A stretch of 64,000 nucleotides of DNA from Devosia aquimaris (lineage in GTDB: Bacteria > Pseudomonadota > Alphaproteobacteria > Rhizobiales > Devosiaceae): contig NZ_JAIEZN010000001.1 in the NCBI RefSeq assembly GCF_020169335.1, positions 823,426 to 887,425 on the forward strand, in the 5' to 3' direction. Shown in pieces: positions 1 through 64,000 of the stretch (positions are counted from its first letter, which is position 1; each line of letters begins with the position of its first letter). The translations under genes were made by a program, and so were the position numbers. A model generated the notes under the pieces. That model saw only the letters and a program-made list of their open reading frames with translations. It did no database searches and was not told where the DNA came from.

Positions 1-960
1 ATTCGTCCGTTCCTGGTCGACTGGGCCGAGGTCAACGGTCCGGAATGGATCGACCAGTTCGTCGCCGGCTGGGCCGATGGCGCCAAGCTCGATGAAAAGG
101 TCATCGCTGCTCCGCTCGACGTGACTGCCGTGGGCATCTATTACAACGCCGACGCCTTCGCCAAGGCCGGCGTCGAGATCCCGGCTGACGGCTGGACCTG
201 GGACGAAGCCCTGCCCAAGTTCAAGGAAGTCGCCGAAAAGGCCGGCGTCCGCTTCCCGCTCGTGTGGGACGTCTCGGCACACCGCTTCCTGACCTATGAG
301 TTCCAGTACGGCAACCACGTCTTCTCCGAAGACGAGCCGCTGACCGTGGCCATGGACGATGCGTCCTGGGAAAAGACCATGGACCAGTTCATTGCCATGG
401 CCAATGAGTACATGCCCCCCGGCCTGTGGTCGGGTGCAAGCTCGGACAGCCCGGTCGACATGTTCGTCAACCAGCAGGCCGTCGCCTATATGTCGGGCAG
501 CTGGCAGATCGGCAACTTCGGCGATAACGCCAAGTTCAAGTGGGTTGCCGGCCCGACCCCCAAGGGCACTGTTGCTTCGTCCAACGTGGGCGGCAACTAC
601 CTGCTGGCTTTCAACACCAGCCCGCGCCTCGAAGAAGCCACCGCTTTCGTGAACTGGATGACCTCGCCGGAAATCCAGGCCGAATACGCCAAGACCTTCG
701 GCCTGCTGCCCGCCAACAAGAACGCCCCCGCTGTCGACTATGCCAGCGCCGACGCTCAGGCGGCCGTGGTGGCCTTCCAGAAGGAACTCGAAACCAGCCC
801 GCGCTATGCTGCCACCGACCAGGCCTGGCCGGAAATGCAGGCGACCTGGGATTCGATCAAGGCTGGCATCACCCAGGCTTACGTTGGTCAGATCACGACC
901 AAGGAAGCCGTTGCCGGTATCCGTGCCGCTGCTGAAGCCGCTATCGCGGCTGGCCGCTAA
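1..960 (+). CDS. Sugar ABC transporter substrate-binding protein, C-terminal part (5' end outside window)
   Basis: The frame is open from base 1, so the GTG at 121 is internal and the gene begins upstream of the window. The visible 319 residues are the C-terminal lobes of a family 1 extracellular solute-binding protein: a DVTAVGIYYNAD segment near the start, the aromatic-rich GGNYLLAFNTSPRLEEATAF stretch and the WMTSPEIQAEYAKTFGLLPA segment typical of sugar binders of the MalE/UgpB type. It would bind its ligand in the periplasm and deliver it to the two permeases that follow. The substrate cannot be read from the sequence; a mono- or oligosaccharide is inferred from family and neighbours. 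Confidence 0.9.
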   Translation: MRPFLVDWAEVNGPEWIDQFVAGWADGAKLDEKVIAAPLDVTAVGIYYNADAFAKAGVEIPADGWTWDEALPKFKEVAEKAGVRFPLVWDVSAHRFLTYEFQYGNHVFSEDEPLTVAMDDASWEKTMDQFIAMANEYMPPGLWSGASSDSPVDMFVNQQAVAYMSGSWQIGNFGDNAKFKWVAGPTPKGTVASSNVGGNYLLAFNTSPRLEEATAFVNWMTSPEIQAEYAKTFGLLPANKNAPAVDYASADAQAAVVAFQKELETSPRYAATDQAWPEMQATWDSIKAGITQAYVGQITTKEAVAGIRAAAEAAIAAGR

Positions 961-978
961 GTGAACGAGGGCGACCTG

Positions 979-1911
979 ATGGCAAATCCCGTGCAAACGC
1001 AGCCAGCGCCCCGGCGCTGGTCCCTGGGGCGACTGGGCCGTGTGGCCTGGCCATACCTGCTGCTGCTCCCGACGGTCGCCCTTCTGTTCATCTTCACCAT
1101 CTATCCCCTGCTGCAGGGGATCGTGATGAGCTTCTTCACCCGTGGCATCGTCGTGGTGCCGCAGGTGGAGAGCACCCACCCCGTCTTCGTCGGGCTGGAC
1201 AACTACACCCATCTCCTGGGTGACAAGAATTTCCAGGTCGCGCTGCTCAAGACCATCGGCTTTGTGGTCGTCGCCGTGCCGCTGCAATTGGCGGTGTCGC
1301 TGGCGCTGGCCGTGCTGCTGGCGCCGCAGTCGCGCGTCAACGCCTTCGTGCGCACCATCGTCTTTTTCCCCTCCATGATCTCCATGCTGATCGTGGGCGT
1401 CATCTGGGCCTGGCTGTTCGGGCGCAACAGCGGCCTGATCAACTATGTGCTGAGCCTGTTCGGCATCGGCGCCGTGCCGTGGCTGGAAGATGAACTGCTG
1501 GCGCAGATCGCCGTGGTCATCGTCTGGGTCTGGGGCGGCGCTGGCTTCAACATGATGGTGCTCATTGCCGGTCTGACCGCCATCCCGAGCGACCTCTACG
1601 AGGCCGCCGCCATCGACAACACCTCGCGCTGGCGCCAGTTCACCCGCATCACCGTGCCGCTGCTGCAGCCCTCGATCGTTGTGGTGGTGGTGCTGGGCAT
1701 CATCGAGGCCTTCAAGGTCTATGAGCTCGTCGTCTCGCTGACCACGGGCGGTCCCGGCCGCGCCACCGTCTATCTCATCCAGAACATCTACGAGACCGCC
1801 TTCCGTACGGTGAACCAGGCCGGCGCCGCCGCCGCCCAGTCGGTTGTTCTGTTCATCATCCTGATGGTTCTCACCATTCTGCAGCTGCGTTTCGCAAGGA
1901 AGCGGTCATGA
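979..1911 (+). CDS. Sugar ABC transporter permease, MalF/UgpA type
   Basis: A 310-residue inner-membrane permease with about six transmembrane segments. The first spans roughly residues 25-50. The EAA cytoplasmic loop that docks on the ATPase is visible as DLYEAAAIDNTSRWRQFTRITVP. I chose ATG 979 over the upstream GTG at 961 because a GAGGG ribosome site at 966-970 precedes it. It follows the binding-protein gene by 18 nt and overlaps the next permease by four bases (ATGA), so it is part of the same operon. No ATPase gene follows; the complex probably borrows a shared MsmK/UgpC-type ATPase encoded elsewhere. Confidence 0.92.
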   Translation: MANPVQTQPAPRRWSLGRLGRVAWPYLLLLPTVALLFIFTIYPLLQGIVMSFFTRGIVVVPQVESTHPVFVGLDNYTHLLGDKNFQVALLKTIGFVVVAVPLQLAVSLALAVLLAPQSRVNAFVRTIVFFPSMISMLIVGVIWAWLFGRNSGLINYVLSLFGIGAVPWLEDELLAQIAVVIVWVWGGAGFNMMVLIAGLTAIPSDLYEAAAIDNTSRWRQFTRITVPLLQPSIVVVVVLGIIEAFKVYELVVSLTTGGPGRATVYLIQNIYETAFRTVNQAGAAAAQSVVLFIILMVLTILQLRFARKRS

Positions 1912-2726
1912 CCCAAACCCAGTCCCCCTGGCGCTATGTCGGCATTGCCATCGTCCTGCTGCTGTTCGCGCTGCCGCCGATCTGGCTGTTCCTGTCCTCG
2001 CTCAAATCGCAGTCCGAGATCTTCCAGTGGCCGCCCTCGCTGTGGCCGCAGGCGCCGACGCTGCAGAGCTATTACGACACCTTCAGCCGCGCCAACTTCC
2101 TGCTCTACTTCCAGAACTCGGCAGTCGTGGCCGTGCTCTCGGCTGTCCTTGCCGTCACCATCAGCGTGATGGCCGGCTATGCCCTGGCCAAGTTCCGCTT
2201 CAAGGGCGACACGGTCTTCTTCCTGCTCATCATGTCCGCACTGATGGTGCCGCTGCAGATCGTGCTGATCCCGGTGTTCCTGGTGCTGCGCGACCTGGGC
2301 CTGCTCAACACGCTGGCCGGCCTCATCATCGCCCCGGCTGCCACGCCGAGCGGCGTGTTCCTGATGCGCCAGTATATCCTGACCATTCCGGACAGCCTGC
2401 TGGAGGCCGCCCGTATCGACAAGACGCCCGAGTGGCGCATCCTGCTGCGCATCATCGTTCCGCTGGCCCTGCCGGCCATCGGCACGCTGCTGGCGTTCAA
2501 CCTGGTCTATCGCTGGAATGACTATCTCTGGCCCTTCCTGATCATCACCGAGCAGGAAAAGTGGACTGTCCAGCTCGCCCTGGCCAATAGCGTGGGCCGC
2601 TTCGGCATCGATTGGCCGCGCCTGCTGTCGATCTCGGTCATGTCCGTTCTGCCCATGCTGGTGATGTTCATCGCCCTGCAGAAAACGCTGATGAACGGCC
2701 TGATGGCCGGCGCAGCCAAGGAGTGA
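1908..2726 (+). CDS. Sugar ABC transporter permease, MalG/UgpE type
   Basis: A 272-residue inner-membrane permease, partner of the preceding MalF-type subunit. It has an N-terminal transmembrane helix at about residues 9-30, the MALG-like FQNSAVVAVLSAVLAVTISVMAGYALAKFRF region, and an EAA loop reading SLLEAARIDKTPEWRILLRIIVP. The ATG overlaps the upstream stop codon (ATGA at 1908-1911), which points to translational coupling. This is the last transporter gene of the operon visible here; a GC-rich hairpin follows. Confidence 0.92.
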   Translation: MTQTQSPWRYVGIAIVLLLFALPPIWLFLSSLKSQSEIFQWPPSLWPQAPTLQSYYDTFSRANFLLYFQNSAVVAVLSAVLAVTISVMAGYALAKFRFKGDTVFFLLIMSALMVPLQIVLIPVFLVLRDLGLLNTLAGLIIAPAATPSGVFLMRQYILTIPDSLLEAARIDKTPEWRILLRIIVPLALPAIGTLLAFNLVYRWNDYLWPFLIITEQEKWTVQLALANSVGRFGIDWPRLLSISVMSVLPMLVMFIALQKTLMNGLMAGAAKE

Positions 2727-2732
2727 CCGGCC

Positions 2733-2773
2733 GGGCGGCGGAAAGCGGTTTCTCCCCTGCTTTTCCGCCGCCC
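2733..2773 (+). terminator. Candidate terminator hairpin after sugar ABC operon
   Basis: GGGCGGCGGAAA at 2733-2744 can pair with TTTCCGCCGCCC ending at 2773, a 12-bp GC-rich stem. No T-run follows, so it may be a partial or Rho-assisted terminator. A second 8-bp hairpin (GACTCGCC/GGCGAGTC, 2822-2843) lies just before the next gene. Confidence 0.45.
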
Positions 2774-2861
2774 GTCACATGCCTGTAACGGGCGCCGTGA
2801 TGTAAGCTGGGCCAACACGACGACTCGCCAAATTCGGCGAGTCCACGCCGCCGGAGCCAGC

Positions 2862-3677
2862 ATGAACTACCAAGCCGTTCTCGAAGACATGATTGCCGTT
2901 GCCCGCCAGGCTGGCGCGCTCACCCAGGGCTATTTCGCCCGCTTCCGCGATCTCGAGATCGGCATCAAGGGCCCGGCCGATTTCGTCTCCGAGGCGGACA
3001 AGGAGAGCGAGCTGCTCATCCGCCGCTACCTCTTCGAGCGCTATCCCGATTTCAGCTTCACCGGCGAGGAATTCGCCCCGGTCGACAACGACAACGAACA
3101 CCGCTGGCTGGTCGATCCCATCGACGGCACGACCAATTTCATCAATGGCATGCACTACACCATTTCCCTGGCCCTGCGCCGCGGCAATGAGACGGTCTGC
3201 GGTGTGCTCTACAATCCGCCAGCCGATGAGATGTTCATTGCCGTCGCCGGGCACGGCGCCTTCCTCAATGGCGAACGGCTCAAGGTCAGCGAACAGGTTG
3301 ATCCGGGCATGTTCAACATCGGCACCGGCATGGCCACGCCCGGCATGCACACCTATCCCGGCTTCTACCAGCGCCTCGACGCCATTCGCGCGCCGATCAG
3401 CTCGGTGCGCGTGGTCGGCAGCGCCGCCAATAGCTGCGCCTATGTCGCCATGGGCCGGCTCACCGGCTATTTCGAGGAAACCGGCTTTGTCGATACGGCA
3501 GCGGGCATCCTCTTCGTGCAGGAAGCCGGTGGCGTGGTGACCGATTGGTGGGGGCGCGGCCCCGATGTCTATGAGCGCACGGGCACGCTGATCGTGGCCA
3601 ACAAGGCCACGCACGCCTATCTGCTCGACAAGCTCAAGGATGTGCCGAAGAAGGATCCGGAAGCCGGCAGGCACTGA
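2862..3677 (+). CDS. Inositol monophosphatase family protein (SuhB/CysQ-like phosphatase)
   Basis: A 271-residue Mg-dependent phosphatase of the inositol monophosphatase superfamily. The metal-binding motifs are plain: GEE near residue 68 and WLVDPIDGTTNF near residue 82. The C-terminal helix region reads VGSAANSCAYVAMGRLTGYFE then VDTAAGILFVQEAGG. The usual PWD of the third metal site appears as FVDTAAG, keeping the aspartate. It may dephosphorylate inositol phosphate or another sugar phosphate; the exact substrate is not deducible. It follows the sugar ABC operon by 135 bp and may be co-regulated with it. Confidence 0.88.
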   Translation: MNYQAVLEDMIAVARQAGALTQGYFARFRDLEIGIKGPADFVSEADKESELLIRRYLFERYPDFSFTGEEFAPVDNDNEHRWLVDPIDGTTNFINGMHYTISLALRRGNETVCGVLYNPPADEMFIAVAGHGAFLNGERLKVSEQVDPGMFNIGTGMATPGMHTYPGFYQRLDAIRAPISSVRVVGSAANSCAYVAMGRLTGYFEETGFVDTAAGILFVQEAGGVVTDWWGRGPDVYERTGTLIVANKATHAYLLDKLKDVPKKDPEAGRH

Positions 3678-3693
3678 GGCCCGCCACCGCGCC

Positions 3694-4527
3694 TCACCCC
3701 ATGAGGGCCAGCAGGCCCTCGGGGTCGTCGGTGGTGATCTGATCGACCTTGAGGGCCAGCAGCTTCTCGACTGCTGGCCTGGTGGCGGCGCTAGCCTCGC
3801 GGATGGTCCAGGCGTCGATGCGCTTGCCATGGGCATGGAAGGCCCCGACCATGTCAAAGCCCGCATCGGCGGCCAGCGTCACGATCTCCCAATAGAGATA
3901 GATCATGTCCGTGCCGGGCAGGGCGGCGACGGCATCGTCGACAAAGCCCTGCAGCGTACCATTGGCCATGGCGGCCTTGAACCTGGCCTCGTCGCTGGCA
4001 TCATAGCCACTGCGCATGCCTGGAACGGCCTCGGTCAGCAGGCGCACGGCCTCGGCCGACCCGGACGAGGCAATCATTGTTTTGGCGACCGGCGCCGTCG
4101 CCCGCGCGAATTTGTCCAGCACGGCCGGCGTCAGCACGGTTTCGTCTTCCTTGTAGTCGAGCTGCAGCAGCGCATCGGGATGCACGCTCCCCTCGGCCAT
4201 CAAGGCGCACAAATCTTCGAGCAGCATCACCCGGTCGGCGATCGGCGCGCCATCATTGTCCCGCAGGTGCAGCGCGCGGATGGCGGCGTCGCTCGCCTTG
4301 GCGACGGGACCGGTGCCGGTCGTCTCGCGGTCCAGGGTCTTGTCATGCAATACGGCCAGGCCACCATCGGCCGTCAGCACCAGATCGACCTCGACGCTGG
4401 CGCCAAGCCGCATGGCTTCGAGGATGCGCGCACCGGTGAACACCGGGTCGGACGCCTTGCGCCGCCCGCGATGCCATTTGAGCCAGCTGCGGTGGCCGTC
4501 GCGGGCGATGAAAAGCGGGTCGGTCAT
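3694..4527 (-). CDS. Glycerophosphodiester phosphodiesterase (GDPD) family protein
   Basis: A 277-residue TIM-barrel phosphodiesterase. The family signature is present: HRG near residue 19, then GASVEVDLVLTADGGLAVLHD with the metal ligands E and D and the second catalytic histidine (LHD). The usual PENT motif after HRG is replaced by a different stretch (KASDPVFTGARI). Enzymes of this family hydrolyse glycerophosphodiesters to sn-glycerol-3-phosphate and an alcohol. No signal peptide is seen, so it should act in the cytoplasm. It is the last gene of a five-gene minus-strand ABC operon, which suggests that the transporter imports a phosphodiester this enzyme then cleaves. Confidence 0.88.
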   Translation of the reverse strand: MTDPLFIARDGHRSWLKWHRGRRKASDPVFTGARILEAMRLGASVEVDLVLTADGGLAVLHDKTLDRETTGTGPVAKASDAAIRALHLRDNDGAPIADRVMLLEDLCALMAEGSVHPDALLQLDYKEDETVLTPAVLDKFARATAPVAKTMIASSGSAEAVRLLTEAVPGMRSGYDASDEARFKAAMANGTLQGFVDDAVAALPGTDMIYLYWEIVTLAADAGFDMVGAFHAHGKRIDAWTIREASAATRPAVEKLLALKVDQITTDDPEGLLALMG

Positions 4528-4555
4528 GGCGGATCAGTCCACAAGAGAGGGGGAG

Positions 4556-4577
4556 GGCCGGCCCCGCGGGGCCGGCC
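4556..4577. repeat. Perfect GC palindrome between ABC ATPase and GDPD genes
   Basis: GGCCGGCCCC at 4556-4565, a GC loop, and GGGGCCGGCC at 4568-4577 form a perfect 10-bp stem in the 55-nt gap between the ATPase stop and the GDPD start. There is no T-run, so I read it as an intercistronic processing or attenuation hairpin that could lower phosphodiesterase expression relative to the transporter. The function is inferred. Confidence 0.5.
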
Positions 4578-4582
4578 GAAGG

Positions 4583-5662
4583 TCAGGCGTCGACCAGCTG
4601 CCGCAAAGCGGCGGTTTCCTTGCCCAGCGCGACGCGATGGATCAGCACATTGTCGCGATAGGCGGCGATGGCCTTGGGCGCCAGCGAGACGCCCTGGCCG
4701 GTAGCAAACAGGTCCGGATGGGACACCATCGCCTTGAGCCGCGTGCCATCGAGCAGCACCAGGTCGACCAGGCCATGGGTGCCATAGTCGGTGACGCGGT
4801 GCACATGGCCCTGCGCGTTCTCGCCAGCCACGGTCAGCTCAAGCGCTTCGGGGCGGATGGCCAGCACTGCCGGACCATCGGCCACCGGCACCGGGGTCGA
4901 ATAGCCGGCCTTGGAGAAGACTCCGTTCTGCACCACGCCCTCGATCAGGTTCATCGTGCCGATGAAGCCGGCGACGAAGGGCGTGCGCGGTTCGCGGTAG
5001 ACAATGTCGGGCCGGTCGATCTGCTCGGTCTTGCCGTCGCGCATGACCACAATGCGGTCGGCCATCGACAGCGCCTCGTCCTGGCCATGCGTCACAAAGA
5101 GCGTGGTGATCTTGAGCCGCTGCTGAATGTCGCGCACCTCTTCGCGAAGTCTTTCGCGCAAGTGCTGGTCCAGACTCGCAAAAGGCTCGTCGAGCAGCAG
5201 GATTTTCGGCTCCAGCACCAGCGACCGCGCCAGCGCCACGCGCTGCTGCTGCCCGCCCGAGAGCTGCGTCACGCCACGCGTGCCATAGCCGCCCAGGCCC
5301 ACCAGTTCGAGCACGGCCTCGACCTTCTCGCGGATCTGCGCCTTGGGCAGGCGCCGCAGCTTCAGGCCGAACGCCAGATTGTTGAACACATTCATATGCG
5401 TCCACAGCGCGTGGCTCTGGAACACCATGCCGGTCGGGCGCTCTTCGGGTGGCAGGTGCACCACCTCCTCGCCGTCGATGCGGATCGAGCCTTCGCTCGG
5501 CATTTCGAACCCGCCCACCATGCGCAGCAGGGTGGATTTGCCCGAGCCTGACGGCCCCAGCAGGCAGACCAGCTCACCGTCGGCGACATCGAGCGAGAAA
5601 TCATCGACCGCCAGCGTGGTCGAGAACAGCTTGGAGACGTTTGAGATCGACAGATTGGACAT
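4583..5662 (-). CDS. ABC transporter ATP-binding protein (PotA/FbpC-like)
   Basis: A 359-residue ATPase that powers the adjacent importer. Walker A is GPSGSGKST near residue 36, the signature is LSGGQQQR near residue 134, Walker B is ILLLDEP, and the H-loop is VTHGQDEA. A C-terminal TOBE-type regulatory domain follows after about residue 240 (FVAGFIGTMNLIEGVV, then AIRPEALEL). It lies 6 nt downstream of the PotC-like permease gene. The closest families are the spermidine/putrescine and ferric iron type ATPases, but the substrate of this complex is more likely an organic phosphodiester, judging from the GDPD gene that follows. Confidence 0.93.
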   Translation of the reverse strand: MSNLSISNVSKLFSTTLAVDDFSLDVADGELVCLLGPSGSGKSTLLRMVGGFEMPSEGSIRIDGEEVVHLPPEERPTGMVFQSHALWTHMNVFNNLAFGLKLRRLPKAQIREKVEAVLELVGLGGYGTRGVTQLSGGQQQRVALARSLVLEPKILLLDEPFASLDQHLRERLREEVRDIQQRLKITTLFVTHGQDEALSMADRIVVMRDGKTEQIDRPDIVYREPRTPFVAGFIGTMNLIEGVVQNGVFSKAGYSTPVPVADGPAVLAIRPEALELTVAGENAQGHVHRVTDYGTHGLVDLVLLDGTRLKAMVSHPDLFATGQGVSLAPKAIAAYRDNVLIHRVALGKETAALRQLVDA

Positions 5663-5668
5663 AAGAAA

Positions 5669-6493
5669 TCAGGCTCCAAAGCCGCGGGCAAAGCTGCCCG
5701 AATTGACGACGCGGCGCGTGAAGACGAGCGCGATGAGTGAGGGAATCCAGAGCAGGACAGAGAGCACTGCCGCGTATTGGATCACCGGCTGGTTGTTGAT
5801 GAAGCTGATCATCAGCACCGGCATGGTGCGGATCTGCGGGGCACCGATGAGCCAGGCGCCCTCGGTTTCGTAGAACGTGCCCACAAAGCTCAGCAGCACC
5901 GCCGCGCCGATGGTCGGCGCGGCCTGCGGCAGGGTGATCGACCAGAACACGCGCAGCGGCTTGGCGCCGGCATCGCGCGCGGCTTCTTCCATGCGCCGGT
6001 CCACGGCCTGGAAGGCGGCGACCGGAATCCAGATCATGAACAGCAGCGTGCCCACCAGCTGGATCAGCACCACGCCCCAGAAGGTGGCGATGAGGTTGAG
6101 CTGGAGGAAGATGGCGGCAATCGCCACCAACAGACCAAACTTGGGGAAGGCCTGCCCGGCCAGGAACGAGAAGAACAGCAGCGTCCGTGCGGGAAACTCC
6201 ATACGCGCGAAGGCATAGGCGGCCGGCAGGCAGATCAGCGCCGACAGCGCGGTCACGACCGCCGACAGCGACAGCGACATGGTCAGCGCGCTCCACACGT
6301 CAGAGCGGGCCAGCGTCATCTGCCAGAACTTGAAGCCGAATTCCTGCGGCAGCACGGATGGAAAGCGCCACACATTGGACACCGACCAGGTGACCACGAC
6401 GAGCATGGGCACCACGATCACCACCGTCAGAACAAGGGCAAAGACAATGCCGACCCAGTCTCTACGGGGCTTTGCAACAGCAATAGTCGCCAT
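5669..6493 (-). CDS. ABC transporter permease, PotC-like
   Basis: A 274-residue inner-membrane permease. An N-terminal helix spans about residues 14-35, and the EAA loop reads MEEAARDAGAKPLRVFWSITLP. Two nucleotides separate it from the preceding permease gene and six from the ATPase. It forms the translocation channel together with the PotB-like subunit. No residue motif defines the substrate. Confidence 0.92.
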   Translation of the reverse strand: MATIAVAKPRRDWVGIVFALVLTVVIVVPMLVVVTWSVSNVWRFPSVLPQEFGFKFWQMTLARSDVWSALTMSLSLSAVVTALSALICLPAAYAFARMEFPARTLLFFSFLAGQAFPKFGLLVAIAAIFLQLNLIATFWGVVLIQLVGTLLFMIWIPVAAFQAVDRRMEEAARDAGAKPLRVFWSITLPQAAPTIGAAVLLSFVGTFYETEGAWLIGAPQIRTMPVLMISFINNQPVIQYAAVLSVLLWIPSLIALVFTRRVVNSGSFARGFGA

Positions 6494-6495
6494 GG

Positions 6496-7362
6496 TCAGT
6501 TTCCCCTGTTGCGGGCCACGGCCCGGACATAGAACAGGCCAAAGGCAATGCAGAACACCATGGTGATGGTTGCCTGGGTAAGGGCCATTTCGGGATTACG
6601 CAGATCGCGGAACGTGCGCTGCATGAACGGGCCCATCATTTCGGGCGAAGCCGGACCCAGCACATAGGGCAGGGTGAACGAGGCAAACAGGCCCAGCATG
6701 GTGAAGCTCACCACCACGGCCACCGACGTCCACATGCGCGGCAGTATGATGTGCCAGAACAGCGCCAGCGGCTTGGCGCCGACGTCGCGGGCAGCCTCGA
6801 CGGCCTGGTTGGAAACAGCGCCCAGCCCGGACACCAGGATCAGCACGGTCAGCGGGATATTGTCCCACACCAGCCCGATCACCGGGCCCCAGGGAGTGAG
6901 ATAGGGCGACCGAATCTTGGGCAGGCCCACGGCGTTCAGCAGCAGATCGGCCATGCCATTGGGGCCCAGCACGCGGATGAACGCGAAGGCCAGGATGATC
7001 GATGGCACGAACATGGGAAACATCGCCATGGTCTGCACATAGGTGGCCAGACGGCCCTGCGCGAAGCGCAGATAAAGCGCCAGCGGAATGCAGATCACCA
7101 GCAGCAGGCCCAGCGTGATCAGGCAGGTCCACAGCGTAATGCCCAGGTTGGCAAGGCTGTAGGGATCCGAGAAGAAGGTGACGAAATTGTCAAATGAGAG
7201 GGGGCGAGAGCCATCGGCCTGCTGCGGCGTCAGCGCCGTCGTCAGGCCCGACAGGATCGGCCAGATGGTCATCCATGCAAAAAGCAGGACAGGCACAGCC
7301 ACGAGCAGGAGGCCGGTTAGCCTCCTGCTCGGCTGGACCCAGGATACGGGTCTAGCGGTCAT
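6496..7362 (-). CDS. ABC transporter permease, PotB-like
   Basis: A 288-residue inner-membrane permease with an N-terminal membrane helix at about residues 14-34. Its EAA loop reads AVEAARDVGAKPLALFWHIILP. It begins 2 nt after the binding-protein stop codon, so the four transporter genes are tightly coupled. The pair of single-domain permeases matches the PotBC arrangement rather than the double-length FbpB/YnjC fusion. Confidence 0.92.
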   Translation of the reverse strand: MTARPVSWVQPSRRLTGLLLVAVPVLLFAWMTIWPILSGLTTALTPQQADGSRPLSFDNFVTFFSDPYSLANLGITLWTCLITLGLLLVICIPLALYLRFAQGRLATYVQTMAMFPMFVPSIILAFAFIRVLGPNGMADLLLNAVGLPKIRSPYLTPWGPVIGLVWDNIPLTVLILVSGLGAVSNQAVEAARDVGAKPLALFWHIILPRMWTSVAVVVSFTMLGLFASFTLPYVLGPASPEMMGPFMQRTFRDLRNPEMALTQATITMVFCIAFGLFYVRAVARNRGN

Positions 7363-7364
7363 AA

Positions 7365-8513
7365 TCAGGCGTTGCGATCAACGTTGGGAGCAACATTGCG
7401 GTACCAGCCATCGCTGATCGCCGAACCCCAGTCGCCGCCCGGGAAGGTCGGGATCGAGGAGGGCACGATGTCCTTGTACTTGTTGCGCAGGTCTTCGGCG
7501 ACATTGTCCCACGACACGCCGGGGAAGCCGCCCAGTTCCACGATGATCGCGCCCTGGATTTCTTCGGTGAGCACGAAGTCCGCCAGCTTGAGGGCCGCGT
7601 CCTTGTTGGCGCCGTTCGAGAGCACGACGCCACGCGAGAAACCGCCCGAGAAAGCCAGGTCGGTGAGCTGCACGAGGCCGGTGGTCTCCGGCAGCACGCC
7701 GGTGGCAATGCCCTGCAGGGCCTGATCGGACCAGGCCGGGATCATCGTCACAGCCGACTGGCCGAGCAGCTGCACCGACTGGGTGTTGCCCGAGGTATAG
7801 GCGCCGTTGTCGAACAGCGACGGCGCGATGTCGTTCAGGATCTCCCAGGCCGGAGCCAGGGTCTTTTCGGCATATTCGGGCGTGAAGTTGTCGAGAGTGA
7901 ACAGGCTCGGGTCGCGGCCATTGGCTTCATGGATGGCGCGACGCACGAAATTGCCGCCCGAGCCGCCCTTGTCGGGGCGGTTGTAGATGAACTGGCCCGG
8001 GTTCGCCTTGATCCAGGTGACCAGGTCGTCCCAGGTCTTGGGAACGTCAGCGGCCGGCAGCTTGGTGGTGTCATAGGCCAGCAGCACCTGGCTGCCGCGA
8101 TAGGGCACTGCGAAGTCGGTCTCGATGGCCAGCGGATTGACCTTGGACCAGTTCGACAGGCTTTCCTTGAGGTTGACGTAAAGGCCAGCTTCCATAGCGC
8201 CCTTCGGGCTCAGCGGATCGGCCGTCTCAAAATAGTCAGCCTGCGGATCGGTGCTGGTCTGCATGGCAGCCAGAGCACGGTCGGCAATGGCGTCCTGGCC
8301 AGCGCCGTCGCCGGCGTCGATCAGGTTGATGCTCAGGCCCGGATTGGCGGCCTCGAACTTGGGGGCGATCACATTGGTCCAGAAGTCCAGGATGTTGGTG
8401 TCCGAGGATGTGTACCAGTCGATCTTGCCTTCAGCGGCAGACGAGACGCGGGGCAGCAGGACCATGCCGGCGGCCACACCACCAGCGGAAATCAGAAAAG
8501 CGCGACGTTTCAT
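7365..8513 (-). CDS. ABC transporter substrate-binding protein (family 1, PotD/FbpA-like)
   Basis: A 382-residue periplasmic binding protein. The start MKRRAFLISAGGVAAGMVLL has KRR followed by a hydrophobic stretch and a SSAA cleavage region, so it is exported, possibly by Tat (not a full twin-arginine consensus). The mature part begins GKIDWYTSSDTNILDFW, like iron/polyamine-type binders, and carries FSGGFSRGVVLSNGANK near the C-terminus. It is the first gene of the operon binding protein-permease-permease-ATPase-GDPD. The ligand is not deducible from motifs; a glycerophosphodiester is inferred from the last gene. Confidence 0.9.
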   Translation of the reverse strand: MKRRAFLISAGGVAAGMVLLPRVSSAAEGKIDWYTSSDTNILDFWTNVIAPKFEAANPGLSINLIDAGDGAGQDAIADRALAAMQTSTDPQADYFETADPLSPKGAMEAGLYVNLKESLSNWSKVNPLAIETDFAVPYRGSQVLLAYDTTKLPAADVPKTWDDLVTWIKANPGQFIYNRPDKGGSGGNFVRRAIHEANGRDPSLFTLDNFTPEYAEKTLAPAWEILNDIAPSLFDNGAYTSGNTQSVQLLGQSAVTMIPAWSDQALQGIATGVLPETTGLVQLTDLAFSGGFSRGVVLSNGANKDAALKLADFVLTEEIQGAIIVELGGFPGVSWDNVAEDLRNKYKDIVPSSIPTFPGGDWGSAISDGWYRNVAPNVDRNA

Positions 8514-8978
8514 TCAGTCTCTCCCTGAATCTGTTCATGGAACAGATGTTCTAACAGGCAAGGCTGCTTGCCCGTGGGTTTCATCGATCTTCCGTCGACC
8601 TCACCCGAACTTGAGCAAACGCCAGCTCTCTCGACATTTCAAGAGAAAACGCGCGGCACGGGTTGTGGCGACTGCGCGGTACAAATCACAGCTGTGCGAC
8701 AGTTGTGTAACAGCGCCAAGGCAGTGTGGTGACTACGTCTCTATCGCGTTGAGTGCTATGAGGGTTTTGAAAAAGATGATGGCGCCGCAAAGACTTGCCT
8801 GCACCGAAAGCGTAACGGTTGGGTTGCGATTGTCGCGCCTTGCTGCGAGGGAGGTTCTGGCACTCTACAGCTTGGATGACAGTTTGTGCACAGGCCGGCG
8901 CCTGCTGCGCCCCTGGGCCTCCTGCCTGGAAACGTTGAACCAAGCCTTGTCACAATGAAATGAAAATTCTGTGCGGGC
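8514..8978. promoter_or_regulatory. 465-bp intergenic region with leader palindromes ahead of the binding-protein gene
   Basis: No convincing gene lies here. Reading toward the minus-strand operon, a 19-bp inverted repeat with 8-bp arms and a 3-nt spacer (ATCTGTTC-ATG-GAACAGAT) spans 8529-8547, about 16 nt from the start codon. A second hairpin, GGCAAG-GCTG-CTTGCC, spans 8557-8572. A small perfect palindrome CACAGCTGTG is at 8687-8696. The first is the best operator candidate. The rest of the gap is moderately AT-richer than the flanks and shows nothing else I recognise. Confidence 0.4.
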
Positions 8979-9875
8979 CTAAAGTGTCAGCGCTTCAAGT
9001 GCGGGACGCAGGCGCCCGTTCGCTGCTGCCAACAGCTGCGCCGCAGCCGCAACATCGCTTGCGCCCTTGGCCAGCAGAATCGCGATCTTGACCGCCCCAT
9101 TGGCCAGGCTCAGGCTGCGCTCGGCCGCCTCGGCATTCACGCCCGCAACGGCCATAACGATGCGTTGGGCCCGCCCGCGCAGCTTGAGATTGTCCGCCAC
9201 CACATTGACCATGTAGCCGTCATGCACATGCCCCAGATGGATCGCCACCATGGTCGACAGCATGTTGAGCGTGATCTTCTGTGCCGTGCCCGCGCCCATC
9301 CGGGTCGAGCCGGCAATCACCTCGGGTGGGGTGGCGACACAGATGCCCACATCAACCAGATCAAACAGCGGCACATCGGGATTGTTGGCAATGCCGATGG
9401 TGGCGGCGCCTGCCGTCCGGCCCGCCTCAACCGCGGCAAGCGGGTAGGGCGTCGAGCCACTGGCCGTTAGCGCGATCACGCAGTCCTTCGGTCCCACCGC
9501 AAGCGCTGCCAACTCACGCCGCGCCGCTTCGGCGTCGTCCTCAGGGCCGCCCGGCAAGCCCGGCAATTGACCCAGTCCACCGGCCAGCAGAATGACGATC
9601 TGCTCGCGTCCGATGCCATAGGTGCCCGGCAGTTCCGCACCGTCCGCCAGCGCCATCAGGCCCGAGCTGCCGGCTGCGGCATAGATCAGCCTGCCGCCGG
9701 ACCGCAGCGCCGCCGCCGCAAGCTCCGCCGCCCTGGCAATCTCGGGCACCGCAAGTTGCACGGCACGCGCAGCCTCCGCCTGGGCCAGGGCCAGCGTCTC
9801 CAGAATCGCGGTGGGGCTCTGCGTGTCCAGGCCCAGCGCCTTGGGGTGGCTCATTTCTGTCCGGGCTGACGTCAT
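8979..9875 (-). CDS. murQ: N-acetylmuramic acid 6-phosphate etherase
   Basis: A 298-residue SIS-fold lyase that cleaves the D-lactyl ether of MurNAc-6-phosphate, giving GlcNAc-6-phosphate during wall recycling or MurNAc use. The SIS motif GGRLIYAAAGSSG is followed by the catalytic glutamate region DGAELPGTYG, matching DASECPPTF of the family. ALTASGSTPY and STRMGAGTAQKITLNM are also characteristic. I start it at ATG 9873-9875 because GTGGAG lies just upstream and the length then equals the E. coli enzyme; a longer frame extends to 9926. It is divergent from gntR-SIS-nagA, which would process the product. Confidence 0.93.
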   Translation of the reverse strand: MTSARTEMSHPKALGLDTQSPTAILETLALAQAEAARAVQLAVPEIARAAELAAAALRSGGRLIYAAAGSSGLMALADGAELPGTYGIGREQIVILLAGGLGQLPGLPGGPEDDAEAARRELAALAVGPKDCVIALTASGSTPYPLAAVEAGRTAGAATIGIANNPDVPLFDLVDVGICVATPPEVIAGSTRMGAGTAQKITLNMLSTMVAIHLGHVHDGYMVNVVADNLKLRGRAQRIVMAVAGVNAEAAERSLSLANGAVKIAILLAKGASDVAAAAQLLAAANGRLRPALEALTL

Positions 9876-9900
9876 GCTGGTCTCCACTCGTGGCGATAAT

Positions 9901-10051
9901 GCCAAAAAAATACCACTTGTCCACATGGCGACCGCCGCGGCGGTTCACTGCTCACTCTATTGCGCGACATAGCGCAATTGGCGCAACGGCATGCGGCGAA
10001 ATCCACAGGGGCTTGGTTTTGCGCTTGGTGAATGGTATTTTATTGGTATTA
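9901..10051. promoter_or_regulatory. Candidate GntR operators in the murQ/gntR divergent promoter region
   Basis: TGGTATTT at 10033-10040 and TGGTATTA at 10044-10051 form a direct repeat with an 11-bp period. The same word occurs on the minus strand at 9908-9915 (AAATACCA on plus), close to the murQ start. TGGTAT resembles half-sites reported for HutC/NagR-type GntR regulators of amino-sugar genes. An additional inverted repeat ATTGCGC-N6-GCGCAAT spans 9959-9978. I infer autoregulation by the GntR protein encoded next door and co-regulation of murQ. Confidence 0.5.
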
Positions 10052-10135
10052 TGTCGCACGGGACAGCGCTTGCCCGATCCCCGGGGATCGATGGTATGCA
10101 GGTCACCAAGATCTATGAACGCAAGAGGGAAGTGA

Positions 10136-10924
10136 GTGACTGAGCTGTCCAACAGTTTCTTTTCCGCCGGTCCCATCGTCCTGCCCCAGGGGGGACCCCT
10201 CTACCTGCAGTTGAAACGCTGGATTGAAGACGCCATTCACCGTGGCGATATTGGCGCGGGCGATGCCCTGCCGTCCGAGCGCGACCTGGCCGCCCGGGTC
10301 GATGTGTCCCGTGTCACCGTGCGCAAGGCCGTGCTGCAACTGGTGCAGGATGGCATTCTGGTGCAGCGCCATGGCTCGGGCACATTCGTTGCGCCGCAGA
10401 CCCAGCGCGTCGAACAATCCCTGTCCCAGCTCACCTCGTTCACCGAGGACATGGCCCGCCGTGGCATGGCTGTGCGCGCCGAGTGGCTTGATCGCGGCAT
10501 CTATCTGCCCTCGCCGGAGGAAACGATCATTCTCGGCCTGTCGGCCGGTGACCACGTGGCGCGCATCTCCCGCCTGCGCCTGACCGGCGATATTCCGCTG
10601 GCGATCGAACGGGCCTCGCTCTCCACCCAGGTGCTGCCCGATCCCCTGGCGATCGGGGATTCGCTCTATCGCCACCTCGACAAGTCCGGCAACCGGCCCA
10701 CGCGCGCCATCCAGCGTATCCGCGCCGCCAATCTCGACGCCAATGATGCCCAGCTGCTGCAGGTGGCCGTCGGCTCGGCCGGGCTCAATATCGAGCGCAC
10801 CTCCTATCTCGCGTCTGGGCGCGTGATCGAATTCACCCGCTCCATCTATCGGGGCGACACCTATGACTTTGTCGCCGAACTTCGGCTCGGCGACTCTCCA
10901 ACGACCGGAAGTAGCAAGACGTGA
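10136..10924 (+). CDS. GntR family regulator, HutC subfamily (UTRA domain)
   Basis: A 262-residue transcription factor. The winged helix occupies about residues 20-85 (GDALPSERDLAARVDVSRVTVRKAV, then GSGTFV). The C-terminal UTRA ligand domain follows from about residue 105, ending EFTRSIYRGDTYDFVAEL. The start is GTG 10136, supported by AGAGGGA at 10124-10130. It overlaps the downstream SIS gene by four bases. By position it should repress murQ and its own operon in response to an amino-sugar phosphate; NagR/NagQ-like proteins behave this way, but the ligand here is inferred. Confidence 0.93.
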   Translation: MTELSNSFFSAGPIVLPQGGPLYLQLKRWIEDAIHRGDIGAGDALPSERDLAARVDVSRVTVRKAVLQLVQDGILVQRHGSGTFVAPQTQRVEQSLSQLTSFTEDMARRGMAVRAEWLDRGIYLPSPEETIILGLSAGDHVARISRLRLTGDIPLAIERASLSTQVLPDPLAIGDSLYRHLDKSGNRPTRAIQRIRAANLDANDAQLLQVAVGSAGLNIERTSYLASGRVIEFTRSIYRGDTYDFVAELRLGDSPTTGSSKT

Positions 10925-11949
10925 CCGACCAGACCCATATGCGCCGTGAAATCAACGAGATCCCCGGCGTCATCGCGACCTTCCTGGATAAGAGCGGCAC
11001 TGTACTGGATGCCGCTGCGGCTGCCCTGCGCGAGCGCGATCCCAATGTCATTGCCACGGTGGCCCGCGGCTCGTCCGACCACGCCTGCGCCTATCTCAAA
11101 TATGCCGCCGAGCTGACCCTGGGCCTGCCGGTCGCCTCCATCGGCCCCTCGATCGCCTCCATCTATGGCAAGGACATCAAGCTGGGCCGCGGCGCCGCCA
11201 TTGCGGTATCCCAGTCTGGCAAATCGCCTGACATCGTTGGCATGGCCCAGTCGGCCCGCCGCTCCGGCGCCCTCTCGATCGCCATCACCAACACCGCCGG
11301 CTCGCCCCTGGCAGAGGCCTCTGATTTCACCATCGACCTGCTTGCGGGCGCTGAAAAGAGCGTGGCGGCCACCAAGACCTTTGTCGCGTCCGTCGTCGCC
11401 GGACTGGCGCTGATCGCCCGCTGGAGTGGCGATGCTGCCCTTCTGGCCGCCGTCAACGATCTGCCAGAGGCGCTCGAAAAGGCCGTGCATTGCGACTGGT
11501 CCGAGATGATCGGCGCGCTTGATGGCCACAATGCTCTTTATGTCCTGGGCCGCGGTCCCGGCTTTGCCATCGCCAATGAAGCTGCGCTCAAGTTCAAGGA
11601 GACCTGCAACATCCAGGCTGAATCCTACAGCGCCGCCGAAGTGATGCACGGCCCGGTCGCCATCGTTACGCGCGGCTATCCGGTGCTCGGCCTGGCCGCC
11701 CGCGATGCCGCTGAAACCTCGGTTGCCGAGATGACCCACAAGCTGGCCGGGCAGGGGGCACTGGCCTTCCTCACTAGCAGTCTGCCGGGCGCCGCCAAAG
11801 CGCTGCCCTTTGCCGCAACCGGCCATTCGATCACCGACCCGCTGGCCCTGATTGTCTCCTTCTATGGTCTAGTGGAGGCGCTCTCGCGCCATCGCGGCTT
11901 CAATCCCGACCTGCCGCCGGCGCTCAAGAAGGTCACCGAAACAGTATGA
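10921..11949 (+). CDS. SIS-domain glucosamine-6-phosphate deaminase-like protein (NagB-II/AgaS type)
   Basis: A 342-residue protein with two SIS domains, like the isomerase half of GlmS but without the glutaminase part. Motifs include VARGSSDHA near residue 42, AVSQSGKSPD near residue 95, EKSVAATKTF and LGRGPGFAIANEAALKFKE. In nag clusters such proteins deaminate and isomerise glucosamine-6-phosphate to fructose-6-phosphate. It starts with GTG at 10921 inside the gntR stop (GTGA) and overlaps nagA by ATGA, so three genes are translationally coupled. Classic NagB is absent here, so this enzyme probably fills that step. Confidence 0.88.
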   Translation: MTDQTHMRREINEIPGVIATFLDKSGTVLDAAAAALRERDPNVIATVARGSSDHACAYLKYAAELTLGLPVASIGPSIASIYGKDIKLGRGAAIAVSQSGKSPDIVGMAQSARRSGALSIAITNTAGSPLAEASDFTIDLLAGAEKSVAATKTFVASVVAGLALIARWSGDAALLAAVNDLPEALEKAVHCDWSEMIGALDGHNALYVLGRGPGFAIANEAALKFKETCNIQAESYSAAEVMHGPVAIVTRGYPVLGLAARDAAETSVAEMTHKLAGQGALAFLTSSLPGAAKALPFAATGHSITDPLALIVSFYGLVEALSRHRGFNPDLPPALKKVTETV

Positions 11950-13106
11950 GTGATCTACAGGCCATCAGCGGCGCGCGCATTTTCGACGGCCAGGGCTGGC
12001 ATGACGATGCGGCCCTGCTCACCGAGTTCGGCCACGTCTCGGGCATTGTCCGCGCTGCGGACGTGCCCGCGCACGCCGAGCGCGTCACGCTTGCTGGTGG
12101 CATGCTGGTTCCCGGTTTCGTCGACCTGCAAGTCAATGGCGGCGGAGGTGTACTGTTCAACAACGACCCGACCCTGTCGGGCATCCGCACCATCTGCGCC
12201 GCCCATGCCCAGTTCGGCACCACGGCGCTGTTGCCCACGCTGATCACCGACACCGTGCCGGTCAATGTCGCTGCCATTGCCGCCGGCAAGGCCGCGGCGG
12301 ACGCCGCCGTGCCCGGCTTCATCGGGCTGCACCTCGAGGGGCCGCATCTGTCGCTGGCCCGCAAGGGCACCCATCACCCCGACCTCATCCGCCCCATGGA
12401 CGCCGAGGATTGCGCGCGCCTGATCGCGGCGCGTGCCGAACTGCCCAATCTCCTGGTCACGGTGGCCGCCGAAACGGTCGAGCCGGCCATGATTGCCGCG
12501 CTGCAGGCTGCCGGTATCGTGGTCAGCATCGGCCATTCCGATGCCGGCTTTGACGTTGCCACCGCCGCTTTCGAGGCTGGCGCGACCATGGCCACGCATC
12601 TGTTCAATGCTATGAGCCAGTTGGGCAACCGCGAGCCCGGCGTTGTCGGCGCCGTGCTGGCCTCGCCCCATGTGCATGCCGGCCTGATTGCCGATGGCAT
12701 CCACGTCCACCCCGCGGCGATCCGGGCGGCGCTGCGCGCCAAACACGGCACGGGTCACATCTTCCTGGTGACCGATGCCATGTCGCAGACCGGCACCGAC
12801 CTCACCAGCTTTACGCTCAACGGCCGCACCATCACCCGCGCCAATGGCGCCCTTCGCCTAGATGATGGCACCCTGGCCGGCGCCGATCTCGACATGATCA
12901 ATGCTGTCGAGTTCATGCACAGCACCATCGGCCTCACGCTGGACGAGGCGCTACGCATGGCCGCGCTCTATCCGGCAGAGGCCATGGGCATTGCGGACCT
13001 GCATGGCCACCTCGGCCCGGGCGCGCTGGCCAGCTTCGTGCATCTTGATGACGCCCGCCGAGTCAGCGCCACCTGGATCAGTGGCCGCCAGGTCTTCCAG
13101 GTGTAG
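11946..13106 (+). CDS. nagA: N-acetylglucosamine-6-phosphate deacetylase
   Basis: A 386-residue amidohydrolase that removes acetate from GlcNAc-6-phosphate, upstream of the deaminase step. Key motifs: PGFVDLQVNGGGG near residue 57, the metal ligand in HLEGPHLS, GHSDA, HLFNAMSQL and the catalytic aspartate in LVTDAM. The length is normal for NagA. The ATG overlaps the SIS gene stop. With MurQ the locus gives the route MurNAc-6-P to GlcNAc-6-P to GlcN-6-P to Fru-6-P. No sugar kinase or PTS gene accompanies it here. Confidence 0.95.
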   Translation: MSDLQAISGARIFDGQGWHDDAALLTEFGHVSGIVRAADVPAHAERVTLAGGMLVPGFVDLQVNGGGGVLFNNDPTLSGIRTICAAHAQFGTTALLPTLITDTVPVNVAAIAAGKAAADAAVPGFIGLHLEGPHLSLARKGTHHPDLIRPMDAEDCARLIAARAELPNLLVTVAAETVEPAMIAALQAAGIVVSIGHSDAGFDVATAAFEAGATMATHLFNAMSQLGNREPGVVGAVLASPHVHAGLIADGIHVHPAAIRAALRAKHGTGHIFLVTDAMSQTGTDLTSFTLNGRTITRANGALRLDDGTLAGADLDMINAVEFMHSTIGLTLDEALRMAALYPAEAMGIADLHGHLGPGALASFVHLDDARRVSATWISGRQVFQV

Positions 13107-13121
13107 CGAGGTCGTGTGCGC

Positions 13122-13321
13122 CTAGCCGCGACCAATATAAGGCATGTTGGTTGCCATGACCGTCATGAACTGGACACTTCGAGCCGTCCGCTAGGGCAAA
13201 TCGCTCCGGTGGAGCGATTTGAGGCGAGAAGGCCATGAGGCCTGCGGCCGAATGGCGCCCTCGTCGCTAGCCGCGACCAATATAAGGCATGTTGGTTGCC
13301 ATCACGGTCATGAACTGGACA
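13122..13321. repeat. 55-bp direct duplication of the SDR gene 3' end flanking a hairpin-bearing spacer
   Basis: Bases 13122-13176 and 13267-13321 match at 53 of 55 positions, offset by 145 bp. The second copy is the true 3' end of the minus-strand SDR gene including its stop. The first copy would encode the same last residues ([16 protein letters not shown], stop) without a gene attached. The 90-bp spacer holds a perfect 10-bp stem, AAATCGCTCC-GGT-GGAGCGATTT at 13198-13220, which could serve as a terminator between the convergent nagA and SDR genes. It looks like a remnant of a paralogue or a partial duplication. Confidence 0.9.
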
Positions 13322-14004
13322 TTGGCGCTCAGCGGCAGCTCGGCCATATAGACCAGCGCGTCCACGACATGACGCACGTCGAACGTGGGTTCTGGCACTA
13401 CGCTGCCATTGGCCTGCAGCGAGCCGCTGTTCATCTGGCTGGTCATGTCTGTGGCGGCATTGCCGATATCGATCTGTCCACAGGCAATCCCATAGGGGCG
13501 GCCATCGAGCGAAATCGCCTTGGTCAGCCCGGTGATGGCATGCTTGGAGGTGGTGTAGGACGCCGCCAGCGGCCGCGGCACATGCGCCGAGATCGAGCCA
13601 TTGTTGATGATGCGCCCGCCCTGGGGGCTCTGGTCGCGCATGATGCGGAAGGCTTCGCGCGCCACGTAAAAGGCGCCGTTGAGATTGGTGTCGATCATTT
13701 CGCGCCAGACATCGACCGCCAGATCGCCCACAGAGGCGGCGGGTGCAAAGCGCCCGGCATTGTTGAACACCACGTCGACCCGGCCATAGCGCCCCATCAC
13801 GGCCTCAAAGAAGGCGCCGACCGATTCCGGATCGGTCACATTGCACGACACGCCCAGGCCGCCGGTCTGCGCCGTCACGGCGTCGAGCGCATCCTGGCGG
13901 CGCCCACAGATCGCGATTCTGTAGCCGGCAGCCGCCAGACCCAACGCTGCCGCCTTGCCGATTCCGGATCCGCCCCCCGTTACCACCGCTACCTTGTCGC
14001 CCAT
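13267..14004 (-). CDS. Short-chain dehydrogenase/reductase (SDR)
   Basis: A 245-residue classical SDR with the cofactor motif TGGGSGIG near residue 10, NNAG near residue 83, the catalytic Ser region NNGSISAH and the YTTSK active site (Tyr-x-x-x-Lys). The substrate is unknown; such enzymes oxidise or reduce small alcohols and ketones. I start it at the ATG at 14002-14004 because AGGAGGAG lies directly upstream; the frame also opens further out to 14058. It is convergent with nagA. Its last 55 bp are duplicated downstream. Confidence 0.9.
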
Positions 14005-14338
14005 TGAACTCTCTCCTCCTGGTGCTCCGTTCCACCACGTCGGCCGCCACAGTTCCATCCCAAAATCTGCACATTCCCTTGTGGCTCTTAATTGCAGGCG
14101 TCGCGGCGCTGTTGCTGGCGTCTTTGTGCCGTCCGCAGGTCTGTGGCCTTAAAAAGCCCAGAAATCGGGGAAATTTAACGCCTTGTTCAGCCGGGTTAAC
14201 AAGAGGTTTCAATCTGTGTGCTGAATCTGCAACATACGGTTGGCAACCATATTGCCGCCCCGACAAAACGGCTTTTGCGCGATTGCGTCCTTTTTCGCCA
14301 TGCGTAGAGTGGGTCTTGCGAATCCATGCATGGGATCG

Positions 14339-14402
14339 TTTGTCGGTCGCAACGCGACGACAACACACTGCACCACGAATAGTGTGGTCGCGTTTCGACA
14401 AA
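14339..14402 (+). promoter_or_regulatory. Long imperfect stem-loop in the porin leader
   Basis: Three paired blocks nest here: TTTGTCG (14339-14345) with CGACAAA (14396-14402), AACGCGAC (14351-14358) with GTCGCGTT (14387-14394), and CACACT (14364-14369) with AGTGTG (14381-14386). That gives about 21 base pairs with two 5-nt bulges on the left arm and an 11-nt loop. It ends 47 nt before the porin start codon. It may stabilise the mRNA or be a small-RNA or protein target. The rest of 14005-14338 holds a short palindrome CCATGCATGG (14324-14333) and no recognisable gene. Confidence 0.6.
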
Positions 14403-14449
14403 CCGCCGCTCCGCCGGCACCAAGAATGACTGACTTTGGAGGTCAACTA

Positions 14450-15823
14450 ATGAAACTCAAGAGCCTTATCCTCGGTTCTGTAGCTGCTGCCGGTCTCTCG
14501 ACCTCGGGCTTTGCTGCCGATCTCGGCGTCCTCACCTCGATGGACCTTTGCAACGACCTGGGCCTGTCCGGCCTGACCATCTCGTCTGCCGACAACTGCC
14601 TGCAGATCTCGGGTTCCGTTTCCTACGAAATGAACTTCGGTAACTTCAACGGCAAGACCGTCATCTCCAGCCTGCCCCTGGGCGGCGCCGGCGTTGTCGT
14701 TCTCAAGGACATCGATGCCCCCGACACCGTCGCTGGCGGCACCAACGAGTGGAACTCGAAGGTTGAGTCCTGGCTGAAGTTCGTTGGCACTGCATCGAGC
14801 GACTTCGGTCCTGCTCGTGCTGTGATCAAGATCAAGAACGAAAACAAGTCGGTTTTCGTGAATGGCGTTCTGGGTGCTGCTGGCGACCAGAAGAACAACC
14901 TGTTCTTCATGGACGAAGCCTACGTCCAGGTTGGCGATGCGACCGTTCTCTCCGCTGGTAAGAAGGGTTCGATCTTCAACAAGGGCGACGACGAGCCCTT
15001 CAACTTCACTGGCCTGTTCGCTGCTTCCAAGGAAGACAAGGGCGTCATCGGCTCGGATGAATACTACAAGGCCTTCACCGCAACCGGCGGCCATGTCATC
15101 CAGCTCGAATCCGACTTCGGCAACGGCGTTGGCGGCAAGATCGGTCTGGAAAAGATCGACGCAGCCGGCACCCTGGTTGGCGTTCTGCAGTACTCGGGTG
15201 ACTCGGTCACCGCGCACATCAGCGCTGCTGCTGGTGGCATCCTCGACGGTATCGCTACCGCCGCTGACACCTATGCGATCCATGCCGGCTTCACCGGCAC
15301 GTTCGACGCCTTCAAGATCCGCGGCGCTCTGGCTGCCGGTGGTTCGACCCTCGCTGGCGACCAGACCAGCTACCTGAACGGCCTCGTGTCGGCTCAGGGC
15401 ACCTTCGACATGTTCACGATCGCAGCTTCGGCTGAAGTCCTGAGCAGCACCACTGCTGCTGGCGTCCGCTCGACCGGTTACGGTTTCGGCGGCTCCATCG
15501 GCGCCAAGGTGTCGGAAGGCGTGTCGGTTAACCTCGGTGGCCGTTACTTCGGTCAGGACGTTTCGGGTTCGGGCGCTGGCTACCAGGTTGCCGCTCAGCT
15601 CGTTGCTGCTCTCTCCGAGACCATCACCGTCACCGGCGAAGTCGGCGTCTATGGCCGCACCGAGCGCACCATTGCTGTTGCCACCCCGGCTCTGTCGGAC
15701 GTGTACGGCAGTGCAACCCTGGCTTGGGCTCCTGGCGGCGGTTTCACCTCGTCGGTTGGCGCCACTGTCCAGCAGAACGGTGCCTACAAGGTCACCTTCA
15801 AGGCTGCCAAGGCCTTCCAGTAA
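14450..15823 (+). CDS. Rhizobiales-type outer-membrane porin
   Basis: A 457-residue outer-membrane beta-barrel. A Sec signal peptide MKLKSLILGSVAAAGLSTSGFA ends at an AXA-like site near residue 22. The mature chain begins ADLGVLTSMDLCNDLGLSGL and shows alternating amphipathic strands rich in Gly, aromatic residues and Ser, ending in FKAAKAFQ with a C-terminal aromatic region, as in the alphaproteobacterial porin family. The ATG at 14450 is preceded by GGAGG at 14438-14442; an in-frame extension upstream is not plausible. Codon use is strongly biased (many GCT, GGT, TCG), fitting high expression. A strong terminator follows. Confidence 0.88.
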   Translation: MKLKSLILGSVAAAGLSTSGFAADLGVLTSMDLCNDLGLSGLTISSADNCLQISGSVSYEMNFGNFNGKTVISSLPLGGAGVVVLKDIDAPDTVAGGTNEWNSKVESWLKFVGTASSDFGPARAVIKIKNENKSVFVNGVLGAAGDQKNNLFFMDEAYVQVGDATVLSAGKKGSIFNKGDDEPFNFTGLFAASKEDKGVIGSDEYYKAFTATGGHVIQLESDFGNGVGGKIGLEKIDAAGTLVGVLQYSGDSVTAHISAAAGGILDGIATAADTYAIHAGFTGTFDAFKIRGALAAGGSTLAGDQTSYLNGLVSAQGTFDMFTIAASAEVLSSTTAAGVRSTGYGFGGSIGAKVSEGVSVNLGGRYFGQDVSGSGAGYQVAAQLVAALSETITVTGEVGVYGRTERTIAVATPALSDVYGSATLAWAPGGGFTSSVGATVQQNGAYKVTFKAAKAFQ

Positions 15824-15847
15824 TCCTCGGATTACGACCCACTACGG

Positions 15848-15881
15848 AAAGGCCCGGCTCACGCCGGGCCTTTCTGCTTTT
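15848..15881 (+). terminator. Rho-independent terminator after porin
   Basis: AAAGGCCCGGC at 15848-15858 pairs perfectly with GCCGGGCCTTT at 15863-15873 around a TCAC loop, followed by the T-rich CTGCTTTT. It lies 25 bp after the porin stop codon. Confidence 0.9.
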
Positions 15882-16130
15882 GCGGGGTGACCGTTGCTCG
15901 CCATCCTCGCGCCTGGACTGTTGACCGCGCGGCGACGGAGCCGACCACAGCGACATTTTGCCGGCTGCGTCACCGCTGATTCTGCCTCTGCTAGCCCCAT
16001 GAGCTGTCAGGTCCTGACCCGCTCGCGAAAATGCGTTAGAGAACAGGCCGTTAGCGAACCAAAATCCATTTCATCGCCGGTCGAAATGCTCTAGCGTTGC
16101 CGCAGTTGCGGACGTTTCACTGGATATTGA
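15882..16130. other. Intergenic region between porin terminator and OmpA-repeat gene
   Basis: No gene is supported. Near 16060-16095 the sequence CATTTCATCGCCGGTCGAAATGCTCTAG resembles a decayed copy of a dispersed intergenic repeat that I associate with Rhizobiales chromosomes (words such as TCGAAATGCTCTAG); this is recollection and not proven here. The promoter of the next gene should lie in this stretch. Confidence 0.3.
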
Positions 16131-19100
16131 ATGATCAGGGACCTTCTGAAGTGGGTCGTGCCTGGGCTGGCCACAGTCCTGGGGGGAACCACGATTTGTC
16201 TGGCCATGACCTCATCCAGGATTGCGGATGATGTTTCAGCCCAATCCCGTGCCGTTCTTGATCGGGCCGGCGTCGATTGGGCCGACTTGTCCGTCGACAT
16301 GCGCGACATTTCTCTGTCCGGCACCACGACCGATCAGGCTCGGGTCGATTCCGTGGTCAACCAGCTCTCCAGTCTTGCTGGTGTGCGCGGCGTTGCCACC
16401 GCCGTGACCTTGGCCCCGGTGCTGGCGCCCTATCGTTTTGAGGTCAGCATTGCCGATGGCGCGATCGCGGTCTCCGGCGGAGTTCCTGATATCACCACGC
16501 GCGACAAACTTCTGGCCCACGCCGGCGTGGGGCAGGGCGATCTTGTGCTCAGTTCCGGCCTGAAGGATCGGCAAGCCTGGCTGGCCGGCGCCGAATTTGC
16601 CATCGATCACCTGCAATATTTCGATCAAGGCAGCATCGAGGTCTCCGATCTGACGGTCAATGTGACCGGCCGTGCCAAGTCGGTCCGCGATTATCGTGAC
16701 CTGCTCATTGTCATGCGCGCGGGTGCGCCGCAGGGGACGGCCCTGGGTAAGGTGGAGATCGAGCCGGCGCTGGTGTCCCCCTATGAGTGGACTGCCGTTT
16801 CGGATGGCCAAAGCATCGCGATTTCCGGTTTCGTGCCCAATGATCAACTGGCAGATCGCTTGCGCACTGCCGCTGCAGCGGGCCTTACCGTGTCCACCGG
16901 CCTTGCCCTTGGGTCCGGTGCGCCAGAGGGATTTGATTCGCTGTCTCAGACGCTTATTGAACAACTTTCGCGTCTTGAATACGGTTCGGCCAGCATCACG
17001 GATGGCATCAGCACCCTCACGGGCGCGCCGCCGAGCGAGGCTGTCGCCCAGGCCGTTGTCGAAGCACTCGAGCCCGCTGGCTCCATTATCACCCTCGAGC
17101 CGCCCCGCATCGCCGACTATTGGGTATCGGCCACGCGGCAGGCCAGTGGCACCATTGTGTTCGATGGCTATGCGCCCGACGAGGCCACGCGCGAGCGTCT
17201 GGCCCAGCACAAGGGTGCCGATGCCAGTTTCCTCAAGCTCGGCCGCGGCGCGCCCGAACGCTACCAGTCGGCAGTCGATTTCGGTCTCACCATGCTCGAT
17301 CGCATGAGCGAGGGCCGTTTCGCACTCAATGGCACGGCCATCACCCTGACCGGCACGGCCAATAGCGGTGCCGACTACCAGGCGCTGCTGGCCGCTGTCG
17401 CCGAACAGGCGCCGCAGGGGTTGACCCTGACGGCTGGTGACATTCTGCCGCCGCGCGCCGCGCAATATGAATTTGCTGCCGTCAAGCAGCCCTCCGGCAC
17501 CATTGTGCTGACGGGCCTCGTGCCCAATCCGCAGGATCTGGTGACCCTGAAAACGGCCGCCGGACCTGGTGCGACGGCATCGACCAGCTTTGCCTCTGGC
17601 GCCCCCACCAATTTCGTCGACTCCGCCAAGACCGGGCTCAACCTTTTGCAGTGGCTGGCTGAGGGCAAGATAAGCTTTGACGGTTCGGGCTGGCTGCTCA
17701 CCGGCACGCCCAAGTCGGCCATCGACAAGGCTGCCGCCGAGACTGATTTTGCCACCCGACAGCTAGCCGCCGCCGGCTGGTCCATGGCCCTGGCCGAGCC
17801 GCAGCCGGTGATTGCTGTAGCCTCGCCCTATATCTGGTCGGCCACGCGGTCGGCGGCTGGCGTCAGCCTCGCTGGCTCCGCGCCCACGCCCGCCATACGC
17901 CAGGCGCTTGTGCGCCAGGCTGGCCCCGGCGCCAGCGACGGCCTCACCATTGCGACCGGCGAACCCGCAGGCTTCGACACGGCCGCGCGTGCCGCCCTGG
18001 CGGCGGTCCTTGCGCTCGAGAGCGGCACGGCCAGCTATGACGGCAATGCCTGGTCGCTCAGCGGCAATGCCGCCTCTGCCGAGGCGCGCGATGCGGTTCT
18101 GGCCGCACTGTCCAAGGCTACGGACACCGCGGCCTGGACAGTTGCCATCACGGCGCCCGAAGCCCTGCCGGCCTCGCCCTATGTCTGGTCGGCGACCAAG
18201 GCCGCAGACGGCGTGGTGACCATGACCGGGCTTGTCCCTGCCGATACGCTCAAGCGCTTCATCAGCGTGCGGGCCGGGGCAGGGGCGGTTGACGAGACCG
18301 TCATCGATCCCAATGCGCCCGCCGGCTTTGCCGACGATGTGGTTGCCGGCCTCGACGCTCTGGCGCCGCTGACCGAAGGTCGCGTCAGCTTTGACGGCAG
18401 CAAATGGTCCATCGAAGGCACATTGCCGGCGGATGCCGATGACGCTGCGGTGACGGCCCTGTTGTCCGGCGGCCGCACGCCGGCGCAGGACTGGCAAGTC
18501 ACGCTCGTCCATGCTGCCGCCGAAGCCGTGCCCGCCGAACCCGCCGTGACCGAAACACCCGCGGCGACAGCGGAAGTGACCGAGGCCGAACCGGTCGCAA
18601 CCGAAGCACCGGTCGAGCAGACGCCGCCAGTCGTCGACCCGGCCTATGCCTTCTCGGCCAGCCGATCGGCCGATGGCAGCGTTATCCTCAGCGGCCAAGT
18701 GCCGGACGATGCCGCCCTGCAGCGGCTCACCGCTCTCTCCAAGGGCGATGCGGCTGCGGTCAGCCTGGCCGAAGGCGCCCCCAATGGCTTCCTCGCCAGC
18801 GCCGAAATCGGCCTGCGTGCCCTCCAGCGCCTCACCACGGGACAGCTCGACTTCGCCAATGGCGCCTGGCGCTTGAGCGGCTCGGCGCCCGATCCGGTGA
18901 CCAATGACGCCATCAGTGCCGCCGTGGCCACCGATACCGCCGCCACATGGAGGCTCGATGTCGCCGTGCCGCCACCGGCTGCCGAGCCGGAAGTGGCCGC
19001 CACAGAACCGGTGCCCGAAACCCCGCCATCGCCGGATCTGTCGGCCTGCATTGGCATCCTGGCCGATTTCTCCGGACGCAACGCCATCCTGTTCCAGTCG

Positions 19101-19412
19101 GGCGCGGCGCTGATCTCGGCGGAGTCCGAACGTGCCCTTGACGAGCTGGCCATGGACCTCAAGGCCTGCCCACCGGCGCAGATCCATGTCGAGGGCCACA
19201 CCGATGCCGATGGCGATCCGCAGCAGAACCTGGCGCTCTCGGTTGCCCGCGCTGAAGCCGTGGTCTCGGCCCTGATCGAACGCGGTGTCGATCCCAGCCT
19301 GCTCTATGCGGTCGGCTATGGCGCCGCGCGCCCGGTCGCCGACAATGACACGGCCGCCGGCAAGCGCCTCAACCGCCGCATCGTGGTGACGGTCAGCAAT
19401 GTCGCGCCGTGA
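16131..19412 (+). CDS. Large envelope protein: seven BON-like repeats plus C-terminal OmpA peptidoglycan-binding domain
   Basis: A 1093-residue protein. A membrane anchor spans about residues 7-25. Seven repeat units of about 115 residues start near residues 100, 217, 330, 446, 567, 684 and 839; each opens with a PY.(W/F)SAT-like strand and GxVxLxGxVP, and later has GAPxGF and a SFDGxxWxLxG strand, reminiscent of BON-type alpha/beta folds. An Ala/Glu/Pro-rich linker lies at about 795-838. The OmpA domain (about 975-1093) has FQSGAALISAESERALDELA, GHTDADGD, NLALSVARAEAV and GYGAARPV, the peptidoglycan-binding set. It probably ties the inner membrane to the wall. It is followed by two small membrane proteins. 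Confidence 0.85.
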   Translation: MIRDLLKWVVPGLATVLGGTTICLAMTSSRIADDVSAQSRAVLDRAGVDWADLSVDMRDISLSGTTTDQARVDSVVNQLSSLAGVRGVATAVTLAPVLAPYRFEVSIADGAIAVSGGVPDITTRDKLLAHAGVGQGDLVLSSGLKDRQAWLAGAEFAIDHLQYFDQGSIEVSDLTVNVTGRAKSVRDYRDLLIVMRAGAPQGTALGKVEIEPALVSPYEWTAVSDGQSIAISGFVPNDQLADRLRTAAAAGLTVSTGLALGSGAPEGFDSLSQTLIEQLSRLEYGSASITDGISTLTGAPPSEAVAQAVVEALEPAGSIITLEPPRIADYWVSATRQASGTIVFDGYAPDEATRERLAQHKGADASFLKLGRGAPERYQSAVDFGLTMLDRMSEGRFALNGTAITLTGTANSGADYQALLAAVAEQAPQGLTLTAGDILPPRAAQYEFAAVKQPSGTIVLTGLVPNPQDLVTLKTAAGPGATASTSFASGAPTNFVDSAKTGLNLLQWLAEGKISFDGSGWLLTGTPKSAIDKAAAETDFATRQLAAAGWSMALAEPQPVIAVASPYIWSATRSAAGVSLAGSAPTPAIRQALVRQAGPGASDGLTIATGEPAGFDTAARAALAAVLALESGTASYDGNAWSLSGNAASAEARDAVLAALSKATDTAAWTVAITAPEALPASPYVWSATKAADGVVTMTGLVPADTLKRFISVRAGAGAVDETVIDPNAPAGFADDVVAGLDALAPLTEGRVSFDGSKWSIEGTLPADADDAAVTALLSGGRTPAQDWQVTLVHAAAEAVPAEPAVTETPAATAEVTEAEPVATEAPVEQTPPVVDPAYAFSASRSADGSVILSGQVPDDAALQRLTALSKGDAAAVSLAEGAPNGFLASAEIGLRALQRLTTGQLDFANGAWRLSGSAPDPVTNDAISAAVATDTAATWRLDVAVPPPAAEPEVAATEPVPETPPSPDLSACIGILADFSGRNAILFQSGAALISAESERALDELAMDLKACPPAQIHVEGHTDADGDPQQNLALSVARAEAVVSALIERGVDPSLLYAVGYGAARPVADNDTAAGKRLNRRIVVTVSNVAP

Positions 19413-19439
19413 TCTGCCGCCAGCGCTAGGCCGTTTGTC

Positions 19440-19553
19440 ATGAGCTGGGCCGGGCTTCAGTTTCTGCTGGGCTATTACTGGCCCTACCTGGCCGTGGTGC
19501 TGGCAATTGGCGTCGTGGTGGGCTGGCGAAGCTTCAGCCCGCCCAAGCCGTGA
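19440..19553 (+). CDS. Small 37-residue single-span membrane protein
   Basis: Translation from ATG 19440 gives 37 residues: MSWAGLQFLLGYYWPYLAVV, then a hydrophobic LAIGVVVGW and a short polar tail RSFSPPKP. One transmembrane helix at about residues 8-29 is evident. It starts 27 nt after the OmpA-repeat stop and its stop overlaps a possible GTG start of the next gene, so it sits inside an apparent operon. No family is recognised. The ribosome site is weak, so translation is an inference from position, hydrophobicity and lack of overlap with other genes. Confidence 0.6.
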   Translation: MSWAGLQFLLGYYWPYLAVVLAIGVVVGWRSFSPPKP

Positions 19554-19561
19554 GTGGTGCA

Positions 19562-20098
19562 ATGACCAATATTGCCCATGTTGCCGAAACCGCGCTGCTC
19601 GTGCTGTTGGCCTATGTTGTCGGCTGCCTGCTCGGCTATGGCCTGCATCGCCTGCTGCATGCCGCACAGGGGACACGCATCGTGCCGCCGGAAATGGCCG
19701 AAGCCGCGCCGGCCCCGCCGCCGCGTCGGGTGCCGACGCCTGCAGCGCGCCTGGCGGCCGCCGCGGCCAATGATCCGCCACCCGAACTGCCCACGCGCGC
19801 GGCGCCGCCCGCTGAGCCAGTTCCACCTGCACCCCCGGCCGATCCGCGGCCCCCGGCGTTGGCGGCGCCGCGCAACGGCACGCCGGACAAGCTGCAGGCC
19901 ATCAAGGGCATTGGGCCCAAGATCGAGGCATCGCTGCATGCCCTGGGCATCTATCATCTCGATCAGATTGCCGCCTGGGACCGCGCCAATGTCGATTGGG
20001 TCGATGCGCGCCTGGCGTTCAAGGGGCGTATTCGCCGCGAGCAATGGGTAGCACAGGCCGAGCGCATGCTGGCTGAACGCCTGCCGGCCGACAATTAG
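19562..20098 (+). CDS. Membrane-anchored protein with helix-hairpin-helix-like C-terminal domain
   Basis: A 178-residue protein. A transmembrane helix covers about residues 8-30 (LLVLLAYVVGCLLGYGL), a Pro/Ala-rich linker about 40-110, and a C-terminal domain reads LQAIKGIGPKIEASLHALGI, then DQIAAWDRANVDWVDARL and FKGRIRREQWVAQAE. That domain resembles the C-terminal extension seen on NuoE and ribosomal protein L21 of Rhizobiales and the helix-hairpin-helix part of COG3743-type proteins. Its role is unknown. GTG 19550 is an alternative start that overlaps the small gene upstream. It overlaps the opposing hydrolase gene by four bases. Confidence 0.75.
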   Translation: MTNIAHVAETALLVLLAYVVGCLLGYGLHRLLHAAQGTRIVPPEMAEAAPAPPPRRVPTPAARLAAAAANDPPPELPTRAAPPAEPVPPAPPADPRPPALAAPRNGTPDKLQAIKGIGPKIEASLHALGIYHLDQIAAWDRANVDWVDARLAFKGRIRREQWVAQAERMLAERLPADN

Positions 20099-21042
20099 GC
20101 GGCGCGGCCCAGCCGTTGCTGGCTGATGTCCATCACAAAGCGGGCGATGGCGGCAGTTTCGTCGGTGCCGTCAAACAGGGCAGGGGAGCCTTGGCCGGCC
20201 AGGGTGATGGCCGTCGCGTCCGGCCGACGGCGTACCATTTCGTCAAACGTCTCCCGCCGCACCTGGTCGCTCAGCTGCGTCCGCAGTAGCAGCAGCGGCG
20301 CGCAACGCAGCGCATCATAGAGCGGCCATTGCGCCATCAGCACGTCGTCGAAATTGATCTCGGCCAGCGCCGCCACCAGCCGCGGATCATAAAGCGGCCG
20401 TGCTCGCCCCCGCTTGTCGAGATAGTGGCTGCGCCCCATCAGTGCATCCAGCCGGTCTTCTGCCTGCCCGGGGTAATCGCCCGCCAGCATGCGGCGGAAT
20501 CCAGCACGCACGGTTTTCTCGCCGCGCAGGCTTTCCACATGCGCCAGATTGTTGCGCAAACGCACGATCCCGCGGGAATCGGTGACCGGTCCGGCATCGA
20601 CCAGGACCGTCCCGGCAAACAACAGCGGATGGTTTGCGGCGAGCGCCATGGCCACCTGTCCGCCCTGTCCCTGGCCGACTAATACGACAGGCCCGATACC
20701 CAGCGCCGCCAGCACGGCCGCCACATCCTCAGCGTCCCGCAGCGTGCTGTAGTCCTCGGCGCGTTGCCGGTCATCCGAGCGGCCGCGCCCAGGCAAGTCG
20801 ATCAGCACCACCGGCCAGTCCGCCGCACCCAAGCGGTTGAAATGCGCGGAAAATCCGGTGAAGTCGCTCATGTTGCGCTGATAGCCGGGCAGGCACACCA
20901 CCGGCACGCGCTGCTGCGTCAGGCGACCGCTCACATGCACCGCCAGCGACAGCCCATGGCCCAGCGTCACGCGCTGGATTGGCAGCTCGGCGAAGGCGGC
21001 ATGGTCTGGTGGAACGGATCGGGCTCGGGCCAAGGGCGTCAT
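20095..21042 (-). CDS. Alpha/beta hydrolase-fold protein lacking the nucleophile serine
   Basis: A 315-residue alpha/beta hydrolase-fold protein. The oxyanion region PVVCLPGYQRNMSDF and the strand VVLIDLPGRGRSD are typical. The nucleophile elbow, usually GxSxGG, reads VGQGQGGQ, with Gly125 (codon GGA at 20668-20670) where Ser belongs. The usual C-terminal catalytic His is also replaced: LAGQGSPALF has Gln at about residue 284. The acid may survive in RTQLSDQV. It therefore looks like a pseudoenzyme rather than an active esterase. It is convergent with the helix-hairpin-helix gene. Confidence 0.85.
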   Translation of the reverse strand: MTPLARARSVPPDHAAFAELPIQRVTLGHGLSLAVHVSGRLTQQRVPVVCLPGYQRNMSDFTGFSAHFNRLGAADWPVVLIDLPGRGRSDDRQRAEDYSTLRDAEDVAAVLAALGIGPVVLVGQGQGGQVAMALAANHPLLFAGTVLVDAGPVTDSRGIVRLRNNLAHVESLRGEKTVRAGFRRMLAGDYPGQAEDRLDALMGRSHYLDKRGRARPLYDPRLVAALAEINFDDVLMAQWPLYDALRCAPLLLLRTQLSDQVRRETFDEMVRRRPDATAITLAGQGSPALFDGTDETAAIARFVMDISQQRLGRAA

Positions 21043-21236
21043 CCTGTGTTGCCCCCATCTAGCGTCACGCTTTGCCTGGCCTCAAGCCATTTCCGCCGCC
21101 GGGGCGCGCCCGCTAACAATGCGTTGTGAAGCGATGTGATAAAAACTATGGTGCGCCGCACAAAAACGGCGCTATGACCGTTCTTCTTATTCGCCACGGC
21201 CGCGGGCCGGCGACCAGATCGAGGAAAAGACGACAA

Positions 21237-22112
21237 ATGCTGCGAGGATCGATTACGGCACTCATCACTCCCATGCGCAATGGGCTGGTGGATGAGAAAG
21301 CCTTCGCCAGCTTTGTCGATTGGCAGATCAGCCAGGGCACCCATGGCATTGTGCCGGTTGGCACCACGGGCGAAAGCCCCACGGTCAGCCATGACGAGCA
21401 CCGCCGGGTCGTCGAGATCGCCATCGAGGTCGCCAACAAGCGCATCCCGGTGATCGCCGGCGCGGGGTCCAACTCCACCGCCGAGGCGGTGTCGCTCGCC
21501 CGCTTCGCCGAGGAAACCGGCGCAGACGCAGTGCTGTCGGTCGTGCCCTATTACAACAAGCCCAATCAGGAAGGCCTGTTCCAGCACTTCTCGGCTGTGG
21601 CCAGCGCCATCGGCATTCCGGTCATCCTCTACAGCGTGCCCGGTCGCACCATTGTTGACTTGACCGTGGACACCATCGCCCGCCTGCGCGACGCCCATGA
21701 CAATATCATCGGCGTCAAGGATGCCACCGGCAACATGGAACGCGCCAGCATGGAGCGCGCCAAGCTGGGCAGCGACTTCATCCTGCTTTCCGGCGATGAC
21801 AGCACGGCCCTGGGCTTCAATGCCCATGGTGGCCATGGCTGTATCTCGGTCACGGCCAATGTCGCGCCACGCCTGTGCGCCGACATGCAGGAGGCCTCGC
21901 TGGCCGGCGACTTCCGCAAGGCGCTCGAGATCAACGACAAGCTGGTCTATCTGCACAAGGACCTGTTCATGGAGCCCAATCCGGCGCCGGCGAAATATGT
22001 CGCCAACCGGCTCAACCTCTGTGCCAATGAACTGCGCCTGCCGCTGGTGCCGGTGTCTTCGGCCACCGAAGAGGCCATGAACATTGCAATGGCCCGCGCA
22101 GGGCTTATCTAA
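21237..22112 (+). CDS. dapA: 4-hydroxy-tetrahydrodipicolinate synthase
   Basis: A 291-residue TIM-barrel lyase that condenses pyruvate with aspartate semialdehyde in lysine and diaminopimelate synthesis. The motifs are GTTGESPTV near residue 43, YYNKPNQEG with the proton-relay Tyr, YSVPGRT, and the Schiff-base Lys in [10 protein letters not shown] near residue 161. I start at ATG 21237, preceded by GAGGA; the frame continues upstream but the family starts here ([12 protein letters not shown]). Diaminopimelate feeds peptidoglycan. smpB follows by 5 nt. Confidence 0.96.
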
Positions 22113-22117
22113 GGCTC

Positions 22118-22615
22118 ATGGCCCCAAAGAACGACAAATCCAAGAACGGTGTGATCAGCCACGGTCTCGTGGCTGAAAACCGCCGCTCGCGCTATGATTA
22201 TGAGATCGGTGAAACGCTTGAAGCCGGCATCGTGCTGACCGGTACCGAGGTCAAGTCACTGCGTCTGGGCAAGGCACAGATCACCGAATCCTATGCTTCG
22301 CCGGAAAAGGGCGAGCTGTGGTTGATCAATGCGCATATCCCGGAATATCTGCAGGCCAATCGCTTCAACCACGAAGAGAAGCGACCGCGCAAACTGCTCG
22401 TCTCGCGCAAGCAGCTGGCCCGTCTCGATCAAGAAGTCTCCCGCGCCGGCAACACCATCGTGCCGCTCAAGCTGTTCTTCGACGACAAGGGTTTTGCCAA
22501 GGTGCTGATCGGCGTCGGCAAGGGCAAGAAGAACTATGACAAGCGCGAAACCGAGCGCAATCGCGACTGGAATCGCGACAAGTCGCGCATCATGAAAGAA
22601 GGCGGGCGGGGCTAG
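22118..22615 (+). CDS. smpB: SsrA-binding protein
   Basis: A 165-residue tmRNA partner that rescues stalled ribosomes by trans-translation. Characteristic segments are [39 protein letters not shown] and [20 protein letters not shown] at the C-terminus. It begins five bases after dapA, and its end overlaps the convergent NYN gene by four bases. The length is normal for alphaproteobacteria. Confidence 0.96.
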
Positions 22616-23193
22616 TCCTGCTCTGCCGGCACGGCAACCGGGGCAGGGGCAACGGGCCGCGTGCTGGGCGGACGCCCCACGGTCTTGGCCAGCTCGGCGA
22701 CGTCGAGGAAGAAGTCGGCCTGGCGCCGCAGATCATCGGAAATCATCGGCGTGGAGGTGGTCAGCGTCGAGACCACCGTCACGCGCTTGCCCAGGCGCTG
22801 CAGCGATGCCACCAGGGCGGTAAAGTCCCCGTCACCGGAAAACAGCACCATGTGGTCGTAGTAGGGGGCCAGTTCGAGCGCGTCCACGCACAGCTCGATA
22901 TCCATATTGCCCTTGATCTTGCGACGCCCACCGGCATCGGTGAATTCCTTGGCCGGCTTGGTCACCACATTGAAGCCATTGTAGTCGAGCCAGTCGATCA
23001 GCGGCCGAATCGAGGAATATTCCTGATCCTCGACCAGCGCGGTGTAATAATTGGCGCGCAGTAGATAGGCCTGGGATTTGAATTCTGCCAGCAGCCGGCG
23101 GTAGTCGATGTCAACGCCGATTGCCTTGGAGGCCGCATAGAGATTGGCGCCATCGATGAACAGGGCGATCTTTTCTCGTGGATCAATTGTCAT
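22612..23193 (-). CDS. NYN domain protein (LabA/DUF88 family putative ribonuclease)
   Basis: A 193-residue PIN-like nuclease domain protein. The acidic metal-binding residues are visible in [15 protein letters not shown] near residue 10, [15 protein letters not shown] near residue 94 and [16 protein letters not shown] near residue 115. A short proline/alanine-rich tail ends the protein. The family is thought to act on RNA; the target is unknown. It is convergent with smpB, sharing four bases. Confidence 0.9.
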
Positions 23194-23416
23194 TGTCTGG
23201 CCTTCAAAAATGGGTCTGGCACGGCGGCCGTGCTCAACGCTGGCTAGGGACTTCTTAAATTCCGCAGAGGATCATTAAATTTTGTGTGTGATGACATGTT
23301 TTGGCGCGCCATGCAAGTTAGCGCGCAGTTTCGCCTGCAATGGGGCACGCTATCCTTGTGCCCGGCGCCATGCTCGTGTATGGGGAGCGCTCATTCCATA
23401 AATTTTGGAGACGTCC

Positions 23417-23785
23417 GTGGCCCGCGTCACCGTTGAAGACTGCATTGAAAAGATCGAGAACCGTTTCGATCTCGTGCTCATGGCCGCGCATCGTGCGCGC
23501 ATGATCTCGTCCGGCGCCCAGATCACCGTCTCGCGCGACAACGACAAGAACCCCGTCGTGGCGCTGCGTGAAATTGGCGATGGCGCCATATCCCCCGACG
23601 ACCTGCGCGAGGACCTGATCCATTCGCTGCAGAAATATGTCGAGGTTGACGAGCCCGAAAGCCATGCCGCCCCCATGATCGAGGGCTCGGGCAACGACGA
23701 TGCCGACACCTTCGACACCATGAGCGAAGAAGAGCTGCTGCGCGGCATCGAAAGCCTGGCTCCGCCGGAACGCCGCGACGACTGA
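23417..23785 (+). CDS. rpoZ: DNA-directed RNA polymerase omega subunit
   Basis: A 122-residue omega subunit that assists RNA polymerase assembly and, in proteobacteria, takes part in ppGpp binding. [20 protein letters not shown] and HRARMIS are diagnostic, followed by an acidic C-terminal tail. I prefer GTG 23417 over ATG 23405 because TGGAG at 23406-23410 is correctly spaced and the protein then begins MARVTVEDC as in relatives. It is directly upstream of rsh, as in many alphaproteobacteria. Confidence 0.94.
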
Positions 23786-23806
23786 GGCTTCGCCATCCTG
23801 CATTCG

Positions 23807-23840
23807 ACACCCTCGGCGCGAGCCGGGGGTGTTTTGCTTT
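23807..23840 (+). terminator. Rho-independent terminator after rpoZ
   Basis: ACACCCTCGGC pairs with GCCGGGGGTGT around a GCGA loop (23807-23832; one T-G pair), followed by TTTTGCTTT. It lies 21 bp after the rpoZ stop and separates rpoZ from rsh. Confidence 0.88.
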
Positions 23841-24008
23841 CAGGTCTTTGCTTGCCAGAGGCACGCCGTCCCATCTTTCTCCTTGTTGGGGCGGTAGGGC
23901 GGGGATTGGGTGGCCCCTACAGTCGGAGAGCAGCGAACTCCATTCCCGCCCTTCCCATTTTCTTTCAATGCGCTAAGCTGAAAACTTAGAGCGAGCGGCG
24001 ACACTTCC

Positions 24009-26297
24009 ATGATGCGTCAGTATGAGCTGGTCGAACGCGTTCAGGCTTACAACCCGAACGTCGACGAGCAGTTGTTGAACAAGGCCTATGTCTACGCCAT
24101 GCAGAAGCATGGCTCGCAGAAGCGCGCCTCCGGCGACCCTTATTTCAACCATCCCCTCGAAGTGGCCGCCATTCTCACCGAGCTCAAGCTCGATGACGCC
24201 TCCATTGCCGTGGGCTTGCTGCACGACACCATCGAGGACACCGACGCCACCCGTGCCGAAATCGACCAGCTCTTCGGCGCCGAGATCGGCGCCATTGTCG
24301 ATGGCCTGACCAAGATCGAGCGGCTCAACCTGGTTTCGCGCGAGGAGGCCCAGGCCGAAAACCTGCGTAAACTGCTCCTGGCCATCAGCCAGGACGTGCG
24401 CGTGCTGCTGGTCAAGCTGGCCGATCGCCTGCACAACATGCGCACCCTGCAATACATGCCGCCCGAAAAGCGCACCCGTATTGCCCAGGAAACCATGGAT
24501 ATCTATGCGCCGCTCGCCGGCCGCATGGGCATGCAGGACATGCGCAACGAGCTGGAGGACATTTCCTTCCGCATCCTGCAGCCCGAGCACTATAACGCCA
24601 TCGTCGCCCGCCTCGACGAGATGCAGGTCACCTATCACGAGACCATTGCCACCATTTCCAGCGAACTCACCGAGCGCCTGGCGGCTGAGGGTATCGCTGC
24701 CCGCGTGAAGGCGCGGGTGAAGTCGCCCTTCTCGATCTTCAACAAGATCGAGCGCAAGTCGATTGCCCTCGAACAGCTCTCCGACATGATCGGCTTCCGC
24801 GTCATCGTGGGTTCGGTCGCCGAGTGCTATCGCACGCTGGGCGTGGTCCACACCAAGTGGAAGGTCGTGCCCGGGCGCTTCAAGGACTATATCTCGGTCC
24901 CCAAGCACAACGACTACCAGTCCATCCACACCACCATTGTCGGCCCCGGTCGCCAGCGCGCCGAGCTGCAGATCCGCACCGAGGACATGGATCGCGTGGC
25001 CGAGTTCGGCATTGCTGCCCATGCGCTCTACAAGGATGGTGCCTCGGCAGACCTGAGCCGCATCGAGAACGAATCCCAGGCCTATGGCTCGCTGCGCTCC
25101 ACCATTGCGCATCTGACCACCGGCAATTCCTCCACCGAGGATTTCCTGGAATACACCAAGCTCGAGCTGTTCCAGGACCAGGTGTTCTGCTTTACCCCGC
25201 GCGGGCGCCTGATTGCCCTGCCGCGCGGTGCAACGCCCATCGATTTCGCCTATGCGCTGCATACCGACATTGGCGACACCACCGTTGGCGCCAAGATCAA
25301 CGGCGCCATCCTGCCGCTGGTCACCCAGCTGCGCAGCGGCGACGAAGTCGAGATCATCCGCGACCAGAACCATCTGCCGCCCATGAACTGGCTGGGCATC
25401 GCCGCTACCGGCAAGGCCCGCGCCGCCATCCGCCGCGCCGTGCGCAATGCCGCTGCCCAGCGGACCCTGGCCCTGGGCGAGCATGTGATCAACATGCTGC
25501 TTGAGCGCGAAGGCGTCATGCTGGACGACAGCGAGTCTGCGGCCCTTTGCGAGGCGCTGGGCTTTGCCGCCCGCCGGGACCTGCTGGTCGCCGTGGGCGA
25601 GGGCAAGGTCAGCGCCGAGGCATTGACCACCGAACTGGCCCGCATCAAGGGGCTGAACAAGCGCCGCCGCAAGCTCGACCTGCCTGTCGCCGACACCGCC
25701 GATGGCTGGTTCGCCCTCCGCTCCACCGATCTCTACCGCTTCCGCGTGCCGGGTGGCCAGCGCTCCGGTCCGCGCGCCAAGGCGGCGCTGTCCCAGCTCG
25801 ATTTCCACATGCCCGTGGCCGTCTCGGGGGAGGGCGTCGTCCCCGGCGATCGCCTCGTCGGCATTCTCCAGCCCGACAGCCCCATGCTGATCTATCCCAT
25901 CCATTCCGATGCGCTGATCGACATGCATGACAGCGACGTCGCCTGGGTCGATGTGCGCTGGAACCTCAACGGGCGCGAAGATAGGCTCTATCCGACCGTC
26001 ATTTCCATGGAATCGGTCAACAAACCCGGCTCACTGGCGCAGATCTCCTCGGCCATCGCCGCCTGCGACGCCAATATCAACAATCTGGTCATGCGGATGA
26101 TTTCGCCTGACTTTCACCAGATGATCTTTGAAATCGAGGTGCGCGACCTTGCGCAACTCACCGATGTTCTGGCAACGCTCAAGCGCAGCCCCGGCCTGAG
26201 CGCCGTGCAGCGCGCCGGCATTCGCGAGGCTTCCATGATTTCCACGCTCGAATGGGACGGCAAGGTCGACAAGAGGTTTAGCGATGAACAAAGATGA
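24009..26297 (+). CDS. rsh: Bifunctional (p)ppGpp synthetase/hydrolase (RelA/SpoT homologue)
   Basis: A 762-residue stringent-response enzyme. An N-terminal HD hydrolase domain shows FNHPLEVA and [10 protein letters not shown] near residues 45-80. The synthetase domain (about 235-380) has [12 protein letters not shown] and [20 protein letters not shown]. The RFKD form of the RxKD/ExDD motif marks hydrolase-competent bifunctional proteins. A TGS domain ([29 protein letters not shown]) follows, and a C-terminal ACT domain starts near residue 665. Two ATG codons (24009, 24012) could start it. Its 3' end overlaps pyrE by 14 nt. Confidence 0.96.
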
Positions 26298-26877
26298 GGT
26301 CCTCGACATTTTCCGCGCCTGCGGCGCCATGCTGGAGGGGCATTTCATCCTGTCGTCGGGGCTGCGCTCGCCGGTGTTCCTGCAGAAGGCCAAAGTCTTC
26401 CAATATCCCGCAGAGACCGAAAAGCTCTGCCGCGCCCTGGCCGACAAGATTCGCGCCGATGGCTTCGGCGGCGTGACCAAGGTCGTTTCGCCCGCCATTG
26501 GCGGCATCATTCCCGGCTACGAGACGGCGCGCCACCTTGGCCTGCCGGCGCTCTATACCGAGCGCGTGGAAGGCCAGTTCGAGCTGCGCCGCGGCTTTGA
26601 GATCAGTCCGGACGACCAGGTCATCGTCGTCGAGGACATTGTCTCGACGGGCCTGTCCATCCGCGAATGCGTCGAGGCGCTGCGCCGCATCGGCGCCAAT
26701 GTCGTGGCTGCCGCCTGCCTGATCGATCGCTCGGGCGGCGAGGCCGATGTCGGCGTGCCGCTGGTCAGCCTCATAGAGTTCAAGGTTCCCGCCTATCCCG
26801 TCGACCAGCTTCCGCCCGAACTGGCCGCCATTCCCGCCGTCAAGCCCGGCAGCCGTGGCATTCAGGGGGTCAAGTGA
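26284..26877 (+). CDS. pyrE: Orotate phosphoribosyltransferase
   Basis: A 197-residue enzyme of pyrimidine synthesis that joins orotate to PRPP. It has the early [20 protein letters not shown] segment and the PRPP loop [13 protein letters not shown] near residue 117. The start codon lies inside the rsh reading frame (14-nt overlap), so translation is coupled to the stringent-response gene. Its stop overlaps the GTG of acpS. Confidence 0.95.
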
Positions 26878-27290
26878 TCATCGGCCTGGGCTCGGACCTG
26901 ATCCAGATCCATCGCGTCGAGCAGACGCTGGAAAAATACGGTGAGCGCTTTACCCAGCGCTGCTTCACCGAGATCGAGCGCCGCAAGTCCGATCGCCGCG
27001 CCCAGCGCGCCGCGTCCTATGCCAAGCGCTTCGCCGCCAAGGAGGCCTGTTCCAAGGCCCTGGGCACCGGCATATCCTGGGGGGTCTATTGGCGCGACAT
27101 GGGCGTGGTCAATCTGCCTTCGGGCAAGCCCACCATGGTTTTGACCAATGGTGCTGCCAAGGCCCTGGCGCGTCTTGTTCCGCCCGGTCACACGCCCCAC
27201 ATCCACCTCACCATCACCGACGACGCCGGCCTGGCCCAGGCCTTCGTCATCATCGAGGCGCTGCCGGACGTTGCGCCGCAAACTGTGTAG
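26874..27290 (+). CDS. acpS: Holo-[acyl-carrier-protein] synthase
   Basis: A 138-residue phosphopantetheinyl transferase that activates acyl carrier protein. [15 protein letters not shown] carries the metal-binding Asp, and [18 protein letters not shown] is the second signature with the catalytic Glu and Lys. The GTG at 26874 overlaps the pyrE stop (GTGA); the open frame extends upstream inside pyrE but the family begins with this IIGLGSD. Confidence 0.95.
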
Positions 27291-27377
27291 TCTTTTCCGA
27301 TTTGTCTGCCGGCCAACTCAATTGACCCGGGGACCGCAACGGACTAACCCTGCGTCGCTAGTATTTCGGGGATTTTC

Positions 27378-28184
27378 ATGAGCCAGCCTGCTGACAAGCC
27401 TGCACCCAAATCCGGGCCCAAGTCCGCAACCAGCGAGTGGCTGGACACCATTGTGGTGGTGGTCGAGGCGCTGCTCATCGCCATCGTGCTGCGCTCTTTC
27501 CTCTACCAGCCGTTCTCCATCCCCACTGCATCCATGCAGCAGACGCTGATGATCGGCGACTATTTCGTCGCCAACAAATTCGTCTGGGGTTACGGCAAGC
27601 ATTCCTTCTCGCTGGGCCGCTATGGCGATTTCACCGCCCTCGATTTTGAGTTGCCCATCGCCAACCGCATCTTCGGTCGTGAGCCCAATCGCGGTGATAT
27701 CGCCGTGTTCCGTCCGGTGCCGCAGAATATCGAATACATCAAGCGCGTTGTCGGCCTGCCGGGCGATACCATCCAGATGAAGGCCGGGCGGCTTTATATC
27801 AACGGCACCATGGTCGAGCGCGAAGAGATCGGTAAGGCCCAGGATACCGATAGCGAAGGTCGCACGGTCGATGTCACCGTCTATCGCGAGACCTTCCCCG
27901 AGGGCAATGTCCACACCATCCAGGAAATCTCCGACACCGGTCCGCTCGACGACACCTCCGAATATGTCGTGCCCGCCGGCCATTATTTCATGATGGGCGA
28001 CAATCGTGACCGCTCGGCCGATAGCCGCGTGCTCAGCCAGGTTGGCTATGTGCCGTCCGTCAACCTGATCGCCAAGGCCGAGGCCCGCTTCTTCTCGATC
28101 AAGGACAATATTCCGCCCTGGCAGATCTGGCAGTGGCCGGCCAATGTGCGGTGGGACCGCATGTTCCAGACGATCGACAGATGA
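27378..28184 (+). CDS. lepB: Signal peptidase I
   Basis: A 268-residue membrane-anchored protease that removes signal peptides. A proline-rich N-terminus precedes one membrane helix (about residues 24-45). The catalytic Ser lies in FSIPTASMQQTL and the general-base Lys in YIKRVVGLPGD; the box HYFMMGDNRDRSADSR is also present. It clusters with rnc, era and recO as in most proteobacteria and overlaps rnc by ATGA. Confidence 0.96.
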   Translation: MSQPADKPAPKSGPKSATSEWLDTIVVVVEALLIAIVLRSFLYQPFSIPTASMQQTLMIGDYFVANKFVWGYGKHSFSLGRYGDFTALDFELPIANRIFGREPNRGDIAVFRPVPQNIEYIKRVVGLPGDTIQMKAGRLYINGTMVEREEIGKAQDTDSEGRTVDVTVYRETFPEGNVHTIQEISDTGPLDDTSEYVVPAGHYFMMGDNRDRSADSRVLSQVGYVPSVNLIAKAEARFFSIKDNIPPWQIWQWPANVRWDRMFQTIDR

Positions 28185-28885
28185 GTCGAGGCGCGCGCGA
28201 TCACGAAAAACTGCAGTTCCGACTGGGCTATCGCTTTGCCGACCCGGATCTGCTCAATCGTGCGCTCACCCATTCCAGCGCCGTCTCCCCGGCCAAGCGC
28301 ATCGAACGCTCCTATCAGCGGCTGGAGTTCCTGGGCGACCGGGTCCTGGGCCTGGTCGTCGCCGACATGCTCTATCGCCGCTATCCCAAGGCCAATGAGG
28401 GCGAGCTGAGCCGCACGCTCAATACCCTGGTGCGCAAGGAAACCTGCGCCATCATCGCCCGCACGCTCAATCTGGGGTCGGAGATGAACCTGGGCGAGAG
28501 CGAAGCGCGCACCGGCGGCGCCGAGAAAGAAGCCATTCTCGGCGACGTCACCGAGGCGGTCATTGGCGCCATCTATTGCGACGGCGGCATGGGCAAGGCC
28601 TATGAGTTCGTCGAGCGCATGTTCGAGGAATTCCTTGCCGACGGCCAGGCCAACAAGGCCGACGCCAAGACCACGCTGCAGGAATGGGCCCAGGCCCGCG
28701 GCCTTGAACCCCCCACCTATACCCAGATCGAACGCACCGGGCCCGACCATGCCCCCAGTTTCACCATCGCCGTCACCCTGGGTGATTTCGAACCGTTGAG
28801 CGCCACCGGACCGTCCAAAAAGATCGCCGAACACAAGGCCGCCGAACTGTTCCTGATCTCCCAGAAGGTGTGGCCCTCCCTTTGA
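28181..28885 (+). CDS. rnc: Ribonuclease III
   Basis: A 234-residue double-strand-specific endoribonuclease that matures rRNA and processes mRNA. The signature RLEFLGDRVLGLVVADML (about residues 47-65) includes the catalytic acidic residues, and a second acidic patch is in EKEAILGDVTEAVIGAIY. A C-terminal dsRNA-binding domain begins near residue 160 (DAKTTLQEWAQARG) and ends KIAEHKAAELFL. The ATG overlaps the lepB stop; an upstream in-frame extension is unlikely. Confidence 0.96.
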   Translation: MSRGARDHEKLQFRLGYRFADPDLLNRALTHSSAVSPAKRIERSYQRLEFLGDRVLGLVVADMLYRRYPKANEGELSRTLNTLVRKETCAIIARTLNLGSEMNLGESEARTGGAEKEAILGDVTEAVIGAIYCDGGMGKAYEFVERMFEEFLADGQANKADAKTTLQEWAQARGLEPPTYTQIERTGPDHAPSFTIAVTLGDFEPLSATGPSKKIAEHKAAELFLISQKVWPSL

Positions 28886-28895
28886 CAGGAACCCC

Positions 28896-29819
28896 ATGAC
28901 CGAACTCACCCAGCCGACCGATACATCCTGTGGCTTCATCGCCCTGGTCGGCGCGCCCAATGCCGGCAAGTCGACGCTGCTCAATTCCCTGGTCGGCACC
29001 AAGGTGTCCATCGTCACCCACAAGGCGCAGACCACCCGCAGCCAGGTGCGCGGCGTCGTCACCACCGACAAGGCCCAACTGGTCTTCATCGACACCCCCG
29101 GCATTTTCGCGCCCAAGCGCCGGCTCGACCGCGCCATGGTCGATAGCGCCTGGGGCGGGGCGGGGGACGCCGACATCGTCGGCTTCATCATCGACGCCGA
29201 GCGCGGCATCACGCCCGATATCGACAAGCTCCTCGAGGGCCTGGCCAATATCAATCATCCGCGCATCCTGATCCTGAACAAGATCGACACAATTAAGAAC
29301 GAGGCGCTGCTCGAACTCAGCAAGACGCTCAACGAGCGCCTGCGCTTTGAGGCCACTTTCATGATCTCCGCGCTCAAGGGCCATGGCGTCGGCGATCTGA
29401 TGGATTGGTGCATCAAGCACATTCCGCCCGGGCCCTGGCATTTCCCCGAGGATCACCTCACCGATCTCACCATGGCCATCACCGCCGCCGAGATCACGCG
29501 CGAAAAGCTCTTCCTGCGCGTGCATGACGAGATCCCCTACAATTGCACCGTCGAAACCGAGAGCTTCAAGATCCAGAAGGATGGCTCCTACAAGATCGAC
29601 CAGGTGGTCTATGTCACGCGCGACAGCCACAAGAAGATCGTGCTCGGCGCCGGCGGCCAGACCATCAAGACCATCGGCCAGGAAGCCCGCAAGGAGCTGA
29701 TGGAGATGTATGAAGTCCCCATCCACCTGTTCCTGTTCGTCAAGGTCCGCGAGAAGTGGGGCGACGACCCCGAGCGCTACCGCGAAATGGGGCTGGAATA
29801 CCCGCATGGCAAGGACTGA
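28896..29819 (+). CDS. era: GTPase Era
   Basis: A 307-residue GTPase required for 16S rRNA maturation and small-subunit assembly. G1 is GAPNAGKST near residue 21, G3 is DTPG, and G4 is NKID. The C-terminal KH domain contains KKIVLGAGGQTIKTIGQEAR. It starts 10 nt after rnc. Confidence 0.97.
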   Translation: MTELTQPTDTSCGFIALVGAPNAGKSTLLNSLVGTKVSIVTHKAQTTRSQVRGVVTTDKAQLVFIDTPGIFAPKRRLDRAMVDSAWGGAGDADIVGFIIDAERGITPDIDKLLEGLANINHPRILILNKIDTIKNEALLELSKTLNERLRFEATFMISALKGHGVGDLMDWCIKHIPPGPWHFPEDHLTDLTMAITAAEITREKLFLRVHDEIPYNCTVETESFKIQKDGSYKIDQVVYVTRDSHKKIVLGAGGQTIKTIGQEARKELMEMYEVPIHLFLFVKVREKWGDDPERYREMGLEYPHGKD

Positions 29820-29861
29820 TGTCCAGCCGCCACCTGGTCACGCCGCAACAGGTCTGATGCC

Positions 29862-30569
29862 ATGGAATGGACCGGTGAAGCCCTGCTGATCGGTGTGCGG
29901 CGCCACGGCGAAACCAGCGTAATTGCCGAGGCCATGGTGGCGGGCAGGGGGCGTCACCTCGGCCTGGTGCGCGGCGGTCGTACGCGGCGCCTGTCGCCGG
30001 TGCTGCAGCCGGGCAATACCATCCAGCTCACCTGGCGGGCGCGTCTTGAAGACCAGCTCGGCCTGTTTACCGTTGAGCTCCTGCAAGCCCGCGCCGCCGC
30101 CCTCATCGAGGATCGCACAAGGCTCTATCTCAGCCAATTGGTCTGCGAGCATCTGCGCCTGCTGCCCGAGCGCGATCCGCATGATCGCCTGCTCGGCATG
30201 GCCCTGCGCCTGATCGACAGCCCACCTGACGGCGTCGCCCTGGCGCAGTTCGAGCTGGCCCTGCTCGAGGATCTCGGCTTCGGGCTCGATCTCACCCAAT
30301 GCGCTGTCACCGGCGATAGCGATGATCTCTCCCATGTCTCCCCCAAGTCAGGCCGCGCGGTCTCTCGCACCGCCGCGGCGCCCTATCTTGATCGCCTGCT
30401 GCCACTCCCTAGTTTCCTCACCGCCCGCGGCAACGCTGGGCCCCACGACATCGCCGATGCCCTGCGGCTTACCGGCCATTTTCTCGAAACCCAGGTCTGG
30501 GGGCCGCGCCAAATCCAGCCATCGCCGACGCGTGAACTGCTGAGCGAGATGCTGAGCCGCGAGGTGTGA
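29862..30569 (+). CDS. recO: DNA repair protein RecO
   Basis: A 235-residue recombination mediator that loads RecA with RecFR. The N-terminal OB-fold begins MEWTGEALLIGVRRHGETSVIAE, and the helical domain follows from about residue 85. The order rnc-era-recO is conserved. It is the last gene of the block; palindromic intergenic DNA follows. Confidence 0.92.
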   Translation: MEWTGEALLIGVRRHGETSVIAEAMVAGRGRHLGLVRGGRTRRLSPVLQPGNTIQLTWRARLEDQLGLFTVELLQARAAALIEDRTRLYLSQLVCEHLRLLPERDPHDRLLGMALRLIDSPPDGVALAQFELALLEDLGFGLDLTQCAVTGDSDDLSHVSPKSGRAVSRTAAAPYLDRLLPLPSFLTARGNAGPHDIADALRLTGHFLETQVWGPRQIQPSPTRELLSEMLSREV

Positions 30570-30934
30570 GCGGGGCCATTTCGGTCAATGCGCCGCTCTA
30601 CGAGTACACTCGGCGTCATCACCCGGCTTGTCCGGCTGACCATTATCGGCCTTTAACTCGTGTTGTATTGCCCGGACAAGCCGGGCAATGACGGGGGCGC
30701 AAGCAACTGGGCATCTTCTGATGACCCTCCTCACCCAGGGTTTCTTCTCCGCCACAGCGCGTCACCCTGGGGCTTGGAGGCGCCAAGGCCTCATTCTCGC
30801 CAAAAGCGCCTGAAGCGGACGATCTTTCCCGCCGAATTGCGCCCAAAGCCGTGCAAAACCTGCTGTCTCCGCCCGCAGGCGGTCCCCAGCGGCTATAGTG
30901 ATTTCCTGATTCGTTCTCTGTGGAATGCTTGCCG
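30570..30934. repeat. Intergenic region with inverted palindromic repeat (REP-like)
   Basis: CCCGGCTTGTCCGG at 30622-30635 and its exact reverse complement CCGGACAAGCCGGG at 30672-30685 form a 14-bp inverted repeat around a 36-nt loop. The match extends leftward with near identity (GTCATCA versus GTCATTG). Such CCGGACAAGCCGGG words are common in intergenic repeats of Rhizobiales. The unit lies 53 bp after recO and could terminate transcription. No gene is supported in the rest of the gap, which must hold the parC promoter. Confidence 0.7.
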
Positions 30935-33205
30935 ATGTCCGATGCCGATACCCTGCCGCCTGCCGACGACCAGCGCGTTGTCGACCTCAAGCAGGCGCTT
31001 GAGGAGCGGTACCTCTCCTACGCGCTGTCCACCATCACCCAGCGCGCGCTGCCCGATGCCCGTGACGGGCTCAAGCCGGTGCACCGCCGCATCATCCATG
31101 CCATGCGCCTGCTCAAGCTCGATCCGGGCCAGGGCTACAAGAAATCTGCCCGCATCGTCGGCGACGTGATCGGTAAGTTCCATCCCCATGGCGACCAGTC
31201 GATCTATGATGCGCTGGTGCGCCTGGCGCAGGACTTTGCCCTCCGCTACCCGCTGGTCGATGGCCAGGGCAATTTCGGCAATATCGACGGCGATAACGCT
31301 GCGGCCATGCGCTACACCGAAAGCCGCATGACCGACGTGGCCATGCGCCTGCTAGAGGGCATCACCGAAGACGCCATCGACTTCAAGCTGACCTATGACG
31401 GTGAAGACGAAGAGCCGGTGGTGCTGCCGTCCAACTTCCCGAACCTCTTGGCCAATGGCTCGACCGGCATTGCCGTGGGCATGGCGACGTCCATCCCGCC
31501 GCACAATGTCTATGAGCTGTGCGAAGCAGCCCTGCACCTGATTAACGTCAATCCCAATGCGACGGCCCATGACCTGACGCAGTTCGTCAAGGGCCCCGAT
31601 TTCCCCACGGGCGGCATCCTGGTGGAATCGCCTGAGTCCATCGCCCAGTCCTATGAGACCGGCCGTGGCTCCTTCCGCCTGCGCGCGAAATGGGAGATCG
31701 AGGAAACCGGTCGCGGCGTCTATCTTATCGTCGTCACCGAAATTCCCTATGGCATCCAGAAGTCGCGCCTGGTCGAAAAGATCGCCGAACTGCTGCTGGC
31801 CAAGAAACTGCCGCTGCTCAAGGACGTGCGCGACGAAAGCTCGGACGATATTCGCCTCGTGCTCGAGCCGCGCGCCCGCACCGTCGATCCTGTCATCCTG
31901 ATGGAACAGCTGTTCAAGGTCAGCGACCTTGAGACGCGCTTCCCGCTCAACATGAACGTGCTCGACAAGGGCGCCGTGCCCAAGGTGATGAGCCTGGCGC
32001 AGGTGCTCAAGGCCTGGCTCGAACACCGCAAGGAAGTTCTGGTCCGCCGCTCGCAGCACAGGCTCGAGCAGATCGCCCACCGCCTCGACGTGCTGGCCGG
32101 CTATATCATTGCCTATCTCAACCTCGACGAGGTGATCCGCATCATCCGCGAGGAGGATGATGCCAAGGCCAGCCTCATGGCTGCCTTCGATCTCAACGAC
32201 GTGCAGGCCGAAGCCATCCTCAACATGCGGCTGCGCTCGCTGCGCAAGCTTGAGGAAATCGAGCTGCGCAAGGAGCACGAGACGCTCACTGAGGAAAAGG
32301 GACATCTGGAGGCGCTGCTGGGCTCCGAGAAGCGCCAGTGGGGCGCCATCAGCACGCAGATAGAATCGCTCAAGAAGGCCTATCCGCTGGTTGAGGCCGA
32401 TGGCTCGCCCCATCCGCTCGGCGCCCGTCGCACCGAGCTCAAGGCGGCGCCCAATGCCGATCTTTCCGAAGTCACAGAGGCCTTCATCGAGCGCGAGCCG
32501 ATCACGGTGATCCTGTCAGAGAAGGGCTGGATCCGCGCGCCCAAGGGCCACACCATCGATGTCAACGACGACAAGGGCTTCAAGGCTGGCGACCGCCTCA
32601 AGCTGACGCTCAAGTGCGAGACCACTGACAAGCTGCTCATGCTCACCACCGGCGGCAAGGTCTATACCCTGGCCGGCGACAAGCTGCCGGGCGGCCGCGG
32701 GCAGGGCGAGCCGGTGCGCATCATGGTCGACATGGAAGAGGGGCAGGACATTGTCGACCTGTTCATCTACCGCCCCGGCCAGAAGCGCATCATCGCCTCG
32801 TCCAATGGCTATGGCTTCATCGTGGGCGAGGACGAGATGATCGCCAATACCCGCAAGGGCAAGCAGATCCTCAATGTCGCCGCCCCCGAAGAGGCGCGCC
32901 TCCTCGTGCCGGTGCAGGGCGACCGTGTTGCCGTCATCGGCCAGAATCGCAAGCTGCTGGTCTTCCCGCTGACCCAGCTCGCCGAAATGAGCCGCGGCAA
33001 GGGCGTGCGCCTGCAGCGCTACAAGGATGGCGGGATTTCCGACCTCAAGACCTTCTATGCCGCCGATGGCCTGACCTGGACCGACAGTTCCGGCCGCACC
33101 TATACCAAGCCCACCGAGGAGCTGACCGACTGGCTGGCCGATCGCGCCACTGCCGGGCGCCAGCCACCCAATGGTTTCCCCCGCAACAACAGGTTCGTCG
33201 GATGA
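30935..33205 (+). CDS. parC: DNA topoisomerase IV subunit A
   Basis: A 756-residue type II topoisomerase subunit that decatenates chromosomes. [20 protein letters not shown], the quinolone-resistance region around [12 protein letters not shown] and the catalytic Tyr in [11 protein letters not shown] are present. At the position of E. coli ParC Ser80 it has Gln (about residue 88), with Asp at the Glu84 position; I believe this is usual in Rhizobiales ParC. The C-terminal domain is the short beta-propeller type, which fits ParC rather than GyrA. ATG 30935 is chosen over 30920 because the family begins MSD. It overlaps the next gene by four bases. Confidence 0.94.
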
Positions 33206-33513
33206 TCCGTCACTGCGTTTTCGTCAAATTCCGTGCCGACGTCTCCACCGACGAGCGCGCTGCCATCTATGCGCAACTCGGCGATCTGGTGGGCCAGGTC
33301 GATGGCCTGCTGCGTGCCGACTTTGGTGCCAATGTCTCACCCGAAGGGCTGGCCCAGGGCTTCAATGATGGTTTCATCATGGATCTGGCCGACGCCGCCG
33401 CACGCGACCGCTATCTGGTCGATCCGGCGCACCAGGCGGCCGGCGGGCGCCTCGTGGCTGCCCTTGATGGCGGCCGCGATGGGTTGATTGTCTTCGATCT
33501 CGAAATGAACTGA
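33202..33513 (+). CDS. Dabb (stress-responsive A/B barrel) domain protein
   Basis: A 103-residue single-domain protein opening with [19 protein letters not shown], with [17 protein letters not shown] near the end. This is the dimeric alpha/beta barrel (Dabb) pattern: an N-terminal HxVxFKF strand and a conserved histidine in the DPAHQ region. The function of these proteins is generally unknown. It overlaps the parC stop by ATGA, so it is co-transcribed. Confidence 0.85.
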
Positions 33514-33521
33514 GGCGGGCG

Positions 33522-34526
33522 CTAGGGCACCGAAAAGCGGACGACCACCGGCAGATGGTCGCTCGCCGTGGGCTGACCGGTGTGCAGATCGTGCACGACA
33601 ATGCCGCCGCGCGTCATCACATGGTCAAGCGGCAACAGGGGAATGGCGTTGCGCCAGGCCCCGAAATAATAGAAGCGCTTGGGAAACGTCGGCAGCGCCT
33701 GCGTCTCCCGCTGCAAATTGTTGCGGGCAACAAAGCCGCGCAACGCATATGACCACGGCGTCGAATTGAAATCGCCCGCCAGGATCAGCGGCCCGTCGAT
33801 GCCGTCCAGCACCTCGGACAGATCGGCCAGTTGTTCGCTCTGGCGCGACACCGGCACCGGCCAGTCCAGATGCGTGGTGATCACCGAGAACCGCTTGTCC
33901 CCTGCGGTCTGAAACTGCACCAGAATATGCCCGGTGCGGTCCGAGCCATAGGCATTGTTGGGGCAGGCGCCGTCTTCGGTCTGCACGAATGGAATACGCG
34001 AATAGAGGCCCAGATTGGCCCGCTTGCCGCCGCGGCAGCGCGCAAAATAGGGATACTTCGCCAGCAGCAGCGGATGCAGATCCGTGGCCTGCTCGCCGAA
34101 ATATTCCTGCAGCACGATGATGTCGGGGTCTTCCGCTTCGATGGCCGCCTGCACCTGCGCCATGCGGTAGTTCATGCCGAAAACATTATGCGTCATCAGC
34201 GTGATGCTGCCGCTGTCCGGCAAGCTCGGCCGCGACCGCAGGGCGGCAATGACGTCCGGCAACATGACATTGGCCGATGCGGCCAGGCCCATGAACACAT
34301 AGATCATGGCAAGGCTTCGCTTCTGCCCGGACAGCAAGATGGCAACCAGCACCAGCGCGAAAATCATCGCGGGAAACAGCACGATCTGGGTGTGGTTGAT
34401 CAAATCGAATGGCGCGATCGCAAAGCCGAACAGCGCCGCCAGCGCCAGCGTCGCAATTGCCAATGCACCCAGCACGAGGCAGAGGCCGATCATGTGTCGC
34501 AGCGCTGCCATGGCGAATCCAGTCAT
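33522..34526 (-). CDS. Membrane-anchored endonuclease/exonuclease/phosphatase (EEP) family protein
   Basis: About 335 residues. Three hydrophobic helices occupy roughly the first 90 residues. The EEP domain then begins ITLMTHNVFGMNY and shows PDIIVLQEYF, ITTHLDWP, LAGDFNSTPWS and SDHLPVVV, which carry the metal-binding and catalytic Asn, Glu, Asp and His. The active domain is probably periplasmic; the substrate may be a phosphodiester, lipid or nucleic acid. The start is uncertain: ATG codons at 34526 and 34511 are both possible. Confidence 0.85.
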   Translation of the reverse strand: MTGFAMAALRHMIGLCLVLGALAIATLALAALFGFAIAPFDLINHTQIVLFPAMIFALVLVAILLSGQKRSLAMIYVFMGLAASANVMLPDVIAALRSRPSLPDSGSITLMTHNVFGMNYRMAQVQAAIEAEDPDIIVLQEYFGEQATDLHPLLLAKYPYFARCRGGKRANLGLYSRIPFVQTEDGACPNNAYGSDRTGHILVQFQTAGDKRFSVITTHLDWPVPVSRQSEQLADLSEVLDGIDGPLILAGDFNSTPWSYALRGFVARNNLQRETQALPTFPKRFYYFGAWRNAIPLLPLDHVMTRGGIVVHDLHTGQPTASDHLPVVVRFSVP

Positions 34527-34577
34527 CCGATCAGCGGACGCTGTCGCCAAGTGGTGTGGCCCAATGATGGCGGGGGG

Positions 34578-35306
34578 TTAGTCGAGCGGGCACCAGCCCA
34601 ACGGGCCGCGTTGCACTTCGAGCGGGCGATACTCGGCCTTGTAGGCCATTTTGGGAGAGTCCTTCACCCAATAGCCGAGATAGACATAGTCGAGGTCTGC
34701 CGAGCGCACCTGGGCGATATGGTCCAGAATCAGAAAGGTCCCCAGGCTCCGGTGCGCGAGATCGGGATCGTAGAAGGAATAGACCATCGACAGGCCATCC
34801 TGCATGACATCGGTCAGCGCAACGGCCACCAATGGCTGGTCGGGATGATGGCGCAGGCGGTACTCAACCAGCACCGATTGCACCGGCGTATCCTCGACCA
34901 TGTATTCATAGTCCACCATGCTCATCTGCGTCATGCCGCCGCCGGCATGACGCGAGTCGAGGTAGCGCTTGAACAGTTCATATTGTTCTGAGGTCGCCGC
35001 AGTGGGGCGGACATCGATGCTGAGGTCGTCATTGTTGCGCAGCACGCGTCGGAAGCGCTTGGACGGCACGAACTCATTGGCAACAATCCGCACCGACTGG
35101 CAGGCGTTGCAGCCCTCGCAGGCCGGGCGGTAGATCAGGTTCTGACTGCGGCGAAAGCCGTTCTCGCTCAGCAGATGGTGCAGCGTCGCCGCACGACGGC
35201 CGGTCAAATGGGTAAACAGCTTCCGCTCCTGCCGCCCGGGCAGGTAGGGGCAGGGCATCGAGGCCGTCAGAAAGAGTTGAGTCGTTTCAGGCGATTGGTC
35301 GGTCAT
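34578..35306 (-). CDS. bpt: Aspartate/glutamate leucyltransferase (Bpt; arginyltransferase family)
   Basis: A 242-residue aminoacyl-tRNA-protein transferase that adds Leu to N-terminal Asp or Glu, making N-end-rule degrons. CPYLPGRQERKLFTHL, FRRSQNLIYRPACEGCNAC and QSVRIVANEF with conserved cysteines are diagnostic, as is the C-terminal LGYWVKDSPKMAYKAEYRP. ATG 35304-35306 follows AAGGGTCC. The specificity (Leu onto Asp/Glu rather than Arg) is inferred from the bacterial family. Confidence 0.92.
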   Translation of the reverse strand: MTDQSPETTQLFLTASMPCPYLPGRQERKLFTHLTGRRAATLHHLLSENGFRRSQNLIYRPACEGCNACQSVRIVANEFVPSKRFRRVLRNNDDLSIDVRPTAATSEQYELFKRYLDSRHAGGGMTQMSMVDYEYMVEDTPVQSVLVEYRLRHHPDQPLVAVALTDVMQDGLSMVYSFYDPDLAHRSLGTFLILDHIAQVRSADLDYVYLGYWVKDSPKMAYKAEYRPLEVQRGPLGWCPLD

Positions 35307-35365
35307 CAAGGACCCTTGGCTGCTGCCCGCCTATTCTACGCCGCGTGGGCAGCCGCCGCAATTGT

Positions 35366-35890
35366 TCAATACGGGCTGCGGTGCCGCGAGGCGTGCTCGT
35401 TCCAATGGCGGACCATGGGCGAACGGCGCAGCATCAGCGTACCGGTAATCAGGTCGTGGATCATCTGCCGGCGGGGCGTGAACAGCGCGAACAGCAGCGA
35501 AATCGGCCAGGAAATCCAGGTCGTGATCCAGAACACGCCGGCGTGGATGAAGGCCATCCAGCCATCCAGCGGCTGCCCACGGGTGGGCGTGAGCACAATA
35601 TCCATCGCCTGCATGCCCAGCGTGGCCCGGCGGGGCGAGCCCAGCGTTGCCGCGTAGTAGAGCACGATGCTGGCCGGCACGACCACGACCAAGGCGAGCC
35701 AGCCCAGGCCAAAGGTGACAAAGCCGGCAATCAGCCCGACCAGAGAAAAGGCCACGATCATGAAGCCCATCACGATCAGGTCGATGATGAACGCGAATAC
35801 CCGGCGCGTCAGCAGGCCATCGAACAGCTCGGGCGCGCTTTCGGGGTCGGGCAGGGCGGGTGTTGCAGTCTGGGTCTGGTACATGATCAT
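35366..35890 (-). CDS. RDD family membrane protein
   Basis: About 174 residues, multi-span. The RDD signature is visible: LTRRVFAFIIDLIVMGFMI (Arg and Asp of the first helix), then SPRRATLGMQAMDIVL and TPRRQMIHDLITGTLML. The C-terminal tail is charged. RDD proteins may be transporters; the role is unknown. Two ATG codons, at 35888-35890 and 35882-35884, could start it and no strong ribosome site decides. It lies between bpt and hemB on the same strand. Confidence 0.85.
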   Translation of the reverse strand: MIMYQTQTATPALPDPESAPELFDGLLTRRVFAFIIDLIVMGFMIVAFSLVGLIAGFVTFGLGWLALVVVVPASIVLYYAATLGSPRRATLGMQAMDIVLTPTRGQPLDGWMAFIHAGVFWITTWISWPISLLFALFTPRRQMIHDLITGTLMLRRSPMVRHWNEHASRHRSPY

Positions 35891-35983
35891 CACATTGTTA
35901 TCCGCCCGCACCCCTGCAAGAGGCGCGGGAACACAAATGTGACCATAGAGCGCCTGGCAGCGCCATCAAGCCACCACCGCAGG

Positions 35984-36997
35984 TCAGGCGCCCAGGTCCC
36001 GCGCCACTTCCAGTGCGAAATAGGTCAGCACGCCATTGGCGCCGGCGCGCTTGAAGGCATGAAGGCTTTCCAAGATCGCGCCCTTGCGGTTGATGGCGCC
36101 AGCGGCGGCAGCCATCTCGATCATCGCGTACTCCCCACTCACCTGATAGGCATAGATGGGGATATTGAAGTTGTCCTTCGCCCGGCGGACGATATCGAGA
36201 TAGGGCATGCCGGGCTTGACCATCACGCTGTCCGCGCCTTCGGCAATGTCCTGCTCGATCTCGCGCAGGGCTTCGTCAGAATTGGCATAGTCCATCTGAT
36301 AGGTGCGCTTGTCGCCCTTGAGGCGGCTGCCCGAGCCCACGGCTTCGCGGAACGGTCCATAGTAGAAGGACGCATATTTGGCAGCATAGGCCATGATCTG
36401 CGTCTGCTCGAAGCCATTGTCATCGAGCGCATCGCGGATCGCAGCGACGCGGCCGTCCATCATGTCCGAGGGCGCGATGATGTCGGCGCCAGCGCGCGAC
36501 TGCACCAGAGCCGACTTGATCATGACCGTGACGGTCTCGTCGTTGAGAATTTCGCCGTCGCGGACCAATCCGTCCTGGCCATCGCTGGAATACTCATCCA
36601 GCGCCACATCGGCGATCAGGCCGATCTCGGGCACGGCGCTCTTGATCGCGCTGAGTGCGCGGCACATCAGATTGTCCGGATTATAGGCTTCGGCGGCGTT
36701 CTCGCTGCGCAGGTGGTCTGGCGTATTGGGAAACAATGCCAGCGCCGGGATGCCCGCGTCACGGGCAGCGCGCGCGGCCTCAACGCAGAGATCGACGCTC
36801 AACCGCTCCACCCCTGGCATGGTGCGGATCTGCGTCTTCTCATTGTGGCCCTCGATGACGAAGAGCGGCCAGATGAGATCGGAGGGCGTGAGCACTGTCT
36901 CGCGCACCATGGCGCGGCTCCAGCCGGTGCGGCGCGTACGGCGCAGGCGGCGTCCGCCCAGAAAGTCCATGTCGTGCTTCGTCCAGGGCTCGCCCAT
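35984..36997 (-). CDS. hemB: Delta-aminolevulinic acid dehydratase (porphobilinogen synthase)
   Basis: A 337-residue heme-pathway enzyme that condenses two aminolevulinates. FVIEGHNEKTQIRTMPG, AFYYGPFREAVGS-like KYASFYYGPF and the Schiff-base Lys in DSVMVKPGMPYLDIV are present. The metal segment reads DVALDEYSSDGQDG, with aspartates instead of the zinc-binding cysteines, so it is the Mg-type enzyme. ATG 36995-36997 follows AGGAGA; the open frame continues upstream to 37120 but those residues are not HemB-like. Confidence 0.96.
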   Translation of the reverse strand: MGEPWTKHDMDFLGGRRLRRTRRTGWSRAMVRETVLTPSDLIWPLFVIEGHNEKTQIRTMPGVERLSVDLCVEAARAARDAGIPALALFPNTPDHLRSENAAEAYNPDNLMCRALSAIKSAVPEIGLIADVALDEYSSDGQDGLVRDGEILNDETVTVMIKSALVQSRAGADIIAPSDMMDGRVAAIRDALDDNGFEQTQIMAYAAKYASFYYGPFREAVGSGSRLKGDKRTYQMDYANSDEALREIEQDIAEGADSVMVKPGMPYLDIVRRAKDNFNIPIYAYQVSGEYAMIEMAAAAGAINRKGAILESLHAFKRAGANGVLTYFALEVARDLGA

Positions 36998-37091
36998 TCT
37001 CGTCTCCTGTGTTGCCTGCGGTTTAGCAGTGCAACGAGAGCAGTCCAAGCTCCGGCTTGTCGCATCCCCGGTGGCCAGATACAAAACCGCC

Positions 37092-37481
37092 ATGGAACTG
37101 ACCGCACCCGCCATCAGCATTTATATCCGCATCATCGCCATCCTCAGCCTGGCACTTGGTCTCAGCGACGCAGCGCGCCTGCTGGGTGTGAACCTGGGCG
37201 CGGTCAGCCCGCTGACGGCGATGGGCATGACGGGATTCGTCTATCTCGCGATTTTCGCCCTGGCCCGCCTGTTCGCCGCTGTTGGCCTGTGGATCAAGGC
37301 CAGCTGGGGCGCCGTGCTGCTCGCGGGCGCCACGGGCGTGGAACTGCTGCTCTATCTGACCGGCAGCCCGGATGTGGACATGACCGCCGTCGGCTTCGCC
37401 TTGCGCCTGGTTCTGTTGGTCTCGATCATCATCATCTTCGTGCTCACGCTGCGCCAGCGCCGCGCCCACGCGGGCGACTGA
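37092..37481 (+). CDS. Small multi-span membrane protein (probably DUF6163 family)
   Basis: A 129-residue protein with four predicted membrane helices: about residues 8-28, 42-62, 68-88 and 100-120. The pattern AAVGLWIKASWGAVLLAG followed by ELLLYL fits a Rhizobiales family that I recall as DUF6163, often found near hemB and ldtR; the family name is tentative. I start at ATG 37092 since the upstream frame lies antisense to hemB. It is divergent from hemB. Confidence 0.75.
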   Translation: MELTAPAISIYIRIIAILSLALGLSDAARLLGVNLGAVSPLTAMGMTGFVYLAIFALARLFAAVGLWIKASWGAVLLAGATGVELLLYLTGSPDVDMTAVGFALRLVLLVSIIIIFVLTLRQRRAHAGD

Positions 37482-37702
37482 CGCCCTCTCACCGGTCAGC
37501 CTCTTGTTACCCTTAGCGGCGTTCACACCCGCGTAAGGTTACAATTTTCTCTATCGGTGTAACGAAGCATAAAGCCAAATTCTCATTGCTTTCCAGTAAG
37601 ATGCTTTTAATCACGCTGCTTAGGGCGATCTTAGAATGGTCGCCGTATTTTAGGCTCATGAGATGCGAAAAATCGCACAGACTTAAAGACAGTGAGGCTT
37701 AA

Positions 37703-38212
37703 ATGGCATTCAAATCCAACGCAGCCGAGGCCGTGGCCCCGGAAGGCACCCAGAGCTTGAAGCCGCTTTATCTGGAAGCTGTTTCCCGGGTTGAGCGTCT
37801 GCACCGCCGCCTGCTCGATCTCATCAAGGATGAGTTCGACCGCATGGGCTGGGACGACATCAATCCGGTACAGGCCCTGCTGATGTTCAACATCGGCGAT
37901 GCCGAACTGACCGCCGGGGAGCTGCGTTCGCGTGGCTACTACCTGGGCTCCAACGTCTCCTACAACCTCAAGAAGCTCGTTCAGACCGGCTATATCTATC
38001 AGGAGCGCTCGCGTTCTGATCGCCGCTCGGTCCGCATCAAGCTGACCCCCAAGGGCGAGGAAGTGGCCGAAGTTATCGACGAGCTCTATGATCGTCACCT
38101 CAAGTCCATCGACAAGGTCGGCGGCCTGGGCGACGACGAATTCGACGGCCTGAACAAGGCTCTGGCCCGCCTCGAGCGCTTCTGGGTCGATCAGATCCTG
38201 TACAAGCTCTAG
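37703..38212 (+). CDS. ldtR: MarR family regulator LdtR
   Basis: A 169-residue winged-helix regulator. The helix-turn-helix region reads LTAGELRSRGYYLGSNVSYNL, with a wing at SRSDRRSVRIKLTPKGEEV. It matches the LdtR group known from Liberibacter and Sinorhizobium, which controls an adjacent L,D-transpeptidase gene and stress tolerance. Such a gene follows 250 bp downstream. The AT-rich 220 bp ahead of it should carry its promoter; a bulged inverted repeat at about 37505-37541 may terminate the preceding gene. Confidence 0.9.
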   Translation: MAFKSNAAEAVAPEGTQSLKPLYLEAVSRVERLHRRLLDLIKDEFDRMGWDDINPVQALLMFNIGDAELTAGELRSRGYYLGSNVSYNLKKLVQTGYIYQERSRSDRRSVRIKLTPKGEEVAEVIDELYDRHLKSIDKVGGLGDDEFDGLNKALARLERFWVDQILYKL

Positions 38213-38258
38213 GACGCGCCAACGTCAAACTGTTGCGGCAGAGCCACACTGCCTGCCA

Positions 38259-38294
38259 AACGCCGGTCCACCAGGGCCGGCGTTCGCATTTTCG
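38259..38294 (+). terminator. Terminator after ldtR
   Basis: AACGCCGG at 38259-38266 pairs with CCGGCGTT at 38277-38284 (10-nt loop), followed by CGCATTTTCG. It separates ldtR from the L,D-transpeptidase gene, whose own promoter should lie in 38295-38461. Confidence 0.7.
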
Positions 38295-38461
38295 CCCCAA
38301 ACCCTGCGCAAACGGTGGCATTACGGGCTTGGAAACCATTGCCAACTACACCTCTGATAGTCCTGTGGACTGGTTCACATGCGCTTGACTGCGTTGTGAC
38401 CAGGCCGATGCGATGGTAATTAGTCCAACTGTTCTGGCGGCCAGACTTTTCGGGTGAATCA

Positions 38462-39727
38462 ATGCGGCTCAATCGACGTTCTCTTCTTCGCTACTCCGCG
38501 ATCGCAGGGGCTTCCCTGGCGATGCCGGCGGTCCTGCGGGCGCAGGAAAGCGACTCCATGTTCGATTTGTTCGAGCGCAATCGCGTGCTGCGCGACGCCG
38601 ACAAGGGCGGCAATACCACCGCTGCCGAGGCGCTGATTGCGACCAACGAGCCCATTCTGTCGTTTGATACCGTCTACAATCTGCAGCTGGCGATCTCCCA
38701 GTACGAGCCCTTCGTCGCCGCCGGCGGTTGGGAAGAAATCCCGCAGGAAGCCTATCGACTGCAGCTCGGCCAGTCCGGCCGTGGCGTCATTCCGCTCAAG
38801 CGCCGCCTGATTTCTTCGGGCGACATGGAAATGGTGCAGAACGTCAGCGATATCTTTGACGCTGCGGCCGACGCAGGCGTGCGCAAGTTCCAGGCGCGCC
38901 ACGGGCTGGTGATCACCGGCCAGGTGGACGAAGCCACCTGGTACGCCATGGCCGTGCCGGCCCAGCAGCGCCTGCAGCAGCTATATCTGAACTACACCCG
39001 CGTTCAGAGCATGGCCGCCAACCTCAACCCGCGCTATGTCGTGGTCAATATTCCTGCCGCCACCATTGAGGCCGTCAACGACGGCATGGTCGAGCAGCGC
39101 CACACTGCCGTCGTCGGCCGTGTCGACCGCGCGACGCCGATCATGGCGTCCAAGGTCTCCCAGATCAATTTCAACCCCTACTGGCATGTGCCCAAGTCGC
39201 TCGTTGAGCGCGACCTGACCAAGTACATGAAGCAGGATCCGGAATATCTGGCCAAGCAGAACATCCATATCTACGACGGCAGCGGCAACGAGATTTCCCC
39301 GGCCAGCATCAACTGGGACAATCTGGGCAACGCGATAAACTATATGTATCGCCAGGAGCCCGGTGCCGAGAACTCGATGGGCCACTGCAAGATCAACTTC
39401 TACAACCCCTACGACTGCTACCTGCACGACACCCCGGCCAAGGCGCTGTTTGATGAGAACGCCCGTTTCCACTCGTCCGGCTGCGTGCGCGTCGAGGGCG
39501 TGAATACGCTGGTCAACTGGCTGCTGCGCGACAATGGTGACTGGGATCAGGCCAAGGTCGACGCGACCTTCGAGTCCAACCAGCGTCTGGATGTGGAATG
39601 CAAGGCCCGCGTGCCGCTGCACACCACCTACATCACGGCCTGGGCCAATCGCCAGGGCACCGTCAGCTTCCGTGACGACGTCTACAAGTTCGACGAGCAG
39701 GGCAAGGTCAGCTTCGAGACCGCCTGA
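38462..39727 (+). CDS. L,D-transpeptidase with peptidoglycan-binding domain (LdtP-like), Tat-type signal
   Basis: A 421-residue wall-modifying enzyme that forms 3-3 crosslinks or attaches proteins to peptidoglycan. The N-terminus MRLNRRSLLRYSAIAGASLA is a twin-arginine-like signal ending near AQES. A peptidoglycan-binding motif region (VRKFQARHGLVITGQVD) spans about residues 135-165. The YkuD catalytic site is HSSGCVRVEG near residue 340, with the usual SHGCxR reading SSGCVR after a conserved His. Position beside ldtR supports the LdtP assignment. A strong terminator follows. Confidence 0.9.
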   Translation: MRLNRRSLLRYSAIAGASLAMPAVLRAQESDSMFDLFERNRVLRDADKGGNTTAAEALIATNEPILSFDTVYNLQLAISQYEPFVAAGGWEEIPQEAYRLQLGQSGRGVIPLKRRLISSGDMEMVQNVSDIFDAAADAGVRKFQARHGLVITGQVDEATWYAMAVPAQQRLQQLYLNYTRVQSMAANLNPRYVVVNIPAATIEAVNDGMVEQRHTAVVGRVDRATPIMASKVSQINFNPYWHVPKSLVERDLTKYMKQDPEYLAKQNIHIYDGSGNEISPASINWDNLGNAINYMYRQEPGAENSMGHCKINFYNPYDCYLHDTPAKALFDENARFHSSGCVRVEGVNTLVNWLLRDNGDWDQAKVDATFESNQRLDVECKARVPLHTTYITAWANRQGTVSFRDDVYKFDEQGKVSFETA

Positions 39728-39752
39728 CCGTCCGAAATCCATGCCGCTTGCC

Positions 39753-39780
39753 AACGCCCTCCCTTTGGAGGGCGTTGTTG
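39753..39780 (+). terminator. Rho-independent terminator after L,D-transpeptidase
   Basis: AACGCCCTCC (39753-39762) and GGAGGGCGTT (39767-39776) pair perfectly around CTTT, followed by GTTGTTGG. The downstream tract is only moderately T-rich. Confidence 0.8.
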
Positions 39781-39814
39781 TTGGCGGCGTGCCGATTTCT
39801 GCTAAACTGCCCTC

Positions 39815-40024
39815 ATGGGGCAGGGTGAAGTCTATTTCGAATTTTCGCAGGTCGGACGCCAGATGCGGGTGGCGGCCATCGATGCCGATTCCGGCGTCGA
39901 GGTGATTGTCATCGCTCCCCTGGTCGCGACGCGCCTCCAGATGCAGCAACTGGCCCTGGCCAAGCTGCGCCGCAAGCTGGCCGAAACCGTCCCGCCGCCG
40001 CGCACGCCAGGCAAGTTTGCCTGA
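39815..40024 (+). CDS. Small conserved-looking protein of unknown function
   Basis: A 69-residue protein beginning MGQGEVYFEFSQVGRQMRVA with a beta-rich first half (AAIDADSGVEVIVIAPLVAT) and a helical, basic second half (LALAKLRRKLAE). The pattern suggests a small alpha/beta fold. I recall similar short Hyphomicrobiales proteins (perhaps the DUF6898 family), but I cannot confirm it. It lies between the L,D-transpeptidase terminator and the ZTP riboswitch and is not obviously part of either unit. Confidence 0.65.
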   Translation: MGQGEVYFEFSQVGRQMRVAAIDADSGVEVIVIAPLVATRLQMQQLALAKLRRKLAETVPPPRTPGKFA

Positions 40025-40079
40025 CCGGCAGACGATTTTTGCACTTCCGCTGATCGGTGTTCTGCGCCATAAATGCCCC

Positions 40080-40152
40080 GTTCGCGCGACTGGCGAGAAG
40101 AGATGGGGAACCATCGGGGAACGCGAACCTTGTAGAGCCGCTCGCCTGGGCA
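40080..40152 (+). ncRNA. ZTP/ZMP riboswitch (pfl motif) upstream of glyA
   Basis: P1 is GTTCGCG (40080-40086) paired with CGCGAAC (40122-40128), flanking the conserved CGACTGGCG and GGGGAACCATCGGGGAACG internal sequence. The 3' pseudoknot part is GAGCCGCTCGCCTGGGCA, ending in the diagnostic CGCCTGGGCA near 40152. Pfl-motif RNAs sense the purine intermediate ZMP/ZTP and typically precede glyA, folD or pur genes. A possible expression platform is the hairpin TGGCGTG/CACGCCA (40221-40247) followed by ATCCGTTTT before glyA. Confidence 0.9.
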
Positions 40153-40279
40153 CCCATTTCGTCAACAGGGGAGCCCCCATGCCAACATCCCGACCGTCCC
40201 GGCCTTGGAATCGCGCTTCGTGGCGTGATAAAGCCACCACCACGCCAATCCGTTTTGCCCCTTGCGAGGTTCTTGTCCC

Positions 40280-41581
40280 ATGAGCGCCACCACAGCTTCC
40301 TCGCTGTTTCCCAATTTCTTCAGCAATTCCATTGCCGACACCGATCCTGAACTGGCCGATGCCATTGGCAATGAGCTGGATCGCCAGCAGGGCGAAATCG
40401 AGCTGATCGCTTCCGAGAACATCGTCTCCAAGGCGGTGCTGGAAGCCCAGGGCTCGGTGCTCACCAACAAATACGCCGAGGGCTATCCGGGCCGTCGCTA
40501 CTATGGCGGCTGCCAATATGTGGACGTGGCCGAAACGCTGGCCATCGAGCGCGCCAAGCAGCTGTTCGGCGTCGAATATGCCAATGTGCAGCCCAATTCC
40601 GGCTCCCAGGCCAACCAGGGCGTCTATCAGGCGTTGATCCAGCCCGGCGACACCATCCTGGGCATGTCCCTGGATGCGGGCGGTCACCTGACCCATGGCG
40701 CCAAGCCCAACCAGTCCGGCAAGTGGTTCAACGCCATTCAGTATGGCGTCCGCAAGCAGGACGGCCTCGTCGATATGGAACAGGTTCGCACCCTGGCCCG
40801 CGAACACCAGCCCAAGATGATCGTGGCCGGATTCTCGGCCTATTCCCGCGTGCTCGACTGGGCAGAATTCCGCGCCATCGCCGACGAAGTGGGTGCCATC
40901 CTGTTCGTGGACATGGCGCATGTGGCGGGCCTGGTGGCTGGCGGGGTCTATCCCAGCCCGTTCCCGCACGCCCATGTGGCGACCACCACCACGCACAAGA
41001 CCCTGCGCGGCCCGCGCGGTGGCCTGATCCTGACCAATGACGAAGCCATCGCCAAAAAGATCAACTCGGCCATCTTCCCGGGCATCCAGGGCGGCCCGCT
41101 GATGCATGTCATCGCCGGCAAGGCCGTGGCTTTCAAGGAAGCGTTGCAGCCCGAGTTCAAGGCCTATGCAACCCAGGTCGTCGCCAATGCAAAGGTGCTG
41201 GCCGAAACCCTGGTCAAGGGCGGCGTCGATATTGTCACCGGCGGCACCGACAACCACCTGATGCTCGTCGACCTGCGCCCCAAGGGCCTGACCGGCAAGG
41301 CCACCGAGGCAGCGCTGGAGCGGGCACACATCACCTGCAACAAGAATGCGGTGCCGTTTGATCCGGAAAAGCCGGCCATCACCTCGGGCGTACGCCTGGG
41401 CACGCCGGCTGGTACGTCGCGCGGTTTCGGCGAGGCCGAGTTCAAGCTGATCGGTGAGTTGATCATCGAGCTGCTCGATGGCCTCAAGGCCAATGGCGAG
41501 GACAACAATGGCGCCGTCGAGGCCCAGGTCCGCGCCAAGGTCAAATCGCTCACCGACCGCTTCCCCATCTACGGTCAGTAA
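40280..41581 (+). CDS. glyA: Serine hydroxymethyltransferase
   Basis: A 433-residue PLP enzyme that converts serine and tetrahydrofolate into glycine and methylene-THF. [19 protein letters not shown] near residue 42, [14 protein letters not shown], and the PLP Lys motif in [14 protein letters not shown] near residue 240 are present. ATG 40280 is preferred to the in-frame extension at 40262. It sits behind a ZTP riboswitch, so supply of one-carbon units should rise when purine synthesis stalls. nrdR follows 8 nt downstream. Confidence 0.97.
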
Positions 41582-41589
41582 GGTCCATC

Positions 41590-42066
41590 ATGCGCTGTCC
41601 CTATTGCGGCAACGACGATACGCAGGTCAAGGACAGCCGGCCGACCGAGGATTCGGGCGCCATTCGCCGCCGTCGCGTCTGTAACGGATGCGGCGGCCGC
41701 TTCACCACCTTCGAGCGAGTGCAGTTGCGCGATCTGACCGTGGTCAAAAAGAGCGGCCGCAAGGTGCCCTTTGATCGTGAGAAGCTCGCGCGCTCTGTCT
41801 ATACCGCGCTGCGCAAGCGCTCGGTCGAGACAGACCGCATCGAACGCATGATCTCCGGCATTGTTCGGCAGCTGGAAAGCCTGGGCGATGTCGAGGTCAC
41901 CTCCGACCAGATCGGCGAATTCGTCATGGACGGTCTCAAGGGCCTCGATGACGTCGCCTTCGTGCGCTTCGCCTCCGTGTACAAAAACTTCTCGGCAGCA
42001 GACGACTTCCGCAATTTCCTCGCCGAATTGGCTGAAGGGCAGGGCGTCCTGCGCGACGAGGATTGA
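41590..42066 (+). CDS. nrdR: Transcriptional repressor NrdR
   Basis: A 158-residue zinc-ribbon/ATP-cone repressor of ribonucleotide reductase genes. The zinc ribbon is MRCPYCG with CNGCGGRF, and the ATP-cone contains [15 protein letters not shown] and [10 protein letters not shown]. It is 8 nt from glyA and overlaps ribD by a TTGA junction. Confidence 0.97.
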
Positions 42067-43136
42067 GCGCTGCCACGCCAGAAGACCTGCGTTGGCTCGA
42101 CGCAGCAGTGCGCCTGGCAACGCCAGCGCGCGGCACGACGGCGGACAGCCCGGTTTCTGCCGCGCTTGTCGTCAACCCCATTGACCAGTGCCTGATTGCC
42201 CGTGCCGTGACGGCGCGGGGCGGTCATCCGCATGCCGAGGCACTGGCGCTCGACAGCGCCGGCTTCGACGCTGCTGGTGCAACGCTCTATGTGACCATGG
42301 AGCCCTGCGCCAGCTGGGGCCGCTCGCCCCCCTGTGTCGATGCCATCGTGCGCTCAGGCGTGATGCGCGTGGTGATTGGACAGGCCAATGCGGATCCGGC
42401 GCAAGCCGGTGTCGCCGAACAGCGCCTGCAATCGGCGGGCGTCGAGATTGTCTTTGCCGCGCACCAGGCTTCCGCCGAGCTTAACGCCGGCCAGGCGCTG
42501 CGCCATGTACACAACCGGCCCTTCGTGACGGTCGCGCTGGTGGTGGATGCCGACGACACGCTGGTCGATCCGGCGTCGGGGACGGCGCGCGATTGGCTCG
42601 ACCTCGAGCGCGCCCGCGCTGACGCCATTATCATGGGGGCGTCCGGCGCCCGCACGCGCACAGCTACACCAGTGATTGCTCGCGCAGGTCTGGCAACGCG
42701 CACGCCCCTGCGGGTGGTGCTGTCGGGAAGCAAGGGCGTTGACCGGCGCTTGAATCTGATTGGCAGCTTCACCGGCCATCGTACCGCGGTGATTGCACAA
42801 TCTGACACGGCGGTGGATGCGCCCGTCTCTGTCGAAGTGATCCGGGTTCCCGGGAAGGGCGGTCGGCCTGACCTGGCCGCAGCCCTCGCGAGCCTTGCCG
42901 AACGCGGCAAGCAGTCCGTTCTGGTCGAGCCCGGGCCGCGCCTACTGGCGGCGCTGCTGGAGGCGGACCTGGTCGATGCCGTGACGCTGATCGCGCTTGA
43001 TGGGGCCGGGCAGGGCGGTCCTGCTGCCGTGGCGGATGGCCGGCTGGTCGACATGTTGGCGGCCGCCGACCTTGAGCCAGTACGCGAACAGCGGGCCCCT
43101 GGGGCAAATCTGACCATCTATCGCCGCCGCGCATAG
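42063..43136 (+). CDS. ribD: Riboflavin biosynthesis protein RibD (deaminase intact, reductase diverged)
   Basis: A 357-residue protein. The N-terminal deaminase has HAE at residues 57-59 and [12 protein letters not shown] at 80-91, matching the zinc site (His, Cys82, Cys91). The C-terminal reductase half is recognisable ([13 protein letters not shown] near 150, [14 protein letters not shown] near 285) but diverged: the usual KxAxSLDG lacks its Lys, and EGGP reads EPGP. RibD makes the pyrimidine intermediate of riboflavin in two steps. TTG 42063 overlaps the nrdR stop; no good ATG exists nearby. ribE and ribH, which often follow, are absent; nusB comes next. Confidence 0.85.
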
Positions 43137-43236
43137 CCTCTGCCCCCGCTATTGTATTGAAGTTCCCGGCCGGGGCGACTATGGGGTTGGCCCTTGCTGC
43201 CCGGCGCCACGGCCGGAACAAACAGAGTGACAATGA

Positions 43237-43731
43237 ATGGCTGATGCCCCCAAGCGTGATCCCCAGGTGGATCGTCCTGCCAACCAGCGCGGCGCTGCCC
43301 GCCTAGCCGCGGTTCAGGCGCTCTACCAGATGGACATCGGTCGCGCGACGCTGGAAGACACGCTGGCCCAGTTCGGCAGCTTCCATCTCGGCCGCGAGAT
43401 CGAGGGCGAGCAATACCTGCCCGCCGACGCCGACTTCTTTCGCCAGATCGTCACCGGCGTGACCAAGCACCAGCTGGCCATCGACCCGGCGGTGGATCGT
43501 GCCCTGGCGGATGGCTGGCCGGTGGAGCGCGTCGATGCGACGCTGCGTGCCATCCTGCGGGCTGCCGCGTTCGAACTGCTGCGCCGCAAGGACATTCCGC
43601 CGCGCGTCGTGATCACCGAATATGTCGATGTGGCCAAGGCCTTCTATGAGGACGACGCCAGCGGCCTCGTCAACGCCACCCTGGACGCCATTGCCCGCGA
43701 GGCGGGGTCTGATCTCACCAAGTCGGTCTAG
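43237..43731 (+). CDS. nusB: Transcription antitermination protein NusB
   Basis: A 164-residue RNA-binding factor for rRNA antitermination. RGAARLAAVQALYQMDIG and ERVDATLRAILRAAAFELL with RVVITEYVDVAKAF are diagnostic. Basic residues at the N-terminus contact boxA RNA. It lies 100 bp after ribD and is followed by a strong terminator. In many relatives ribH precedes it; here ribD does. Confidence 0.95.
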   Translation: MADAPKRDPQVDRPANQRGAARLAAVQALYQMDIGRATLEDTLAQFGSFHLGREIEGEQYLPADADFFRQIVTGVTKHQLAIDPAVDRALADGWPVERVDATLRAILRAAAFELLRRKDIPPRVVITEYVDVAKAFYEDDASGLVNATLDAIAREAGSDLTKSV

Positions 43732-43753
43732 CTTGTCCGCCTCTGGCTGGAAC

Positions 43754-43783
43754 AAAAAAAGCCCCGGGTTTCCGGGGCTTTTT
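43754..43783. terminator. Bidirectional Rho-independent terminator between nusB and bamE
   Basis: A run of A (43754-43760) and GCCCCGG pairs with CCGGGGC (43772-43778) and TTTTT (43779-43783) around GTTT. Both strands have a T-tract, so it can end nusB (+) and the convergent bamE (-). Confidence 0.92.
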
Positions 43784-43803
43784 GCATTTCAGTCCGCTGC
43801 GTC

Positions 43804-44253
43804 CTAGAACGACTGCAGGATCTGGTCGATGAACGTGCGGTCCTCGCCGAAAGACTGGGTGCGGCGGGTCTCGATCGCCACGGACTTGCCGTCCTTGAGC
43901 GTATAGACGGCCTTGTCGACCACCTTCTTGTTCTTGTCGAAATAGACCGCAAGCACGGTGCGCGAATCGATCATCGTCATGCCAAACGCCGTCTGGCGCA
44001 CCTTCGTCTGAATGTAATACCAGGCGGTCTGATCACCAAAGGCATTGGTCGACTGCGGCGAACCGAGCACAAGCTGAACCAACTGCTGGCTCTGGCCTGG
44101 CCGGATCTGCGCCTGGGCACTGTCGGAAATCTCATAACCCTGCGTACGCGCAGTCACCAGCGCCGTGCTGCTGGTGCAGGCCGCGAGGCCCAGCGTCATC
44201 AGGGCAAGGGCGGCGAGGGGCGCGATGGAACCGGAAACGGTGCGCAGGTGCAT
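43804..44253 (-). CDS. bamE: Outer-membrane assembly lipoprotein, BamE/SmpA/OmlA family
   Basis: A 149-residue lipoprotein. The signal peptide ends with the lipobox LGLAAC near residue 26. The mature part has the BamE-like QIRPGQSQQLVQLVLGSPQS (cf. the GxxxxxVxxxLGxP pattern), WYYIQTKVRQ and the strand DSRTVLAVYFDKNKKV. It should help the Bam complex insert outer-membrane proteins such as the porin in this window. It is divergent from the cytochrome c chaperone gene, a Rhizobiales arrangement. Confidence 0.88.
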   Translation of the reverse strand: MHLRTVSGSIAPLAALALMTLGLAACTSSTALVTARTQGYEISDSAQAQIRPGQSQQLVQLVLGSPQSTNAFGDQTAWYYIQTKVRQTAFGMTMIDSRTVLAVYFDKNKKVVDKAVYTLKDGKSVAIETRRTQSFGEDRTFIDQILQSF

Positions 44254-44420
44254 GAATTTGACTTTCCCGATGGCTCTCGACTATAGGCACGGCTATATGG
44301 CGGCGACGCTTCAACCGCCGGAATGTGTAGCTGCCAAGGTGTCCCTCTGGCAAGCTGGCATTGATCCGGTTGGCGCTTTTGCCCCGGTGTTAGGCCAATC
44401 ACGAAGCGGAACGCAATCCC

Positions 44421-44948
44421 ATGATCCTGAGCCTGTTCCGCAAGAAATCCGATCCCGCGCCTGTGTACGCGATCTATAATGCCATTGTGGCGCAATCCCG
44501 GCAGCCGCGGTTCTACGCTGACTGGCAGGTGCCCGACACGGTGACCGGACGCTTTGACATGATCAGCCTCCACATGGCCCTGCTGTTCCGCCGCCTGCGC
44601 GCCGATTCCGGCCCTGGCAAGGACTTCAGCCAGGCGGTTTTCGATCTGTTTTTCAAGGATATGGATCGTTCGCTGCGGGAAATGGGCGTCGGCGATCTGG
44701 GGGTTCCCAAGAAGATCCAGAAGATGGGCAATCTGTTCTTCGGCCTTCTTGCAGCCATCAATGCCGCCATGGATGCACAGGACCCGCTGGCGCTTGAAGG
44801 TGTGCTGTCGCGCAATGTCTATGACGACGCGAGCGGTGACCATGTGCGGGCGCTGGCGGACTATATGATTGCGCAGGACCGCGCTCTGGCCGGACAGCCG
44901 GCCGAGGCCATCATTGCTGGAACACTGCATTTCGAGGAAGCCGCATGA
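44421..44948 (+). CDS. Ubiquinol-cytochrome c chaperone family protein
   Basis: A 175-residue protein of the CBP3-type family that assists cytochrome bc1 assembly. Segments such as YNAIVAQSRQPRFYADWQVPD, ISLHMALLFRRLR and DMDRSLREMGVGDLGVPKKI are typical. It is soluble and cytoplasmic by sequence. It overlaps the DUF177 gene by ATGA, starting the unit that leads into plsX and fabH. Confidence 0.92.
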   Translation: MILSLFRKKSDPAPVYAIYNAIVAQSRQPRFYADWQVPDTVTGRFDMISLHMALLFRRLRADSGPGKDFSQAVFDLFFKDMDRSLREMGVGDLGVPKKIQKMGNLFFGLLAAINAAMDAQDPLALEGVLSRNVYDDASGDHVRALADYMIAQDRALAGQPAEAIIAGTLHFEEAA

Positions 44949-45490
44949 GCGCAAACGAACCCCTGTTCGACGCCATCGTCCGCATCGACCGTCTACCGTC
45001 CGCAGGCCGGAGCCTGTCAGTCGATCTCGATTCTGACACGCTCTCGACCCTGGCGCGCGAACTCAAGCTCACGGCCATCGAGCGCTTCAAGGCAGAGCTG
45101 ACCGTCGTGCCATTCCGTGGCGGCATTCGCGCTCAGGGGCGCCTGGATGCCCGGATCGAACAACCCTCAGTGGTATCATTCGAGCCGGTTTTCCAGGATA
45201 TCGACGAGCCGGTTGACCGCATTTTCCTGCCGGAGCCAACCGGCCATGCGCCTACGCCGGGCTCTGAGGTCTTCGTGGATCTGGAAGACGACGATTTCCC
45301 CGACCATATCGATGGCCCCGAGGTCGATCTCAGTGCGCTGCTGATCGAGACACTGTCCCTGGCACTCGATCCCTATCCCCGCCGGCCGGGCGAGAGCCTG
45401 GAAACGTTGGGCATTGATCTCGGCCCCGCCGAGTCCGGTCCCTTCGCCGCGCTCAACAAACTCAAGAAGAACAGCGACTCTGACCCCTAG
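44945..45490 (+). CDS. DUF177 (YceD) family protein
   Basis: A 181-residue acidic protein. The DUF177 pattern is seen in the basic-then-acidic layout, with DDFPDHIDGPEVDLSALLIETL followed by LALDPYPRRPG. YceD family members are usually linked to ribosomal L32 (rpmF) and are implicated in 23S rRNA accumulation; here rpmF does not follow, as is common in Rhizobiales. ATG 44945 overlaps the chaperone stop. Confidence 0.9.
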   Translation: MSANEPLFDAIVRIDRLPSAGRSLSVDLDSDTLSTLARELKLTAIERFKAELTVVPFRGGIRAQGRLDARIEQPSVVSFEPVFQDIDEPVDRIFLPEPTGHAPTPGSEVFVDLEDDDFPDHIDGPEVDLSALLIETLSLALDPYPRRPGESLETLGIDLGPAESGPFAALNKLKKNSDSDP

Positions 45491-45568
45491 TTTGGGGTGC
45501 AGGGCTTGCACCGACTCGCCGATGAGATATGTTCGCATGCCTGCCGAGCAGGCCGAAAACGGGCGGAA

Positions 45569-46639
45569 ATGACCGATACAATAACACTTTCAGTGGATGC
45601 CATGGGCGGCGACAATGCGCCGCGCGCTGTCATCCATGGCGCCTACTTGCAGCTCAAGGAGCGCAAGAACACACGGTTCATCTTCCACGGGCGCCAGGAC
45701 GCCATCGCGCCCCTGCTCGAGGAATTCCCGGCCCTCAAGGCTGCCTCCAGCGTGCGCCACTGTGACGTGGTCATCGCGATGGACGAAAAGCCCAGCCAGG
45801 CCCTGCGCAAGGGACGTGGAACCTCCTCGATGTGGATGGCGATCCAGGCCGTCAAGGACGGCGAGGCGGACGTGGCCGTTTCCGGCGGCAATACCGGCGC
45901 GCTGATGGCCATGGCCACCTTCTGCCTGCGTCCGATGGAAGGCATTTCCCGTCCGGGCATTGCCGCGCTCTGGCCGACCCTGCGTTCGGACATCGTCGTG
46001 CTGGACATGGGCGCGACCATTGGCGCCGACGCCCAGCAGCTCGTCGACTACGCTATTCTCGGTTCCGCGCTGGCGCGTTGCCTGTTCGATGACCAGTCGC
46101 CGTCCGTTGGCCTGCTCAATGTGGGCACCGAAGAGGTCAAGGGCCTGGAATCGATCAAGGAAGCGGGGCGCATCCTGACCGAGGCCAGCGGCTCGGGCTT
46201 TACCTATCATGGCTTTGTCGAAGGCGACGACATTGGCAAGGGCACCGTCGATGTAGTGGTGACCGAGGGCTTTGTCGGCAATATTGCACTCAAGACCGCC
46301 GAAGGCACCGCGCGCCAGGTCGGCTCCTATTTGCGGAGCGCGCTCAAGTCGAGCCTGATGAGCCGCATCGGTGCGCTCTTTGCAACCTCGGCCCTCAATG
46401 CCCTGCGCCGCCGCATGGATCCGCGCACGGTCAATGGCGGCGTGTTCATGGGGCTCAACGGCATCGTCATCAAATCGCATGGCGGCACCGATGAAGTGGG
46501 CTACAAGAGCGCGCTGAGCCTGGCCTATGAAATGGCGCGCAGCCGCCTGATCGACAAGATCGGCGAAACCATGAAGCGCTTTCCCATCAAGGCGGTACCA
46601 GCCGCCCCTGACTCAGAACCCGAGGCGAAACCGGCGTGA
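45569..46639 (+). CDS. plsX: Phosphate acyltransferase PlsX
   Basis: A 356-residue enzyme that makes acyl-phosphate from acyl-ACP for phospholipid synthesis. [14 protein letters not shown] at the start, [14 protein letters not shown] near 95, and [16 protein letters not shown] near 230 are diagnostic. ATG 45569 is chosen because the family begins here; the open frame extends upstream to 45497. It overlaps fabH by GTGA. Confidence 0.96.
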
Positions 46640-47613
46640 CCAAGACGCGTACCATTATCCGCGGTGTCGGCGGCTACCTGCCTGAACGGGTGCTTACCAA
46701 CGCTGAACTGGCCACCATGGTCGATACTTCCGATGAGTGGATCCAGCAAAGGGTCGGCATCAAGGAGCGCCATATTGCGGCCGAGGGTCAGTTCACCTCT
46801 GATCTGGCCGTCGAGGCCGCCAAACGCGCCATGACGGCCGCCGGCGTGACCCCCGACGACATCGACCTGATCGTGGTCGCCACGACCACGCCGGACTACA
46901 CCTTTCCCGCTGCCGCGACGCTGGTGCAGATGAAGCTGGGCATGCACCACGGCATGGCCTTTGACCTGCAGGCGGTATGCTCGGGCTTCGTCTATGCCGT
47001 TGCCACCGCTGACAGCTATATCAAGAACGGTCTTGCCACCCGCGCGCTTGTCATTGGGGCGGAAACATTCTCGCGCCTGCTCGACTGGAACGACCGCACC
47101 ACCTGCGTTCTGTTTGGCGACGGCGCCGGCGCCGTCGTGCTCGAAAAGATCGAACTCGATGACGACGCCCCCGAACAGGGCATTCTCGCTTCGGCGCTGC
47201 GCTCCGATGGCCACCATTGGGAAAAGCTCTATGTCGATGGCGGTCCATCGACCACCGGCACCACTGGCCATGTGCACATGCAGGGTCCCGAAGTGTTCCG
47301 CCATGCCGTCGGCAAGATCACCGACGTGGTCTATGCCGCGCTGGAGGAGGCGGGCTACACCGTCGAGGACCTGGACTGGTTCGTGCCGCACCAGGCCAAC
47401 AAGCGCATCATCGAGGGGGCAGGGGCCAAGCTTGGCCTGCCGCCCGAGAAGGTGATCATGACCGTGGATATCCACGCCAACACCTCCGCCGCCTCCGTGC
47501 CCCTGGCCCTGAGCGCTGCCGTGGCCGACGGGCGCATCAAAAAGGGCGACCTCGTCATGCTCGAGGCGATGGGCGGCGGCTTCACCTGGGGCGCCTCACT
47601 TATTCGCTGGTAA
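46636..47613 (+). CDS. fabH: Beta-ketoacyl-ACP synthase III
   Basis: A 325-residue enzyme that starts fatty acid synthesis by condensing acetyl-CoA with malonyl-ACP. The catalytic Cys is in [11 protein letters not shown] near residue 115, the His in [11 protein letters not shown] and the Asn in [25 protein letters not shown] and [11 protein letters not shown] are further signatures. The start is GTG 46636 overlapping the plsX stop. Confidence 0.97.
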
Positions 47614-47853
47614 GCTCTCGTAGGTGTGATTGACCTGAGCCGTTTCAAGGCGTTAGTGTCTTCCTTGGGTGGAGGATGCGGTGTTGGATCGGCCTCACAA
47701 ATAGACATATGCGGGTCGAACTACGCCGACTGAACGGACATAATCCTGCGGTTTGATACCTGGCCGCCCAGGCTTGATCAGGGTCATGGCGACATGGCGC
47801 GATCGGGGTATCGGATACCGGGAAACAACCATTCGGGCGATACGGGGTTTTGA

Positions 47854-48165
47854 ATGACGCAGAAAACGGTAACACGCGCTGATCTCGCAGAAGCTGTCTA
47901 TGGCTCGGTCGGCCTGTCTCGAACAGAGTCGGCCGAACTGGTTGAACGTGTGCTCGAACTGATCGGCGACGCGCTGATTTCGGGCTCGAACGTCAAACTT
48001 TCCTCGTTTGGTTCCTTCCAGGTCCGCTCCAAGAACGAGCGCATCGGTCGCAACCCCAAGACGGGTGAGGAAGTGCCCATCCTGCCCCGGCAGGTTCTTG
48101 TGTTCAAACCGTCCAACGTGTTGAAGTCCAAGATCAACAAATCTATGGTTGGTGCTGGGAAATAA
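47854..48165 (+). CDS. ihfA: Integration host factor subunit alpha
   Basis: A 103-residue DNA-bending protein of the HU/IHF family. The DNA-binding arm [12 protein letters not shown] and the segment [12 protein letters not shown] are diagnostic; the IHF-alpha type is supported by its position after fabH and before the MerR gene. The 240-bp gap before it (47614-47853) contains no supported gene. Confidence 0.94.
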
Positions 48166-48189
48166 GCCATCCAGCGAGTCTCAGCCTTC

Positions 48190-48645
48190 GTGGACAAGTC
48201 GCCAGACGCCTTCCGGACAATCTCTGAAGCGGCCGAAGAGCTGGACCTGCCACAGCATGTCCTGCGCTTCTGGGAGACCCGATTCAACACCATCAAGCCG
48301 CTCAAGCGCGGCGGCGGGCGGCGCTATTACCGTCCTGACGATTTGCTGCTGCTGCGCGGTATCCGCCATCTGCTCTATGACCAGGGTTTTACCATCAAGG
48401 GTGTGCAGCGCATCCTCAAGGATCAGGGCAGCCGCTATGTGATCGCGGTGGGCGAGGGCAAGCCGCTCGAAGACATCCTGCCGCTGATCGAACAGGCCGA
48501 GGCTGCCGGTGATGAAGCCGAGCTCGAAGAGGCCGTAATGCTCAGCAGCCCCGCGCTGGACCGGGAGTCGCGCGACAAGCTGTCAGACGTCTTGCGCGAA
48601 CTGCTTGAGTGCAAGCGCATCCTGGAGCGGGCCCGCGAGGCCTGA
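48190..48645 (+). CDS. MerR family transcriptional regulator
   Basis: A 151-residue regulator with an N-terminal helix-turn-helix: [19 protein letters not shown], then [20 protein letters not shown] and the second helix pair of the MerR DNA-binding unit. The C-terminal half is a coiled helix without metal-binding cysteines. The start is GTG 48190, with the family's usual beginning [12 protein letters not shown]. It follows ihfA by 24 nt, a conserved alphaproteobacterial pair; the ligand and targets are unknown. Confidence 0.9.
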
Positions 48646-48687
48646 TTGCCTGTCGCCGCCCTGCAACGAATGGTGGGTGCGGCATTT

Positions 48688-48710
48688 GGAATGATCATTC
48701 CGTATTGACT
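48688..48710 (+). promoter_or_regulatory. IolR-type operator and -35 element upstream of iolG
   Basis: The perfect 14-bp palindrome GGAATGATCATTCC spans 48688-48701 and fits the GGAA-N6-TTCC motif reported for the RpiR-type IolR of Sinorhizobium. TTGACT (48705-48710) lies three bases after it as a likely -35. A weak -10 (TGTCAA) would be 17 nt downstream. The iolC promoter has the same geometry. Confidence 0.82.
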
Positions 48711-48870
48711 TCGGAACAGAACCATCGTGTCAATTGCCCGGGCCGAGACCGGGCGCAAGCCGTGGTTTCGACGCTATCTCGCCGCGCGGCCAGTTCGATG
48801 CTGTTGCCCGCTGCGGCCTGGCCTGAGTGAACTGACCCGCGCTGTTCGCGCGCATACCGGAGACTACCAA

Positions 48871-49908
48871 ATGACCGTTCGTTTCGGCCTGCTCGGCGCT
48901 GGCCGCATTGGCAAGGTGCATGCCAAGGCCGTGTCGTCCAATCCCAAGGCCAAGCTCGTGGCTGTGGCCGACGCCTTCGAAAAGGCGGCCACCGATCTCG
49001 CCACCCAGTATGGCTGCGAAGTGCGCTCCATCGCCGACATCCTGGCGGCCAAGGACATTGATGCGGTGGTGATCTGCACCCCCACCGATACCCATGCCGA
49101 CCTGATCGAGCAGTTCAGCAAGGCCGGCAAGGCCATCTTCTGCGAGAAGCCGATCGACCTCAGTGTCGAGCGCGTCAAGGCCTGCCTCAAGGTCGTCGAT
49201 GCCGAGGGCGGCACGCTGATGGTCGGCTTCAACCGCCGCTTCGACCCCCATTTCATGGCCGTGCGCGATGTGATCGCCAAGGGCGAGATCGGCGACGTCG
49301 AGATGGTCACCATCATCTCCCGCGACCCCGGCGCGCCGCCGGTGGACTATATCAAGCGCTCGGGCGGCATCCTGCGCGACATGACCATCCATGACTTCGA
49401 CATGGCCCGCTTCCTGCTCGGTGAGGAGATCGAGACCGTCTCGGCCCAGGCCTCCGTGCTGGTCGACAAGGCCATCGGCGAAGCCGGCGACCACGACAGC
49501 GTGTCGGTGATGCTGGCGACGGCCTCGGGCAAGCATGCCACCATCTCCAACTCGCGCCGCGCCACCTATGGCTATGACCAGCGCATCGAGGTGCACGGCT
49601 CCAAGGGCGCCGTTGCTGCCGAGAACCAGCGCCCGGTCTCCATCGAAGTCGCCAATGCCAAGGGCTACACCCGTCCGCCGCTGCATGACTTCTTCATGAC
49701 CCGCTACACCGAGGCTTACGCCCTCGAGATCACCGCCTTTATCGACGCGGTGGAATCGAAGTCTCCGGCTTCGCCCAGCGGCATCGACGGCCTGATCGCC
49801 CTGGCACTGGCCGATGCGGCGCTGAAGTCGATCCAGGAAGGCCGCGCCGTCAAGGTGAGCGAGATCACCGGCGTCATGGCCGACAAGAGCGTGTTCCAGG
49901 GCCGCTGA
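48871..49908 (+). CDS. iolG: Inositol 2-dehydrogenase
   Basis: A 345-residue NAD-dependent dehydrogenase that oxidises myo-inositol to 2-keto-myo-inositol. The Rossmann motif GLLGAGRIGKVHAKA is at the N-terminus, the Gfo/Idh Lys in FCEKPIDL near residue 93, and the catalytic His region in DMTIHDFDMARFLLG. ATG 48871 follows GGAG at 48859-48862; the open frame extends upstream to 48727. It is convergent with iolB and regulated by the palindrome above. Confidence 0.95.
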   Translation: MTVRFGLLGAGRIGKVHAKAVSSNPKAKLVAVADAFEKAATDLATQYGCEVRSIADILAAKDIDAVVICTPTDTHADLIEQFSKAGKAIFCEKPIDLSVERVKACLKVVDAEGGTLMVGFNRRFDPHFMAVRDVIAKGEIGDVEMVTIISRDPGAPPVDYIKRSGGILRDMTIHDFDMARFLLGEEIETVSAQASVLVDKAIGEAGDHDSVSVMLATASGKHATISNSRRATYGYDQRIEVHGSKGAVAAENQRPVSIEVANAKGYTRPPLHDFFMTRYTEAYALEITAFIDAVESKSPASPSGIDGLIALALADAALKSIQEGRAVKVSEITGVMADKSVFQGR

Positions 49909-49935
49909 GGCCCTGCCTCTGACGCCGGAAACACG

Positions 49936-49961
49936 AAGGCCGCCCGGTGGGCGGCCTTTTC
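49936..49961. terminator. Terminator between iolG and iolB
   Basis: AAGGCCGCCC (49936-49945) pairs with GGGCGGCCTT (49949-49958) around GGT, followed by TTC. It lies between the convergent iolG and iolB; the plus-strand T-tract favours iolG, and AA on the left gives a short one for iolB. Confidence 0.85.
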
Positions 49962-49968
49962 ATTTGGA

Positions 49969-50772
49969 CTATTTCAGCAGCCACTCATGCTCTGGCGCAT
50001 TGTGGAACTTCCACACCCGCTTGGGCCCGGCCATGACGTTGAGATAATAGAGGTCATAGCCCGCCGTGGTAGCCACCGGGTGATAGCCCTTGGGCACCAG
50101 CGTCACATCGCCGTCCTCGATCACCAGTGCTTCATCCAGGCTCCGGTCATCGGTATAGACGCGCTGCATGGCAAAGCCCTGCGGCGGGTTGAGCCGGTGG
50201 AAATAGGTCTCTTCCAGCTGGCTTTCATGCGGCAGGTTATCCTGGTCGTGCTTGTGCGGCGGATAGGACGAGGTATTGCCCTGCGGGGTGATGACCTCGA
50301 CGACGAGCAGCGAATGGGCCGCGCCATCGTCCTCGGGCATGATGTTGTAGACATGGCGCACATTAGCGCCCTTGCCACGGGTGATGCGCGGGTGCCGGCC
50401 CGGTGGGATCACCTGCGCGGTGTAATTGCCGCCGCCGGGGGCGGCACAGACAGCCAGTTCGACCGCCGTGGTGGCATCGGCCACCCACTCGCTGCCCAGC
50501 GGCACATAGACGGCCCAGGGCGCGCCATCAAACGGCGACATGCGCTCGCCGATCACGCCCAGATCGACGCCGTCCACCGAGATGCGGGCCTTGCCGCTCA
50601 CCAGCACCAGGCACAGCTCATTGGCACCGGCCTGACCGCCAGCCACCTCGCCGTCGTTCAGTTTGTGCAGCGCGAAGCCGACATATTGCCAGCCGGCATT
50701 GGCCGGCGTGACATCATGCACCTGGCCCGTCGTTCCCTTCGGGCGGACGCGGAGGTTGGGGTTGGTCGCCAT
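49969..50772 (-). CDS. iolB: 5-deoxy-glucuronate isomerase
   Basis: A 267-residue cupin enzyme that isomerises 5-deoxy-glucuronate in the inositol pathway. Metal ligands appear in YPPHKHDQDN with ESQLEETYFHRLNP, and the C-terminal cupin strand has LVPKGYHPVATTAGYDLYYLN. The ATG at 50770-50772 is preceded by AAGGAGGA, which lies inside the small gene upstream; the frame extends further but the ribosome site decides. It overlaps that gene by 59 nt. Confidence 0.95.
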   Translation of the reverse strand: MATNPNLRVRPKGTTGQVHDVTPANAGWQYVGFALHKLNDGEVAGGQAGANELCLVLVSGKARISVDGVDLGVIGERMSPFDGAPWAVYVPLGSEWVADATTAVELAVCAAPGGGNYTAQVIPPGRHPRITRGKGANVRHVYNIMPEDDGAAHSLLVVEVITPQGNTSSYPPHKHDQDNLPHESQLEETYFHRLNPPQGFAMQRVYTDDRSLDEALVIEDGDVTLVPKGYHPVATTAGYDLYYLNVMAGPKRVWKFHNAPEHEWLLK

Positions 50773-50962
50773 TGGTGGGGTCCTCCTTGGGGAACGCGTA
50801 GAAGAAGTTGTAGAGCGCATAGAGCAGGGCGGCCCCGACCAGGAAGGCCCAGAACTGGTCCTTGGTCCAGAACAGCTCCCATGCCAGCCAGATCGTCAGG
50901 AACACCGCCACTGACAGGCGTCGCCACAGCGGACGAAACCAGCTTACCTCATTTGCCTTCAC
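50714..50962 (-). CDS. Small membrane protein overlapping iolB
   Basis: An 82-residue protein: a basic start (SWFRPLWRRL), two hydrophobic segments (about residues 16-33 and 38-56) and a Pro/Gly-rich polar tail. It is in a different frame from iolB and overlaps its first 59 nt. The start codon is GTG 50960-50962 with a weak ribosome site. Its place between iolE and iolB suggests co-expression, but no family is recognised. Its transmembrane pattern argues for a real gene. Confidence 0.6.
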   Translation of the reverse strand: MKANEVSWFRPLWRRLSVAVFLTIWLAWELFWTKDQFWAFLVGAALLYALYNFFYAFPKEDPTNGDQPQPPRPPEGNDGPGA

Positions 50963-51024
50963 GCCGCTCTGCCTTCACGTTTCGATTGCGTCTGGCTAGC
51001 TCTAGCACAGGGCAGGGGCAAAAC

Positions 51025-51942
51025 TCACCCCTTGGGGAAGCCCTGCGTCTCGACGGTGTAGCCGGCCGCGGTCATCACCCGCATCAGTTCCTTGTGGCCG
51101 ACCTGAGCCATCTTGAGCGGCGGGTTGGCCTTGGGATCCTGCTCCGCCTCGACGACGAACCAGCCCTCATAGCCATAGTCGGCGAACTTCTGCACGATGG
51201 CGCCGAAATCGAGCGAGCCATCGCCCGGCACGGTGAAGGCGCCCAGCGCCACGGCATCGAGGAACGACTGCTTGGTGCGGTCGAGCTTGTTGATGACATC
51301 CATGCGGACGTCCTTGACGTGCACATGGCTGATGCGGGCGTGGTGATTGTCGATAGCGCGCAGCACGTCGCCGCCAGCAAAGGCCAGGTGACCGGCATCG
51401 AGCAGCAGCGGAATGCCGGCGCCAGAGTGCTTCATGAAGGCATCGAGCTCGGGCTCGGTCTCGACCACGGCGGCCATGTGGTGGTGATAGGCCAGGGGCA
51501 TGCCCTGCTCGGCACACCATTCACCGAATTCGGTGACCTTGCGGGCATAGGCCTTCATCTCGTCATCGGAGAGCTTGGCCTTCTGCGCCAGCGGGATCTC
51601 GCGCTTGCCCTGGATGGAGCGGCCCACTTCGCCATAGACGATGCAGGGGGCGTCCACCGCCTTGAACAGCGCGATCATCGGGGCGATGCGGTCCTTGTTG
51701 GCTGCGAGATCTTCATCGACCAGCGTGCCAGAGAACCAGCCGCCGCACAGCGTCACGTCGGCAGCCCTCAGGATGGGCAGCATGACATCGGGATCGTCGG
51801 GGAAGCGGCGGCCCTTTTCCATGCCGGTGAAGCCTGCCGAACGCGACTGGCGCAGGCATTCTTCCAGCGAGACGTCGTCGCTCAGTTCCACCAGATCGTC
51901 GTTCCACCAGGCGATGGGCGACATGCCGAGTTTTGCTTTCAC
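51025..51942 (-). CDS. iolE: Inosose dehydratase
   Basis: A 305-residue TIM-barrel enzyme that dehydrates 2-keto-myo-inositol. MKAKLGMSPIAWWNDDLVEL and LAYHHHMAAVVETEPELDAF are characteristic, with the metal-binding residues in LLLDAGHLAFAGGD and ISHVHVKDVR. It is the third gene of the iolCDE run; a 95-nt gap separates it from iolD and holds an ATATTGACG element like those of the iolG and iolC promoters, but a poor -10. Confidence 0.95.
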   Translation of the reverse strand: MKAKLGMSPIAWWNDDLVELSDDVSLEECLRQSRSAGFTGMEKGRRFPDDPDVMLPILRAADVTLCGGWFSGTLVDEDLAANKDRIAPMIALFKAVDAPCIVYGEVGRSIQGKREIPLAQKAKLSDDEMKAYARKVTEFGEWCAEQGMPLAYHHHMAAVVETEPELDAFMKHSGAGIPLLLDAGHLAFAGGDVLRAIDNHHARISHVHVKDVRMDVINKLDRTKQSFLDAVALGAFTVPGDGSLDFGAIVQKFADYGYEGWFVVEAEQDPKANPPLKMAQVGHKELMRVMTAAGYTVETQGFPKG

Positions 51943-52037
51943 TTTATGCTCCGAATGCTAGCCCATGGGGCTTCGTCAATATGTCGTGTCACTCCAGCCA
52001 GGGACTGGAATGACACTGAATTTTGGAATGGCTGTGA

Positions 52038-53885
52038 CTAGCCGGCGCGCTGTGCCTTGAGGGCCTGCACATAGGCTTCACGGGCCGCATTGACCTGCGG
52101 GCGGTCGCTGACCTCGGGCACGGCGACATCCCACCAGTGCCCGCCGGCATCGGTGGTGATCAACGGATCGGTATCGATCACGATGACCGTGGTGCGGTCA
52201 TTGGCCTCGGTTTCCTGCAGCGCCGTTTCCAGCTCGGCGATGGAACTCACCTTGCGGGTGAGGGCGCCCATGGCGGCGGCATGCGCGGCAAAATCGATTC
52301 CCGGCAGCGTGACATGGTGCGTGTCCTTCAACAGATTGTTGAAGTTGGCGCCGCCGGTGGCCATCTGAAGCCGGTTGATGCAGCCATAGCCAGCATTGTC
52401 GAGCAGCACGATGGTGAGCTTGGCGCCCAGCATGACCGAGCTGGCGATCTCGGAGTTCATCATCATGTAGCTGCCGTCGCCGACCATGACCACGACATCG
52501 TCCTGCGGCCGCGCCAGCTTGACGCCGAGGCCACCGGCGATTTCGTAGCCCATGGTCGAGAAGCCATATTCCATGTGGTAGCTGCCCGGGCCATTGGCCT
52601 TCCACAGCTTGTGCAATTCGCCCGGCAGGCCGCCAGCGGCGCAGACCAGCACGGCGTTTTCGCGCGCGCGCTGCACGGCGCCGATCACCTGGGCGTCCGA
52701 GGGCAGCTCGGCATTGGTGGTGGCCGTGGCCTTGTCGGCGGCTTCCAGCCAGGTCTCCTTGCCGGCCTTGGCCTGGCTGGTCCAGGCGCTCTCCACCTGC
52801 CAGCCGGTCAGGGCCTGATTGAGGGCATCGAGCCCGGCCTTGGCATCGGCCACCAGGGGCAGGGCGCGGTGCTTGTGCGCGTCGAAGGGCTGGACATTGA
52901 GGCCAATGATCTTGAGGTCATCGTTCTTGAACAGCGCCCAGGAACCGGTGGTGAAATCCTGCAGGCGCGTGCCGACCGCCAGCACCACATCGGCCTCTTC
53001 GGCCAGGCTATTGGAGGCGGAGGTGCCGGTAACGCCGACCGAACCCATGTTGAGCGCATGATCATTCGGCAGGCTGGACTTGCCGGCCTGGGTCTCGAGC
53101 ACCGGCACGCCATAGCGCTCGGCAAAATTGCGCAGCGCCGTGCTGGCCTGCGAATAGAGCACGCCGCCGCCGGCGATGATCACGGGCTTTTTGGCATGCA
53201 GCAGCGCCGTTGCAGCGGCAGCGAATTCGTCGGCATCGGGCATCGGCCGGCGCACGCGCCAGACGGTCTCGGCAAAGAAACTCTCGGGATAGTCATAGGC
53301 CTCGGCCTGCACATCCTGGCAGAGGCTCAGGGTCACCGGGCCGCATTCGGCCGGATCGGTCAGGACCTGCATGGCGCGGCGCAGGGCCGGGATGATCTGC
53401 TCGGGGCGTGTAATGCGGTCAAAATAGCGGCTGACCGGCTTGAAGCAGTCGTTAGCGGTGACGCTGCCATCGCCCCAGTCTTCCACCTGCTGGAGCACCG
53501 GATCGGGCAGGCGGTTGGCAAAGACATCGCCGGGCAGCAGCAGCACGGGCAGGCGGTTCACATGGGCCAGCGCGGCGGCCGTGACCATGTTGAGCGCGCC
53601 GGGGCCGATCGAGGTGGTGCAAGCCATGAAGCGCTGGCGGAAGCTCGCCTTGGCATAGGCCACGGCCGCATTGGCCATGCCCTGCTCGTTCTGGGCGCGA
53701 TAGGTGGGCAGCGTGTCCTTGATGCCATGCAGCGCCTCGCCGATGCCGGCGACATTGCCATGCCCGAAAATGGCGAAGATGCCGCCAAAGATCGGCATGA
53801 TCTCGCCGTCGATCTCGGTCTTCTGCATGGTCAGGAACCGGGCCACGGCCTGGGCCATCGTTAGTCGAACTGTCTTGGGGCTCAT
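52038..53885 (-). CDS. iolD: 3D-(3,5/4)-trihydroxycyclohexane-1,2-dione hydrolase
   Basis: A 615-residue thiamine-diphosphate enzyme that opens the inositol ring to 5-deoxy-glucuronate. The ThDP-binding motif MVGDGSYMMMNSEIAS, ending VLLDNAGYGCINRLQ, lies near residue 460. The N-terminal catalytic glutamate region and MPIFGGIFAIFGHGNVAGIG are typical of IolD. It follows iolC by 68 nt. Confidence 0.96.
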   Translation of the reverse strand: MSPKTVRLTMAQAVARFLTMQKTEIDGEIMPIFGGIFAIFGHGNVAGIGEALHGIKDTLPTYRAQNEQGMANAAVAYAKASFRQRFMACTTSIGPGALNMVTAAALAHVNRLPVLLLPGDVFANRLPDPVLQQVEDWGDGSVTANDCFKPVSRYFDRITRPEQIIPALRRAMQVLTDPAECGPVTLSLCQDVQAEAYDYPESFFAETVWRVRRPMPDADEFAAAATALLHAKKPVIIAGGGVLYSQASTALRNFAERYGVPVLETQAGKSSLPNDHALNMGSVGVTGTSASNSLAEEADVVLAVGTRLQDFTTGSWALFKNDDLKIIGLNVQPFDAHKHRALPLVADAKAGLDALNQALTGWQVESAWTSQAKAGKETWLEAADKATATTNAELPSDAQVIGAVQRARENAVLVCAAGGLPGELHKLWKANGPGSYHMEYGFSTMGYEIAGGLGVKLARPQDDVVVMVGDGSYMMMNSEIASSVMLGAKLTIVLLDNAGYGCINRLQMATGGANFNNLLKDTHHVTLPGIDFAAHAAAMGALTRKVSSIAELETALQETEANDRTTVIVIDTDPLITTDAGGHWWDVAVPEVSDRPQVNAAREAYVQALKAQRAG

Positions 53886-53953
53886 CGCCTTGATCCTCGT
53901 CGTGGGCGCGTCGGGCGCCTTCGTGTCATTCTAGCATGCTTGTGCGCGGCGTA

Positions 53954-55855
53954 TTACGCGGCGCTTTGGCCCAGCCGTTCCCAGACCGCGACCAGCGCGC
54001 CGAAGCGCTGCGCCATGTCGTCCACCGCTGCGTCATCGCTCAAGTTGCCGGCGAGCCACTGGCGCGCCGCATCGGCGAAAATGGTGCGACCGACGGCAAA
54101 GCCACGCACGCTGCGCGAACCGCGAGCCAGGGTGAAGCCGGCTTCGAGTGCTTCATGACTGGCGTCGAGCCCGAGCAACACCACCCCACGGCACCAGGGG
54201 TCGCGCGTTTCGATCACAGTGTCGATGGCCGCCCAGGCGGCCGCGCTGGTCTGCGGTTCGAGCTTCCACCAGTCCGGCTTGAGACCGGCGTCATAGATTT
54301 CGGTCATGGCGCGGGCGATGGTGTCCTCGCCCAGCACGCCATGCTTGCCGGCGATGATCTCGATCAGCAGGTCGCGGCCTATTCTGCGGGCAGCCTCATA
54401 GGCGGTGCGCAGCGTCTCGATCTGCTGCTGCTTGAGCGCGGCATCGTCGTCGGGGTGGTAGAAGCACAGCACCTTGATGCAGTGATCCACCGGCCAGTCG
54501 ACCAGGCGCGAGCCGAGGTCCTGGCTGAACTCGAACTTGAGTGGGCGCGAGCCGGGCAACTCGATCGGCTTGCCGATCCAGAAATCGGGCAGGGAGCCTG
54601 CAGCGAACAGCGCGTCGCGGCCATATTTGTCATCAAGCAGCATGCCAAAGCCGGGGCGGCCATCGGCAATGCGCAGGGCGGCCTGCACCGCCAGCGCCTT
54701 GAACGCCGGAATGCGAGCCAGCACCTTGGCATCGCCGCCAGCCATGTCTTCGAGCTGGCTGCGGTGATCGATCGCCAGCGCCATCAGGCTGGGGATCTGG
54801 CGGCGGCGATTGGTGGCCCAGTGCAGATGGTTGAGTTCGGCATCCTTGCGCAGGGCCCGCTCGCTGCTGCCCTTGCTGAGGAAATGGCTGAGCTCGGTCC
54901 AGCTTGGATATTCGGGCGAGCAGAGCAGGCGCGAGACGGCGAAGGCGCCGCAGGCATTGGCCCAGGTGGCGCTGGTGGCGTGGGATTCGCCGCGCAGCCA
55001 GCCACGCAGCCAGCCGCTCATGAAGGCATCGCCCGCGCCCAGCACGTTGAACACCTCGATGGGGAAGCCCTTGCCGACAATGCCCTTTTCGAGATCATCG
55101 GGAATGGCGCCGTCATAGACGATGCAGCCCATGGGACCGCGCTTGAGCACGATGGTGGCGTTGGAAAGCGAGCGGATGGTCTTGAGCGCCGCCAGCAGAT
55201 CGGCCTCGCCGGAGGCGATCAGCACCTCTTCCTCGGTGCCCACGATCAGGTCGCAGTCGGGCAGGATGGACTTGTACTTCTGCGAGACGACGTCGGAAGC
55301 GACATAGCGCGAGAAGCCGGCTTCATGGCCCGCCAGACCCCAGAGATTGGGGCGATAGTCGATGTCAAAGGCCACCTTGGCGCCATTGACCTTGGCAATG
55401 CGGATGGCCTTCTTCTGCGCCGCTTCGCTATTGGCGCGCGAGAAATGCGTGCCGGTGACGACGATGGACTTGGCCGAGGCAATCAGGGCCTCGTCGATGT
55501 CGTCTTCGCACAGGGCCATATCGGCGCAGTCGCTGCGATAAAAGATCATCGGCGAGACGCCCTCGGCCTCGACCGAGAGCAGCACCAGCGCCGTCAGGCG
55601 CTCGGGATCGGTGGTGATGCCGGCCGTCTCGACGCCTTCGCGGGCCAATTGCTCGGTGATGAAGCGGCCCATCTGCTCATTGCCCACGCGGGTTATCAGC
55701 GCGGACTTCAGCCCCAGCCGCGCCGTGCCCACAGCGATATTGGCCGGGCAACCGCCCACCGACTTGGCGAAGCTGCCGATGTCTTCCAACCTTGTGCCGA
55801 TCTGCTGGCCATAGAGGTCGACCGAGGCGCGGCCGATCGTGATCACGTCGAGCAT
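53954..55855 (-). CDS. iolC: Bifunctional 5-dehydro-2-deoxygluconokinase / DUF2090 aldolase-like protein
   Basis: A 633-residue fusion. Residues 1 to about 320 are a PfkB-family kinase (GRASVDLYG, GGCPANIAVG, and the anion-hole GAGDAFMSGWLRG) that phosphorylates 2-deoxy-5-keto-gluconate. The remainder is a DUF2090 TIM-barrel domain (LMALAIDHRSQLEDM, FWIGKPIELPGSRPL) thought to act as the phosphogluconate aldolase, replacing a separate IolJ. The ATG at 55853-55855 follows AAGGA; the frame extends upstream to 55903. Confidence 0.95.
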   Translation of the reverse strand: MLDVITIGRASVDLYGQQIGTRLEDIGSFAKSVGGCPANIAVGTARLGLKSALITRVGNEQMGRFITEQLAREGVETAGITTDPERLTALVLLSVEAEGVSPMIFYRSDCADMALCEDDIDEALIASAKSIVVTGTHFSRANSEAAQKKAIRIAKVNGAKVAFDIDYRPNLWGLAGHEAGFSRYVASDVVSQKYKSILPDCDLIVGTEEEVLIASGEADLLAALKTIRSLSNATIVLKRGPMGCIVYDGAIPDDLEKGIVGKGFPIEVFNVLGAGDAFMSGWLRGWLRGESHATSATWANACGAFAVSRLLCSPEYPSWTELSHFLSKGSSERALRKDAELNHLHWATNRRRQIPSLMALAIDHRSQLEDMAGGDAKVLARIPAFKALAVQAALRIADGRPGFGMLLDDKYGRDALFAAGSLPDFWIGKPIELPGSRPLKFEFSQDLGSRLVDWPVDHCIKVLCFYHPDDDAALKQQQIETLRTAYEAARRIGRDLLIEIIAGKHGVLGEDTIARAMTEIYDAGLKPDWWKLEPQTSAAAWAAIDTVIETRDPWCRGVVLLGLDASHEALEAGFTLARGSRSVRGFAVGRTIFADAARQWLAGNLSDDAAVDDMAQRFGALVAVWERLGQSAA

Positions 55856-55950
55856 GTGTATTCCTTTTTCGGGGCGGGCAGGCGCTGGCGCCGTCCTCCC
55901 CAAATGGCCGTTGGCCGATGTTGAATTGTCCAGCAGGCTGGTTGGCCGGC

Positions 55951-55996
55951 ATGAAACATCGGTTTCGAATATCCGTCAATATGGAATGTACATTCC
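55951..55996 (-). promoter_or_regulatory. IolR-type operator and promoter of iolCDE
   Basis: The perfect palindrome GGAATGTACATTCC spans 55983-55996, again GGAA-N6-TTCC. On the minus strand, three bases later, TTGACG (55974-55979) is the -35, and TTTCAT (55951-55956) is a -10 at 17-bp spacing. The order palindrome, three bases, TTGAC is the same as at iolG. Confidence 0.85.
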
Positions 55997-56008
55997 AAAC
56001 GCGAAACG

Positions 56009-56851
56009 TCAGCCGCGGCGCCGCTTCTCCGCTATGCTGACCGTCAACGCCATGGCAAAGGCCATACTCGCCGACAGGGAACGGAAGCCGGCATGATCGG
56101 CCTCCACCACCTCGAACCACTCACGCGAGCACTCGCTGAGCGGGGAGAACGCCGAATCGGTAAGCGACACGACCGGTATGCCGCGTCCCGCCATGGAGCG
56201 GGCCTGGGCGGCGCTTTCCGAGGCATAGGGCGAGAAGCTGATGGCAAAGGCAGCATCGCGCGGCGTGGCCATGGCTAGCAGGTCATCGTCGATGCCTGCC
56301 GAGGTGCCCACCAGTTGCGAGCGAACCTTCAGCTTGCCGAACGCATAGGCCATGTAGCTGGTGATGGGATAGGAGCGCCGCTTGGCGATGAGATAGATGG
56401 TTTCTGCCTCGGCCAGTATGGTCACCGCGCGCTCAAAGGCTGCGGGGTCCACCGCGGCAGCGACGGCATCGATGGAGCGGTGGGCAGCGGCCACGAAGCC
56501 GTTGAAGATCGTCGTGCTCTCGGCCAGGGCAGGGCCGTTCTGCTCCAGTGTGCGCAGCCGCTCCTCATAGGAAGACGTGCGCTCCCGCAATCGGGCCCGA
56601 AACAGCAGCTGCAGCCCGGAAAAGCCATCGAAGCCGAAATGCTGGGCGAAGCGCACCAGCGTCGAGGGCTGCACATTGGCAGAGGCGGCAATGCTGGCCG
56701 CAGTGCCAAAGGCAATCTCGTCGGGATGGTCGAGCGCATAGGCGGCGACCTGCGTCAGCCGTTTTGGCAATTCGCTCCGCCGTTCGAGGATGGCCAGGCG
56801 CAGGGAATCAAAGTCCTGCGGCGGTTCGGCTTTTTCGGCGGCATCGGTCAT
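56009..56851 (-). CDS. iolR: RpiR family regulator of inositol catabolism (IolR)
   Basis: A 280-residue repressor. The N-terminal RpiR helix-turn-helix domain reads FGTAASIAASANVQPSTLVRFAQHFG near residues 45-75. A C-terminal SIS domain, from about residue 120, binds a phosphosugar-like effector (FSPYASESAAQARSMAGRGIP). Its position between iolC and a divergent Gfo/Idh gene, and the two operators nearby, support the IolR role. The start is uncertain; ATG 56849-56851 gives the usual length, and a longer frame opens at 56908. Confidence 0.9.
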   Translation of the reverse strand: MTDAAEKAEPPQDFDSLRLAILERRSELPKRLTQVAAYALDHPDEIAFGTAASIAASANVQPSTLVRFAQHFGFDGFSGLQLLFRARLRERTSSYEERLRTLEQNGPALAESTTIFNGFVAAAHRSIDAVAAAVDPAAFERAVTILAEAETIYLIAKRRSYPITSYMAYAFGKLKVRSQLVGTSAGIDDDLLAMATPRDAAFAISFSPYASESAAQARSMAGRGIPVVSLTDSAFSPLSECSREWFEVVEADHAGFRSLSASMAFAMALTVSIAEKRRRG

Positions 56852-56926
56852 TGCATGGCTCGCTGCTGGCGCGGTGTCGGCCCCATAATCCCCAATAGTG
56901 CCAGCCAATCAAGTGCCAACACAAAG

Positions 56927-56961
56927 CCAATTCCGGGATTGGAACAAATGGACTAATTTGT
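56927..56961. promoter_or_regulatory. Palindromes in the iolR / Gfo-Idh divergent region
   Basis: CCAATTCCGGGATTGG (56927-56942, near-perfect) is followed directly by ACAAAT-GGACTA-ATTTGT (56944-56961, perfect 6-bp arms). They lie upstream of both genes. The first contains TTCC-N6-GGAA, an inverted form of the IolR half-site order. Either may bind IolR or another regulator; this is inference. Confidence 0.5.
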
Positions 56962-56982
56962 CCCCCAGCATGGGAGGATGCG

Positions 56983-58098
56983 ATGACAGCAACAATCGGC
57001 GTGGGCCTGATCGGCACCGGCTATATGGGCAAGTGCCACGCGCTGGCCTGGAATGGCGTCAAGGCCGTGTTCGGCGACGGCCCGCGACCGCGCCTGGTAC
57101 ACCTGGCTGAGAACCACGCCGACTTTGCTCGCCGGCGCGCCGACGAGTTCGGCTTTGAGCGCGCCACGGGCGACTGGCGCGCGCTGATCGCTGATCCGGA
57201 GGTCGAGGTGGTCTCGGTGACCACGCCCAATGCCTTCCACGCCGAAATGGCCATTGCGGCTCTCCAGGCTGGCAAGCATGTGTGGTGCGAAAAGCCCATG
57301 GCGGTGACCCTTGGCGATGCCCAAGCCATGTATGCGGCCGCCCGCGCCAGCGGACGCACGGCCATACTGGGCTACAACTACATTCAGAACCCGCTGATAC
57401 GGCAGATCGGGGAAATCCTCGATGCCGGCACCATCGGCACCGTCAACCACGTCCGTCTGGAGATGGACGAGGACTTCATGGCTGACCCCGAAGCGCTGTT
57501 CTACTGGAAAAGCGAGGCCAGCTCCGGCTATGGCGCGCTCGACGATTTCGGCGTGCATCCGCTGAGCCTTCTGCTGCAGCTCTTCGGTCCGGTAAGCCGG
57601 GTTTTTGCCAATCTTTCAAAGCCCTACGCTGCTCGTCCGACTCAGGATGGTAACCGTCGGACGGTCGAGACCTTCGACATCGCCAGCGTCCTGTTTGAAA
57701 TCGGCGAGGGGATCAGTGGGGTGATGGCGCTCAATCGCTCGGCCTGGGGCCGCAAGGGGCGCATCGCGCTGCAGATCTTCGGCAGCAAGGGCACGATCGC
57801 CTATGATCAGGAGCGCATGAACGAGCTGCAGCTCTATCTGGCCGATGGCGACCCTGGGACACAGGGTTTTCGCACCATTCTGGCCGGACCGCAGCATGCG
57901 CCCTATGACCGCTTCATACCCGCACCCGGCCATGGGCTGGGCTTCAATGATCTCAAGTTGATCGAATGCCACGAGCTCTTGCGGGCTATTGCGGGCGAGC
58001 CGGCCCGCGTGATCGATTTTGCCGCCGGCCTCAACATCGAGCGGGCGGTACATGCCATGGCCAGGAGCCATCAGGATCAGGCTTGGGTCAGTCTCTAG
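56983..58098 (+). CDS. Gfo/Idh/MocA family oxidoreductase
   Basis: A 371-residue NAD(P)-dependent dehydrogenase. The Rossmann motif GLIGTGYMGKCHALAW is at the start, the Lys motif WCEKPMAV near residue 103, and a catalytic-region ALDDFGVHPLSLLL near residue 186. The closest likely role, from context, is oxidation of an inositol isomer (IolX/IolW-like), but the substrate is not established. ATG 56983 follows GGAGGA. It is divergent from iolR. Confidence 0.9.
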   Translation: MTATIGVGLIGTGYMGKCHALAWNGVKAVFGDGPRPRLVHLAENHADFARRRADEFGFERATGDWRALIADPEVEVVSVTTPNAFHAEMAIAALQAGKHVWCEKPMAVTLGDAQAMYAAARASGRTAILGYNYIQNPLIRQIGEILDAGTIGTVNHVRLEMDEDFMADPEALFYWKSEASSGYGALDDFGVHPLSLLLQLFGPVSRVFANLSKPYAARPTQDGNRRTVETFDIASVLFEIGEGISGVMALNRSAWGRKGRIALQIFGSKGTIAYDQERMNELQLYLADGDPGTQGFRTILAGPQHAPYDRFIPAPGHGLGFNDLKLIECHELLRAIAGEPARVIDFAAGLNIERAVHAMARSHQDQAWVSL

Positions 58099-58105
58099 CA
58101 GTGGG

Positions 58106-58140
58106 AACGCCGACCCCGGCCATGGGCAGGGCCGGCGTTT
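58106..58140. terminator. Terminator between the Gfo/Idh gene and ribN
   Basis: AACGCCGACCC (58106-58116) pairs with GGGCCGGCGTT ending at 58139 with one mismatch. It sits between convergent genes and is followed by TTGCG on the plus strand. Confidence 0.7.
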
Positions 58141-58143
58141 GCG

Positions 58144-59121
58144 TCAGGCCAGGCTCGGCTGGCGGCTGTTGTGGCCTTCGACCCAGAGGATGAAGCTGGA
58201 CGCGGCCAGGATCATCAACGCGCCGGGCCAGAACCAGACCGAGGGCACCTGGCCCAGGATCATCCAGCCCAAGAGGCCACTCAGCGGCACCTTGAGATCG
58301 CCGAAAGGCTGCAGATAGGTGGCGTCGGCGACCTTATAGGCAAAGCTCAGCAGATATTGTGCCGCGCCGGTGAGCGCGCCCAGCAGGAGCAGCAGCCAGA
58401 GCGCATCGCCCGAGGGCAGGGCGAAGGGGAAGCCATTGGCGAGGCCAGCTGGCAGCACGGTCGGTGCCAGCCAGCTCAGCGCATTCACCGCCAGCAGGAT
58501 CAGCAGGTGATTGGGCGTCACCAGCACCAGCAGCGAGATGGTCAGCGTCTCAGGCGATTCCGTGCGGGAGAGGTATTTGGTCAGCACGTCGGTGGTGGCC
58601 CAGAGCGCGGCGGCCAGGATCGGGATCAGTGTCGACCAGGTGAGACCCTCTTCGCCCACCCCGGAGATCAGGATGGCGCCGAAGAAACCGACCAGGGACG
58701 CCAGGATGCGGGCGCTGGAGGCGCGCTCACCCAGGAAGAGCGTCGAGGCCAGCACGATGAAGAGCGGGCCGGTGGCCAGCAGCGTCACCATCTGCCAGAT
58801 CGGCACGCCGGTGGCGAAGCCATACACGAACACATGCACACCCAGCGCCGAGACGAAGGCGCGGATTTCATGCAGCAGCGGCCGCGTGGTGCGCAACTTG
58901 TCGATACCGATGCGGAAGATCAGGGGCAGGGCCAGGATCGAGGCAATCAGATATTGCCAGAAGGCCATGCCGGTCGAGCTCATGCCATAGCCGCCATATT
59001 CGACGGGGGTGGGCAGGGCCGATTGCAGCAGGTTGGAGCCGGCGAAGGCCAGGCTCGCGATGACCATGAACAGGGCGCCCGTTGCGGCGCCGTTGGTCGA
59101 TGGGGAGGAAACGTGGTTCAT
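58144..59121 (-). CDS. ribN: Riboflavin transporter RibN (EamA/DMT family)
   Basis: A 325-residue inner-membrane transporter with about ten hydrophobic segments in two EamA halves (the repeat boundary is near residue 165). SNLLQSALPTPVEYGGYGMS and GLLGWMILGQVPSVWFWPGALMIL are examples of the membrane parts. Sequence alone gives only a drug/metabolite transporter; the FMN riboswitch immediately upstream makes it RibN, a flavin importer known from alphaproteobacteria. A short polar N-terminus precedes the first helix. Confidence 0.92.
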   Translation of the reverse strand: MNHVSSPSTNGAATGALFMVIASLAFAGSNLLQSALPTPVEYGGYGMSSTGMAFWQYLIASILALPLIFRIGIDKLRTTRPLLHEIRAFVSALGVHVFVYGFATGVPIWQMVTLLATGPLFIVLASTLFLGERASSARILASLVGFFGAILISGVGEEGLTWSTLIPILAAALWATTDVLTKYLSRTESPETLTISLLVLVTPNHLLILLAVNALSWLAPTVLPAGLANGFPFALPSGDALWLLLLLGALTGAAQYLLSFAYKVADATYLQPFGDLKVPLSGLLGWMILGQVPSVWFWPGALMILAASSFILWVEGHNSRQPSLA

Positions 59122-59127
59122 GAATAA

Positions 59128-59159
59128 TCCTTTCCGTAACCAGTTTCCTCAGGGTTACG
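59128..59159 (-). promoter_or_regulatory. Hairpin next to the ribN ribosome-binding site
   Basis: On the minus strand CGTAACC (59153-59159) pairs with GGTTACG (59135-59141), directly before the Shine-Dalgarno AAAGGA (59128-59133) and the ATG. It is a candidate expression platform for translational control by the FMN aptamer upstream. Confidence 0.5.
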
Positions 59160-59229
59160 GGAAGGCTCGCCACGGCCCGCATCTGCGCCCGCAAAGCGGT
59201 GCAGACGCCGGCGCGCCAGCGTTGGTCCC

Positions 59230-59370
59230 GTTCTCTTTCATCCGGACTATACCGTCGGCTCCGGAATCACACCGGATCTGCTGACCCCTCGGACCGAAAT
59301 CCAAAGGCGCTCGCGGGCTTGGCGTTGCCGCCTTTACCGCCGGTGGGGAATTGCACCCCGCCCTGAGAAC
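59230..59370 (-). ncRNA. FMN riboswitch (RFN element) upstream of ribN
   Basis: On the minus strand P1 is GTTCTC (59365-59370) with GAGAAC (59230-59235). Conserved parts follow in order: AGGGCGGGGTGCAATTCCCC, ACCGGCGGTAAAG, AGCCCGCGAGCG, GTCAGCAGATCCGGTG, TGATTCCGGAGCCGACGG and TATAGTCCGGATGAAAGAG. Every block of the RFN consensus is present. FMN binding should reduce expression of the ribN gene 108 nt further on. Confidence 0.97.
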
Positions 59371-59553
59371 ATTGCGGGCTTTATCGTCCCGCGACGATGA
59401 ACATAAGGCAGGCAGGCCAGGCAAACAAGCACGCACCTTGGTGTAACTGTGCGTCTTTCGGTGAACACTGCGGAAATTCTGTTCGCACCAATGCGGCGAC
59501 GCGCGGGAGAAGAGCCTGCCACGGCCCTCAGTCGACATCCTCATGCCTCCAAC

Positions 59554-59582
59554 AAAAAGAGGGCCCCACCGGGGCCCTCTTC
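59554..59582 (-). terminator. Rho-independent terminator after the Gfo/Idh-AKR gene
   Basis: GAGGGCCCC (59559-59567) and GGGGCCCTC (59571-59579) pair perfectly around ACC. On the minus strand the stem is followed by TTTTT (plus A-run 59554-59558), so it ends the minus-strand operon that finishes at 59604. Confidence 0.9.
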
Positions 59583-59603
59583 ATTTCAACACTCCATCAA
59601 CCT

Positions 59604-61607
59604 CTAGCCGCGGTCGAGCCAGGCGACCTGCTCGGGCGTCAGCTTGAAGTCGAAGGTCTTGAGGCTGTCGTCGAGTTCGCCCAGGGTGCGCGGCCCGATG
59701 AGCGGGATGGAGGGGAAATCCTGTTCCAGCACGAAGGCCAGGGCGATGTGGATCGGGTTCTGGCCGAGCTGCTTGGCCAGCTCGATCGCGCGATCGCGAC
59801 GGGCGAAGTTCTTGTCATTGTACCAGCAGCGGACCAGCTCTTCGTTATCGAGCTTGTCGCGACCGGCGCGGTCGGTGAAGAAGCCGCGGCCCTGGCTGGA
59901 CCACGAGAAATTGGTGACCTGACGGGCTTTGAGCCAGGCCTTCCAATCGTCGGTGGAGGCGGTGACGCAGCCATCCCAGATCGGCACCAGCATTTCGCTG
60001 AGGGCGAAGTTGTTGGAGAGGGCCTGTGGCTTGGTCTTGCCGGTGCGTTCGGCATAGGCCACGGCCTCGTCGAAGCGCTCCTTGGTCCAGTTGCTGCCAC
60101 CGAACGGCCCGCGGATGCGGCCCTTCTTGACCTCGGCATCCATGGCATCGACGAATTCGCCCACCGGAACATCGGTGTTGTCGCGGTGCATGAAATAGAC
60201 GTCGACATAGTCAGTCTGCAGGCGATCGAGCGACTGGGTGAGCTGCTTGGCGATGACATCGGGATAGACCAGCGGGCTATGGGCGCCCTTGCCGATCAGC
60301 ACAGCCTGCTCGCGCGTGCCGCGGCTGGCATGCCACTGGCCGAACAGCTTTTCGGTATAGCCGCCGCCATAGATGAAGGCGGTATCAAAGATATTGCCGC
60401 CATTTTCCCAGAATGCATCGAGCAGGATCGAGCCCGAAGCGAAGGTCTGGAAATCCTCAAAGCCCAAGGCCACGGCCGAGGCCTGCTTGGAAAGACCCGG
60501 AATGGAGCGCTTGGGGATGACGCCGGTGTTGGGGCCCAGCTTGCGGTTGTCCAGCGTGTTGACGCGCTTGGCCGGGGTCTCGACGGAGTATTCGATACCT
60601 GCGTCCTTGCGCCACTTGTCCAGCACGCGGGCATTGCCCAGGCTGTCGTCCCAGCTCATGCCGGGGGCGGAGAGCTCCTGGCGACCGGCGAGGATCGCTT
60701 CGGCGGCAGCATCGGCCTCGAAGGAATAGACGTGGCGCTCTTCGCCCACGCTGATCGTTTCGGTCTTGCCGTTCTTGATGATGTCGATCTTGCCCAGGCC
60801 CTGGGTGCGGTCGCCACCGGCGAACCAGAAGTCCGGCACTTCGATGCGACCGTCCGAGCCATGGATGCGCAGTACGTTGTCGAGGTTCGCCATCACGGCG
60901 CAGGACACCTGGGCGACAATGCCATTCTCGAAGGTCAGCACGGCAGCGGCCCAGTCGTCAGTGCCTTCGGCATTGAGCTTGGCAGTGCCGGCGACCTTGA
61001 CCGGATCGGCGAAGGGCTTGCCGAGGGCCGCGCCGGCGATCAAGCGCGACATCGAGACCGGATAGCCGCCGACGTCGAGAATGCCGCCGCCAGCGAGGTC
61101 GGAGGCGAACAGGCGATGGCCGGGCTGGAACTTGCCCATCGAGAAGCCGAAGCTGGACTGGATCATGCGGACTTCGCCGATGACGCCGGACTTGATCAGC
61201 TCGAGCAGCTTGGCGGTCTGCGGATGCAGGCGATACATGAAGGCCTCGCCCGCGAAGGTGCCAGCCTTGCGGTGGGCATGCAGCACGGCGCTGATTTCAT
61301 GCGCAGAGAGCGCAAAGGGCTTTTCGACCAGCGCGTGTTTGCCCGCCTGGGCGGCCTTGATCGCCCATTCGGCGTGGCCGGTATGCGGCACGGCGATATA
61401 GACGGCATCGATTTCGGGATCGGCCAGCAGGGCGTCATAGCCATGCACGACGCGGATGCCGGGGAAATCAGTGGCCAGGTTCGGCTTGCTCGGATCGCGC
61501 GTGGCGATGGCGGCTATGACGCCATGCTGGCTGCCGTTGACGCCACCGAAGAAGGCCTTGGCAATGCTGCCGGGCCCGATGATGCCCCAGCGGATTTTGG
61601 AAGTCAT
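59604..61607 (-). CDS. Fusion: Gfo/Idh/MocA oxidoreductase + aldo/keto reductase
   Basis: A 667-residue two-domain enzyme. Residues 1-330 are Gfo/Idh-like: GIIGPGSIAKAF at the start, LVEKPFAL near residue 96 and LDVGGYPVSMSRL near 178. Residues from about 345 are an aldo/keto reductase with the catalytic set Asp (NIFDTA), Tyr (FIYGGGYTEKLFG), Lys (VLIGKGAHSP) and His (YFMHRDN), ending IPLIGPRTLGELDDSLK. Two redox steps on one sugar in one chain are likely. The start ATG has AGGA upstream. It closes a sugar ABC operon, implying that the imported sugar is its substrate. Confidence 0.93.
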   Translation of the reverse strand: MTSKIRWGIIGPGSIAKAFFGGVNGSQHGVIAAIATRDPSKPNLATDFPGIRVVHGYDALLADPEIDAVYIAVPHTGHAEWAIKAAQAGKHALVEKPFALSAHEISAVLHAHRKAGTFAGEAFMYRLHPQTAKLLELIKSGVIGEVRMIQSSFGFSMGKFQPGHRLFASDLAGGGILDVGGYPVSMSRLIAGAALGKPFADPVKVAGTAKLNAEGTDDWAAAVLTFENGIVAQVSCAVMANLDNVLRIHGSDGRIEVPDFWFAGGDRTQGLGKIDIIKNGKTETISVGEERHVYSFEADAAAEAILAGRQELSAPGMSWDDSLGNARVLDKWRKDAGIEYSVETPAKRVNTLDNRKLGPNTGVIPKRSIPGLSKQASAVALGFEDFQTFASGSILLDAFWENGGNIFDTAFIYGGGYTEKLFGQWHASRGTREQAVLIGKGAHSPLVYPDVIAKQLTQSLDRLQTDYVDVYFMHRDNTDVPVGEFVDAMDAEVKKGRIRGPFGGSNWTKERFDEAVAYAERTGKTKPQALSNNFALSEMLVPIWDGCVTASTDDWKAWLKARQVTNFSWSSQGRGFFTDRAGRDKLDNEELVRCWYNDKNFARRDRAIELAKQLGQNPIHIALAFVLEQDFPSIPLIGPRTLGELDDSLKTFDFKLTPEQVAWLDRG

Positions 61608-61719
61608 TTTTGTGTCCTATCGATTGGCCGCGCCGAAAACCAGGGCGAACGGCAGTGGGGGTGAAACCGGGCGGCCCGGCGGCCAGTGGCCGAGCCGAAC
61701 CGTCGAATGCAGGAGGGGC

Positions 61720-62808
61720 CTAGCGCAGGCGCTCGCCCTTGGCGGAGAACAGGAAGGTCCTGGCCGGATCGATGGCCACGGTGATGGTGTCCGTGCCCAG
61801 CTCGTGGCGGGACTCTTCGCGCTCGATGATGATCTGCTCGCCGCTCTTGGTATTGGCATAGATATAGCTGGTCGAGCCCAGGTGCTCGGCCACGTCGATG
61901 CCCACGGTGATCTCCGAACCGCCGCTGCCGGCAGGCTGGAAATGCTCGGGACGAACACCCACGGTCACCTCGGCGCCAACGGCCGGGGCAGGGCCGCTCA
62001 GCGGCAGGATGACCTGCGCCTTGCCCTGGTTGGTCAGCTCTACCGTCACTGCGCCATGGCCGGACGCTGTCACCACGCCGGCCATGAAGTTCATCTTTGG
62101 CGAGCCGATGAAGCCGGCGACGAACAGGTTTGCCGGATTGTCATAGAGGTCGAGCGGCTTGCCGACCTGCTCGATGATGCCATCACGCAGCACCACGATG
62201 GTATCGGCGAGCGTCATGGCCTCCACCTGGTCGTGGGTCACATAGATGATGGTGGTCTGCAGCTCCTTGTGCAGGCGCGCGATCTCGATGCGCATGTGCA
62301 CGCGCAGTTCGGCGTCCAGGTTCGACAGCGGTTCGTCGAACAGGAACACTTCCGGATTGCGCACGATGGCGCGGCCGATGGCGACGCGCTGGCGCTGACC
62401 GCCCGAAAGCTGCTTGGGCAGGCGATCGAGCAGCGGCTCAAGCGCCAGGATGCGGGCAGCCTCGTTGACCTGCTTGGCGATCTGGTCCTTGGCGACACCG
62501 GCAAAGCGCAGGGCAAAGCCCATGTTCTCGCGCACCGTCATATGCGGGTAGAGCGCATAGGACTGGAACACCATGGCGATGCCGCGCTTGGAGGGATCGA
62601 CATCGTTCATGCGCACGCCGCCGATCTCGAGATCGCCGGAAGTGATGTGTTCGAGCCCGGCAATCATGCGCAGCAGGGTCGACTTGCCACAGCCGGAGGG
62701 ACCAACGAAGACCACGAATTCCTTGGACTGGATTTCGAGGTTCACGCCCTTGATGACTTCGAGTTTCCCGTAGGTCTTGTGAACGTCCGTAAGCTTGAGA
62801 CTGCTCAT
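61720..62808 (-). CDS. Sugar ABC transporter ATP-binding protein (UgpC/MsmK type)
   Basis: A 362-residue ATPase. Walker [10 protein letters not shown] is near residue 37, the signature [14 protein letters not shown] near 135, Walker [13 protein letters not shown] and H-loop VTHDQVEA follow. The C-terminal MalK-type regulatory domain contains VGVRPEHFQ. Such ATPases can serve several importers, including the ATPase-less operon at 1-2.7 kb. It follows the MalG-type permease by 11 nt; a 112-nt gap precedes the fusion gene. Confidence 0.95.
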
Positions 62809-62819
62809 GGTTCTGAACC

Positions 62820-63632
62820 TTATTTGACCGCGCCCAGCATGCCTTCAACGAAGCGGCGCTGGAGCAGGAAGAAGATGAAAAGGGTGGGGAGGGTGGCCAG
62901 CACCGTGCCGAACAGGATCATGCCATAGTCAGGCGTATAGGCCGCCGTCAGCCCCGACAGGATCAGCGTGATCGTCTTGTTCTCGGCCGTCTGCAGCACG
63001 ACCAGCGGCCACAGGTAGTTGTTCCAGTTGGCCATGAACACGATGATGGTGGCCGCCGCATAGGTGGAGCGCATCACCGGCAGATAGACATAGAGGAAGA
63101 TCTGCCATTCCTTGAGCCCGTCGATCTTGGCGGCATCGCGCAGCTCCCGCGGGAAGGCCTTGGTGGCCTGGCGGAAGTAGAAGATGATGAAGATCGAGGC
63201 GACGGTCGGCAGGATCACCGCGGTAAAGGTGTTGACCAGCTTGGCCTGGCTGAACATCACGAACAGCGGCACCATCATGGCCGCGAACGGGATCGACAGC
63301 AGCAGCAGCAGGAAGCCGAACAGCCGCTCGCGGATGCGGGAGCGGAACATCTCGAAGCCGTAACCGGCCAGTGACGAGACTGCCAGCGTGAGCACGGTGG
63401 CCACCACGGCGATGACGCCCGAGTTCCAGAAGATGCGCACCGCATCCACCTGGGTGAAGAAGGCGGTGGCATTGAGCCACAGCGCATCACCCAGCGAAGA
63501 CTTGCCCTTGATGATTTCGGCCGAGGTGTTGGTGGCGCCCACGACCATCCAGTAAAACGGGAAGATCGAGACAAAGGCGGCCAGCGACAGCAGGATATAG
63601 ACGAGGCCGCGACGGATCATGGCGAAGGTCAT
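62820..63632 (-). CDS. Sugar ABC transporter permease, MalG type
   Basis: A 270-residue inner-membrane permease with an N-terminal helix at about residues 10-31 and the EAA-type loop reading [42 protein letters not shown] is the usual late segment. It overlaps the upstream MalF-type gene by ATGA and is the second permease of the importer. Confidence 0.93.
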
Positions 63633-64000
63633 GACGTCCTCCTGTCACGGGCAACCATGAACTGCAGGAAGCTCAGTATGCCCACCAGAACCACGATCAC
63701 CCAGGAGACGGTGGCCGAATAGCCAAAGCTCGGCATGAACTTGAAGGTCAGATTGTAGATGTAAAGCGACAGCGTCAGCGTGGAATCCGACGGTCCGCCG
63801 GTGCCGGCGCTGAAGTTGTAGACTTCATCGAACAGCTGCAGCGTGCCGATGGTGGAGATCACCGTGGTGAACAGGATCACCGGCTTGAGCATGGGAATGG
63901 TGAGGTAGCGGAAGCGGGCCCAGGCAGGAACGCCGTCGATGCGGGCGGCCTCGTAGATCGAGCGGTCGATGTTCTGCAGCGCCGCCAGATAGAAGATCAT
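63629..64000 (-). CDS. Sugar ABC transporter permease, MalF type (5' end outside window)
   Basis: The last 123 codons of a MalF-type permease; the frame runs off the window edge, and the ATG at 63998-64000 is internal. The EAA loop SIYEAARIDGVPAWARFRYLTIP is near the start, followed by LQLFDEVYNFSAGTGGPSDST and a final membrane helix. It overlaps the MalG-type gene by four bases. Confidence 0.92.
   Translation of the reverse strand: MIFYLAALQNIDRSIYEAARIDGVPAWARFRYLTIPMLKPVILFTTVISTIGTLQLFDEVYNFSAGTGGPSDSTLTLSLYIYNLTFKFMPSFGYSATVSWVIVVLVGILSFLQFMVARDRRTS

What the first reader, a model, noticed from the sequence alone, without database searches (positions are those of the whole stretch)
16131..20098. 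Envelope cassette: 1093-residue seven-repeat OmpA protein with two small membrane proteins
Seven units of about 115 residues (starts near residues 100, 217, 330, 446, 567, 684 and 839) precede a peptidoglycan-binding OmpA domain. A 37-residue one-helix protein and a membrane-anchored HhH-like protein follow within 150 nt on the same strand. OmpA domains bind peptidoglycan (established); an N-terminal helix, a repeat spacer and a wall-binding end suggest a periplasm-spanning tether (inference). I know of no description of this trio as a system.
Basis: partly seen in the sequence, partly recalled or inferred. Interest (0 to 1): 0.62.

Follow-up and report, generated by a model that had tools for sequence, protein, structure and literature searches.

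The report
Seven-bead wall tether with membrane partners
Three neighbouring genes appear to encode a cell-wall-binding rod made of seven copies of a domain known from a tuberculosis-bacterium protein, plus two small membrane partners, one of which carries a portable end domain that related bacteria also attach to ribosomal proteins, hinting at a link between cell wall and cell interior that remains to be tested.

Summary
In detail: a 1093-residue protein (A) with seven ~115-residue repeats and an OmpA domain, then a 37-residue one-helix gene (B) and a membrane-anchored HhH protein (C). One repeat, modelled with high confidence, matches the central B domain of mycobacterial ArfA (Rv0899) best: the top three PDB matches are Rv0899 entries. 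Gene order matches the mycobacterial arfABC operon, so this is an ArfABC-like cassette with seven beads instead of one. It is not a strict member: NCBIfam ArfA, ArfB and ArfC criteria are not met, and homology of B and C is inconclusive. B and C adjoin A in 22 of 35 syntenic genus loci and in most order-level genomes fetched; six loci have B and C fused. The 13 genus loci without B and C all lack A's N-terminal BON. C's HhH tail occurs in relatives on ribosomal S2, L21 and L19, NuoE and PHB depolymerase; in this genome, besides C, only on a NuoE-like protein. Mycobacterial ArfC instead ends in the 'sunset' domain, which NCBIfam also models on ribosomal proteins. Best mechanism, inferred: an inner-membrane-to-wall tether whose membrane base presents a cytoplasmic docking tail.

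The parts
15856..15870 (+). terminator-like hairpin after the upstream porin-like gene; none was found between the three genes
   Evidence: 1 found in 15780-20200; mean 2.2 in shuffles, so weak
16131..19412 (+). gene A: ArfA-like protein, 1093 aa
16131..16208 (+). N-terminal hydrophobic helix, residues 1-26, N-in by charge (inferred)
   Evidence: hydropathy; no topology predictor was available
16236..16415 (+). N-terminal BON domain, residues 36-95
   Evidence: PF04972 E 4.6e-7
16431..18980 (+). seven ArfA-B-like repeats at 101, 218, 330, 446, 567, 684 and 839, with a Pro/Glu/Ala-rich linker at about 801-838
19089..19376 (+). OmpA peptidoglycan-binding domain, residues 987-1082
   Evidence: PF00691 E 1.5e-20; 2l26 E 3e-16
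19440..19553 (+). gene B: 37-aa one-helix protein with W-x9-G-x3-G-W motif
19562..20098 (+). gene C: TM helix (A-Y-x2-G-x3-G), Pro-rich linker, HhH tail; likely start 19562, ORF open from GTG 19550
19868..20074 (+). HhH tail domain of C
   Evidence: (9wqv_a E 2.2e-19; 8yy9_O E 3.1e-19)

Best explanation
The three genes are an ArfABC-like envelope cassette. Protein A is held in the inner membrane by an uncleaved N-terminal helix. A BON domain and seven ArfA-B-type domains reach across the periplasm, and the OmpA domain grips peptidoglycan. Proteins B and C are single-helix inner-membrane partners of the base of A. The tail of C (Pro-rich linker plus HhH domain) lies in the cytoplasm and docks something there. 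Shown: the domains, the predicted repeat fold, the conserved gene order, B-C fusions, and absence of B and C together with absence of the N-terminal BON of A. Inferred: topology, physical contact, wall binding by this copy, tethering as the function, and docking by the tail.
For: The best Foldseek matches of the repeat model are 2ksm (E 2.1e-5), 2l26 (4.4e-4) and 2kgs (1.9e-3), all Rv0899, TM-score 0.57-0.62 by query length. VIA Z is 9.6, 8.9 and 7.6 over 113-118 residues at 14-15% identity, with the next row at 4.9. Gene order A-B-C is shared with 7 of 7 mycobacterial loci. B and C sit beside A in 22 of 35 single-contig genus loci, all 35 with the same two flanking genes. An HhH C lies downstream in 14 of 15 order-level genomes fetched (of 24 in the set) and B in 13 of 15. 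B and C share one frame in six loci with HhH tails: L076, L096, L099, L100, L102, L114. In the genus, 21 of 21 loci with the N-terminal BON keep B and C, and 13 of 14 without it lack both.
Against: The NCBIfam ArfA cut-off is not met and the ArfB and ArfC models do not match. TM profile comparison does not favour matched pairs: alpha C vs mycobacterial C 7.7%, alpha B vs mycobacterial B 43%, but alpha B vs mycobacterial C 84% and alpha B vs alpha C 39%. L051 keeps B and C without the N-terminal BON, and G033 (L052) lacks B and C although its DNA still matches residues 1-141 of A. The co-absence gives only 3 independent pairs on starred branches (median p 0.25), and the shared break point near residues 301-317 could mean one event spread by recombination. 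The two-repeat model has pTM 0.50, so rod geometry is unknown.
Confidence: 0.6

Rival explanations
1. A transport or channel cassette: A forms or gates a pore, or with B and C helps export ammonia or other solutes, as suggested for the mycobacterial operon.
For: NCBIfam calls ArfA 'channel-forming' and ArfB/ArfC 'channel accessory'. PMC3816664 reports OmpATb-dependent ammonia secretion and a debated porin role (passages).
Against: The same passage reports no beta-barrel and no obvious porin activity. The modelled repeat is a compact alpha/beta domain.
Confidence: 0.15
2. A wall-stress sensor: wall strain pulled through A is passed through B and C to the cytoplasmic tail of C.
For: Wall-binding end, membrane base and a presumed cytoplasmic domain in one cassette. 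The tail varies between lineages, as outputs do.
Against: The family scans of A, B and C showed no enzymatic or known signalling domain. No HhH tail was found at the locus in 13 of 13 f184 and g28 genomes fetched.
Confidence: 0.12
3. Three unrelated envelope genes that merely sit together.
For: 13 of 35 syntenic genus loci have A without B and C.
Against: The order recurs across many families, B and C share one frame in six loci, and absence of B and C goes with absence of the N-terminal BON of A in 13 of 14 cases.
Confidence: 0.07

Closest known systems
Mycobacterial ArfABC operon (Rv0899/OmpATb, Rv0900, Rv0901)
   Same: Gene order; N-terminal helix, B-domain fold and OmpA end in A; tiny one-helix B, with the spacing W-x9-G-x3-[GA]-W in 6 of 7 mycobacterial loci; C with TM helix, linker and portable tail domain.
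   Different: Seven B domains plus an extra BON instead of one B domain; HhH tail instead of sunset; ArfB and ArfC models do not match.
BON+BON+OmpA protein cluster (PMC7806268 Table 1, cluster 7)
   Same: BON-type repeats before an OmpA domain; mostly alpha-, beta- and actinobacteria in that table.
   Different: The passages I saw give the architecture only; they do not mention B or C or the repeat amplification.
Protein-O of Dinoroseobacter shibae RC-LH1 (8YY9)
   Same: Membrane-anchored protein with flexible linker and the same C-terminal HhH domain (E 3.1e-19).
   Different: Two-helix hairpin in a photosynthetic complex, coded between nuoE and nuoF; the section read reports no ArfA-like neighbour.
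DolP / OsmY / BonA dual-BON proteins
   Same: BON superfamily.
   Different: Weaker structural match (DolP Z 3.6, BonA 3.9, OsmY 2.7); no OmpA end in the descriptions seen.

Membership tests
ArfA (Rv0899/OmpATb) equivalog | NCBIfam NF051434 curated cut-off (81 bits) | tested here: not met
   68.4 bits, E 6.3e-19, five stretches; so a relative, not an equivalog
ArfA (Rv0899/OmpATb) equivalog | B-domain fold (six strands, three helices) | tested here: met
   model with six strands and three helices; the three Rv0899 entries rank first
ArfA (Rv0899/OmpATb) equivalog | single B domain | tested here: not met
   seven copies
ArfA (Rv0899/OmpATb) equivalog | C-terminal OmpA domain | tested here: met
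   PF00691 E 1.5e-20
ArfA (Rv0899/OmpATb) equivalog | uncleaved N-terminal membrane helix | tested here: inconclusive
   hydropathy only
ArfABC cassette | ArfB model NF051435 | tested here: not met
   no NCBIfam match for the 37-aa protein at E<=10
ArfABC cassette | ArfC N-terminal model NF051455 / sunset tail NF051437 | tested here: not met
   no match to either at E<=10; HhH tail instead
ArfABC cassette | homology of B and C to ArfB and ArfC | tested here: inconclusive
   profile comparison does not separate matched from cross pairs
ArfABC cassette | gene order A - small TM - TM with linker and tail | tested here: met
ArfABC cassette | role in ammonia release and acid growth | not testable with these tools
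   needs an experiment
BON domain (PF04972) | gathering score | tested here: met
   30.5 bits against 27; one stretch, the N-terminal copy at 36-95

The most novel reading that the evidence does not exclude
The C-terminal tails are interchangeable docking tags. Alphaproteobacteria put the HhH tail, and actinobacteria the sunset tail, both on ribosomal proteins and on the ArfC-type membrane protein, so that the wall-anchored cassette gathers ribosomes, complex I or other tagged complexes (or a common partner of them) at the envelope. Against it: in the window's own genome the only other HhH tail found is on a NuoE-like protein, none on a ribosomal protein, and in the four mycobacterial genomes searched sunset rang on no ribosomal-sized frame.
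Probability: 0.1. Interest if true: 0.85.

Novelty: new variant of a known kind. Interest (0 to 1): 0.58.

Why it matters
The molecular role of mycobacterial ArfB and ArfC is, as far as the passages I saw tell, unknown. A cassette of the same layout in alphaproteobacteria, with natural bead-number variants, B-C fusions, loci without B and C, and different tails, would make that role testable outside pathogens. If tails on ribosomal proteins and on a wall-tethered membrane protein do the same job, this would be a new way of linking translation or respiration to the cell envelope.

Tried and rejected
DolP-like or OsmY-like repeats: weaker than the Rv0899 B domain. Proof of ArfB/ArfC homology by TM profiles: rejected as non-discriminating, since cross pairs score as high or higher. 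Genome-wide link between a tailed C and other HhH tails (hand tally, 41 genomes): 20 genomes with a tailed C have 55 HhH matches elsewhere (mean 2.75) and 13 without have 15 (mean 1.15), but 8 f48 genomes without a tailed C have 18 (mean 2.25). This is confounded by kinship and not used as support. Geometry of neighbouring repeats: pTM 0.50, undecided. A first pair alignment mis-registered the repeats and was not used. Promoter scan: none found, 0.5 expected. Plasmid searches gave 2 records for A without its OmpA end and 7 for C. The 37-aa protein has one Pfam match far under its cut-off (DUF6893, E 0.028, 14.9 against 24.6 bits). The sunset query rang in 4 of 4 mycobacterial genomes, on ArfC and on three frames of 710-913 residues, not on ribosomal-sized frames; so the sunset-ribosome link rests on NCBIfam model names alone.

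Rows dropped or undecided: 9 of the 24 order-level genomes were not fetched. G134 (L097) ends at a contig end. G017 (62% complete) gave no locus, and G032 is split over two contigs (its C-terminal half has B and C, L056); both were left out of the 35-locus counts. Second loci of G043 (L061: B and a TM protein without HhH found) and G054 (L068: neither) are not in the 15-genome count. L124-L132 (nine loci from NF051434 matches, the last five outside the class) gave no recognisable B-C pair and were dropped; my ArfA calling was uncertain there. L077 and L078 hold HhH proteins without an ArfA-like neighbour. Papers not held: Marassi 2011, tried under two ids, and Song 2011. What they say about B/C-like genes in rhizobia is unknown to me. 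I know Marassi 2011 only from one sentence in PMC3816664 and from recall.
Full report
What is there. The three ORFs exist as described. Gene A (16131-19412) has a hydrophobic N-terminus, a BON domain at 36-95 (PF04972, E 4.6e-7), seven repeats and an OmpA domain at 987-1082 (PF00691, E 1.5e-20). Gene B starts 27 nt after the end of A. Gene C is open from GTG 19550, but ATG 19562 is the likelier start because several genus relatives begin there (L006, L007, L008, L056).

What the repeat is. An alignment of the seven repeats alone gave an AlphaFold2 model of repeat 446-566 with mean pLDDT 92.7, six strands and three helices. PMC6151718 (passage) describes the Rv0899 central domain as six strands facing three helices. 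Foldseek against the PDB ranks 2ksm, 2l26 and 2kgs first, all Rv0899 (E 2.1e-5, 4.4e-4, 1.9e-3; TM-score 0.57-0.62; the fourth row is E 4.1e-2, prob 0.13). VIA-align gives Z 9.6, 8.9 and 7.6 for these (rmsd 3.1-4.3, 14-15% identity) and 4.9 for the next row. By sequence, NF051434 (ArfA_OmpATb_N) matches five stretches, E 6.3e-19, below its equivalog cut-off. The protein is therefore an ArfA relative with an amplified B domain.

The partners. In four mycobacterial loci from genome contigs and three more fetched, A is followed by an MDF- one-helix protein (7 of 7) and by a TM protein (7 of 7). Where scanned, NCBIfam names them ArfB (L079, L081: NF051435) and ArfC with a sunset tail (L079, L081, L082: NF051433, NF051455, NF051437). 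The window's B and C do not match these models. The spacing W-x9-G-x3-[GA]-W of the window's B occurs in 6 of 7 mycobacterial B proteins, but profile comparison of the TM segments does not favour the matched pairs. So the layout is the same, and homology of B and C is unproven.

Conservation in the genus. Of 37 genus genomes (own included), 35 gave a locus on one contig; all 35 have the porin-like gene and the alpha/beta-hydrolase gene of the window beside it. B and C are present in 22 and absent in 13. P0003 searched over the 13 genomes that lack them found only matches that begin at query residue 41 or later, that is, without the TM part, and nothing in one of them. The N-terminal BON is found in 21 of the 22 and in 0 of the 13; the exception is L051 (phmmer of residues 27-99). 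In the 14 loci without it, homology to P0001 resumes at residues 301-317 in 13 cases and at 284 in one, G033, which also still matches residues 1-141. By eye most of these proteins begin with a signal-peptide-like stretch; no predictor was run. A tree of the last 255 residues needs five changes of the B/C state, at least three forced by well-supported branches; three rows have long branches. N-terminal BON and B/C go the same way in 2.8 of 3 independent pairs on average and never the opposite way, too few for significance (median p 0.25). The common break point may mean one event spread by recombination. B is under coding constraint: pN<pS in 231 of 231 pairs in its frame, 45 and 37 of 231 in the shifted frames.

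Beyond the genus. P0001 matched all 61 genomes, often by the OmpA domain alone. Of its 24 one-per-family order-level genomes 15 were fetched, the better matches (17 loci). An HhH-tailed C lies downstream in 14 of 15 and a B motif in 13 of 15; G048 has neither. NF051434 matched 37 of 289 class genomes and 73 of 299 phylum genomes, many by short frames of other BON proteins, and rang in E. coli as a control; I fetched selected long frames, so these are not a random sample. In f26, five genomes have B and C in one frame with one to three HhH copies, as does the named Rhizobium lusitanum plasmid (L076, two HhH). In g28 of f26 (five genomes) and in f184 (eight genomes) no HhH was found at the locus (0 of 13); 10 of the 13 show a short fused B-C-like protein without a tail. 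In f48, one of nine has a B-type helix and HhH in one frame, and seven of nine have a TM protein that looks coiled-coil by eye.

The tail. The HhH tail of C matches the C-terminal parts of NCBIfam models for NuoE (E 8e-31), L21, phasin PhaH and S2, and 9wqv_a and the RC-LH1 protein-O chain in the PDB. Fourteen regions with HhH matches in relatives were fetched and ten proteins scanned by Pfam: the tail sits on L21 (L137, L145), S2 (L138, L133), L19 (L144), NuoE-type 2Fe-2S proteins (L135, L136) and a PHB depolymerase (L139); L140 (395-1372) and L142 (1558-2961) have no Pfam family. In the window's own genome (92.7% complete) the only other copy at E<=0.001 is on a protein that by eye is NuoE beside NuoF, none on a ribosomal protein. 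Mycobacterial ArfC ends in the sunset domain, three copies in L082, and NCBIfam has sunset variants of L17, L4, S2 and L20. In the four mycobacterial genomes searched, sunset rang on ArfC and on three large frames, not on ribosomal-sized frames. So in two phyla a C-type membrane protein carries a tail that is also known on ribosomal proteins (HhH: seen here; sunset: by NCBIfam model names), and the two tails match different families. A search for 'sunset domain' gave one unrelated paper, and no paper held three of the five terms on the L21/NuoE/HhH link. PMC12079452 (section 2.3) notes the shared C-terminal domain of protein-O, NuoE and others, and calls the function of these domains obscure.

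How it most likely works. A is anchored in the inner membrane and reaches the wall through its beads. B and C join at its base. The charge pattern puts the end of C in the cytoplasm (inference). Seven compact domains could reach about 28 nm if straight (about 4 nm each, inference); orientation between beads is unknown (pTM 0.50). The functional data I saw are from the mycobacterial operon (acid adaptation, ammonia release; passages in PMC3816664, and PMC4885829).

Already known or not. BON+BON+OmpA proteins are tabulated, mostly in alpha-, beta- and actinobacteria (PMC7806268 Table 1, passage). Rv0899-like proteins in nitrogen-fixing bacteria are reported by Marassi 2011 (cited in PMC3816664; paper not held). 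The listings of searches (titles and starts of abstracts) showed no description of an A-B-C cassette in alphaproteobacteria, of B-C fusions or of tail swapping; most subscription papers are not in the library. I rate this a new variant of a known kind.

Noticed in passing
14426-15823: Porin-like gene upstream with no Pfam family at E<=1, yet found beside the cassette in 35 of 35 genus loci, the others at about 46-70% identity to the window copy.
   Followed up: partly
L144:520-1464, L139:310-1899, L137, L138, L133, L145: The HhH tail sits at the C-terminus of ribosomal proteins L19, L21 and S2 and of a PHB depolymerase in relatives; no common explanation known to me.
   Followed up: partly
L140:395-1372 and L140:1376-2617: A membrane protein with the HhH tail and no Pfam family beside a protein that by eye is NuoE with the same tail; resembles protein-O.
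   Followed up: no
L115, L117, L119-L123 (family f48): Downstream of the ArfA-like gene lies a protein of about 108-110 aa with a TM helix and, by eye, a coiled coil, instead of an HhH-tailed C.
   Followed up: no
L082:4906-6057: Mycobacterial ArfC with three sunset copies, a parallel to the one to three HhH copies in alphaproteobacterial C.
   Followed up: partly
L039-L051 (genus loci): Short A proteins whose homology to the window protein resumes at nearly the same residue (301-317) in different branches of the tree.
   Followed up: partly
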